From Desulfobulbaceae bacterium (GTDB lineage Bacteria > Desulfobacterota > Desulfobulbia > Desulfobulbales > Desulfobulbaceae): a stretch of 45,242 bases of DNA. The notes below the pieces were generated by a model, which searched no databases, had not been told where the DNA came from, and worked only from the letters and a program-made list of their open reading frames with translations. The position numbers were made by a program, and so were the translations under genes. The stretch lies in the NCBI GenBank assembly GCA_011391865.1, contig JAABPV010000001.1, forward strand, positions 17,676-62,917. The letters are read 5' to 3'. This document shows, piece by piece, positions 1 to 45,242 of the stretch (its first letter is position 1; each line of letters begins with the position of its first letter).

Positions 1-1059
1 GCCCGCGTCATCACGGCTGAACAGCGCGTCAACAAACTCATGCGGATCAAAGTCGCGCAGGTCATCGGCCTGCTCGCCGATGCCGATGAAGCGCACCGGT
101 ATTTTCAGTTCGTGGCAGATGTTGGCGACGATGCCACCCTTGGCCGTGCCGTCTAATTTGGTCAGAGTCAACCCGGTGACACCGACCGCCTCATGGAAGA
201 GCTTGGCCTGCGAGAGAGCGTTCTGGCCGGTGGTGGCATCCAGCACCAGCATGACCTCGTGCGGCGCAGCGGGCAGGTTTTTGCCGATCACCCGCCTGAT
301 CTTCTTCAGCTCTTCCATCAGGTTGACGCTGGTGTGCAGCCGCCCGGCAGTGTCAATGATGATCACGTCGTAGTTCTTGGCAATGCCCTTGGCCACGCCG
401 TCAAAGACCACTGAGGAAGGATCCGCTTTCGGCGGCCCGGCATGGACTTCCACTCCGGCGCGCTCGCCCCATATCTTGAGCTGATCAATGGCTGCGGCGC
501 GGAAGGTGTCGCCCGCCACCAACAGCACGGACTGTCCTGCTTTGACAAACTTGGCCGCGATCTTGCCGATGGAGGTGGTTTTGCCCACGCCGTTCACGCC
601 CACCACCATGAGCACAAAGGGGCCGTTCTCCGGCAGAGCCAGCTCCGCAGGGCGGTCGGAGGCAAGGAGGAAGGTGAGAATCTGATCGCGCAGCACCTGC
701 TTCAATGCCTGCGGATCACTGAGCTGGTCGCGCTTGACCCGTGCCTTGGCCGTCTCCAACAGATGCAGGGCCGTATTCACGCCGAGATCGGCAGTGATTA
801 GCAGCTCTTCCAGCTCGTCATACAGCTCCTGGTCAATTTTCTTCCGGCCTAACAACAGGCGGTCAAGGCGGTGAACAAACGCGTCCCGGCTCTTGCCCAG
901 ACGCTCTTGCAGCCGCTTGAACATTGATGGTTTTTGCTGCTCAACGCCAGCCGTCGGCGGTGGCCGCGAAGAGGCAGCCTCCTGTCCGGCAGGCGGAGTG
1001 GCAGCAACTGCCGCAGGCTCATCCTGTTGGAAGAATTTCTTTTTAAACCAACCCAGCAT
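1..1059 (-). CDS. ftsY: Signal recognition particle receptor FtsY (3' end cut by window)
   Basis: FtsY is the membrane-associated SRP-type GTPase that docks ribosome/SRP complexes at the Sec translocon. The frame is open for 353 codons from an ATG at 1059 and runs off the left edge, so only the last residues are missing. An N-terminal amphipathic start ([10 protein letters not shown]) is followed by a short Pro/Ala-rich linker, a helical N domain, and the G domain. The G domain shows the P-loop GVNGVGKTT, an RAAA segment, DTAGR and [10 protein letters not shown], all diagnostic of SRP GTPases. The acidic A domain is short, as in many deltaproteobacterial FtsY. It lies downstream of lon on the same strand, but 330 bases of repeat-rich DNA separate them, so it probably has its own promoter. 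Confidence 0.97.
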
Positions 1060-1130
1060 AATTCTCAAACCTCTTGGGTGATGTCATTCTTAGATTCTTG
1101 CACAGCTGAAGCAGGGTGCTTCGTCCCGCA

Positions 1131-1215
1131 CCCTTCGGCTTCGCTCAGGGTGCTCGCAGTGTTTGCAAGCTCCCTGATGAAAGCCGGAACACGTTCCCTG
1201 AGCGGAGCCGAAGGG
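1131..1215. repeat. Inverted pair of a 20-bp CTTCGGC/GCTCAGGG element
   Basis: The arms are 1131-1150 (CCCTTCGGCTTCGCTCAGGG) and 1196-1215 (CCCTGAGCGGAGCCGAAGGG). They are reverse complements except for one base and are separated by 45 bases. Short palindromic elements with this core occur in the intergenic DNA of many unrelated bacteria (general knowledge). Here it could fold into a long hairpin in the ftsY leader or the lon trailer. It does not look coding. Confidence 0.75.
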
Positions 1216-1238
1216 AACCGCTCTCCCATCCATGCCAA

Positions 1239-1375
1239 ATACATACCAGTATGTACCACCAATACATACTGGTATGTACCAGTCATATATACAGGTATGT
1301 TTCGGAAAACATACTGGTATGTATTGTCAGTACATACTGTATAGTATCGGCGATACATACAGGATGGTTTCCGGC
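1239..1375. repeat. Six-unit 23-bp array of TACATAC-NN-GTATGTA palindromes
   Basis: Six units start at about 1239, 1262, 1285, 1307, 1330 and 1353. Each carries the core ACATAC, two bases, GTATGT, or a decayed version of it. Palindrome centres are spaced 23, 23, 22, 23 and 23 bp apart, close to two helical turns. Units 1, 2 and 4 are nearly perfect and units 3, 5 and 6 are diverged. The array fills the space just downstream of the lon stop and upstream of ftsY. It could be a degenerate minisatellite, an array of protein-binding sites, or a series of hairpins in the lon 3' UTR. Apart from this array and the adjacent inverted pair, nothing else was recognised between 1060 and 1389. Confidence 0.8.
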
Positions 1376-1389
1376 TGGCCATAGGAAAT

Positions 1390-3765
1390 CTACTGCCCTG
1401 CCTGTTTGTCGAGAACAAACTCAAGGGCTTCCTCGATGGTGTGCGGATAACGGAAGACCGCCTCGGCGCGCACCTTCTCAGGCATTTCCAGCACATCCTG
1501 CTCGTTCTGCGGCGGCAGCACCAGTTCTTTGATCCCGGCCCGCAAGGCGGCTAAGACCTTCTCATTGATACCGCCGACCGGCAGCACATCGCCACGCAGG
1601 GTGATCTCGCCGGTCATGGCCACGTCGCGGCGCAGCGGTTTGCCGCTGATCACCGAGTAGAGCGCACTGACCATCGCCACGCCAGCAGAAGGGCCGTCCT
1701 TGGGAGTCGCGCCTTCCGGCACATGGACATGCAGATCAATCTGCGAGAAGACATCCTCGTCAATGTTCAAGGCTGTTGCATGAGAGCGGAGATAAGTCAG
1801 GGCGGCAGCGGCGGATTCCTTCATCACGTCGCCAAGTTTGCCGGTCAGACTGAGGCCGCCTTTGCCCTTCATCTTCGAGGTCTCAATGAAGAGTATCTTG
1901 CCGCCGACCGGTGTCCACGCCAGGCCTGTGGCTAATCCCGGCCCCCAGTTACGAGCTTTGACCTCTGGGAAATAGTGAATCACACCGAGGTAGTCGTGCA
2001 GACTCTCCGGCGTGACCACGATCTTTGCTTTGTTGCCGCGCACAATATTGGCGGCCACGCCTCTGCACACTGAGGCCAGCTCGCGCTCCAAGTTGCGCAC
2101 GCCCGCCTCACGGGTATAGGAGCGGATCAGTTCCAGCAATGCCGCGTCACCCATCTCCAGATTGTCGGCGGTGAGCGCGTGTTCCTGAAGTTGCTTGGGC
2201 AGCAAATAGCGGCGGGCGATATCCACCTTCTCGTTCTCGGTATAACTGGACAGCTCCACCACCTCCATGCGGTCACGCAGCGGGCCGGGGATGGTGTCGA
2301 GCATGTTGGCCGTGGCGATGAAGAGTATCTTGGACAAGTCAAATTCCATGTCCAGATAATGATCGCGGAAGGTGGCGTTCTGCTCAGGATCCAGCACTTC
2401 GAGCAAGGCTGAAGAAGGATCGCCCCGGAAGTCGCTGCCGAGCTTGTCTATTTCGTCTAAGAGCACCACCGGATTCTTGGAGTCCGCCCGCTTCAGGCTC
2501 TGGATAATCCGGCCCGGCAATGCACCAATGTAGGTGCGCCGATGGCCGCGTATCTCGGCCTCGTCACGCAGACCGCCCAAGGCCATGCGTATGAACTTGC
2601 GGCCCATGGTCTTGGCAATAGACTGACCAAGGGAAGTCTTACCCACGCCCGGAGGACCAGCGAGACAAAGAATCGGCCCTTGAATGTCGTTCTTCAGCTT
2701 GCGCACAGCAAGGAATTCAAGGATGCGCTTCTTCACCTGGCCGAGGCCGTAATGCTCGTTGTCCAAGTCCTGCTCGGCTTTGTCCAGATCAAGCGTGTCT
2801 TCGGTGGTCTTGTTCCAAGGCAGGTCAAGGATCCAGTCCACATAGTTGCGGGCCACCGAATGTTCGGGAGAAGACGGAGAAATCCTTTCCAAACGGGCCA
2901 GCTCTTTATTCACCGCCTTCTGGGCTTCCTCACTCAGACCGGCGGCTTCAGCCTTCTTACGTAGTTCAGTCAGTTCAGCCTTGCCGTCAGACTCCTCGCC
3001 AAGCTCCTTGCGGATGGCCTCCATCTGCTGGCGGAGGAAGAACTCACGCTGTTTGCCGTCAATCTCCTTCTTGATATCCTCTTGGAGCTTATTGCTCATT
3101 GCCACGGTTTCCAGCCGCTTGTTCAACTCGCGGGCCACTCGGTGCAGCATGAGATTGACTTCAACAATCTCTAAGATCTCCTGTTCTTCCTCGACCTTCA
3201 GATTCAGCTGCGAGGCGACAAGGTAGCCAATATGATACGGGTCGGTAATCGCGCCGAGCGTGGCGATGATCTCCTCCGGCATTTCCATCAGCTTGGCCAG
3301 CTTCTTGAACTGGTTGCGAAGATTGAGGAGCAGGGCTTGCAATTCGCTGCTTTCCTCGTCGTAATACATCGGCAGACGAGTGATCTGCCCTTTTATCCAC
3401 GGCTCCTCTTGGATGTACTCGGCCACGGCCATCTTATGCACACCGCTGACCAAGACATGGTAGTAGCCCTCGTCGAACTTAGTCACATTGTGAATGTAGC
3501 CGACCACGCCAACCCGGTGGAGGTCTTTGCTGGTGATCTCCTCGTTGACTGAAGCCTGCTTTTTGTAGCAGAGCACCAAGCCGACCATCCGGTCACCGCT
3601 CATGGCATGATCAACTAACTGCATGGCTGAGGTGCTGCCAATCTGGAGCGGGAATCCCATGCCAGGAAAGAAGACGAAACCATGCAACGGCATGATCGGT
3701 AGGATGTCAGGCACGGGCAGGCTGGCAGGGTCTTTCTGCCTGCCGGCTTGAGCTTGTTCTTCCAT
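1390..3765 (-). CDS. lon: ATP-dependent protease Lon (first copy)
   Basis: ATP-dependent cytoplasmic serine protease that degrades misfolded and regulatory proteins as a hexamer. The 791 residues hold the N-terminal substrate-binding LON domain ([18 protein letters not shown]), a coiled-coil middle, an AAA+ module with Walker [10 protein letters not shown] near residue 370 and Walker [11 protein letters not shown], and the C-terminal protease domain. The catalytic dyad is Ser693 (PKDGPSAG) and Lys736 ([11 protein letters not shown]), 43 residues apart as in E. coli Lon. The start at 3765 is preferred over an upstream in-frame start at 3873 because GGAG lies just upstream and because it matches the usual family start. 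It follows a second lon gene on the same strand, 222 bases away. Confidence 0.96.
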
Positions 3766-3838
3766 GCGTTCTCCGGGGAAGTTTTTAGTAATTTTAAAGA
3801 TGGCGAAGAGGCGGCGCAATCTCTGCCGCACTGGCCCC

Positions 3839-3868
3839 ACTATACCGCTTTCAGCGCATGGAAAGCAA
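3839..3868 (-). promoter_or_regulatory. Candidate sigma-70-type promoter for the first lon
   Basis: Reading the minus strand, TTGCTT (3868-3863) is followed after 18 bases by TATAGT (3844-3839), about 74 bases before the lon start. The -10 box is good and the -35 box moderate. A terminator-like hairpin upstream supports separate transcription of this lon copy. Confidence 0.45.
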
Positions 3869-3941
3869 GACAAAGACCGGCAAGCAATGGCAGGGGCTGA
3901 TTTTTCTCAGCAGCAGCGGAATAGGCGGGGTTTGCAAATAA

Positions 3942-3966
3942 CAAGGGGCGAATTGCTCGCCCCTTG
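3942..3966 (-). terminator. Hairpin terminator after the second lon gene
   Basis: A perfect 10-bp stem (CAAGGGGCGA / TCGCCCCTTG) with a 5-base loop lies 22 bases past the lon stop codon. On the minus strand it is followed by TTATTT, a weak T tract. It probably ends transcription of the upstream lon. Confidence 0.6.
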
Positions 3967-3987
3967 CTCTGTCCGGCGCGGAACTGC

Positions 3988-6396
<2,409 letters not shown>

Positions 6397-6477
6397 TTTT
6401 TCCTCCTGAGATCAGGATTTTGCCGACAGAACGCCGCATGCGGCCAACAGGCGCGCAGCGGTCTGCCGCATCAATGG

Positions 6478-6506
6478 TTGAAAGAACTTAAACATAACCT
6501 TATAGT
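6478..6506 (+). promoter_or_regulatory. Candidate promoter for the beta-helix acyltransferase-like gene
   Basis: TTGAAA (6478-6483), a 17-base spacer, then TATAGT (6501-6506), about 88 bases before the ATG at 6594. Both boxes are close to consensus. The footprint is shared with the divergent lon promoter, so polymerase binding on the two strands should be mutually exclusive. Confidence 0.6.
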
Positions 6507-6513
6507 AAGTCAA
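6485..6513 (-). promoter_or_regulatory. Candidate promoter for the second lon
   Basis: On the minus strand TTGACT (6513-6508) is followed, after exactly 17 bases, by TAAGTT (6490-6485). It lies about 90 bases before the TTG start. It overlaps a promoter facing the other way almost completely. Confidence 0.55.
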
Positions 6514-6593
6514 GCAGGGGACGCAGCCGGGCGCAAAAAAACAGCATCCGGCACCCCTTTCAGCCTTTTCCGACCCCTCCAGCGAGGTGACTC

Positions 6594-7394
6594 ATGCTGT
6601 CCGCCCCTTCCTTTTTCGACCTGAGCGATTTTGTCCATCGCGCCCTTTTTGCCGAGCACGTTCCGGTCTGGGATGCACTGAAAAATTTAAAAGACTATAT
6701 GAACGGGCTGGACTATGGCCAATTCCGTCACGAACGTTTGCAGGACGGTGTGCCGCTGGCCTGCCATCTGATTTTTCATGAAGGGAAATTGCAGACAGCG
6801 GAAGGCTGCCAGATTGTTTACGGCGACACGAACAAGGGCAAGCTGCGGGTGAGCCGCGACGGACAGGAGCTGGCCGGGGCTTCGGTGATCATGGCTGGGG
6901 CAGTGCTGATGGGCAGCCGCATTCTGCTCAGCAATGGTGTGCTGATTGAGTCCGGCGCGCTGATCAAGGAGCCTGCGGTTTTCGGCGACTGCACCGAAGT
7001 GCGGCAGGGGGCCTACGTGCGCGGCTACTGTTTGACCGGCAGCCGCTGTGTGATCGGCCATGCCACCGAGGTCAAACATTCGATCTTTCTCAACGACGCG
7101 AAGGCGGGTCATTTCGCCTATCTCGGCGACTCCATCCTCGGCGGCGCGGCCAATCTCGGCGCAGGCACCAAATTCGCCAACCTCCGCTTTCTGCCCGGCA
7201 ATGTCCAAGTGAAAACGCCGGACGGCCCGCTTGACAGCGGCCTGCGCAAGTTCGGGGCCATCCTCGGCGACCGGGTGCAGACCGGCTGCAACTCTGTGAC
7301 CAACCCCGGCACGCTAATCGGCCCGGACAGCCTGCTGCTGCCCAACACCACTGCGCCGTCTGGTTATCATTCACCCAAGTCAATGCTGCGGTGA
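6594..7394 (+). CDS. Left-handed beta-helix acyltransferase-like protein (GlmU C-terminal type)
   Basis: A 266-residue cytoplasmic protein. After about 90 residues of mixed structure come hexapeptide repeats (for example GASVIMAGAVLMGSRI, VLIESGALIKEPAVFGD, CTEVRQGAYVRGYC, CVIGHATEVKHSIF, LGGAANLGAGTKFAN) that wind into a left-handed beta helix. GHATEVKHS and NLGAGTKFANL resemble the acetyl-CoA-binding and catalytic loops of the GlmU C-terminal domain. No nucleotidyltransferase signature is present, so it is not a full GlmU. A sugar-phosphate acetyltransferase role is inferred. GAGGTGA precedes the ATG. Its last 14 codons reappear, diverged, at 8228-8272. Confidence 0.85.
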   Translation: MLSAPSFFDLSDFVHRALFAEHVPVWDALKNLKDYMNGLDYGQFRHERLQDGVPLACHLIFHEGKLQTAEGCQIVYGDTNKGKLRVSRDGQELAGASVIMAGAVLMGSRILLSNGVLIESGALIKEPAVFGDCTEVRQGAYVRGYCLTGSRCVIGHATEVKHSIFLNDAKAGHFAYLGDSILGGAANLGAGTKFANLRFLPGNVQVKTPDGPLDSGLRKFGAILGDRVQTGCNSVTNPGTLIGPDSLLLPNTTAPSGYHSPKSMLR

Positions 7395-7423
7395 CTAATA
7401 AAAATTCAAAAATAGGATTCAAA

Positions 7424-8173
7424 ATGAATCATCTTTCACAGCTTGCTGTAGCTTCTCTGGGTTATTGTTTATCAATCTGCTGCTTGATTTTTATTCCAAT
7501 TAATGGTGATTGTGCAAGTTCATCATTGCGGCCTGGAACGTACATCTATGAAGGTGGCTTTGGCGAATTGATTATCAAACTAGAAGTAAATGGAAAACTA
7601 ACATTCTCAATAGGTACTATTTTTCGAGGCATGGTTTTCATGCCGATATGCGTTCTGAGCGGAAAACTTGAAGGAAGTAAAAGTATTATTAGCATTTCTG
7701 ACGAGATGGAACATATCAAGGATATGAATTGCATTGTGTATTTTTCTTCCACGTCTGATGGGGTCAATGTTGATAGTAGTAATTGCGACTATTTTTGTGG
7801 AACTAACGCTAGCTTTGATGGCCTTTATCTAAAACCAGCTACCGGTTGCAAAGCTAATGAAATTAGTCGCTCTCGTAAAAAATTCAAGCAGCTTTATGAC
7901 CGCAAGGCTTTTGACAAGGCATATGCAGTGCTATCACCCGTACTGAAGAACTGTGAACGAGTCTTAGAAAGGGAGGATGCCGGATGGATTCGAAATGATA
8001 TAGCTATAACAGAATATAAGATGGGTCATTATAGTGATTGCATAAAGACACTAAGCCCTCTTCTTAAGGAAGATCAGGAACTCTTATATAAGACAGGAAG
8101 CTACGAACCTATACTCAACGTGACTCGATTCAATATGGGATTGTGCGGTAGAAGTGATAATTATGATAATTAA
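7424..8173 (+). CDS. Exported protein of unknown function with a TPR-like C terminus
   Basis: Not a recognised family. The ATG at 7424, with AGGA upstream, gives 249 residues. An in-frame GTG at 7391 that overlaps the previous stop is less likely because the signal peptide begins at 7424. Residues 1-30 form a signal peptide (hydrophobic SLGYCLSICCLIFIPI, then NGDCAS). The middle part is beta-rich with several cysteines, possibly disulfide-bonded outside the cytoplasm. The last 110 residues are helical and repeat-like (KAFDKAYAVLSPVLK, GHYSDCIKTLSPLLK), resembling two TPR units. The DNA is visibly AT-rich compared with both flanks, which suggests transfer. Confidence 0.7.
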   Translation: MNHLSQLAVASLGYCLSICCLIFIPINGDCASSSLRPGTYIYEGGFGELIIKLEVNGKLTFSIGTIFRGMVFMPICVLSGKLEGSKSIISISDEMEHIKDMNCIVYFSSTSDGVNVDSSNCDYFCGTNASFDGLYLKPATGCKANEISRSRKKFKQLYDRKAFDKAYAVLSPVLKNCERVLEREDAGWIRNDIAITEYKMGHYSDCIKTLSPLLKEDQELLYKTGSYEPILNVTRFNMGLCGRSDNYDN

Positions 8174-8227
8174 TAATTTCATAATTCATTAGAGGCGATA
8201 GATTCTTTGTCAAAAAAATGCCACGCC

Positions 8228-8272
8228 ACTGCGCCTTCCGGTTTTCATCCGCCAAAATCAGTATTGAGGTAA
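8228..8272 (+). pseudogene. Diverged second copy of the 3' end of the beta-helix gene
   Basis: These 45 bases encode TAPSGFHPPKSVLR plus stop, matching the last 14 codons of the gene ending at 7394 (TAPSGYHSPKSMLR). By eye 33 of 45 bases and 11 of 14 residues agree, with most base changes silent, so the copy comes from a related but distinct gene. TAATAAAA follows the match in both places. No further homology is seen upstream. It marks the right edge of an insert that carries the exported-protein gene. Confidence 0.85.
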
Positions 8273-8276
8273 TAAA

Positions 8277-8555
8277 ATGTTTCGTTTTACAATCAGTCTC
8301 GCTGGCCTGTTGACATTACACTGCACTGCCGCAGGTGGAGCTATATATTTTGCTGCGGAAAATCCTCCTCTTCCCAGCAATGCTCCGGCGGAAGCACCAC
8401 TGTGCTACAAATTTCAAGACACCGTCAGCCTTGAGGAGCAGCTTGGCAAGCTGAAGATTAAATACGGCACCGCCCTTTATGATGAAAAAATAGTGAAAAA
8501 TGAAGACAGAAGCCGTTCTCTGCTGGCAAAAAAAAGGATGAGGAGACAGAAATAA
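8277..8555 (+). CDS. Exported protein, N-terminal part (probably one gene with the next frame)
   Basis: 92 codons beginning four bases after the echo of the beta-helix gene tail. A signal peptide (MFRFTISLAGLLTLHCTAAG) is followed by a short mature region ending in basic residues. The frame ends just past a run of eight A at about 8527-8534. One extra A there would join it without a stop to the next frame through ...KKKDEETEIT-MEYFYSDS. I therefore read this as the 5' part of a roughly 425-residue exported protein split by a frameshift or a slippage site. The family is not recognised. Confidence 0.55.
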   Translation: MFRFTISLAGLLTLHCTAAGGAIYFAAENPPLPSNAPAEAPLCYKFQDTVSLEEQLGKLKIKYGTALYDEKIVKNEDRSRSLLAKKRMRRQK

Positions 8556-8557
8556 CA

Positions 8558-9556
8558 ATGGAGTATTTTTATTCCGATAGTCCGACCGCTTGCAATGAAT
8601 ATAAGAAGCAAAACAGTCTTGATGAGTGCTTTGCTCTGAAGTCTGTTTTTGGAACTTGTAATGATGAATGCAATTCTTCAACATGGACTCCAGATGAAAA
8701 ATCTTCTTTTCTTGAGGAAGAACATGCTATATCAGATATTTTTGGCTCAAAGAATTTTTTTCATCATGGGACAAAGAAAAAAATGGTGATATTTAAATCT
8801 TCGGCAGGTTACTGTGGTCTATTTTGTACGCACATAGTTGGCGCGGCTATTTTATATAAAAAAGAGAAAGAGTTGAAAATTGATGCCGCTAACAAAGAAT
8901 TATTTGGAGTGAACAATGACTCACGTTCATCATTTGAAAATACAATTTCATTGAAGTTTAAGCAGTTAGGCAAAGATGATATCGCCGCTGCTGTTGAGGA
9001 GGTAAATCCAATGAGCCTTTACGAGCCATTACATGCTTACGCAACCACAACCACAATAATAGGAACTGTAAACAATGAACTTCACAGATTGCTATCGATT
9101 GTAACGGCTGAAGAGTACTTTCGCCCTAATGAAGTTCCGTATAAATGGGAATCTAATATTAAAGGTGCAGACGAATCTGATCATCGTTATGATATTGCCA
9201 TTCACTCATACGGAATAAATGGAACAGGAAGATATTTCGACAGAACAAGATGGTATGCGGTTTCTGAAGGAAAACTCAACGAAGTATGGCGAGATGATGA
9301 AAAGGAGGTGGATAAGCAAGATAAAGATATAGGTGCTATTTGTCAGGCTGTAGATGAAAAAAATGATTTGCATGATACATGCGCTCTCTTTAAAAAAGGA
9401 GAGATAGGTGAAAATTTTCCCTTGAAGAGTAATCTGCTTGAAAATGTCTGTTTCGACCACTATAAACAATTCCATCAAGAAAGCATGAATAAAATATGCA
9501 GTTCGTATGATTATGATGATGCTATCAGGAGATACAACTTGCTGGCAGATTCTTAA
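8558..9556 (+). CDS. Unknown protein, C-terminal part of a split exported protein
   Basis: 332 codons in AT-rich DNA. There is no signal peptide of its own, yet it has many paired cysteines (for example CNDEC, CGLFC, and others near the end), as expected of an exported disulfide-bonded protein. This supports fusion to the signal-peptide frame just upstream. The ATG is preceded by ACAGAAATAAC, which is not a convincing ribosome site. The family is not recognised. The reading frame is intact over its whole length, so the protein could still be made by slippage at the A8 tract. Confidence 0.55.
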   Translation: MEYFYSDSPTACNEYKKQNSLDECFALKSVFGTCNDECNSSTWTPDEKSSFLEEEHAISDIFGSKNFFHHGTKKKMVIFKSSAGYCGLFCTHIVGAAILYKKEKELKIDAANKELFGVNNDSRSSFENTISLKFKQLGKDDIAAAVEEVNPMSLYEPLHAYATTTTIIGTVNNELHRLLSIVTAEEYFRPNEVPYKWESNIKGADESDHRYDIAIHSYGINGTGRYFDRTRWYAVSEGKLNEVWRDDEKEVDKQDKDIGAICQAVDEKNDLHDTCALFKKGEIGENFPLKSNLLENVCFDHYKQFHQESMNKICSSYDYDDAIRRYNLLADS

Positions 9557-9740
9557 TTGAGAAATAAGCTGAAAATAAACATAATTCCTGCTGAACTGTT
9601 ATCTACAGGATAATGGAGATACAGATGAAATCTATATAGAAAATATTTTACCGGCATATTTTGGTGATCAGAGAAAACATGCCCTGATTGAAGATGGGTA
9701 TCTGGAGTTAGGAGATATTCCAGAGGAGGATAAAGAGGAG

Positions 9741-10331
9741 GTGAGAAACTCTGAAGACAGTGAATATAGCAATGTAGATATATTTAGACTGACAGGTAGG
9801 AAAGAAATACTTCGTCATGGCGAACACGGAGAGATTGAATCATCATTTTACTTAGTTATTGGCGATGAACCTGAAAAACATCTCAGGCTGCTTGAATCAA
9901 CATCTTCGAGTGCTTCCAAGGTAATGCCAGTATGTTTCTCAGCGAAAGGGGATACATGGAAGCTGAAAGCGTCGGCAGTTTATTCTGTCCAAGGATTGAA
10001 GCGTAAAATTTATTCAGGGATTTTAACAAATAGCTCTTCAGGAAAAACTGTCAACCGGATTGTTTCAGCGGATGACAAGGGGGATTGCGCAAAACTCTTT
10101 GAATCTCGAGAATATATCAGAGAAGAAGAATCAAATTCCGAGCCGCCATTTACTATTTCAAATATGCTAAATTTAGAAACAGTTATTGAAATAAAAGACG
10201 GCAATCAAGTTGAAAATTGGCTTATTTTCAGAGACCGGACAGGGTTGGCAGTGCGGTATCATGAGAATGATAGCACAGTCTTTTCACTCGCCAATAAAAA
10301 TGACTACGAATACTCTTCATGGATACGATAG
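9741..10331 (+). CDS. Unknown protein, probably 5'-truncated
   Basis: 196 codons from a GTG that follows GAGGAG closely. The same frame is open back to a stop at 9582-9584, and the extra 52 codons read like protein (IYIENILPAYFGDQRKHALIEDGYLEL), but no ATG, GTG or TTG start lies in that part. The likely history is a gene that lost its 5' end, so that the true coding remnant is 9585-10331. The protein is acidic and beta-rich and belongs to no family I recognise. It ends 20 bases before serA. The AT-rich composition matches the two preceding frames. Confidence 0.5.
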   Translation: MRNSEDSEYSNVDIFRLTGRKEILRHGEHGEIESSFYLVIGDEPEKHLRLLESTSSSASKVMPVCFSAKGDTWKLKASAVYSVQGLKRKIYSGILTNSSSGKTVNRIVSADDKGDCAKLFESREYIREEESNSEPPFTISNMLNLETVIEIKDGNQVENWLIFRDRTGLAVRYHENDSTVFSLANKNDYEYSSWIR

Positions 10332-10350
10332 GATATAGAGGTGAGGCAAA

Positions 10351-11556
10351 ATGATGAGGATCATACACCCCATCCACATCCTCAACACGCTTTCCGCTGA
10401 AGGCTTGGCCCTGTTCGGCCTCAATTTCCGCATTGAGGACGACCGCGCCAAGGCGCAGGGCCTCTTGGTGCGCAGCGCACCGGTCAAGCTGGCGGAATTT
10501 CCTGAGCTGGAGGCCATTGCCAGAGCCGGGGCCGGAGTGAACAACATCCCGCTCGACGAAGCCACGGAAAAAGGCATCTGCGTCTTCAACACGCCGGGCG
10601 CGAACGCCAACGCGGTGGTGGAGTTAGTCTTCACCATGCTCGGCATCTGGCTGCGCCATGTGCCGCAGGGGCTGGACTTCTGCCAAGGTCTGAGCGGCTT
10701 TGCCGGGGCGCAGCTCAACGCCGAGATCGAGGCCCGCAAGAAGCTGTTCCGTGGACAGGAGCTGGCCGACAAGACCCTCGGCATCATCGGCCTTGGTCAG
10801 ATCGGAGTGCGGGCCGCCAATCTCGGCGTGCATCACAACATGCGGGTGATCGGCTACGATCCCTACCCAGTGCTGGAGAACATCCACCGCCTGCTGCCGG
10901 ACGTGCGGTTGGCGCAGTCGCGGCAGGAGGTGCTGGCGCAGGCCGACTACCTCTCGCTGCATGTGCCGCTGAACAAGGCCACCGCCGGGTTAGTCAACGC
11001 CGAGTTTCTGGCCGGGATGAAAAAAGGCGCGGTGCTGCTCAACTATGCGCGGGGGCCGATTGCCGATGACGAGGCAGTGCAGGCCGCGCTGGATTCCGGC
11101 AATTTGGCGGCCTATCTTTCCGACTTCCCGACCGAAAAGCTGCTCGGTCATGACAAAGTGCTGTTCACGCCGCATCTCGGCGCGTCCACCTCGGAGTCAG
11201 AGGAGCATTGCACGGCGATGGCGGTGCAGGAGCTGAAGAATTACCTGCAATATGGCACCGTCACGCACAGCGTCAACTTTCCCAACGCCGAGAGCATTCC
11301 GGCTGCCGGGAGCTGCGCCCGCCTGATCATGATCAACCGCGACGTGCCGGGCATGATCGGCCTAGCGAGCAACATCCTCGGCAGGCACGGCATTAACATC
11401 GCCAGCTACACCAACAAGAGCAACGGCATGGTCGGCTACAATATTATTGACACAGAAACGCCAATTGCGTCAGAGGTAGTCCGGGAAATCCAGTCAGTTG
11501 AGGGAGTTGTCCGTGTGCGGGTCATCCCGCTGAACAGCAGCTCCGGTCTTCCTTGA
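10351..11556 (+). CDS. serA: D-3-phosphoglycerate dehydrogenase (SerA type, with ACT domain)
   Basis: NAD-dependent oxidation of 3-phosphoglycerate to 3-phosphohydroxypyruvate, the first step of serine synthesis. 401 residues. The substrate-binding domain has ARAGAGVNNIP. The NAD fold has TLGIIGLGQIGVRAANLG and the acidic YDPYP that follows. Catalytic residues are seen as Arg in NYARGPIADDEA, Glu in DFPTEKLLG and His in TPHLGASTSE. A C-terminal ACT domain (RDVPGMIGLASNILGRHGINIAS) would give feedback control by serine. GAGGTGAGGC precedes an ATGATG start. The gene sits right after an AT-rich island, yet has host-like composition. Confidence 0.93.
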   Translation: MMRIIHPIHILNTLSAEGLALFGLNFRIEDDRAKAQGLLVRSAPVKLAEFPELEAIARAGAGVNNIPLDEATEKGICVFNTPGANANAVVELVFTMLGIWLRHVPQGLDFCQGLSGFAGAQLNAEIEARKKLFRGQELADKTLGIIGLGQIGVRAANLGVHHNMRVIGYDPYPVLENIHRLLPDVRLAQSRQEVLAQADYLSLHVPLNKATAGLVNAEFLAGMKKGAVLLNYARGPIADDEAVQAALDSGNLAAYLSDFPTEKLLGHDKVLFTPHLGASTSESEEHCTAMAVQELKNYLQYGTVTHSVNFPNAESIPAAGSCARLIMINRDVPGMIGLASNILGRHGINIASYTNKSNGMVGYNIIDTETPIASEVVREIQSVEGVVRVRVIPLNSSSGLP

Positions 11557-11567
11557 CAAAGAAAAAA

Positions 11568-11628
11568 TCACCCTGTTTAATGAACTTAGTGCTTCATTGG
11601 GCATATCCATCAAACAGCGACAGGGTGA
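11568..11628 (+). other. Structured element between serA and the FN3 protein gene
   Basis: TCACCCTGT (11568-11576) pairs with ACAGGGTGA (11620-11628). Inside, AATGAA (11579-11584) pairs with TTCATT (11593-11598). The result is a closing stem with a nested hairpin, seven bases before the next ATG. No T tract follows, so it is not a typical terminator. It may be a 5' leader structure controlling translation of the following gene. Confidence 0.4.
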
Positions 11629-11634
11629 CTGATC

Positions 11635-14600
11635 ATGGCTATATTATGCGGATGGGATTTCAGAGGAAGAGGCGGGCAGACGAATGTTCCTCCCTCAAGA
11701 GTTGAGCCGGGCGTTTCTGGAACGACAGCAATAGGCAGCGGACTTTTTGCAGTTAATGATTTGAGAAACGGACTTGTCGGCAGAAAGCAAACGAAAACAA
11801 CACTGGCTGAGGCAATTTCCGATAACGATTATGTCTCATTCACTATAATACCGCCAAGTAATAATAGCATCACCGTAACAGAAATCAAGCTGCGTCCGGT
11901 CAGCCAGAACAGGCGCAGGCAGTTTTCCTTGTTTTCAAACAGGAAGCCTTTCATCGCCGGGAATGAGATCAAAACCTTCCATGCGACGCAAATTTTTCTT
12001 CCTCTGACTTCTATTCCTATCACTGACATCAGCGGGGTCACAACGCCGGTTGAATTCCGTTTGTATATTTATGGCCACACTGACGAATGGGAGTCGGTTG
12101 GCCTCGGCGAGCGGCAGGCTGGCGTGAATGGGTTTGATTTGGAAGTGATCGGTACGGTCGGAAGAGGAGACATTCAAGCCCCCAGCGTTCCCGGCGGCTT
12201 GAACGCGGCCAATCTCATCCAAACCAGCTTCACCCTGAACTGGACCCCCTCAAACGACAATGTCGGCGTGACCGGTTATGAAGTGTTCCGAGACGGAACC
12301 CGCATCGGCACGCCGACCGGCAACTCGTTGAATGTCGCCGGACTGGCCGCCAGCACCACGTATTCCATGACCGTGAGGGCGCGGGATGCCGCTGGCAACT
12401 TCTCTCAGCCCAGCGCGGCCTTGCGCGTCACCACACCACCTGGCGCAGACACTCAAGCCCCCACAGTGCCCACAGCTCTGCGCTCCTCCAACATCAGCCC
12501 GACCGGCTTCACTGTCAGCTGGACCGTCTCGACCGACAATGTCGGCGTGGTCAGCTATGAAGTTTTGGTCAACGGCGCGTCACGCGACACAGTCAATCAC
12601 CCGGCAACGTCGCTGAACATCACCGGCCTTGCTCCGAGCACGAACTATTCCGTCGCGGTGCGGGCCAGAGACGCGGCAGGCAATGTTTCTGGCAGCAGTG
12701 GGCCGATAAACGTCACCACCCCTCCCCTCCCCGGAGATGTGACTCCGCCTTCTGCGCCGAGCAACCTGTCCTTTAACACCAGTACCTTGACGCTGAATTG
12801 GACGGCTTCAACCGACAATGTCGGCGTGGTCGAGTACAGAGTCTTTGTTGGCAGCAATCAACCGACCTCAGTAAATACCACCTCGCATTCTCTCAGCTCC
12901 CTTGCCGCTGGCACCTACTCCATCACCGTGCGGGCGTTGGACGCGGCTGGCAACATCTCCGCTGCCAGCGCAGCCCTGAGCGTGACGATTCCGCCCCCCC
13001 GGCCAACGTCGCGCACCAAGGGCATCGGCATGAACACCCACCTGAACATTGACTACAACATCGACAAGCCCTTTGCTGACGCGATGCGCGTGCATCGCTC
13101 TTGGGACCGGATCGGCAGCGGGGCCGGAGCCGACGACGCGCCGCGAGATGCCAGCGGCTGGCCGACCACGGACGCGATTTGTTTGGTCTATCACGGTCTG
13201 CGGACAGCAGGCAATCACGGCACATACCGGCTGACCTTCAACGGCCAGGCGACATTGTCCAGCGGCGACGTGGCCTTTGCCAATCAGTCCTACAACTCGG
13301 CGAACAACACGACCACAGCTGATCTGATCATCTCCAGCCGGAACAACGAGCAGCTCTTCATCACCTTCAGCAGCACCCGGCGCACCGCCGCCAGCGCGAC
13401 AAACACCGGCGTGACCAATGTCCGCCTGATGCGTCCTTCCGCGCCCGGCAGCGCGACTCCGTATCCGCCGACCACGCAGATCACCAACGAGTATCTGAGC
13501 AGGCTGGCTCCCTTCAGCTGCATCCGCTACATGGGCTGGACGCACACCAACGACGGCAGCACCGAGACAACTTGGGGCCGCCGCATCCGCTGGAGCCGCG
13601 CCAGCATCGCCTCCGGCAACGGCAGGGCGAACTGGGAAAGCGTGATCGTCATGGCCAACGCGGCCAACAAGGATGCGTGGATCTGCATCCCGCATCAGGT
13701 GGATGACACCTACATCCGCAATCTGGCCCTGATGTTCAGATACGGCAGCGACGGCAACGAGCCGTACACATCGGCGCAGAGCAATCCGGTGGTGCCGCCG
13801 CTCAATCCGGGCTTGAAGCTCTATGTTGAATATTCCAACGAGATTTGGAACTGGGGCGGGCCGTACACGCAGACTCCTTGGGTGCGCGACCGGGCGAGTA
13901 CCTTCGGCGCGCCGCTCAACTTCGACGGCGACAACGATGAAGTCACGCTGCTCTACCGCTTCAAGGCGATGCGGACGGTGCAGATCAGCATCATCTTCCG
14001 CTCGGTCTTTGGCGGCGAGATGATGAGCCGCGTCCGCCCGGTGCTCTGCTGGCAGCAGAACTACGGCGACATCACCAACCGCACCCTGAGCTTCATTGAC
14101 CGCTACTACAACCGGCGCGATAGCCGCTCCGGCTGGAGCGATCCGCACCCGGTCAACTACTACATCTACGGCGGCGGCGGCAGCGCCTACTGGTACACCG
14201 ACGGCAGAACCACGGTGAGCAGCAGCACCCTCTGGAACAACGGCGGCTGGAACCCGGCTGTGTATCAGGACATACTCTACAATGACATGGCCTTTGCCAA
14301 AACCTACGGCCTGGCCTATGTCCTCTATGAGGCTGACGCGCATCCGACCTACGAGAACAACGACGCGACGATCATGCGCCAGACCCACTTGGATCCGCGC
14401 ATGAACGCGGAAACCGTGGAGCACATCAATGCGTGCAGCGCACTGGAGGGCGATCTCTTCTGCTTCCTCGTGCTGGCCTCGTGGCAGGACAGCAACGAGA
14501 ACTACTGGGGTGTCATCAACATGGACAACCCGGCCAACTCGCCGCAGTACGATGCTGTCCGGGCCGTGGCGAACCGTCCGGCAGAGCCGTGCAGTCGAGG

Positions 14601-14970
14601 CGCGGTCGTGCCTTTCACCCGGCCCGGCGCGGCTTTTGACTGCCCCCGGCCTGCGGTCGGCAGCACGGGTTCGCACACGCTGGTCGCCAACGCTATGGAA
14701 TGGGACCGGTTCTACGCTTCCTCCTACATTTTCAGGACAACGACCACCGGCACTTTCAACGTGCAGGTGGAGTACAGCACCACCGCCCCGGCGACGCTGG
14801 TTGTGGAGTTCGCAGGCAATGCTGTCGGCACCTTCAACCTGCCCAGCACCGGCGGTGCCGCCGCCTCCACCCCGCAGATCAGCATTAGCTGCACGGCGGA
14901 CAGGATGTACGCCATCCGCACCATCGCCGCGACTGGCAGCGTGACGGTCAGAAGCGTGCGGGTTTCCTGA
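11635..14970 (+). CDS. Large protein with three FN3 domains and a glycoside-hydrolase-like domain
   Basis: 1111 residues. Residues 1-178 form a beta-rich N-terminal domain of unknown type. About 180-270, 271-366 and 368-457 are three fibronectin type III domains with the recurring SxDNVGVxxYEV and TYSxTVRARDAAGN motifs. From about 458 to 1000 lies an alpha/beta domain with LYVEYSNEIWNW (near residue 731) and VLYEADAHP (near 896). These resemble the acid/base Asn-Glu and nucleophile strands of clan A glycoside hydrolases. The last 100 residues look like a beta sandwich. An extracellular polysaccharide-binding or -cleaving role is inferred. There is no N-terminal signal peptide, so the export route is unclear. 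A strong terminator follows. Confidence 0.8.
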   Translation: MAILCGWDFRGRGGQTNVPPSRVEPGVSGTTAIGSGLFAVNDLRNGLVGRKQTKTTLAEAISDNDYVSFTIIPPSNNSITVTEIKLRPVSQNRRRQFSLFSNRKPFIAGNEIKTFHATQIFLPLTSIPITDISGVTTPVEFRLYIYGHTDEWESVGLGERQAGVNGFDLEVIGTVGRGDIQAPSVPGGLNAANLIQTSFTLNWTPSNDNVGVTGYEVFRDGTRIGTPTGNSLNVAGLAASTTYSMTVRARDAAGNFSQPSAALRVTTPPGADTQAPTVPTALRSSNISPTGFTVSWTVSTDNVGVVSYEVLVNGASRDTVNHPATSLNITGLAPSTNYSVAVRARDAAGNVSGSSGPINVTTPPLPGDVTPPSAPSNLSFNTSTLTLNWTASTDNVGVVEYRVFVGSNQPTSVNTTSHSLSSLAAGTYSITVRALDAAGNISAASAALSVTIPPPRPTSRTKGIGMNTHLNIDYNIDKPFADAMRVHRSWDRIGSGAGADDAPRDASGWPTTDAICLVYHGLRTAGNHGTYRLTFNGQATLSSGDVAFANQSYNSANNTTTADLIISSRNNEQLFITFSSTRRTAASATNTGVTNVRLMRPSAPGSATPYPPTTQITNEYLSRLAPFSCIRYMGWTHTNDGSTETTWGRRIRWSRASIASGNGRANWESVIVMANAANKDAWICIPHQVDDTYIRNLALMFRYGSDGNEPYTSAQSNPVVPPLNPGLKLYVEYSNEIWNWGGPYTQTPWVRDRASTFGAPLNFDGDNDEVTLLYRFKAMRTVQISIIFRSVFGGEMMSRVRPVLCWQQNYGDITNRTLSFIDRYYNRRDSRSGWSDPHPVNYYIYGGGGSAYWYTDGRTTVSSSTLWNNGGWNPAVYQDILYNDMAFAKTYGLAYVLYEADAHPTYENNDATIMRQTHLDPRMNAETVEHINACSALEGDLFCFLVLASWQDSNENYWGVINMDNPANSPQYDAVRAVANRPAEPCSRGAVVPFTRPGAAFDCPRPAVGSTGSHTLVANAMEWDRFYASSYIFRTTTTGTFNVQVEYSTTAPATLVVEFAGNAVGTFNLPSTGGAAASTPQISISCTADRMYAIRTIAATGSVTVRSVRVS

Positions 14971-15003
14971 ACTCCGCGCTGAACTGCTGACGGAATAAAA
15001 AAA

Positions 15004-15029
15004 GCCCCGGTTTGTCCGGGGCTTTTTTT
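15004..15029. terminator. Strong bidirectional rho-independent terminator
   Basis: GCCCCGG (15004-15010), loop TTTGT, CCGGGGC (15016-15022), flanked by seven A on the left and seven T on the right. It serves the FN3 gene from the left and the Kazal lipoprotein gene from the right. Confidence 0.95.
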
Positions 15030-15044
15030 ATCCAGCCTGCCGCG

Positions 15045-15392
15045 TTAATGCGCCGGGCCGCTTTCGCATTCGCCTTGATGCGCGACAGAAATCCCGCCGC
15101 TTGCAGCCATGCAGGCATTGCCGTGGGTTCTGCCGTCGCAGCCGCAGACAGGGTCAAAAATTTGCGGACAAACATCCGGTTTGGTCTGGCAGCGGCCTAC
15201 AGGCGCGTCCGTCAGGCCGCAGTGCTGAAATTCGCAATACTGTCCCTCCGCACACTGCAACCCTTCAACACCGCCACAGATCGCAGGATCTGGTGTTGGC
15301 GGCTCTGACGGCTGGCTGCCGCCCGGCTTCGGACATCCGGCCAAAAGCAGCAAGGCGCAGCTGCTGAGAAAAAACGCTTTCAATGTGCTCAT
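15045..15392 (-). CDS. Lipoprotein with Kazal-type protease inhibitor domain
   Basis: 115 residues. The lipobox LLAGC gives a lipidated Cys20, followed by a Pro-rich linker and a cysteine-rich segment. The C-terminal half (CPQIFDPVCGCDGRTHGNACMAASGG, then GEC) is a Kazal-type inhibitor fold, with the characteristic PVCGCDG-T-x-NAC core. Kazal domains occupy the active site of serine proteases. Anchored in the outer or inner membrane, it could protect the envelope from trypsin-like enzymes, two of which are encoded within 6 kb. GGAGGTGAG precedes the ATG. Confidence 0.85.
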   Translation of the reverse strand: MSTLKAFFLSSCALLLLAGCPKPGGSQPSEPPTPDPAICGGVEGLQCAEGQYCEFQHCGLTDAPVGRCQTKPDVCPQIFDPVCGCDGRTHGNACMAASGGISVAHQGECESGPAH

Positions 15393-15496
15393 GAACTCAC
15401 CTCCGCAAAACGAGTTGTGTTGTCCAGCCCGCAGGATGCAGGACTGCGATTCTGGTTAAACATTTCCCTCTACCTTTGTCAAGAAAAAACAAGCAG

Positions 15497-16054
15497 CTAT
15501 CCTTGGCAGCGAAGGAAAGCTGCCTGAATCACCAGTGGCTCGCTGAACCACGCCTCGCTTTTGCCCCATTCGTCATAACCCAGCGTGACCCAGCCGCCCT
15601 GATTAACCCAGTCCTCGTAGCCGAACCGCCAGCCGCGCCAGTTGTCACGACTGCTGTAAGGCTGCTCAGGGCCATAATAGGCAAAATCCAGCCCCATGTC
15701 CTTAACGGCTTTGCGGCTTCTGCCGACCAGCACCATGTTTGCGCCCCAGCGCATGGCTTCTTTGGCTGTGACGTTGGCAATGCCCCGGCCATTGGCTTCA
15801 GCCGGAATCCAGATCAGCACATGGGCGAACACCTTGCAGTCAGCCGGAGCTTGGTCTGCCTGAAAAATCGGCTCCGCCTTGACCGTGGGAGGATAAACCG
15901 CGCCGGTTGGCCGATTTTCCTGATTCAAAAAAGGCACTTCCTCTAATGTTGATGGAATGCCCTCCCAGACCGATTCAGCCCGCTCCTTAATCCCGCAGCC
16001 GCCGAGCAGCGGCAAAACCGCCAGCAGGGCAACAGCTCGGATGACTCTGACCAT
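15497..16054 (-). CDS. Lipoprotein of unknown function
   Basis: The start at 16054 (ATG with GGGGGA upstream) is chosen over an in-frame 16147 start because it places a lipoprotein signal (VIRAVALLAVLPLLGGC, Cys20) at the N terminus. 185 residues. The central segment (KVFAHVLIWIPAEANG, AKEAMRWGANMVLVGRSR) resembles small alpha/beta lipoprotein domains such as RcsF or DUF4156, where a GAN-V motif recurs; this is only a fold-level hint. The C-terminal third is rich in Trp, Tyr and Gly. The role is unknown, probably in the envelope. Confidence 0.7.
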   Translation of the reverse strand: MVRVIRAVALLAVLPLLGGCGIKERAESVWEGIPSTLEEVPFLNQENRPTGAVYPPTVKAEPIFQADQAPADCKVFAHVLIWIPAEANGRGIANVTAKEAMRWGANMVLVGRSRKAVKDMGLDFAYYGPEQPYSSRDNWRGWRFGYEDWVNQGGWVTLGYDEWGKSEAWFSEPLVIQAAFLRCQG

Positions 16055-16122
16055 AGCACTTTCCCCCACGTTGATTGTTTGCCTTTGCCAATGGAGCGGC
16101 TGCCGGAGGAGTGGGTTTGGCT

Positions 16123-16731
16123 TTATTTCCGCACCCGCATCAGGCACTGCCAGAAACGAATCAGCTCCGGCGGATTATTGGAGGCATCAAAAAGACAGGA
16201 TTCCAGCCGCAGCACCTCAAACGCCGGTTCAATGCTGGCGCAGATTTGCGCTGCTGAGAGCCGAGGCGGCCCTTGGCCTTCTACTATCTGCTGGTCGCTG
16301 TTGCCGATCAGGCTGAACCAAAGGCCACCGGGTTCAAGACAGGCGGCGGCTTGGCTGACAAAGAGGCTCCGCCGCTCGTCAGTGCCCATGCAGTGGAAGC
16401 AGCCCCGGTCGAAGAGCAGGCTGAACGGGCCGCCTTCCGGCTGCTGCGAAAGAAAATCGCCAGCGGCAAAACAGCATTCCGCCCCGCTTTGCCCTGCCCG
16501 CTGTTTGGCCTGCTCAATCGCCCCGGACGAAATATCCACGCCTGTGACCTGAAAGCCCTGCTGCGCCAGCCAGACCGCATTGGTGCCTGTGCCGCAGCCG
16601 ACCTCAAGCACCCTGCCGCCGCTTTTCGGCCAGCTTGAAACAAGCCGCACTAAATGACTGTCCGGGCGGCCTGTATCCCAAGGCGTTTTTTTCTGCTCGT
16701 AGCGTTCTTCCCACTCATGCTTTTCCTGCAT
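16123..16731 (-). CDS. Class I SAM-dependent methyltransferase
   Basis: 202 residues. The opening WEERYEQKKTPWDTGRPD is typical of the thiopurine-methyltransferase-like/TehB-like group. Motif I is VLEVGCGTGTNAVWLA and the acidic end of strand 2 is VTGVDISSGAIEQA. FDRGCFHCM follows where this group has its substrate-side motif. The enzyme should transfer a methyl group from SAM to a small molecule or metalloid; the substrate cannot be told. AGGAGG lies upstream of the ATG. It precedes the lipoprotein gene by 68 bases on the same strand. Confidence 0.85.
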   Translation of the reverse strand: MQEKHEWEERYEQKKTPWDTGRPDSHLVRLVSSWPKSGGRVLEVGCGTGTNAVWLAQQGFQVTGVDISSGAIEQAKQRAGQSGAECCFAAGDFLSQQPEGGPFSLLFDRGCFHCMGTDERRSLFVSQAAACLEPGGLWFSLIGNSDQQIVEGQGPPRLSAAQICASIEPAFEVLRLESCLFDASNNPPELIRFWQCLMRVRK

Positions 16732-16753
16732 TGTCCGCCTCCTGTCAAGATTT

Positions 16754-17146
16754 TTATGCTTGAGCCAAGCTGATCTGCAAAGGAATACAGTGCAGACTTT
16801 TGCTCACCTGCTGCGTGCGGCCCAGCTTCCAGTCCCCGCACTTGGCTCGGCCTTCCAGCTTTTTCTCAATATCGGCCACAAGACCGGCGATATTGATCAC
16901 CTTATGCCGAGAGAAGACTTCCGGCAGGCCGCTGGTCAGGTTGCAAGCTAAACAACAGCCAGGCCGCTCGTGCAGGTCAAGACTGAAATGCAGGCCGCCG
17001 TTGTCTTGCCCCTTGAAGGTCAGGGCGATGTCATACGCGCCTTCTTTCGCGTCGCCGAACAGAGCTTCAAAAAAATCGGCGGTGCGCTGGGCTGGAAAAA
17101 GCTGTAGCAGAGCATCTTTGGTGAAAATTTCTTGCATGGAATTCAT
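16754..17146 (-). CDS. Conserved deltaproteobacterial protein of unknown function
   Basis: 130 residues, soluble. The sequence (EIFTKDALLQLFPAQRTADFFEALFGDAKEGAYDIALTF, then CCLACNLTSGLPEVFSRH) matches from memory a small family found in sulfate reducers and often misnamed after a homeobox protein. There is no catalytic motif that I can name; a CCLAC cluster is notable. A second possible start (MQEIF) lies three codons in. The 244 bases upstream, to the next gene at 17391, hold a 12-base direct repeat (GCATCCCCGGCG at 17270 and 17291) and nothing else I recognise. Confidence 0.65.
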   Translation of the reverse strand: MNSMQEIFTKDALLQLFPAQRTADFFEALFGDAKEGAYDIALTFKGQDNGGLHFSLDLHERPGCCLACNLTSGLPEVFSRHKVINIAGLVADIEKKLEGRAKCGDWKLGRTQQVSKSLHCIPLQISLAQA

Positions 17147-17390
17147 CGAAACCGAGTTGAATAGTGCGTTTGATCAATCGCGCTGATGCGCAGCTTCAAA
17201 AAAACTGCGGACAAATTACCCGAAACAGCAAAAAAATTCAACATGAGACCACAGACACGGAAAACCTTTGCATCCCCGGCGAGAACTTGCGCATCCCCGG
17301 CGCAGCGGGTATCCTGCTTTGAAATGCCGGGCGCAGCTGACGCTTCTGTTCAGCCTTATTTTTCATTCAGCATCATCAGCGGAGACGTTC

Positions 17391-19409
17391 ATGAACAAAA
17401 CAAGATGGATAACGACTTTCTTCGCCGTGCTCCTCGCGCTGGCCGCTGTTGCAACGGCTCAGGCGGAGAACGAGAACAACGTCAAGTTTCTCAGTAAGGA
17501 GCTGATCAGGCAGCTCAATCATGGCATCTACGAGGTGGTCACGCCGAAGCTGGAAAACGGCAAAATCGAATATGACCGCCCGCTGCCATTTGACAAGCTG
17601 GACTTCCGCGAGCGGAATGAAAAATATCACAGCATCGGCACTGCCTTTTTCATCAACGAAAAAGAGCTAATAACAGCGGCCCACGTCTTCAGTCTGACCC
17701 ATTTCTCCTTGCAGAAAGATTACTTCATCCGCGACGGCGCAGGCAAGGTTTATCCGGTGGGCAATATCCGCAAATGCTCGACCGTCCGCGACATGATGGT
17801 TTTTGACCTGAAAGAATACCCAGAGCAGGCTACGCCGCTCAAGCTTGTCAGCGGCGGTCTGGAGGTGGGCGACACGGTCTTCTCAGCAGGCAATGCCTTG
17901 GGCGAGGGTATCTCCTACCGGGCCGGGCAGGTGGCCTCGTTCACCGATGAACGCGAGTACGGCCTGTGGAAAAACATCCGTTTTTCCTCACCAGCCTCAC
18001 CGGGCAACAGCGGCGGCCCGCTGCTCACGGTGGCCGGAGAGGTCGCGGGCGTGATAGTTCAGCGGGCCAACACAGGTGAAAATTACAATGTTGCGGTGCC
18101 GGTCAGCGAGCTGAGCAAGCTGACTGACAAGGCGGAATTCCAAATCCGCAATGTCACGGTCGAGATCGCAGGCACGGACGAGACGGTGGTCAAGGATTGG
18201 GCCTTCAGCGTTTCCCTGCCCGCTCCGGCGGCGGCAGTGGCCGAGCAGGCGCAGAACTCTATGGACGAGTTTTACAAAAGCCTTGGCCGGGAGCTGACGG
18301 AGCGGGTCAAGGAAAAGAATTTTCCCAAGGGAGAGCGTTTCCGCGACTTTCTCCGCAATCAGCCTGTTTTTCAAGGCTTCTCTGCGCTGACACCGGACAT
18401 TGACTTCAAAAAATGGAGCGCGGCGGGCTACAGCCTGAATAAGCTGCCGCTTTCTGCCGAGCAGAACGTGCATTATGGCAGGTCGCCGCATTTCGCCTTT
18501 CAGACTTTGGTGGAAAAGACTCCTGACATCGGGCTGAAGACTTTTGTCAAATCGCCCAAGCTGATTTTAGACACCATGCTCAAGGCGGTTCCCAGCTACC
18601 GTTACCTTGGCGCGGAAAAAGTCCGCATCATCAGTTTCGGCGAGCCGGAGCAGGTCACAGGCTGGCAGGACCGGCTGGGCAGGACGTGGACATCCTCTCT
18701 CTGGTTCCGCGACTACGACAACTCCTTTCTCTGCATGCACTGCCTGCCGCACCCGAAAGGCGCGCTCTGCAACATGACGGACAAACCGGCGGAATTTTTC
18801 AAGCTGGGCTATTTTGACAGTGCCAAAGAGGCCTTCGACGAGGTGCTGGTCGGCTACGAGGGCGACGTGGACGACTGGGCCGAATATCTTGCGCTGGAGG
18901 AAAAATATCTGCCCACCTTTTTTCAGAAGGCCGAGGTTGTCAGAAACGGCGACAGCCTGAAGGTGCGGTTGAAAGACTTCCAGCTAGAGTTCAGCAGTCC
19001 GAAAATCAGCGGCAAATCCTCGCTGCGCGTGCAACTCGGCTATGATAACGGCCAGCTGCTGGCCGAGGACATGGTCCGCTTCGAGCTGTTTCCGCAGAAG
19101 GGCAGTCCGGCCCGCTACCGCATTCAACCGTTCTGGGAGCCGGGGCCATTCAGCGAGGATGGCTACAAGAGCACGTGGGATGAGGCGGTCAGCGGCGCAG
19201 GCGAGTTCTCCGGCAAGGTGATTGACAAAGGCGACCGCCGCATCATCCACAAAGCCATGCCACAGACCAAGAAGACCGTGACCGCATTTGACGGGCAGAA
19301 GATCGACATGCTGTTCACCGCAGGCTGCTCCTACAAAAACGCGGCGGAAGAGGAGGGCGACATTGAGCAGGACTGCGCCAGATTCTTCAGCGGCATCAAA
19401 TTTTTCTAA
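17391..19409 (+). CDS. Secreted trypsin-fold serine protease with large C-terminal region
   Basis: 672 residues. The ATG at 17391 has GGAGA upstream and starts a signal peptide (FFAVLLALAAVATAQA). An upstream in-frame start at 17268 would bury this signal. The protease domain has the S1 triad His98 (TAAH), Asp139 (MMVFDL) and Ser207 (GNSGGPL), in the style of DegP-like or V8-like enzymes. There is no PDZ domain. The remaining 400 residues are an unassigned region rich in aromatic and charged residues, ending in a cysteine pair. It probably works in the periplasm or outside the cell. Confidence 0.85.
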   Translation: MNKTRWITTFFAVLLALAAVATAQAENENNVKFLSKELIRQLNHGIYEVVTPKLENGKIEYDRPLPFDKLDFRERNEKYHSIGTAFFINEKELITAAHVFSLTHFSLQKDYFIRDGAGKVYPVGNIRKCSTVRDMMVFDLKEYPEQATPLKLVSGGLEVGDTVFSAGNALGEGISYRAGQVASFTDEREYGLWKNIRFSSPASPGNSGGPLLTVAGEVAGVIVQRANTGENYNVAVPVSELSKLTDKAEFQIRNVTVEIAGTDETVVKDWAFSVSLPAPAAAVAEQAQNSMDEFYKSLGRELTERVKEKNFPKGERFRDFLRNQPVFQGFSALTPDIDFKKWSAAGYSLNKLPLSAEQNVHYGRSPHFAFQTLVEKTPDIGLKTFVKSPKLILDTMLKAVPSYRYLGAEKVRIISFGEPEQVTGWQDRLGRTWTSSLWFRDYDNSFLCMHCLPHPKGALCNMTDKPAEFFKLGYFDSAKEAFDEVLVGYEGDVDDWAEYLALEEKYLPTFFQKAEVVRNGDSLKVRLKDFQLEFSSPKISGKSSLRVQLGYDNGQLLAEDMVRFELFPQKGSPARYRIQPFWEPGPFSEDGYKSTWDEAVSGAGEFSGKVIDKGDRRIIHKAMPQTKKTVTAFDGQKIDMLFTAGCSYKNAAEEEGDIEQDCARFFSGIKFF

Positions 19410-19410
19410 T

Positions 19411-20457
19411 GTGTTCGGCCCGCGCCCGCTGATCATACCCATTTTCATCCCGCACGAGGGCTGCCCGCACCGCTGCCTCTTCTGCAACCAGCACCGGATC
19501 AGCGGCTGGATCAGGCCAGTCACGCCGGAAACCGTGCAGGCGGAAATCGCGGCGTGGCTGGAGCGGGCGGACGGCAGGCGCGAGACGCAGGCCGCCTTTT
19601 ACGGCGGCAGCTTCACCGCTCTTCCCCGTTCGCGGCAGGAGGAGCTGCTGCTGGCGGCCAGCCCTTTTTTGGAATCAGGCCAGCTGCGCTCGCTCCGGCT
19701 CTCCACCCGGCCTGACTGCATGGACGCGGAGCAGGCCGCTTTTCTCAAAGACCGCCGCGTGGCCACAGTGGAGCTGGGAGCGCAGTCCATGAATGACGCA
19801 GTGCTGGCCGTTGCTCGGCGTGGTCATAACGCGGCAGCGACAGAACAGTCCGCCGCCGTGCTGCGGCAGGCCGAGCTGGAAACAGGCATTCAGCTCCTGA
19901 TCGGCCTGCCCGGCGACAGCCGCGCCTCGCTGCGCCGTACCGTTGACCGGGTTATCGCTCTGCGGCCTGATTTTGTCCGCCTTTATCCGCTCTTGGTGGT
20001 GCAGAACAGCGGTTTGGCCGATCTCCACGCGCAGGGCCGCTACACGCCGCTCAGCTTGGCCAAGGCAGTGATTTTAACCGCCTTCATGAAGGAGCGGTTT
20101 GAGCGGACGGGCATCCGCGTGATACGGACAGGGCTTCAGGCAGGAGAGGAACTGGAAGCATCCCTGCTGGCCGGGCCGTGGCATCCGGCCTTTGGCGAAT
20201 TGGTCAGCTCACGCCTGCTGCTGCGGCAGACCCGCAGGCTGCTGGCGCAGGCCAAGACTGACACTGTCCGTCTGCGCATCAATCCGCGCGATCAGTCAGC
20301 CTTCCGTGGCCTGAAGTCGGCAAACATCGAACGACTGCGGCAGCTCGGCCTATGGCAGCGGATTGTCTTGCTCAACGACCCGGAGCAGGAGCGCGGTTCT
20401 GTGGCCTGCGAAAGCAGCTCGCCGCCGCCCGCCATTGACACCTACGCCGAGTCGTAA
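19411..20457 (+). CDS. Radical SAM protein (Elp3/HemN-like superfamily)
   Basis: 348 residues from a GTG at 19411, one base after the upstream stop. The frame upstream overlaps the protease gene and is spurious. The 4Fe-4S motif CPHRCLFCNQ lies near residue 17, followed by YGGSFTALP, RLSTRPDCM, VELGAQSMNDAVL and LLIGLPGDS. These match the family of oxygen-independent coproporphyrinogen oxidase-like/Elp3-like radical SAM proteins. It lacks the C-terminal HemN or acetyltransferase domains, so the substrate is unknown. Residues 225-239 (FMKERFERTGIRVIR) reappear in diverged form at 21478. Confidence 0.88.
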   Translation: MFGPRPLIIPIFIPHEGCPHRCLFCNQHRISGWIRPVTPETVQAEIAAWLERADGRRETQAAFYGGSFTALPRSRQEELLLAASPFLESGQLRSLRLSTRPDCMDAEQAAFLKDRRVATVELGAQSMNDAVLAVARRGHNAAATEQSAAVLRQAELETGIQLLIGLPGDSRASLRRTVDRVIALRPDFVRLYPLLVVQNSGLADLHAQGRYTPLSLAKAVILTAFMKERFERTGIRVIRTGLQAGEELEASLLAGPWHPAFGELVSSRLLLRQTRRLLAQAKTDTVRLRINPRDQSAFRGLKSANIERLRQLGLWQRIVLLNDPEQERGSVACESSSPPPAIDTYAES

Positions 20458-20502
20458 AGAAAAACTGATTGAGCCGATTTGCCGTCATCGCTGTTTTTTC
20501 TA

Positions 20503-20531
20503 TTGACAGATTTCTAATGCCGACGTATAGA
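20503..20531 (+). promoter_or_regulatory. Sigma-70-type promoter of the trypsin-like protease gene
   Basis: A consensus TTGACA (20503-20508), a 17-base spacer, and TATAGA (20526-20531), about 70 bases before the start codon. It gives this gene a transcript separate from the radical SAM gene. Confidence 0.75.
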
Positions 20532-20599
20532 CATGTTAACAGTAGGCATTGGTCAATTTTTCTCTGCCTGCATAAAGAACAAGGAGGAGGTAACATGCC

Positions 20600-21424
20600 A
20601 TGCTCAAAAAAAATGCAACAGCTGCTGCTTGGACAGCTGCGCTCTCGCTGCTCTTTGTCATGCCAGCAGCAGCCGTGACTAACGGCGAATTGGACGGAGA
20701 CCGTCATCCCTATGTGGGATTGATGGTAGCTCAAGATGCGGACGGCAATCCGCTTTGGCGTTGCAGCGGAACCTTGCTGTCGCCAAAGATTTTTCTCACC
20801 GCCGGTCATTGCACGGAATCCCCTGCCGCGCACGTCGAGATCTGGTTTGATGCCGATGTCGAATCAGGAATTCCTGCAAATGGCTATCCTTTCACCGGTC
20901 AGGTCGGCGGAACACCTCATGTCCATCCACAATATGATCCAAACAGATTTTTTCTGCACGACTTGGGCGTGGTTGTTCTGGAGAATTCTGTCTACAACGA
21001 AAAGAATGAATACGGCATCCTGCCGACTTTGGACCAATTGGACACGCTGAAAACGCGGCGCGGCAAGCAGGATGTGACGTTCACTGCTGTCGGCTACGGC
21101 TTGCAGGAGAGCTTCCCGGATGCGGCATCGTGGAAAGAGAACAATCAGCGGGTGCGCATGGTTTCCCGTCCGCATCTGCTTCAGATCAACACGCCGGGTT
21201 TCACCGGTGATTTCTCGCTGCTGCTTTCCAACAATCACGCCACAGGCGGCACCTGCTTCGGCGACTCCGGCGGCCCGAACTTCATTGGCGATTCCAATTT
21301 CATCGGCGGTGTCACATCATTTGGCTGCAACGGCAACTGCGCAGGCACCGGCGGCGTTTACCGGGTTGACCGGGCCGACGATCTGGACTGGCTTCACGAA
21401 ATCTTTGGGGCTTATCTACCGTAA
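20600..21424 (+). CDS. Secreted trypsin-like serine protease (S1A)
   Basis: 274 residues with a signal peptide (WTAALSLLFVMPAAAVTNG). The mature part follows the chymotrypsin plan: His70 in LTAGHC, Asp121 in LHDLGVV, and Ser223 in GGTCFGDSGGP, with paired cysteines around His and Ser. AAGGAGG lies nine bases before the ATG at 20600; an ATG five bases earlier is in another frame. It has its own promoter and terminator, so it is a self-contained unit. With the nearby Kazal-type lipoprotein, it suggests controlled extracellular proteolysis. Confidence 0.92.
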   Translation: MLKKNATAAAWTAALSLLFVMPAAAVTNGELDGDRHPYVGLMVAQDADGNPLWRCSGTLLSPKIFLTAGHCTESPAAHVEIWFDADVESGIPANGYPFTGQVGGTPHVHPQYDPNRFFLHDLGVVVLENSVYNEKNEYGILPTLDQLDTLKTRRGKQDVTFTAVGYGLQESFPDAASWKENNQRVRMVSRPHLLQINTPGFTGDFSLLLSNNHATGGTCFGDSGGPNFIGDSNFIGGVTSFGCNGNCAGTGGVYRVDRADDLDWLHEIFGAYLP

Positions 21425-21450
21425 ACCAGCAGGCCACGCGCTTCACCGCA

Positions 21451-21479
21451 GACCGCCTCATGCGAGGCGGTCTTTTTTT
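21451..21479 (+). terminator. Rho-independent terminator of the trypsin-like gene
   Basis: GACCGCCTC (21451-21459), loop ATGC, GAGGCGGTC (21464-21472), then seven T. It lies 27 bases after the stop codon. Confidence 0.95.
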
Positions 21480-21522
21480 CATGCAAGAACGTTTTGACCA
21501 GACAGGCATCAGGATGGTACGA
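21478..21522 (+). pseudogene. Diverged fragment of the radical SAM gene
   Basis: Starting in the T tract of the terminator, 15 codons read FMQERFDQTGIRMVR, against FMKERFERTGIRVIR in the radical SAM gene (20083-20127). About 34 of 44 bases agree, and the five amino acid changes are all conservative. The match stops on both sides. It is therefore a relic of a homologous gene from a relative, left on the far side of the trypsin-like gene. Confidence 0.75.
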
Positions 21523-21568
21523 TGGGCCTGCAACCTTCTCCGACAACATATGAGAAAAAGGAAACCTT

Positions 21569-23359
21569 ATGAACCGCGCAAAACAGAAACTGCTTTCCAT
21601 CATCTTCGCCTCGCTGCTGCTGATCTCCTGCGATAAAAAGGAGAAGGAGGCTGAACCTCTGAAAAAACCTGAACCGCCAAAGCCCGCCGCCGTTTCAATG
21701 CTCAGTCTGGTGCCGGACGACACCATTTTTTTTGTCGGCGGACTGGAGCCTGCGCCGCTGAAAGAATGGCTGCAATGGACCGCCGCAAATTTTCACCTGA
21801 GCAAGGACATGCTCAATCCGCAGGGAATGCAGCAAATCAGTGAGAAAGCGGCGACAGACGGCCAGCGCATGGCGGTTCAGATATGGGAGGAGTACGTCGC
21901 CCTTGTCGCCGCACCGGACGCGCAGTTTGCCGGCTGGGGCTTTGCGGAACAGCCACAGATGGCTTTCTACGCTATTGGGCTGGCTCCGGTGTGCCGGATC
22001 AGCCTGAGCGACGCGGAGCAGTTCAAGAAAAAAATTGCGGAGCTGGAAGCAAAAGCCAAGGTCACGGCGGCCAAAGCCGAGACCTTGGGCGGCGCGTCGT
22101 TACGGCGCTACGCGTTGATCGAGACCATGCCTTCAGTCAGCCTGATCATCGGCACGGCGGACAACGAGGCAGTGCTCATGCTGGATATCGGCGTGGACAG
22201 CGAGCAGACGCTGGCCTTGGCCTTCGGTCAGAGTAAACCGGAAAAATCCTTGGAGCAGAGCGGGCGGCTCAAGTCGCTGACTGAAACGCACAAACTGCAT
22301 CCGTCTTGGCTTGGCTACATTGACCATCAGCAGATTGCCGCCGGACTGACGACGAAAGACGGCAACCGCATGGCGAAAATGCTCCAGCTGCTCACGCCGA
22401 AATTGCAAGAGAAGACAGTTCAGCAACTCAATGAGCTGCAAAGCGAGGGCTGCCGCAGCGATGTGCAGGCCATTGCCGCCAAGTGGCCGCAATCTTTCTT
22501 CGGTTACACCTCCTTTGACCTGAAAGCCCAGCCAGCCCGGCTTGATTCACTGATGGTCATGGAAAGCACGGATCAGCCACTGCTGGACGGCCTGAAATCG
22601 CTGCGCGGCTTTGTGCCGGAGTATACAAAAGCAGCCTTCGCGCCTGCGGTTGCGTCCTTTGCCGTCGGTCTGAGCGTGGAGAATGTCGGGCCGTTTTTGG
22701 TGAAGCAGTGGACAGAGTTCACCCAGAAGCCGTACAATTGCGTCCCGCTCAAGGAGATGCAGGCGCAGGCTAAGGCGAACAATCCGGCGGCAGTGGGCAT
22801 GATGACCGGCATGGCCGCTGGAGTACGCGGTTTAGCCTTTTCTCTGGTTTCCCTGAAGCTGGAGCAGACAGCGGCGGGAGCCGATCCTGCCCCGAAGGAG
22901 GTTGATGCTGTCGTCAGCCTGTCTGCCAAAGATCCTGCCGCCTTGGTGCAGACCGCCTCAGCCATGCTGCCTCAGCTGGCGGCTTTGCAAATTCCTGCTG
23001 ACGGCTCTTCGGTCGCGCTGCCTTTGCCTTTGCAGCTGCCTTTTACGCCAATGGCGGCCATCAACGGTTCGCATCTGACAGTTTATGCAGGCAAGCAGGG
23101 CGAGCTGATCGCCAAAGAGTTGGGCAAGAGCCAGCTTGAGTCCTCGCAGGGCATCATGGCGGCAGCCGTTGATTATGGCAAATATTACAGCCTGCTCTCT
23201 GATGCCATGAGCGCGATGGGCAAAGACGATCCCAAAGCTGCTGAAGCGGTCACCATGCTGCAATCGATGAAAAACGCCAAAATGCGTGTAGCGATGAGCG
23301 TAGATTTCACCGGTCGGGGTATTGAAATGAAAGCGAACGTGGCTCCTGCGGCGGAATGA
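21569..23359 (+). CDS. Large lipoprotein of unknown function
   Basis: 596 residues. The lipoprotein signal LLSIIFASLLLISC lipidates Cys21, followed by a Lys/Glu/Pro-rich linker of about 20 residues. The rest is alpha/beta, Ala-rich, with few cysteines and a recurring pattern (VPDDTIFFVGGLEPAPLKEW, FAPAVASFAVGLSVENVGPFL), suggesting two related halves. It recalls bacterial proteins annotated as DUF3352-like, but I cannot confirm this. It is probably periplasmic or surface-anchored. GGAAAC lies before the ATG. Confidence 0.75.
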   Translation: MNRAKQKLLSIIFASLLLISCDKKEKEAEPLKKPEPPKPAAVSMLSLVPDDTIFFVGGLEPAPLKEWLQWTAANFHLSKDMLNPQGMQQISEKAATDGQRMAVQIWEEYVALVAAPDAQFAGWGFAEQPQMAFYAIGLAPVCRISLSDAEQFKKKIAELEAKAKVTAAKAETLGGASLRRYALIETMPSVSLIIGTADNEAVLMLDIGVDSEQTLALAFGQSKPEKSLEQSGRLKSLTETHKLHPSWLGYIDHQQIAAGLTTKDGNRMAKMLQLLTPKLQEKTVQQLNELQSEGCRSDVQAIAAKWPQSFFGYTSFDLKAQPARLDSLMVMESTDQPLLDGLKSLRGFVPEYTKAAFAPAVASFAVGLSVENVGPFLVKQWTEFTQKPYNCVPLKEMQAQAKANNPAAVGMMTGMAAGVRGLAFSLVSLKLEQTAAGADPAPKEVDAVVSLSAKDPAALVQTASAMLPQLAALQIPADGSSVALPLPLQLPFTPMAAINGSHLTVYAGKQGELIAKELGKSQLESSQGIMAAAVDYGKYYSLLSDAMSAMGKDDPKAAEAVTMLQSMKNAKMRVAMSVDFTGRGIEMKANVAPAAE

Positions 23360-23366
23360 CAAACTC

Positions 23367-23407
23367 ATCAGGCTGGACGGCCCAATCTTGCCGCCGTCCA
23401 GCCTGAT
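23367..23407 (+). terminator. Perfect 15-bp hairpin after the lipoprotein gene
   Basis: ATCAGGCTGGACGGC (23367-23381) and its exact reverse complement (23393-23407) enclose an 11-base loop. It begins eight bases after the stop codon. There is no T tract, so it may act as an mRNA 3'-end stabiliser or an inefficient terminator ahead of the thioesterase gene. Confidence 0.6.
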
Positions 23408-23426
23408 TCCATTGTGAGAATCCGTC

Positions 23427-23780
23427 ATGCAGAACTACCAGTTAGTCCTCACCGAGCATCTCAATCATTACGGCTATCTTTTCGGCGGCGCGCTGCTGAA
23501 GTGGGTGGATGAGTCCGCCTACATCTGCGCCCGGCTGGAGCATCCCGGCAAATGCTTTGTCACGGTCGGCATGGACAAAGTGAGTTACAAGAAGCGGGTG
23601 GAGTTGGGCAGCATCCTGCTGTTCAATGTCGAGAAGGAAAAGGTCGGCAGAACCTCTGTCACCTACCGGGTCGCGGTCAGCGTAGCCAGCCCGCAGCAGG
23701 ACGGTAGCCCGGAGATCTTCTCGACGCAGGTCACGTTTGTCTGTTTGGACAAGGACGGGAACAAGTGTCCTGTGGCCTGA
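23427..23780 (+). CDS. Acyl-CoA thioesterase, hotdog fold (YciA-like)
   Basis: 117 residues. The N-terminal motif HLNHYGYLFGGALLKWVDESAY is the signature of hotdog acyl-CoA hydrolases, with Asn and Gly in N-x-x-G and the Asp of WVDE as likely catalytic elements. VTVGMDKVSYKKRVELGSIL then follows as in YciA/BACH enzymes. It should hydrolyse acyl-CoA to free acid and CoA in the cytoplasm. It lies 20 bases after a strong hairpin. Confidence 0.85.
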   Translation: MQNYQLVLTEHLNHYGYLFGGALLKWVDESAYICARLEHPGKCFVTVGMDKVSYKKRVELGSILLFNVEKEKVGRTSVTYRVAVSVASPQQDGSPEIFSTQVTFVCLDKDGNKCPVA

Positions 23781-23793
23781 GCAGCCATTCTGC

Positions 23794-23822
23794 TTGACGC
23801 GGCGCGTAACGCTTCGTATGAT
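23794..23822 (+). promoter_or_regulatory. Promoter of the higBA module
   Basis: TTGACG (23794-23799), a 17-base spacer, and TATGAT (23817-23822). The expected start of transcription, about seven bases past the -10 box, falls on the first codon of higB at 23829, so the toxin may be translated from a leaderless message. Confidence 0.7.
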
Positions 23823-23828
23823 GCGCCT

Positions 23829-24107
23829 ATGATCATCAGTTTCCGCTGCAAAGACACGGAGAAACTCTTTAATGATCTCAGCGTGAAACGATTCAAAGCC
23901 ATCGCTAAAGCGGCGCGGATCAAGCTGGAGCTGCTCAATGCCGTTGTCTCCCTGAACAGTCTGAGAATTCCGCCGGGCAACAGATTGGAGGGCCTGAAAG
24001 GAGACCGGCTCGGTCAGCACAGCATCCGCATCAACGAACAATGGCGCATCTGCTTTGCCTGGCGGGACGACAATGTGTATGATGTTGAAATAGTCGATTA
24101 TCATTGA
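23829..24107 (+). CDS. higB: Type II toxin, HigB/RelE family
   Basis: 92 residues. The start (MIISFRCKDTEKLF), LEGLKGDRLGQHSIRINEQWRICFAW and the end VEIVDYH are classic HigB, a ribosome-dependent mRNA interferase. The start cannot lie further downstream without losing the conserved first strand. It precedes its antitoxin gene by 13 bases, the toxin-first order typical of higBA. Confidence 0.93.
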   Translation: MIISFRCKDTEKLFNDLSVKRFKAIAKAARIKLELLNAVVSLNSLRIPPGNRLEGLKGDRLGQHSIRINEQWRICFAWRDDNVYDVEIVDYH

Positions 24108-24120
24108 CAAGGTGAGTGCG

Positions 24121-24429
24121 ATGGCGGAAAAGTTGCCCCCGGTCAGTCCGGGAGAAGTCCTTCTGGAGGAATTCCTCAAGCCGATGAACATTTCTCAGAA
24201 CAAGCTGGCGGAAGACATCAGCGTTCCGCCGAACAGAATCAGCCAGATCGTCAACGGCAAGAGAGAAATCACTGCCGACACAGCCTTGCGCCTTGGCAGG
24301 TATTTCAGCATCGAGCCAGAATTCTGGATGAACCTGCAAGCACGGTACAATATGAAACAAGCAAGGAACAGAATCGGCTCCAACTTAGAAAAAGAAGTGA
24401 AAGTCTATTCCTCTTCTCCCACGCTTTAG
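24121..24429 (+). CDS. higA: Antitoxin HigA, XRE-type
   Basis: 102 residues from the ATG at 24121, with AAGGTGAG upstream; an in-frame GTG at 24112 is less likely. It begins PVSPGEVLLEEFLKPMNISQNKLAEDISVPPNRISQIVNGKR, the standard HigA helix-turn-helix. It binds and neutralises HigB and represses the shared promoter at 23794-23822. Confidence 0.93.
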   Translation: MAEKLPPVSPGEVLLEEFLKPMNISQNKLAEDISVPPNRISQIVNGKREITADTALRLGRYFSIEPEFWMNLQARYNMKQARNRIGSNLEKEVKVYSSSPTL

Positions 24430-24482
24430 CCGCCGCATTTTTTTCGCAGCATTTCCGCTTCTGCCTTTAATTCGATTTCCCC

Positions 24483-26456
24483 ATGCTCACCATCAGCAGC
24501 CTCAGCCTTCAGCACGGCCCCAAGCATCTTTTCCGCGACATCTCCGCCCAGATTCATGTCAACGACCGCATCGGTTTAAGCGGTGTCAATGGCACGGGCA
24601 AGTCCACCTTGATGAAAATCATCTGCAAGGAGATTGAGACCGACCCCGGCGTGATCAGTCGGGCCTCGTGGTTCACCGTGGCCTATCTGCCGCAGGAAAT
24701 CACCATTGAGCTGGGCAGCCGAACGCTGTATGAAGAAGCAGAGCACGCCTTTGACGAAGCCTTGCAGCATCAGCGGGAGTTTGAGGAAATCAGCCAGCGC
24801 ATGGCCGGGATTGATCAGCATGACCCGGAGCTGGACGCGCTGATTGAACGCCAAGGCGAATTGCAGCATTTGCTCGAAGGCCACGATGTCTTCCGCATCC
24901 GCCCGCAGATTGAGCGCATCCTCTTTGGCCTTGGTTTTGTTAAAGCGGATTTGGACAGGGAGGTGAAAGAGTTTTCCGGCGGCTGGATCATGCGCCTGCT
25001 TTTAGCCAAGCTGCTTTTGCGCCAGCCCGCCTTGCTTCTGCTGGACGAGCCGACCAACCATCTTGATCTCGACTCGCTGACTTGGATGGAGGAATTCCTT
25101 CAGCAATACCAAGGGGCGATGATGATCATCTCCCATGACCGTTCTTTCTTAGATCGGGTGACAACGAAGACATGGGAGCTGAGTTTGGGCAGGCTGACGG
25201 TCTATAAGGGCAACTACTCCAAATATTTGGAAGAGAAAGTCCTGCGCATGGAGATGGAGCGCGCTTCCTACGACAACCAGCAGGCCCAGATTCGCCAGAC
25301 CGAGCAGTTCATCACCCGCTTCAAGGCCAAATCGACCAAGGCCAAGCAGGTGCAGAGCCGGGTCAAGCAGCTGGAAAAGATTGAGCGGATTGAGCTTTCA
25401 GAAAGCGAGCGCACCATTCATTTCGCCTTTCCCCCTGCGGCACCTTCCGGGCGCGACGTGCTGGAGCTGAACCGGGTTGGCAAGCAGTTTGATGGCAGGA
25501 CTATCTTTAAGGATGTCTCGTTCACGCTGCGGCGCGGCGACAAATTGGCAGTGGTCGGCGTGAATGGCGCGGGCAAGACCACCTTGATGAAGATCATGGC
25601 CGGGCTTGAGCCAGCCGAAGGCACTGTGCGCCGGGGTCATAATGTGGTTATGACCTATTTCGGCCAGCATCAGGCCCAGGAGCTGGACGGTCAGTACAGC
25701 ATCTTAGACACTGTCTATCACAATGCGCAGGACATGACCATAACTAAGGTGCGTTCGCTGCTGGGCGCGTTCCTTTTCACCGGCGATGATGTCGATAAAA
25801 AGGTACAGGTGTTGTCTGGCGGCGAGAAAAGCCGGGTTGCTTTGGCAAAAATGCTGATCAAGCCAGCCAACCTGATGATGCTCGACGAGCCGACCAACCA
25901 TCTCGACATAGCCTCACAGGAGGTTCTGCAAGAGGCGATGGCTCAATACGAAGGCACCATCGTCGTGGTCTCGCACAACCGCTCCTTTGTTAATTCCTTT
26001 GTCAACAAGGTTCTGGAAATCCGCGACCAGCAGGCGTTCCTCCACGACGGCAATATTGACGATTACTTGGAAACTCGTAAGCGGCGCGAGGAAGAAGCAG
26101 CAGGCAGCCTGCGGAATGTCAAAGCTGCCGCGCCGAAAGCCGTTGTTGTCCAGCCTGTTGCAGTCAGCGTTGACCGCAAAGAAGACCGGAAGCAGCGCGG
26201 CCAGCAGCGGGAGCAGGTGAATGCCCAAGTCAAGCCGTGGAAGAAAAAGGCGGTGGATGCGGAAAAGGAGATCGAGCGGCTGGAAACGCAGAAGATTGAG
26301 CTGGAATCACAGATGGCCGACCCGGCTTTGTATGCAGATCAGCAGCGATGGGCCAAGACCAGCAAGGAATATGGCGAGGTGAAGCAGCTTTTGGAGCGGC
26401 AGTATGCGGCTTGGGAAGAGGCGCAGGCGAAGATTGAGGAGCTGGAGCAGAATTAG
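24483..26456 (+). CDS. ABC-F family ATPase (Uup/YheS-like)
   Basis: 657 residues with two ABC ATPase domains and no membrane segments. Walker A sites are GVNGTGKST (near residue 35) and GVNGAGKTT (near 358). Signature segments are FSGGW and LSGGEKS, and Walker B is LLLLDEPTNHLDL and LMMLDEPTNHLDI. The inter-domain linker is the charged helical pair typical of ABC-F proteins, and a C-terminal coiled coil (residues 580-657) ends EEAQAKIEELEQN. ABC-F proteins act on ribosomes at the E site to relieve stalling. The C-terminal codons are echoed at 27049-27140 and 27797-27835. Confidence 0.92.
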   Translation: MLTISSLSLQHGPKHLFRDISAQIHVNDRIGLSGVNGTGKSTLMKIICKEIETDPGVISRASWFTVAYLPQEITIELGSRTLYEEAEHAFDEALQHQREFEEISQRMAGIDQHDPELDALIERQGELQHLLEGHDVFRIRPQIERILFGLGFVKADLDREVKEFSGGWIMRLLLAKLLLRQPALLLLDEPTNHLDLDSLTWMEEFLQQYQGAMMIISHDRSFLDRVTTKTWELSLGRLTVYKGNYSKYLEEKVLRMEMERASYDNQQAQIRQTEQFITRFKAKSTKAKQVQSRVKQLEKIERIELSESERTIHFAFPPAAPSGRDVLELNRVGKQFDGRTIFKDVSFTLRRGDKLAVVGVNGAGKTTLMKIMAGLEPAEGTVRRGHNVVMTYFGQHQAQELDGQYSILDTVYHNAQDMTITKVRSLLGAFLFTGDDVDKKVQVLSGGEKSRVALAKMLIKPANLMMLDEPTNHLDIASQEVLQEAMAQYEGTIVVVSHNRSFVNSFVNKVLEIRDQQAFLHDGNIDDYLETRKRREEEAAGSLRNVKAAAPKAVVVQPVAVSVDRKEDRKQRGQQREQVNAQVKPWKKKAVDAEKEIERLETQKIELESQMADPALYADQQRWAKTSKEYGEVKQLLERQYAAWEEAQAKIEELEQN

Positions 26457-26460
26457 ACCA

Positions 26461-26736
26461 TCATTGCGGCGGCGGAAGATTTTTGTACACGTCCTTTCTA
26501 TGCCCAATCTTGACGATCAAAATTATCAGACGATCTGCATCAATGGTGTAAATGATGCGGTAATCGCCGACCCGGACTTTATGCAGATCAGTCCTACCCT
26601 CCATTCTGGTTTGATCAGGATTGGGCAGAGTTGCCGCAATATCTTCAATTTTCTTTTTGATCCGCACCAAATCCCGTTTAGGAAACGCTTTAAGGTCTTT
26701 GAGCGCGGCAGGCCGGAATTCAATCTGATGCTGCAT
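26461..26736 (-). CDS. Type II toxin, RelE/ParE family
   Basis: 91 residues. EFRPAALKDLKAFPKRDLVRIKKKIEDIA and LHKVRVGDYRIIYTIDADRLIILIVKIGHRKDVYK give the RelE fold, with the conserved core KVRVGDYRIIY. It should cleave ribosome-bound mRNA. The gene follows its antitoxin by three bases and ends four bases from the ABC-F stop, in convergent orientation. Confidence 0.92.
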   Translation of the reverse strand: MQHQIEFRPAALKDLKAFPKRDLVRIKKKIEDIAATLPNPDQTRMEGRTDLHKVRVGDYRIIYTIDADRLIILIVKIGHRKDVYKNLPPPQ

Positions 26737-26739
26737 CTC

Positions 26740-26991
26740 TTACAGCCCCAGCTTTTTCCAGACTTCCTCTGCTGGAATATTGTCTCCGGCTTCAGCAAGG
26801 GCTTTTTCTGCGTCTTCAATGTCCATGCGGTCTTCTATCCGGCGGAGCAGTTCCATTTCCCGCATGGAAATCAGGGCGGCAATCTCCTCCCCTCTGCGAG
26901 TCAAGACGATTGGTTCCGCTCCGTAGGCGACTTTATTTACAATATCAGAGAAGTTTTTTCTCGCCTCAGCCGTGGAGATGGTGGTATTCAT
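26740..26991 (-). CDS. Antitoxin, Phd/YefM family
   Basis: 83 residues. The ATG at 26991 with AGGAGA upstream is preferred over 27054, which would place the operator inside the gene. TTISTAEARKNFSDIVNKVAYGAEPIVLTRRGEEIAALISMREMELL is a canonical Phd/YefM DNA-binding domain. The acidic C terminus should wrap the RelE-type toxin. Confidence 0.93.
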   Translation of the reverse strand: MNTTISTAEARKNFSDIVNKVAYGAEPIVLTRRGEEIAALISMREMELLRRIEDRMDIEDAEKALAEAGDNIPAEEVWKKLGL

Positions 26992-27014
26992 TGTGGTGTC
27001 TCCTGTTTTGGTTA

Positions 27015-27050
27015 TGTACAAATTGTACAACATGTGCATGTGTTCGTCAA
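27015..27050 (-). promoter_or_regulatory. Promoter and operator of the RelE/Phd module
   Basis: On the minus strand TTGACG (27050-27045) is followed, after 17 bases, by TACAAT (27027-27022). Three palindromic hexamers, TGTACA (27015-27020), TGTACA (27024-27029) and TGTGCA (27033-27038), have centres exactly 9 bp apart and cover the -10 box and spacer. TGTACA cores are the known binding motif of YefM-type antitoxins in E. coli, so autorepression is expected. Confidence 0.8.
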
Positions 27051-27140
27051 GCAAGGATGGGAGAAGCAGGTTGAGGGCTGTGGCTGCGGCCTATAAAAAA
27101 GGCGCAGGGGAAGATTGAGGAGTTGGAGAAAGGGGAGTAG
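27049..27140 (+). pseudogene. Decayed second copy of the ABC-F gene 3' end
   Basis: AGGCGCAGG-GAAGATTGAGGAG and flanks at 27100-27128 match the ABC-F gene at 26419-26447 with two differences in 29 bases. Weaker similarity (AGCAAGGA, GAAGCAG, GCTGCGGCC) extends to about 27049. Allowing one extra A in an A6 run, the end reads AAAYKKAQGKIEELEKGE and stop, against AAWEEAQAKIEELEQN. It starts right at the -35 box of the toxin-antitoxin promoter, so the whole module lies between two ABC-F tails. Confidence 0.8.
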
Positions 27141-27205
27141 AATAGCTGTTCGCAATCTCAGGCAGGGCTGCGCTTGCTTGAAGTAACATCCACACGGTAT
27201 TTATC

Positions 27206-27835
27206 ATGGCCTACAGTGATTTCACCCTGAAGAAAGTGAAGGCTGATTTTCAACTGAAGACGGTTGAATCGGTCTCGTTGTTTGACGAGGTACCGGAGGC
27301 GGAGATCAGTTCCTATCTTGCCGCGACATTGGCCAGAAATGTCCCGCTGGCCTTGTCAATCAACACGGAAAAAGCCCGCTCTGAGCTGATCATTATCAAC
27401 ATTTTGGTGGAAGCAAGGGAGATGCTGGCCGAAAGCATCAGTCTTTTTTCTGGGATTGATTTCACGGTTGACCGTGAGCGGGGCCTGAGCGGCTTTTGCG
27501 ATTACATTCTGAGCCAATCCGCCGAGCAGCTTTACCTTGATGTGCCAGTTCTGGCAGTGGTTGAGGCGAAAAATGAGGATATTATTTCAGGGCTGGGGCA
27601 ATGCATTGCGGAGATGTACGCCGCCAAGCTGTACAACGAGAAGGAAAACCGCCTGCTGCCCTGCATTTATGGGGCCGTGACCACCGGCGATGAATGGAAA
27701 TTCCTGAAACTTGCCGAAGACACGGTGTTTATAGACAAGCCGTCTTATTACATCAGCAGCATTGGCAAGATTATGGGGGTGTTGGCGTATATGTTGAAGA
27801 AGGCGCAGGGGAAGATTGAGGAGTTAGAAAAATAA
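27206..27835 (+). CDS. PD-(D/E)XK nuclease-like protein
   Basis: 209 residues. The core SGFCDYILSQ (Asp99), then VPVLAVVEAKNED (Glu120-x-Lys122) and a helix GLGQCIAEM, fits the PD-(D/E)XK fold with a conserved Gln after the ExK strand. I recall similar proteins as unnamed entries in cyanobacteria and filamentous bacteria. The substrate is unknown; a role with the next gene is inferred from spacing. The last 12 codons (KKAQGKIEELEK) are nearly identical in DNA to the ABC-F tail echo at 27099-27124 (26 bases without change), suggesting the C terminus was built from that tail. No good ribosome site is seen. Confidence 0.7.
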   Translation: MAYSDFTLKKVKADFQLKTVESVSLFDEVPEAEISSYLAATLARNVPLALSINTEKARSELIIINILVEAREMLAESISLFSGIDFTVDRERGLSGFCDYILSQSAEQLYLDVPVLAVVEAKNEDIISGLGQCIAEMYAAKLYNEKENRLLPCIYGAVTTGDEWKFLKLAEDTVFIDKPSYYISSIGKIMGVLAYMLKKAQGKIEELEK

Positions 27836-27850
27836 AATTTGGTGATTGAA

Positions 27851-29440
27851 ATGACAACTGAATTAGAAACTACCATTCATGCGCTATGCGACAGCTTATC
27901 GCAGCTCTGGTCGCTTGATTTATTCAAGGTAGATTATCTTATTTCGCCAGAATGGCCTAAAAAGGCAGTTACTGAGGCTGAAGAAACGGCAACAAGACTG
28001 CCTGTCACAGGGAGGCTCATCAGAGGCTTACCTGGGGTTAAATTTACTTTTTCACAAGAATCTGACTTAGAGTATTCAATATTAAATCTACTTAGATGTT
28101 CAAATGAGGCACCTAAATCATATCATCATGAGCAAATACAGGGATCACTTACTGAAGTTCAGAGAAATATTTCAAATTTTGCGAAGATAATCCTTGGTCA
28201 TGATAGACTTATTTATCGATCTCTCAAAGAATCAATCGGGTTGAAAATAGGGTCATTTAATGATTTTATTGAGTGGAAGGCGAGCTGGGAAAACGAAACT
28301 ACTTATCCTTCTTGGATATATTTCAGTTCCATTCAAAAAATTCTTACGAAACAACTCATTACGGCTGGATTTAATCCAAATTCTCGACAGGATTTTTCCA
28401 GTTGGGAACTAGTAAAAGAAGGTACAGTCAACGTTCTAAAGGAACTAGAACTGCTTAACGAAGACTTCTATGAAGTTAGGATATTTTTCAATGGTCCGAT
28501 AGTTGATCTATCGGAAGATGTTCCATTAGTTGATCTTTCCATAGCAAACAGAGATGTTCGAGTATTTCTTGGATACGCACCAGATGATTTATTAACTCCC
28601 CTTTCAAATGACGGACGGCCAACATCATGGAGATGCGAACCTGTCATTGGAGTCGAAAAAATTAATACTGTTGCCAGATACAAAGTTAAAATTTCAGCCG
28701 AAGATAACGAAAATTCATATACTAAAGAATATTATTATGCTTCATACGCTGCAAGACTGATACTTGACAGTCTACGTCTTTGTCGTCCTATAGATGATAT
28801 CGGAATTATAGCGATCGAAATCCATCCATTATCTCTATTTGCTCCGCCTATTCCAAAGACATACGGCTATGCTTTTGACTATCAACCATACATGGCCCCT
28901 TACATACCAAAACGATTTGATTTTTCACCAGCCTCTGCTGTGCCATTAAACAAAGAAGAGCTTGAATCTGTTAGCAGGGAAATATTGTTGAGACTACCTT
29001 CGGATACTCCAAAAAACAAAAAGATTGAGTATGCCATAAAACGATTTCGTAACAGTATTGAACGATACTCTCCTGATGATCCAGAACGACTTATTGAATA
29101 TGCCATCGCCCTTGAAACAATATATTTAAACGATAACGGCACAGAACGAACCGAATTAACATACCGCCTTCGCCTTCGAGCTGCTCGTTTTTTAAAGGAA
29201 AATTATGAGGACCGAGACAAATTATTTAAGCTCATAGGAGATCTTTACAGCTTTCGCTCTACAGTTGCACATGGTGGAGATATTTCAATCAGCGCAGAGA
29301 AAGATCAGGAAAAACTAAGAAATATTCTCAAAGAGATACCGAGTGTTCTCGCAGAGTCGATTCTTAAAATTATGAATGAACATTACGAAGAGCATAACAC
29401 AAAAGCGTTGTTGTTTTGGAGGAAAATTGAACTTCAATAA
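27851..29440 (+). CDS. Apea-type HEPN domain protein
   Basis: 529 residues from the ATG at 27851, with GGTGAT upstream. The N-terminal 350 residues are unassigned. The C-terminal part (ERLIEYAIALETIYLNDNG, TYRLRLRAARFL, DLYSFRSTVAHGG) is an Apea-like HEPN domain. Its RNase motif R-x4-H is intact as Arg469 and His474. HEPN domains of this kind cut RNA, and ApeA itself is an antiphage protein. The gene lies 15 bases after the PD-(D/E)XK-like gene, so the two probably share a message. The DNA is clearly AT-rich, as expected for acquired genes. Confidence 0.8.
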   Translation: MTTELETTIHALCDSLSQLWSLDLFKVDYLISPEWPKKAVTEAEETATRLPVTGRLIRGLPGVKFTFSQESDLEYSILNLLRCSNEAPKSYHHEQIQGSLTEVQRNISNFAKIILGHDRLIYRSLKESIGLKIGSFNDFIEWKASWENETTYPSWIYFSSIQKILTKQLITAGFNPNSRQDFSSWELVKEGTVNVLKELELLNEDFYEVRIFFNGPIVDLSEDVPLVDLSIANRDVRVFLGYAPDDLLTPLSNDGRPTSWRCEPVIGVEKINTVARYKVKISAEDNENSYTKEYYYASYAARLILDSLRLCRPIDDIGIIAIEIHPLSLFAPPIPKTYGYAFDYQPYMAPYIPKRFDFSPASAVPLNKEELESVSREILLRLPSDTPKNKKIEYAIKRFRNSIERYSPDDPERLIEYAIALETIYLNDNGTERTELTYRLRLRAARFLKENYEDRDKLFKLIGDLYSFRSTVAHGGDISISAEKDQEKLRNILKEIPSVLAESILKIMNEHYEEHNTKALLFWRKIELQ

Positions 29441-29811
29441 AATGTTCCCTCTAATATTTAGCTAAAATAAAATAAAAATTGCTGTCTTAGCCAGATGCGC
29501 TGGCAGTTTTCCGCAAGAACGGCTTTGTCGCCTGCGGGCATTTCGAGGCGAGCTTGTCAGAAAAGGCCGCGCCCTTTTCCAAAAAAGGAAATTCCTGATT
29601 CAAATAAGAAGCCGTCTTTTTTCTACCCTGAAATCGCCTGATCCCAATTAGGCGATGCCGGTTTTGCACCCTGAACCGCGCTTTTTTTTCCAGAAGATTC
29701 CTTTTCCCAAACCGCCGTTTTTCCGCTGCAACCACGCTTTTTCCGCTTGACAGCAGCAGCGCGGAGGAATAAGTTGATCTTATCTCTCAACTCTTTGCTA
29801 GGAGGACTGAA
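29441..29811. other. 371-base spacer without a recognised gene
   Basis: A short AT-rich stretch follows the HEPN stop, and then composition returns to that of the host. A minus-strand frame of 82 codons (29487-29735) is rich in Lys, Arg and Phe, lacks a ribosome site and matches nothing known to me. A weak hairpin (ATCGCCT/AGGCGAT) lies near 29630. The only functional element I would support is the promoter at 29747-29775. Confidence 0.4.
29747..29775 (+). promoter_or_regulatory. Candidate promoter for the 29812 gene
   Basis: TTGACA (29747-29752), 17-base spacer, TAAGTT (29770-29775). The -10 box is identical to that proposed for the second lon gene. It lies 37 bases before the start codon. 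Confidence 0.55.
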
Positions 29812-30252
29812 ATGCCAGAGGAAAAATCCCTGATGGAGCAGGTTGCTGAACTGCTGGACGTGGAATATCTGCCCCCGCTTGACCCTTCAGAAGTGCAGGC
29901 ACTGCGCAAGGCTTTGCCTGGTTATCAGGCAATCGCGGACGACACAGGCCGCTTGGTGCAGGATCATGCCGCGACCCTTCATTTTTCGCCTGCGGTGCTG
30001 GCCGACATCAACGACGGGCTGGCCGAGGTCAAACGGCTCGAACCCGTTGAGCTGCTACTGGAACGGCTGTACCAGTCGGTCTATCATCAGCGGCTTCAGG
30101 CCACCTCCCGCTGCATGGAAGGTATGTACGGAGCCTCGCGGCGCATCCGCGAATTTGAGAACGCCTACCCGGAAATCAAGGATCAGGCCAAGTTTCTCTT
30201 TGATTTCCTCAAAGCATTCCATCCTGGCCCGAAAAAGGAAAAGAGCGAGTAA
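29812..30252 (+). CDS. Small soluble protein of unknown function
   Basis: 146 residues, predicted all-helical, with no signal peptide and no known motif. AGGAGGACTGAA precedes the ATG, a strong ribosome site. MEQVAELLDVEYLPPLDPSEVQALRKAL may be a short recognition segment, and two cysteines are absent or isolated. Host-like composition and a good promoter indicate an expressed gene. Gene spacing to the membrane-protein genes that follow is about 80 bases. Confidence 0.7.
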   Translation: MPEEKSLMEQVAELLDVEYLPPLDPSEVQALRKALPGYQAIADDTGRLVQDHAATLHFSPAVLADINDGLAEVKRLEPVELLLERLYQSVYHQRLQATSRCMEGMYGASRRIREFENAYPEIKDQAKFLFDFLKAFHPGPKKEKSE

Positions 30253-30304
30253 GGGAACAGTCAAGATGAGCTTGTAAAATTCCAGTCCAGCCCTCTGTCA
30301 TGCC

Positions 30305-30343
30305 GCAGGCCGTCAAGCAGCCTTTCTTCTGAATGAACATGAA
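30305..30343 (+). repeat. Shared leader element, copy 1
   Basis: GCAGGCCGTCAAGCAGCC and the following bases up to the start codon and ATGAACAT match 30904-30940 at roughly 33 of 37 positions with one gap. The match covers the untranslated leader and the first codons, then stops. Confidence 0.75.
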
Positions 30344-30896
30344 TGCCATACTTGCTGCCGTATTCAACGCCCCGCTGCCGAGCCTGATGGTCGTGGCTGG
30401 ATTGTTTTTCCTACTGCTGGCTATTGTCTCACAGATAGGTGGTGCCATCACGGTCTCGCCTGAGCGGCAGAAAATCGCTGTCGTCATTGGCGCAGTCCTG
30501 CTGGTGCTGGGTCTTTTTCTGCATTTCAAGGATTCCTTCTTTGCCGCGCCTTTGTCGCCGCAGGGAACTGTCGCCGAATACATCCACCTCATTGACAGCA
30601 GGCAGCTCGACAAGGCCAAGGAACTGCATCCGAGCCTGAATGTGGCGGCGACAGCCAGCTGGATGGAGTCGGCCAAAAGGCCGGAGCTGGCGATCAAGTC
30701 GGTCAGTCTGGTCGAATTCCTTGCGCAGGAGGTGTCGGCGGGCCACGCGTCGGTCACGGTGAGGATCAGGCACTGCCGCGCCGACGGCAGCGGCACAGAC
30801 GAGGAGAAAATTTTCCTCCTCAAACAGGCTGACAAAAGATGGATTGTGCAAAGCGCGAATCAGCCCAAGTCTGTGAAGCAGATCAGATGCTTCTGA
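30333..30896 (+). CDS. Membrane-anchored protein with a small C-terminal domain
   Basis: 187 residues. Two membrane segments (SLMVVAGLFFLLLAIVSQIGG and KIAVVIGAVLLVLGLFLHF) are followed by a domain of about 110 residues (QGTVAEYIHLIDSRQLDKAKELH, then KSVSLVEFLAQEV and KRWIVQS). That layout recalls DUF4878/NTF2-like cone folds that sit outside the membrane. The start at 30333 is supported by a leader shared with the next gene, including the first two codons. No clear Shine-Dalgarno sequence is present. Confidence 0.7.
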   Translation: MNMNAILAAVFNAPLPSLMVVAGLFFLLLAIVSQIGGAITVSPERQKIAVVIGAVLLVLGLFLHFKDSFFAAPLSPQGTVAEYIHLIDSRQLDKAKELHPSLNVAATASWMESAKRPELAIKSVSLVEFLAQEVSAGHASVTVRIRHCRADGSGTDEEKIFLLKQADKRWIVQSANQPKSVKQIRCF

Positions 30897-30903
30897 AGCC
30901 GGA

Positions 30904-30940
30904 GCAGGCCGTCAGGCAGCCCTTTTCAGAATGAACATCT
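30904..30940 (+). repeat. Shared leader element, copy 2
   Basis: Second copy of the element at 30305-30343, immediately before the membrane-protein gene at 30931. Copy 2 starts eight bases after the stop of the preceding gene. Confidence 0.75.
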
Positions 30941-31365
30941 CTGACAAGCTGAAGCCGGGCGTGAGCCGCTCCATGCATCTTTTTGCCGCGCCGCTGATCT
31001 GGACCGCTGTCGGCATCCTGCTGATGGAGCGCGGCCTTGGCTGGATGGGGCTGCACGTCACCCTGCGCCTGCTGCTCATCGCTTTGCTGATCGGCACGGC
31101 CAAATCCCTGACCGTACTCGACAAGACCGCGAAAAAGGCCCTGCGCCGGATCATGGGCTTCAGCGACAACACCTGCATCGGCGCGGTCTATCCGTGGAGA
31201 ACGTGGCTGCTTGTTTTCCTGATGATGGCCTGTGGCATCGCGCTGCGCGTCCTTTTCAAACCAGGCCCGCTCCTTGGCGCGGTCTACTTCGCTATCGGCT
31301 GGGCCTTGCTGCTCTCCAGCCGCCACGGCTGGGCGCAGTGGCTGAACTGGCTGCGCCGCCGCTGA
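30931..31365 (+). CDS. Integral membrane protein of unknown function
   Basis: 144 residues with about four membrane helices (LFAAPLIWTAVGILLMERGL, LRLLLIALLIGTAKSL, WLLVFLMMACGIALRVLF, LLGAVYFAIGWALLLSS) and a basic end (LNWLRRR). No family recognised. It lacks a Shine-Dalgarno site but shares its leader with the preceding gene. It ends 23 bases before alr, so the two may be cotranscribed. Confidence 0.75.
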   Translation: MNISDKLKPGVSRSMHLFAAPLIWTAVGILLMERGLGWMGLHVTLRLLLIALLIGTAKSLTVLDKTAKKALRRIMGFSDNTCIGAVYPWRTWLLVFLMMACGIALRVLFKPGPLLGAVYFAIGWALLLSSRHGWAQWLNWLRRR

Positions 31366-31388
31366 CTCTCTTCTTTCTCTCCGGCGCA

Positions 31389-32585
31389 ATGTCCCCGTCT
31401 GTCTCCGAATTGCACCACCGCGCCGCCGCTGTGGTTGATCTTGCCTGCATCAGCCACAATTTGAACGTGGTGCGGGAAAAAGCTCCGGGCCGAAAGATCA
31501 TCGCCATGATCAAAGCCAACGCCTACGGCCACGGGCTGACGCGGGTGGGCGCGCATCTGGCGGCGGAAGGCGTGGATTATCTCGGCACTGCTTTTGTTGA
31601 GGAGGCGCTGGAGCTGCGCAGGGCGGGCATTGCTGTTCCGATCATCACTTCCGGGCCGTTCTCCAAATTTCAGATTGGTCTTTTCATTGAAAACCAGATC
31701 GACTTCACTGTCGGCTCTGTTGACGCGCTCCAGCTCATCAGCGAATCAGCCGCCTTCTATAAAAAGCGGGTCAATGTCCATTTGAAAATTGACACCGGCA
31801 TGATGCGCATCGGCATCCGGCATTCCAATGCGGATAAGCTCTTTACAGCGGCCCTGAAAGCGGAGAAGCAGGTCAACGTGGTCTCTGTTTTTTCCCACTT
31901 CGCCAATGCCGACAGCGACGACCTCAGCTTTGCCCGCCTTCAGCTGGAACGCTTCTTGGAAGCGGCCCGCTTCTACGAGCGGCGTGCCGACCAGCCCAAG
32001 CCGCTGCTGCAAATTGCCAATTCCGCCGCCATCCTGCGCCTGCCGGAAAGCCATTTGGACATGGTCAGGCCGGGCATCATGCTCTACGGCTGCCACCCTT
32101 CGCCGCACACGGCGGCTGAGGCCAAGCTGTTACCAGCCCTTTCGCTGCGGGCAAAGGTGATGTATTTCAAGGTGATTCTCAAAGGCAGCAGCGTCGGCTA
32201 CGGCAGAACATGGACCACGCCTGAGAACTGCCGGGCCGTCACCCTGCCGATAGGCTACGCCGACGGCTACTCACGCGGGCTGTCGAACAAAGGGCAGGTG
32301 CTGCTGCGCGGCAGGCGGTATCCGGTGGTCGGCACAGTCTGCATGGACCAGCTTGTGGTCAACATCGGCGACGGCGAGGCGTACAACGGCGACGAGGCAG
32401 TGCTGATCGGCAGGCAGGGCGAGGAAGAAATTACTGCGGACGCTCTGGCCGCCCAGCTTGGCACGATCAGCTACGAAGTGCTGACCGGCATCAGCCAGCG
32501 CGTGCCGAGGATTTACATCAACGAGCGACGACCTGCCGCCTGCCGGACATCGCCTGTCACCGCGAGAAGTTCCGGCGCGGCTTAG
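31389..32585 (+). CDS. alr: Alanine racemase with an aberrant C terminus
   Basis: PLP-dependent interconversion of L- and D-alanine for peptidoglycan. 398 residues. The PLP lysine is Lys42 in MIKANAYGHG and the catalytic tyrosine is Tyr271 in SVGYGRTW. LKIDTGMMRIGIR, GIMLYGCHP and TVCMDQLVVNIG are standard. The native protein should end at about VPRIYINE; the last 18 residues (RPAACRTSPVTARSSGAA) instead come from a fragment of argS read in the wrong frame. The start at 31389 is chosen because the conserved domain begins there; the longer frame from 31194 overlaps a membrane gene. Confidence 0.93.
   Translation: MSPSVSELHHRAAAVVDLACISHNLNVVREKAPGRKIIAMIKANAYGHGLTRVGAHLAAEGVDYLGTAFVEEALELRRAGIAVPIITSGPFSKFQIGLFIENQIDFTVGSVDALQLISESAAFYKKRVNVHLKIDTGMMRIGIRHSNADKLFTAALKAEKQVNVVSVFSHFANADSDDLSFARLQLERFLEAARFYERRADQPKPLLQIANSAAILRLPESHLDMVRPGIMLYGCHPSPHTAAEAKLLPALSLRAKVMYFKVILKGSSVGYGRTWTTPENCRAVTLPIGYADGYSRGLSNKGQVLLRGRRYPVVGTVCMDQLVVNIGDGEAYNGDEAVLIGRQGEEEITADALAAQLGTISYEVLTGISQRVPRIYINERRPAACRTSPVTARSSGAA
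32529..32583 (+). repeat. Fragment of argS fused to the end of alr
   Basis: 55 bases match argS 35727-35781 with only two differences. In argS they encode PTYRLPDIAYHREKFRRGF. Here they are out of frame and provide the alr stop codon. It is a direct repeat 3.2 kb apart, enclosing the Uma2 and HEPN genes and the first half of argS. With so few changes it is younger than the other gene echoes in the window. Confidence 0.95.
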
Positions 32586-32721
32586 GGGCATCCAGCAGGA
32601 ATACCTTGCGTTTCCACCAATTAGCATGTAAATATTCGGCATGATTCGCTGTGGGGTGCCTGACGAACATCAGTCGGTGCGCATTCATAGTTTCATTGAT
32701 GAGAGCGTGGGAAGGTAAATT

Positions 32722-33321
32722 ATGCAAGCTGCTGAACAGTATCTTCTTTCCGAAGAGGAATATCTGGCTGCTGAACGTCAGCAGCCAGAAAAGCATGAAT
32801 GGTATCAGGGGGAATGCTTTGCTATGGCGGGCGGCACACGCTGGCATAATTTGCTCGCCAGCCGGATATTGGCAGAGCTGGTGCGGCATCTTGACGGCAA
32901 AAAATGCACGCCGTACATGGCTGATCTCCGGCTGCTCATTGAAGCGCACCGGCATTATGTCTATCCTGACGTGATGGTGATTTGCAATGAAGCGGCATAC
33001 CTTACCGATGACATGGCGAAGGATGCCGAGATCATTGTTGAGGTGCTGTCAGCAGGGACGGAATCCTATGACAGGGGGCAGAAATTTTTGCATTATCAGT
33101 CTGTGCCCTCGCTGCGGGAATACGTGCTGGTCAGTCAGAATGTGATGCAGGTTGAGATATATCGGCGGCGGCAGGATAGAAAATGGGAATATGAGCGGCT
33201 GATGCATCCGGAAGATGTGCTGTTGTTTGAGACGGTTGGCTGCGTTGTCACGCTGGAGATGTTGTATCGTGGGGTTCCGTTAGGGGGTAAATTAGGTAAT
33301 ATTAGTCAGAGCACACGGTGA
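32722..33321 (+). CDS. Uma2 family (PD-(D/E)XK) protein
   Basis: 199 residues. EEEYLAAERQQPEKHEWYQGECFAMAGGTRWHNLLASRI is the typical Uma2/DUF820 opening. Asp83 (YPDVMV) and Glu107 (IIVEVLS) with the downstream Lys in YDRGQKFLHYQ form the nuclease-like centre. The family is abundant in cyanobacteria and other filamentous bacteria, and its role is unsettled. It lies 136 bases after alr. A HEPN gene follows 28 bases later. I see no known element in the 136-base spacer beyond its AT-rich nature. Confidence 0.92.
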   Translation: MQAAEQYLLSEEEYLAAERQQPEKHEWYQGECFAMAGGTRWHNLLASRILAELVRHLDGKKCTPYMADLRLLIEAHRHYVYPDVMVICNEAAYLTDDMAKDAEIIVEVLSAGTESYDRGQKFLHYQSVPSLREYVLVSQNVMQVEIYRRRQDRKWEYERLMHPEDVLLFETVGCVVTLEMLYRGVPLGGKLGNISQSTR

Positions 33322-33349
33322 TAGGAGCAACAGTCTAATATTCTGAAAT

Positions 33350-34789
33350 ATGCTACTGGATATTGAAATGAAATCTGAAATTCATATACATCCATCTGCC
33401 GCTGAAAATTTTAATAAAAAAGCAAACGAGATTTTATCTTTTGTGCATAAGTATGAAGATAAACGAATAGAATTTACTGAAAGTTCATCTTTTAAATCAG
33501 CTCGAATTCCTCATCACCAATTAGACGAGCAGGAATATATTGTAAATTACAATGAAGGTATAAATTTAAAAGATTCGGAGGGAAAGTTTATCGAATTCTC
33601 CTTTGAGATGGAGGGGGTAAAATACTTTCTTGACAAAAACAACTATCATTTAATATTATCTCTTTCAAAACAAATATTATCATGTTTTCGCGATAAAATA
33701 AGTGAAAAATTTTCCAAGCAACTTATATACAACTGGATAAAACTTCGCTTTTCAAGCGAAAACAGCAGTATCTCTTTTGATAAATACCTCAAAGGAGAGA
33801 TTAAAAATAATGTACGAGATATCACATGTTATGTTCCAGTTGCTAATCTTGAAATAGAAGGAACTGTCTTAGTTGGAAGACATGAGCTTCGGCCATTATC
33901 TGAAGAAATGATAGATACATGGAAAGGAAAATTATTGAGTAATACTCAATCGGTTAGTGATAATGAACACAAGGAAAATATTGAAATGTTGATACAAGAT
34001 ATCAGGTGTGACTATCAAGGACTTGCTATTATTGTATGCAATTACAATGCTGAAGAATATCACGCCCACCATATAGCAAGAGAAGAGGCGAAAAATATAA
34101 TTTCAATTCTTGCAATATTTTTGAAAGATATAATTATACCTAACATGAAATTATCATTAGGCAATATAAAAGAAGAAGATTTTATATCAAGAACAACATC
34201 AATTTCTTTCTCAGGAGATCGTTTTGCAATGTATCGAGGTTTTAAAAGAAAAATGACAACTGTTCCATACCATAGATTAGATAAAAAATATATAAAATTG
34301 CTGCATGATCTTTGCTTTGAAAAAATATCTTGCCTTTTAGCGAAAGAAGAAAAGAATCTGAATAAATTTCAGGAAAGAATACTTGCCTCCTTATTAATGT
34401 ATTCAAAGTCGGCCTTTACTGCCGAACCAACTGAAAAAATAGTATACATATTGACATCTTTGGAGATTATTTTATTAAAGAACGATAACGAGCCAATCCA
34501 ACAAAATTTAGCAGAACGATTTGCATTTTTTTGTTCAAATGAATTCTCGAAAAGAAAGAAGCTAATAAGTATCATACGAAAAATTTATTCGATGAGATCG
34601 AAATACTTACATCATGGTTACTCAAGTTATGAGATCGAAATTTCTTCAGAATTTATGCGTGAAGTATGGTTGTTTTTTATGCAATTGATAGCTATTTCAG
34701 ATTGCTTTCAAAATAAAGATGATTTTGTGTGTTCGATTGATGATAAAAAATTTGGCGGCGGAATACTTCTGCCAAAGAATGCTGTTTAA
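33350..34789 (+). CDS. Second Apea-type HEPN domain protein
   Basis: 479 residues from ATG 33350; ATG 33368 (MKSEIHIHPS) is an equally possible start, and neither has a good ribosome site. VPVANLEIEGTVLVGRHELRPLSEE is typical of Apea-like N-terminal regions. The C-terminal HEPN domain (EKIVYILTSLEIILLKND, LAERFAFFCS, KIYSMRSKYLHHGYSS) carries Arg416 and His421 in an R-x4-H motif. It is not closely similar to the HEPN protein at 27851. The DNA is the most AT-rich in the window, in sharp contrast with argS 15 bases downstream. Confidence 0.82.
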   Translation: MLLDIEMKSEIHIHPSAAENFNKKANEILSFVHKYEDKRIEFTESSSFKSARIPHHQLDEQEYIVNYNEGINLKDSEGKFIEFSFEMEGVKYFLDKNNYHLILSLSKQILSCFRDKISEKFSKQLIYNWIKLRFSSENSSISFDKYLKGEIKNNVRDITCYVPVANLEIEGTVLVGRHELRPLSEEMIDTWKGKLLSNTQSVSDNEHKENIEMLIQDIRCDYQGLAIIVCNYNAEEYHAHHIAREEAKNIISILAIFLKDIIIPNMKLSLGNIKEEDFISRTTSISFSGDRFAMYRGFKRKMTTVPYHRLDKKYIKLLHDLCFEKISCLLAKEEKNLNKFQERILASLLMYSKSAFTAEPTEKIVYILTSLEIILLKNDNEPIQQNLAERFAFFCSNEFSKRKKLISIIRKIYSMRSKYLHHGYSSYEIEISSEFMREVWLFFMQLIAISDCFQNKDDFVCSIDDKKFGGGILLPKNAV

Positions 34790-34804
34790 CAAAGAGATAC
34801 ATCC

Positions 34805-36460
34805 ATGATCCGATCACGACTGAAAAACCTTCTTGACCACTACTTCCAGCAGGGCGTGGAGCAGAGCCTCTGGTCTGCCGCCGCCGCTGGCCTGTACAAT
34901 CTGGAAACGCCCAAGCACGAGGGCCAGGGCGATTTTGCCACCAACTTCGCCATGATCGTCGCAGGCAAGGAGCGGCGCAAGCCCCGCGAGGTGGCCGAGC
35001 AGTTAGCCGCGCTGCTTCGGCAGGATGCCGCCCTTGTAGACAAGGTGGAAATCGCCGGGCCGGGCTTTGTGAACCTCTTCCTCAACCCGGCGGTCTGGAG
35101 TTCCGTACTCGCGCCAATTGCCGAGCAGGGAGAGAAATTTGGCCTCTGCAATATTGGCAAAAGCATCAAGGCGATGGTCGAGTTTGTCAGTGCCAATCCG
35201 ACCGGCCCGCTGACTGTCGGGCATGGCCGCAACGCGGTGCTCGGCGACGCAGTTGCCAGCCTGCTCGTCGCGGTCGGCTGGGATGTCACCCGCGAGTATT
35301 ACTTCAACGATGCGGGGCGGCAGATGCGCGTCCTCGGCGCGTCGCTCAAGGCCCGCTATTTGGAAAAGCTCGGCCTGCCGAACGAATTCCCGGAGGACGG
35401 CTATCAGGGCGGCTACATGTACGACATCGCCCAAGGGATGATTGACGAGGCGGGCGAGGGCTTCAAGAACGCGGATTTGGATGTGTTCCGCAAGCGGGCG
35501 CAGGAGGCGATTTTTGCTGACATTGACGCGACGCTGAAGCGCATCGGCATCAGCTTCGATTCCTACTACAACGAGCACAGCCTCTACGAGAACGGGTTGA
35601 TCGAGGACGTGGTGGCCGAGCTGCGGGCGAAAGGGCTAGTCTATGAGCAGGAGGGCGCGACCTGGTTCAAGACCACCGAGTTCGGCCAGGCGCAGGACCG
35701 CGTAATCATCAAGAACACCGGCGAGCCGACCTACCGCCTGCCGGACATCGCCTATCACCGCGAGAAGTTCCGGCGCGGCTTTGAGCGGATGATCAACGTC
35801 TTCGGCTCAGACCACATCGCCACCGTGCCGGACGTGCTGGCCGGAGTCGAGGCGCTCGGCTACGACAAAAGCAAGGTGCAGGTGATCATGCACCAGTTTG
35901 TCACCCTGATGCGCGGCGGCAAGCAGGTGAAGATGTCCACCCGCAAGGCTTCCTTCATTACTGTAGATGAGCTGGTGGACGAGGTCGGCACGGACGCGCT
36001 CCGCTTCTTCTTCCTGATGCGCAAGGCTGACTCGCAGTTAGAATTTGATCTGGAGCTGGCTAAGGCGCAAAGCCAGGAGAACCCGGTGTATTATGTGCAA
36101 TACGGCCACGCCCGGCTCTGTTCCATCGAGCGGCTGGCTGAAGAGCGCGGCATCGCCTTGCCGGAGCCTGCGGGCTCGGATTTGAGCCAGCTCAAGGAAG
36201 CGGAGGAGTATCAGCTCCTGAAAACGCTGGCCGCCTATCCCGGCCTGATCGCCGACGCGGCGGAAGACTTGGCTCCGCACCGGCTGATTTTCTTCCTCAT
36301 GGATTTGGCCGGGCAGTTCCACTCCTTCTACAACAAGCACAAGGTGATGACCGAGGATCCGCAGCTGACAGCGGCGCGGCTCTGCCTGTGCAGGGGCGTG
36401 AAAACGGTCTTGGCCAACGGGCTGGGACTGATCGGCGTGAGCGCGCCGGAGCGGATGTAG
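34805..36460 (+). CDS. argS: Arginyl-tRNA synthetase
   Basis: Charges tRNA-Arg with arginine using ATP. 551 residues, normal length. The N-terminal domain (LWSAAAAGLYNLETPKHEGQGDFATNFAM), class I signature NPTGPLTVGHGRN, VFGSDHIATVPDV, KMSTRKASFI and the C-terminal helical anticodon-binding domain (LAGQFHSFYNKHKVM) are all present. AGAGA lies upstream of the ATG. Host-like GC content, immediately after an AT-rich insert. Bases 35727-35781 are repeated at the end of alr. Confidence 0.97.
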   Translation: MIRSRLKNLLDHYFQQGVEQSLWSAAAAGLYNLETPKHEGQGDFATNFAMIVAGKERRKPREVAEQLAALLRQDAALVDKVEIAGPGFVNLFLNPAVWSSVLAPIAEQGEKFGLCNIGKSIKAMVEFVSANPTGPLTVGHGRNAVLGDAVASLLVAVGWDVTREYYFNDAGRQMRVLGASLKARYLEKLGLPNEFPEDGYQGGYMYDIAQGMIDEAGEGFKNADLDVFRKRAQEAIFADIDATLKRIGISFDSYYNEHSLYENGLIEDVVAELRAKGLVYEQEGATWFKTTEFGQAQDRVIIKNTGEPTYRLPDIAYHREKFRRGFERMINVFGSDHIATVPDVLAGVEALGYDKSKVQVIMHQFVTLMRGGKQVKMSTRKASFITVDELVDEVGTDALRFFFLMRKADSQLEFDLELAKAQSQENPVYYVQYGHARLCSIERLAEERGIALPEPAGSDLSQLKEAEEYQLLKTLAAYPGLIADAAEDLAPHRLIFFLMDLAGQFHSFYNKHKVMTEDPQLTAARLCLCRGVKTVLANGLGLIGVSAPERM

Positions 36461-36495
36461 AAGCGGTTCGAGGAACGCTCCCGTAGCAAGCTGCT

Positions 36496-36539
36496 CGAAG
36501 CAAAGTGCCTGACAAAGGAGCGTCAGGCACTTTGCTTCG
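36496..36539. terminator. Convergent terminator between argS and secA
   Basis: A perfect 18-bp stem (36496-36513 and 36522-36539) with an 8-base loop in the 123-base space between two convergent genes. T tracts are weak on both sides, so termination may depend on stem strength. Confidence 0.75.
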
Positions 36540-36583
36540 TTTGCGGGGAGCTGCGCAAGGAAGGAACGCGGTCGCTGCGGTGT

Positions 36584-39130
<2,547 letters not shown>

Positions 39131-39175
39131 GCTTGCTCTCCGCAGACGGAGCTGTTCAGCTCCGCGCCGCCAGGA

Positions 39176-39649
39176 TTAGTCGTTGGTCCAGATCAGCGCC
39201 TCTTCGTCGCAGTCCGGGAATTTGGGGCACTGAATGCAGTCGCTCCATATTTTATGCGGCAATTCGCTTTTTTCAATGGGCGCAAAGCCTAATTTGCGGA
39301 AAAAGCCGCCTTGGTAGGTCAGAGTGAAGACACGGCCTATCTCCAAGCTCTTCGCCTCGTCAAGGCAGGAATTGACCAGCTCGCGGCCCAGACCCAGGCC
39401 CTGGCTTTCCGGCACCACGGCGAGCGAGCGGATTTCTGCCAGATTTTCCCAGCAGATATGCAGGGCGCAGGCTCCCTGCACCCCGCCGTCATCATAGACG
39501 ACAAAGTCGCGCAGGCTGTCGTACAGCGAGCTGATGGAGCGGCCCAGCAGCAGCCCTTTATTGGCGAACTGTTGCAGCAAACTGTGAATCGGTTTGACAT
39601 CGCCCATGCGGGCCGGACGGATTTTGGCGGCTCCGTTCATGATCGGCAT
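39176..39649 (-). CDS. GNAT N-acetyltransferase, short ArgA-like
   Basis: 157 residues from ATG 39649; ATG 39640 is also possible, and the longer frame from a TTG is unlikely. IRPARMGDVKPIHSLLQQFANKGLLLGRS, IRSLAVVPESQGLGLGRELV (acetyl-CoA loop) and the end HKIWSDCIQCPKFPDCDEEAL are typical of the short N-acetylglutamate synthases of deltaproteobacteria. It probably makes N-acetylglutamate for arginine synthesis. It ends 45 bases before secA. Confidence 0.85.
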   Translation of the reverse strand: MPIMNGAAKIRPARMGDVKPIHSLLQQFANKGLLLGRSISSLYDSLRDFVVYDDGGVQGACALHICWENLAEIRSLAVVPESQGLGLGRELVNSCLDEAKSLEIGRVFTLTYQGGFFRKLGFAPIEKSELPHKIWSDCIQCPKFPDCDEEALIWTND

Positions 39650-39736
39650 TTCGGCTGAAGGTTGCGGAAGTGGAATGTGCTGACGCAGAAAAACATGCAG
39701 AGTACCTCGCAGCCGCTCTTTGGTCAAGGCCGCAGA

Positions 39737-40105
39737 TCATTCCGCCCTGATTCCGGCAGGCTCCGGCGGGCTGATCCGCCGCTTTCTCTCTGACGGCAGG
39801 AGCAGCACCCCCTCAATGTCCGGCAGAGGCCGCAGCTCCGGCGCGGCACTGCGGATTTCGGCAGGACGGTCAGCAGCCCTGCTGCCGGACGCGGACGCAG
39901 CTGCTGGCGGATTCGAGGTCGGCGGCGGATAAAGAATGGTCTGTCCCGCCCAGATGCCGAGCAGGAACATCCACAGAAAAAGGCAGAACACAACCACGCC
40001 GATGCCGACTATGCCGCTGAGGCCGAGCTGGACGGTGAAAACCGGGCCGGACGGCTCGCGCTGGTCATGCTGCTGCTCCGGGGCTGTGTGCTTGCGGCGG
40101 GACAT
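39737..40105 (-). CDS. Small membrane protein of unknown function
   Basis: 122 residues from ATG 40105; the frame upstream of this Met does not look like protein. One membrane segment (LSGIVGIGVVVFCLFLWMFLLGIWAG) follows 30 charged residues, so the N terminus is inside. The outer part is Pro/Ala/Ser-rich (residues 60-122). The segment resembles the anchor of SPOR-domain proteins that often lie near argS in this group, but no SPOR domain is present; it may be truncated or simply different. Confidence 0.6.
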   Translation of the reverse strand: MSRRKHTAPEQQHDQREPSGPVFTVQLGLSGIVGIGVVVFCLFLWMFLLGIWAGQTILYPPPTSNPPAAASASGSRAADRPAEIRSAAPELRPLPDIEGVLLLPSERKRRISPPEPAGIRAE

Positions 40106-40160
40106 GAGGATCGGGAAAAAGGTGGCTGAAACGGCTGCTGCCTGCCTTTTATAGCAAATT

Positions 40161-40204
40161 CCGCCGCAGAGGGGCAAGGGTTTTTCCCCTTGACGCTGCG
40201 GCGG
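40161..40204. repeat. Inverted repeat in a divergent intergenic region
   Basis: CCGCCGCAG (40161-40169) and CTGCGGCGG (40196-40204) form a 9-bp stem, with AGGGG/CCCCT nested inside. A perfect TATAAT (40222-40227) follows, 53 bases before the gene at 40280, but without a convincing -35 box, so activator dependence is possible. Confidence 0.5.
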
Positions 40205-40279
40205 AGCACTGCTCGGCGCGGTATAATCAGCTGCGCGACCTTTCTTTTTTCCCTTTGAACTCAACTGCCAACTGCGACA

Positions 40280-40654
40280 ATGCCTGTCAGCAATCCTTGT
40301 GTGCGCTGCGGTGCCTGCTGCGCCTTTTTTCGGGCCTCTTTTTACTGGGGCGAGACTGAATCCGGCACGCCCGGCGGCGTGCCGGATGACCTCACCGAAA
40401 AAATCAACGATTTTCGGGTGCAGATGAAGGGCACACGCGGACTGAACCCACGCTGCGTCGCGTTGACTGGCGAGATTGGCAGGAGCGTGGCCTGCGCGAT
40501 CTACGAGCAGCGTTCCTCGGTCTGCCGGGCTTTTCCGCCTTCCCTGCAAGACGGCGTGGTCAATGAGGACTGCAACCGGGCGCGGGCCGCGCACGGCCTG
40601 AAACCGGTGACTCCGGCTGACTGGGGCGTGGAGGATTTTCCTAAAGCCGCCTGA
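40280..40654 (+). CDS. YkgJ-family cysteine cluster protein
   Basis: 124 residues. The N-terminal CVRCGACCAFF, then PRCVAL, ACAIYEQRSSVCRAFPPS and a late Cys in EDCNRAR form the zinc- or iron-binding cysteine cluster of the YkgJ/CxxCxxCC family. The molecular role of the family is unknown. It is transcribed away from the small membrane protein gene. Confidence 0.88.
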   Translation: MPVSNPCVRCGACCAFFRASFYWGETESGTPGGVPDDLTEKINDFRVQMKGTRGLNPRCVALTGEIGRSVACAIYEQRSSVCRAFPPSLQDGVVNEDCNRARAAHGLKPVTPADWGVEDFPKAA

Positions 40655-40672
40655 TAAAGCGAAAAAACAAGA

Positions 40673-40697
40673 GGGCGCAACATGTTCCGCTGCGCCC
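40673..40697. terminator. Hairpin between convergent genes
   Basis: GGGCGCA (40673-40679) and TGCGCCC (40691-40697) with an 11-base loop, between the YkgJ-family gene and the GH13 gene. No long T tract. Confidence 0.5.
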
Positions 40698-40706
40698 CGC
40701 TGGCAT

Positions 40707-42578
40707 TTATTCAGTCCGCCACACTCTCCCGTAATTGCCCGGCACTTGCAGCCACCGTGTTTCTCCGGCTGTCACTTGGCCAAGATTGAGCGCGGGCGCA
40801 TCGGCTCCATGCAGCATTTCTTGGTAATTGCCGCTCTGCGGAAAGGCATACGGAACCCACTGCTCTTGATCGCTGAAATTCAGTGCCACCAAGCTGAAGG
40901 CTGAGCCGAGCTTTCGGTGAAAAAGGAGCACGCCTTTGGACTGATAGTTGTCATAATGGTTGCAGAAATAATGCCCGCCTTCTCGGAATTCAACACAGTT
41001 TTTCCGAAGCGCCAGCATTTTGCGGAAAAGGGCGATCACTGCCTTGCCGATTGAATCATAAAAATAGTCCCAGCGCACAGGGCGCATCAGCATAACTCTC
41101 CCCCAACCTTCATTCGGCACAAAATAATTTTCACCGAATTCCTGCCCCTGCCAAAGCATGGGAATGCCTTTGGCGGTGAGCAGGCCAATAATGTAAGGCT
41201 GAAGCCTGTACCATAAAGAGCGGTCGCCCTGACGCAGCAGATCAGACTGATCTATATGGATAAAATTACAAATAAAACGAGAGTGATCATGATTCTCTAT
41301 ATACTGCAAGGCTGTTTTTGGCAGAATATCGGCATTGTGCTGCGCCTGATCAGGATATCCTGACAGTCCAAGGCGGAATCCAAGGTCAGTGATAGCATCT
41401 TTGCTACCATGCGCAACTCCTTTGGCCGCTCCTAAGGTTTCATTCTGCCAAGTGCAGTTGCTGTAGGTTGCCGAAACGATTTCCACAGGCTCTTCAAGCT
41501 GCTCTGCGCATTGAATCAACGTGTTGTCATGACCGTTACTGAAGCGCTGCCAATAACCTTTGTTTTGCCGGACTTTATTTTTGACAGCTTGATAAGTGCT
41601 GTACACCAAATTGGAATAGCCAGCTCCAACTGAACCATCATAATAATTAGGCACACAGTCATAGCGGAATCCGTCGGCATGATAGCAGTCGAGCCAGTGC
41701 AAGTTGACCGTGAAAAAGAAATCACGGACGATCTGACGACGATAATCCACGCTTTCTCCGAAATAATCCTTTGCAAATACGCCGACAAAAGGATTTTCGT
41801 TATACTTCAGCTCCCGGTACAGATATGAATACGGGAAACTCCAGTCTGTATGACCATAGACAGCGTCAAAGATTACAGCTATTCCCCGTTTGTGAGCTTC
41901 ATCGACAAAACGTTGCATGTTGCAGCGTTTGCCAAAGCGTTCGTCCACTCCAAAGTAGCCTATAGGCAAAAAGCCCCAGTCAATGGTGTTGGCAACATTG
42001 GATACCGGCATTAATTCCAAACAATTGATGCCAAGATCTGCAAGATAGCCAAGTTTTTCGCTTGCGCCCTCAATGCTGCCGCCAAATTCGGAGATCATCA
42101 TTTCGTAAATCACCAAATCAGACAGCTTCGGTGTTTTCCAATTCGCCTCTTCTTCGCTCCATGTGTAACTGTGACTTTCGGCATATCCCAAGGTAAAGGC
42201 GGAAAGTTTGCCAACACCAAATTCACGAGCGAATGGATCGACAATCCAGTCAATTTCATGCGACACAGAAGGATTGCGCAGCATGAAGCGATACACATAC
42301 CGGCCTGGCTGTCCCCAAGCAGAAGAGGGATAGGGTCTTTCAGAAGGATCAATCAAAATTTCTCCCGACCAGTAATCGCTATAAACAGGGTCAGGGGCAT
42401 GGGTCAGCTCGAAGCACTTGGGCTGAACATGCTGCAAAAACTGATCGTGCTCATGAATGACCTTTACCCAAAGTCGGTTGCCATCCTTGGCAGAAACCCA
42501 AGGCAGATACAGTCCGAAGTGCACCCGATTGCCGGGCAGCTCGCGAGGTCCAAGTTTTTCCAACGGCATCAAATTCAT
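40707..42578 (-). CDS. GH13 alpha-amylase family enzyme (branching or trehalohydrolase-like)
   Basis: 623 residues from ATG 42578, preceded by GGAGGGAAAC; the upstream start at 42629 lacks this. An N-terminal carbohydrate-binding beta domain (HFGLYLPWVSAKDGNRLWVKV) precedes the barrel. The catalytic residues are Asp307 (ADGFRYD), Glu359 (CAEQLEE) and Asp431 (IENHDHSRF), with VIFDAVYGH as region I. GIPMLWQGQEFGEN and a small C-terminal beta domain follow. The order resembles glycogen branching enzyme and maltooligosyltrehalose trehalohydrolase. It acts on alpha-1,4 glucans; exact specificity is open. No signal peptide, so cytoplasmic. Confidence 0.88.
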   Translation of the reverse strand: MNLMPLEKLGPRELPGNRVHFGLYLPWVSAKDGNRLWVKVIHEHDQFLQHVQPKCFELTHAPDPVYSDYWSGEILIDPSERPYPSSAWGQPGRYVYRFMLRNPSVSHEIDWIVDPFAREFGVGKLSAFTLGYAESHSYTWSEEEANWKTPKLSDLVIYEMMISEFGGSIEGASEKLGYLADLGINCLELMPVSNVANTIDWGFLPIGYFGVDERFGKRCNMQRFVDEAHKRGIAVIFDAVYGHTDWSFPYSYLYRELKYNENPFVGVFAKDYFGESVDYRRQIVRDFFFTVNLHWLDCYHADGFRYDCVPNYYDGSVGAGYSNLVYSTYQAVKNKVRQNKGYWQRFSNGHDNTLIQCAEQLEEPVEIVSATYSNCTWQNETLGAAKGVAHGSKDAITDLGFRLGLSGYPDQAQHNADILPKTALQYIENHDHSRFICNFIHIDQSDLLRQGDRSLWYRLQPYIIGLLTAKGIPMLWQGQEFGENYFVPNEGWGRVMLMRPVRWDYFYDSIGKAVIALFRKMLALRKNCVEFREGGHYFCNHYDNYQSKGVLLFHRKLGSAFSLVALNFSDQEQWVPYAFPQSGNYQEMLHGADAPALNLGQVTAGETRWLQVPGNYGRVWRTE

Positions 42579-42819
42579 GTTTCCCTCCAGATTGTTTGTG
42601 TTGTGAAGCTTTTTCTTCCTGTCCACCAATATAACTCATGCCATCTTTGGACAACAGGCCCTGACGCGTCAAAAAGCGGAACTGCCGCCGCAGGCGAAAA
42701 AGTAAGGACGCACTTGCCGCCGTTGCCCCGCAGGCATTCCAAGCTGCTCAAGCAGTGCCAGCCGCATCAGTAAAAAATTGATACAAAGAATCATTCTCAA
42801 TTTACAAGATTCCACTTTT

Positions 42820-42844
42820 ATTTCGCGAAATCTTGAAAAGATTT
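42820..42844. promoter_or_regulatory. Overlapping palindromes, possible operator
   Basis: ATTTCGCGAAAT (42820-42831) is a perfect palindrome. AAATCTT-GAA-AAGATTT (42828-42844) is a second one that shares four bases with it. AGAAT-C-ATTCT (42787-42797 region) is a third, Fur-like at best. They lie in the AT-rich part of the region between GH13 and aprB, suitable for a repressor of either gene. Confidence 0.4.
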
Positions 42845-43071
42845 CCTTTTATCTCAAAAAAACTTGCTGATGTCAAGCTATTTTTTGCTTCTTTTTAGGC
42901 AAGAAGGACAGGGGGGTATCCCTCGACTCCAGCTCGCGCTTTGAACGAGTGTCAGCCCTTGGCTTGGCGCAGTGCTACGCGGACGCGGCGACGCAACTCC
43001 TGATCAAATCCATGAATATTTCTTATAATGGAGACTGGGAGCAAATTTTATGCGCTTTCAAAAGATTTTTC

Positions 43072-43100
43072 TTGACATTGAGCGGCCAAACAATTATTAA
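43072..43100 (+). promoter_or_regulatory. Promoter of aprBA
   Basis: Consensus TTGACA (43072-43077), a 17-base spacer, and TATTAA (43095-43100). The transcript would have a leader of about 170 bases before aprB. Confidence 0.65.
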
Positions 43101-43275
43101 ATGGACTCATTTGCAGCCATCAGCGTCTCGGCGGGCGGAGGACAGCCCTGAGCACAGCGGGAGACGGAAGGCTTTGCTGAAATATAACAGATTGTTGCGC
43201 AGATTCCCAGTCAAAATCGCAATGTGACGGCGCTCTCCGCTGTCATCAGGAAAATCCAATAGGAGGTATCTTCAA

Positions 43276-43704
43276 ATGCCAAGTTTTGTAAACCCGGAAA
43301 AGTGTGACGGCTGCAAGGGCGGCGACAAAACCGCCTGCATGTACATCTGCCCCAACGACCTGATGGTGCTCAACGTTGAGGCGATGAAGGCATACAACCA
43401 AGAGCCGGACGCATGCTGGGAGTGCTACTCCTGCGTCAAAATCTGCCCGCAGGGCGCGATCGCAGTGCGCGGCTACGACGACTTCGTACCCATGGGCGGC
43501 CAGGTGCATCCAATGCGCTCCTCCGACTCCATCATGTGGACGATCAAATTCCGCAACGGCAACATCAAACGCTTCAAGTTCCCGATCCGCACCACCGCCG
43601 AGGGTTCCGCCAACGCCTACGCCGATGTTAAGGGCGCGAACCTTGAGGATGAGTGTTTGGCACTGGAGACCGCGCTGAAGGCTCCGACCATGCTCGCGAA
43701 ATAA
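43276..43704 (+). CDS. aprB: Adenylylsulfate reductase subunit beta
   Basis: Iron-sulfur subunit that passes electrons to or from AprA in the reversible reduction of APS to sulfite and AMP. 142 residues. Two 4Fe-4S motifs are visible, starting CDGCKGGDKTACMYICP and CWECYSCVKICP, followed by the tail that wraps around AprA. AGGAGGTATCTTC precedes the ATG. It sits 42 bases before aprA, the normal order. The enzyme is cytoplasmic and central to sulfate reduction or sulfur oxidation. Confidence 0.98.
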   Translation: MPSFVNPEKCDGCKGGDKTACMYICPNDLMVLNVEAMKAYNQEPDACWECYSCVKICPQGAIAVRGYDDFVPMGGQVHPMRSSDSIMWTIKFRNGNIKRFKFPIRTTAEGSANAYADVKGANLEDECLALETALKAPTMLAK

Positions 43705-43746
43705 CAGCTTTCAACTGAATCTGATCAGATAAAGGAGACATTGAAC

Positions 43747-45242
43747 ATGGCTTTACCTAACAAGCCGAAAGGCGAGCTGGCTGCGGTTGCCAATCCGGCC
43801 ATTGTTGAGCATAACTGCGACGTGCTGATCGTCGGCGGCGGCATGGCTGCCTGCGGCACGGCATTCGAGATCAAGAAGTGGGCACCCGCCGACATGAAGA
43901 TCATCTTGGTTGACAAGGCCGCGATGACCCGTTCCGGCGCGGTCGCTCAGGGTCTGTCCGCCATCAACACCTACATCGGCGACAACGCGATTGAGAACTA
44001 CGTCAAGATGGTCCGCAACGACCTGATGGGCGTAGTGCGCGAGGACCTGATTTACGATCTGGGCCGTCACGTGGACGAGTCTGTGAAGCTGTTTGAGGAG
44101 TGGGGTTTGCCGATTTGGAAGAAGGCTGAGGACGGCTCCAACCTGGACGGTGCCAAGCCTGCCAAGAGCCTGCGCGAGGGCGGCCAGCCTGTGCGCACCG
44201 GCAAGTGGCAGATCATGATCAACGGCGAGTCCTACAAGTGTATCGTTGCTGAAGCTGCCAAGAAGGCGCTGGGCGAAGAGAACATCATGGAGCGCATCTT
44301 CATCGTCAAGATGCTGCTGGACAAGAATCAGCCGAACACCATCGCTGGTGCAGTTGGTTTCTCCACCCGCGAGAACAAGGTTCACGTCTTCACCTGCAAG
44401 ACCGCTATGGTTGCTTGCGGCGGCGCGGTTAACATCTTCCGTCCGCGTTCCACTGGCGAGGGTAAAGGCCGTGCATGGTATCCGGTATGGAACGCAGGTT
44501 CCACCTACACCATGTGCGCTCAGGTTGGCGCGACCCTGACCATGATGGAAAACCGCTTCACCCCGGCCCGCTTCAAAGACGGTTACGGCCCGGTTGGCGC
44601 ATGGTTCCTGCTGTTCAAGGCCAAAGTTTCCAACGGCAACGGCGAGTTCTACGCCATGGGCGATGCAGCCAAAGAAGAGCTGAAGAAGTTCATGCCGTAC
44701 GGTGCTTCTGCGGTTACTCCGACCTGTCTGCGTAACCACCTGATGGTGAACGAGTTCAAAGCAGGTCGTGGCCCGGTGTACATGGCTACCGACGTGGCAC
44801 TGAACTCTTTCCTCGACGAGCTGCGCGCTCAGGGCAAGAACGAGAAGGATGTTGCCAAGTTCTGGAAGCATCTGGAGTCTGAGGCATGGGAGGACTTCCT
44901 CGACATGTCCATCGGTCAGGCTGGTCTGTGGGCGGGCATGAACATCGAGCCGGAGAAAGTCGGTTCTGAGATCATGCCGACCGAACCGTACATGCTGGGA
45001 TCCCATTCCGGCTGCTGTGGTATCTGGACCTCTGGCCCGAACGAGAGCTGGGTGCCGGATGTTCAGGGCAAGCCGCGTTCACATCAGTACAAGTGGGGCT
45101 ACAACCGCATGACCACCGTCAACGGCATGTTCACTGCTGGTGACGGCGTAGGTGCTTCCGGTCATAAGTTCTCTTCCGGTTCCCATGCTGAAGGCCGCAT
45201 CGTTGGCAAGCAGATGGTGAAGTACTGCCGCGACAACGCCAG
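43747..45242 (+). CDS. aprA: Adenylylsulfate reductase subunit alpha (3' end cut by window)
   Basis: FAD-containing catalytic subunit. The ATG at 43747 follows AAAGGAGACATTGAAC; 498 codons are visible before the window ends. The FAD-binding start (CDVLIVGGGMAACGTAFE), SGAVAQGLSAINTYIG, a substrate-site region with NRFTPARFKDGYGPVGAW, and FTAGDGVGASGHKFSSGSHAEGR are characteristic. Codon use is strongly biased (TCC, GGT, AAG), as in highly expressed genes. Together with aprB it marks the organism as a dissimilatory sulfur metaboliser. Confidence 0.98.
   Translation, partial: MALPNKPKGELAAVANPAIVEHNCDVLIVGGGMAACGTAFEIKKWAPADMKIILVDKAAMTRSGAVAQGLSAINTYIGDNAIENYVKMVRNDLMGVVREDLIYDLGRHVDESVKLFEEWGLPIWKKAEDGSNLDGAKPAKSLREGGQPVRTGKWQIMINGESYKCIVAEAAKKALGEENIMERIFIVKMLLDKNQPNTIAGAVGFSTRENKVHVFTCKTAMVACGGAVNIFRPRSTGEGKGRAWYPVWNAGSTYTMCAQVGATLTMMENRFTPARFKDGYGPVGAWFLLFKAKVSNGNGEFYAMGDAAKEELKKFMPYGASAVTPTCLRNHLMVNEFKAGRGPVYMATDVALNSFLDELRAQGKNEKDVAKFWKHLESEAWEDFLDMSIGQAGLWAGMNIEPEKVGSEIMPTEPYMLGSHSGCCGIWTSGPNESWVPDVQGKPRSHQYKWGYNRMTTVNGMFTAGDGVGASGHKFSSGSHAEGRIVGKQMVKYCRDNA

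Follow-up and report, generated by a model that had tools for sequence, protein, structure and literature searches.

A short argS-derived fragment at the end of alr in a Desulfobulbaceae bacterium is probably a rearrangement scar

Results

The alr-argS locus

We analysed a 45,242-nt stretch (the window) of contig JAABPV010000001.1 from a Desulfobulbaceae bacterium (assembly GCA_011391865.1). Four genes follow each other there on the plus strand, to which all coordinates below refer: alr, a Uma2-family gene, a HEPN-like gene, and argS. The alr gene (31389–32585) encodes an alanine racemase of 398 aa, and argS (34805–36460) encodes an intact arginyl-tRNA synthetase with the domains PF05746, PF00750, and PF03485. 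An Rfam search of the window returned no RNA element.

The Uma2-family gene (32722–33321, 199 aa) matches PF05685 (2.8e-29) and the PDC-S03 models of PADLOC, and has about 70% identical homologues in two of the genomes compared below (G021 and G029). DNA similarity to its two nearest homologues begins at ~32717 and is limited to the coding part; we rejected the idea that Uma2 is a mobile unit that carried its leader along. The product of the HEPN-like gene (33350–34789, 479 aa) had no Pfam match at E 0.001 and no PADLOC or NCBIfam match, and a single-sequence fold prediction was uninformative (mean pLDDT 32). It is presumably a HEPN protein: we keep the label given by a first-pass annotation of the window and take RSKYLH to be the RxxxxH motif. 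Upstream of the alr region, a 533-aa ORF (27839–29440) gave a weak CARF-HEPN match (PADLOC, E = 0.0017).

The argS-derived fragment

The last codons of alr are a near copy of internal argS sequence. A repeat search of the window found a single 55-nt direct repeat that pairs 32529–32583 with 35727–35781 at a spacing of 3198, on the same strand and with 96% identity (53/55), the longest exact run being 27 nt. The donor stretch encodes ArgRS residues 308–326. Codon 381 of alr begins at 32529, and the fragment is read there in a different frame, giving exactly 18 residues (RPAACRTSPVTARSSGAA, Alr residues 381–398) and the first base of the stop codon. In the window's own genome (G000, 2.8 Mb in 87 contigs), a 212-nt probe around the fragment had no match other than itself and argS (E = 9.1e-20 for argS). 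At three mismatches or fewer, a search of 57 genomes found the 55-mer twice in this genome and once each in G003 and G004; the remaining 54 had none. The similarity is far beyond chance. Thus, the first-pass claims that the alr frame ends in 55 bases of internal argS with two mismatches, and that these supply 18 novel residues, both held. Its statement that they also supply the stop was right for one base: the TAG at 32583–32585 spans the right-hand join, its T belonging to the fragment and its AG to the next block. The tail is basic, as had been noted, if modestly so, with three Arg and no Lys, Asp, or Glu among the 18 residues.

We compared the fragment with 13 argS sequences. It differs from the window's argS at two sites, both G in the fragment and A in 13/13 argS, so the changes arose in the copy, after copying. 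A third site varies among the argS sequences; here the fragment carries the G of the window's own argS, which is also found in G002 and others and is absent from G003, G004, and G001. The fragment was closest to the argS of its own genome, which supports an origin from the argS of this lineage. The event, proposed earlier to be recent, is poorly dated by two A-to-G changes, the sole differences.

That both differences are A-to-G changes at adenines of the donor stretch is also the pattern of mutagenic retrohoming, in which the fragment would be the variable repeat of a diversity-generating retroelement. Two changes are, however, too few; the sole reverse transcriptase found in the genome lies on another contig, and its 3.6-kb locus holds no copy of the fragment or of argS. 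We rejected this reading, to which we give practically no chance, as no reverse transcriptase with a template repeat lies near the fragment. The reverse transcriptase itself is a lone 525-aa ORF (868–2445 of locus L295, contig C75).

We then examined the edges of the copy. Neither flank continues as argS, and outside the ungapped 55 nt there is no identical base directly adjacent on either edge. When a 2-base gap is allowed, the match grows leftward to 62 columns (32522–32583); the left edge is thus blurred by a 2-base difference, CGAGCGACGACC versus CGAGCCGACC, and CGAG is common to both sites at a 2-nt offset. On the right, CGCGGCT occurs in argS and in the corresponding block of G004, the comparison being read from G004 and not from the ancestor. 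Gene conversion with argS, one of the earlier suggestions, is unlikely in its usual sense because the flanking homology amounts to only a few bases.

Could the join be an assembly or amplification artefact, in which the draft genome wrongly connects alr to argS sequence? The assembly is fragmented into its 87 contigs, and our sampled stretches contain six exact repeats of 77–81 nt, 177 nt apart and with flank identity near zero, each adjoining an N run, as is typical of scaffold gaps where contig ends overlap. These known artefacts are exact and exceed 55 nt, whereas the fragment has its two mismatches and no exact run above 27 nt. A wrong join should also continue as argS on one side, and the observed structure would require two joins plus two errors. 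The mismatches in the copy and the absence of further argS sequence on either side make an artefact unlikely.

Alr and its tail

The Alr core is complete. PF01168 is covered in full (1–220/220), as is PF00842 (Ala_racemase_C, 1–127/127), which ends at Alr residue 376, and the equivalog model TIGR00492 scores 369.5 bits against a cut-off of 168 over residues 12–377. K42 and Y271, which we take to be the PLP lysine and the catalytic tyrosine, are invariant in 14/14 aligned Alr sequences, as are 52 further columns. The protein is 83–87% identical to Alr of three Electronema or Desulfobulbaceae genomes, including Ca. Electronema aureum, which places the window's genome among the cable bacteria, close to Ca. 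Electronema. It therefore resembles any TIGR00492 alanine racemase in its complete core and its score over the cut-off, and differs in that its last 18 residues are out-of-frame argS. To say that the Alr C terminus was replaced was an overstatement: the Ala_racemase_C domain is whole and the core (about residues 12–377) ends before the fragment, which falls in a non-conserved tail. Given the intact core, a loss of activity appears unlikely.

The ends beyond the core vary greatly among the aligned Alr sequences. In an AlphaFold2 model the core was confident and residues 382–398 had pLDDT <50, so that the tail is predicted to be disordered; it is most likely neutral. These observations bear on whether the fragment was kept for a function, either as a regulatory Alr tail or as a repeat that serves as an engine amplifying Uma2-HEPN between direct repeats. 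The frame does stay open to a stop, and short direct repeats are able to recombine. Yet tails are short or missing in several relatives, the tail of this Alr is predicted to be disordered, and recombination between the repeats would remove the 5′ part of argS. We regard a selected function as very improbable.

The block after the fragment

Directly after the alr stop lies a block (32586–32645) whose homologues stand upstream of argS in three further Electronema genomes (G004, G001, and G002). In local alignments against shuffled sequences, none of 1000 shuffles reached the score for G004 or for G001, and 12/1000 did so for G002. The block contains TTGCGT (32606–32611), a 17-nt spacer, and TAAATA (32629–32634); a consensus promoter scan of the window did not list 32606–32634. 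In relatives, a parallel pattern, TTGACA-17-TAGA, is visible by eye ahead of the gene that precedes alr. We call the block promoter-like and infer that it functions as the argS promoter. The fragment thus sits exactly at the join of the alr end and the argS 5′ block, with no spacer on either side.

The alr-argS gap in relatives

We searched 57 genomes and found both alr and argS in 54. The two genes lay on the same strand and contig, alr first and at most 3.4 kb apart, in 46/54 genomes, and within 317 nt in 41; these counts ignore second, smaller matches (alr in G018; argS in G033, G044, and G051). Because alr precedes argS within 3.4 kb in 46/54 genomes, the two evidently form an old gene pair in this order. 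Five of the eight exceptions (G001, G002, G021, G029, and G035) are cable bacteria, out of seven cable-bacterium genomes with both genes found; G021, G029, and G035 would be Electrothrix, judging from their Alr similarity, like L037 (Ca. Electrothrix aarhusensis). In the other three (G044, G045, and G049) alr and argS are on separate contigs, and a contig break may be all that separates the pair.

In Ca. Electronema aureum (G003, locus L034) the order is alr-HEPN-argS. The start of the HEPN-like homologue, 59–65% identical to ours by tblastn and 62–75% in a second comparison, overlaps the alr end, and this gap contains no Uma2 and no fragment. The homologue matches in two frames (L034 7151–8541) and may be broken or frameshifted. 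A HEPN-like gene in the gap of G003 without Uma2 or fragment suggests that this gene is older than the fragment or independent of it. The comparison thus bears out an old, close gene pair and contradicts the earlier proposal that one event placed the fragment together with Uma2 and HEPN.

Other genes occupy the space before argS elsewhere. Between the upstream block and argS, G004 has a HicA-type gene (PF07927) with a weakly HicB-like partner, and G002 has a gene with a weak TumE toxin match. A Phd/YefM-ParE pair precedes argS in G021, and a FRG-domain gene lies between alr and argS in L038. These differing genes suggest that the content of the space changes often; this slot (L124 in G004, L125 in G002, L170 in G021, and L038) may be a hot spot. 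The Electronema gap has been invaded and remodelled. Comparison of argS and alr gave no firm branching order for Electronema.

The fragment could also be a relic of an ancestral argS that once stood directly after alr, with a second argS copy, promoter and cargo included, having moved in. This would fit the position of argS directly after alr in most of the order, and also the finding that in G001 and G002 argS and its promoter block are on a different contig from alr, while a search of G004 found no alr. But a relic older than the genus should differ from the present argS by more than 2/55, both differences are on the relic side, and all but 55 nt would have to be lost, at both ends. We hold a relic to be improbable.

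Short local copies in cable bacteria and relatives

We surveyed 400 kb per genome for similar short copies in three cable bacteria (G000, G003, and G035) and three relatives (G009, G011, and G039). Per 400 kb, a first pass yielded 13 isolated pairs in G000, 9 in G003, 6 in G035, 1 in G009, and 2 in G011. The second pass, to which G039 was added, removed pairs that adjoin N runs (6 in G000), are tandem, have similar flanks, or lie inside a single ORF, as well as dispersed families, which numbered 36 in G035 and fewer in the other genomes. It left 3, 4, and 2 unique copies in the cable bacteria and 0, 1, and 0 in the relatives. The total is 9 versus 1 in 1.2 Mb each (one-sided p = 0.011, with filters that are post hoc, chosen after the first pass had been seen). 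The survey is small and exploratory, and its count excludes the window itself. Some of the pairs may be old paralogous ends.

Several individual copies were recorded. A TPR-protein gene of G003 has its final 65 nt (L207, 15284–15348) repeated 736 nt downstream (16020–16084) with one mismatch, and two neighbouring genes of the same genome (L201) both end in KLGIV and a stop, with 38 nt in common around the stop codon. In G000, an 80-nt gene end is repeated 363 nt upstream (L183), and palindromic repeats of the form CGTAGGGGCAATTCATGAATTGCCCCTACG (L189, 13771–14440) probably represent a dispersed small element. The window itself has near-copies of 32–36 nt, 91–92% identical, at or after the ends of three ORFs (26416–26447, 27097–27131, and 27797–27832). 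The sequence encodes a stretch ending in AQxKIEELE close to the stop codon of an ABC-ATPase gene; it reappears downstream of the following ORF, and again where it forms the end of another, unrelated one. Also in the window, a 36-nt near-copy (89%; 30305–30340 and 30904–30938) marks the starts of two neighbouring ORFs, 30333 and 30931. In the relatives read, the intervening ORF was not found beside the second gene.

Discussion

The fragment is probably the scar of a deletion or rearrangement where alr meets the 5′ region of argS. DNA separating alr from the argS promoter would have been lost and the ends then joined, by one of two routes. In the first, a short patch would be templated on argS, 3.2 kb away, during repair or replication, by annealing through a few bases (CGAG on the left and CGCGGCT on the right). 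In the second, a tandem duplication would span the argS promoter through argS codon 326, and most of its first copy would then be deleted; as expected from such a history, the right edge of the fragment directly abuts the argS upstream block. Both routes yield exactly the observed structure. The joined frame would leave Alr normal but for an added unstructured tail of 18 residues, and the argS-promoter-like block after the alr stop would transcribe Uma2, HEPN, and argS. None of the seven alr ends that we read for the pre-event site (L033–L039) matched the flanks on both sides.

We tried other ways of making the join. Ku-type end joining is not a likely route because no Ku gene was found in the genome, which is 95% complete. 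A ComEC-type DNA-uptake gene is present, and uptake of the fragment is faintly conceivable. The upstream blocks of G004 and G002 showed no significant wider similarity to argS (p 0.12, 0.43, 0.21, and 0.82); compared with the fragment itself they gave p 0.012 for G004 and 0.121 for G002. We rejected gene conversion starting from an older similarity of argS to the block upstream of it, that similarity not being significant.

A rearrangement scar of this type has known counterparts. In Acinetobacter baylyi, short-patch double illegitimate recombination reportedly inserts short templated pieces at microhomologies. Our case is similar in that the insert is a near-exact copy of a short sequence elsewhere in the same genome, as in a templated insertion, and may be bounded by a few matching bases on each side (on the right by way of G004). 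It differs in that the putative patch also joins regions that are apart or differently spaced in relatives, and that the donor is only 3.2 kb away. In Salmonella, spontaneous deletions and tandem duplications carry microhomology at their junctions, as is ordinary in bacteria (PMC3411829). The confirmed junctions of that study have longer microhomology, with cut-offs of 7 bp or more, whereas our junction has a few bases on the left, an inferred 7 bp at most on the right, and filler between. In our literature search, the titles and abstracts mentioned neither this locus nor short tail copies in cable bacteria.

The observed copy is real, and the probable scar is small and ordinary in kind. Beyond a floppy tail on Alr it probably has no effect. 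By itself it means little, showing that a rearrangement can harmlessly rewrite the end of an essential gene; the analysis also corrects the history of the Uma2/HEPN block. A broader reading is that pieces of ∼35–80 nt, in many cases a gene end including its stop codon, are copied into gene boundaries close by at a raised rate in cable bacteria, so that unrelated neighbours share or swap C-terminal tails, the alr tail being one product. We find this reading unlikely, and the excess of short local copies is a lead only. If true, the excess would indicate that cable bacteria have a repair or uptake process that forms patches, one that could be measured in uncultured organisms.
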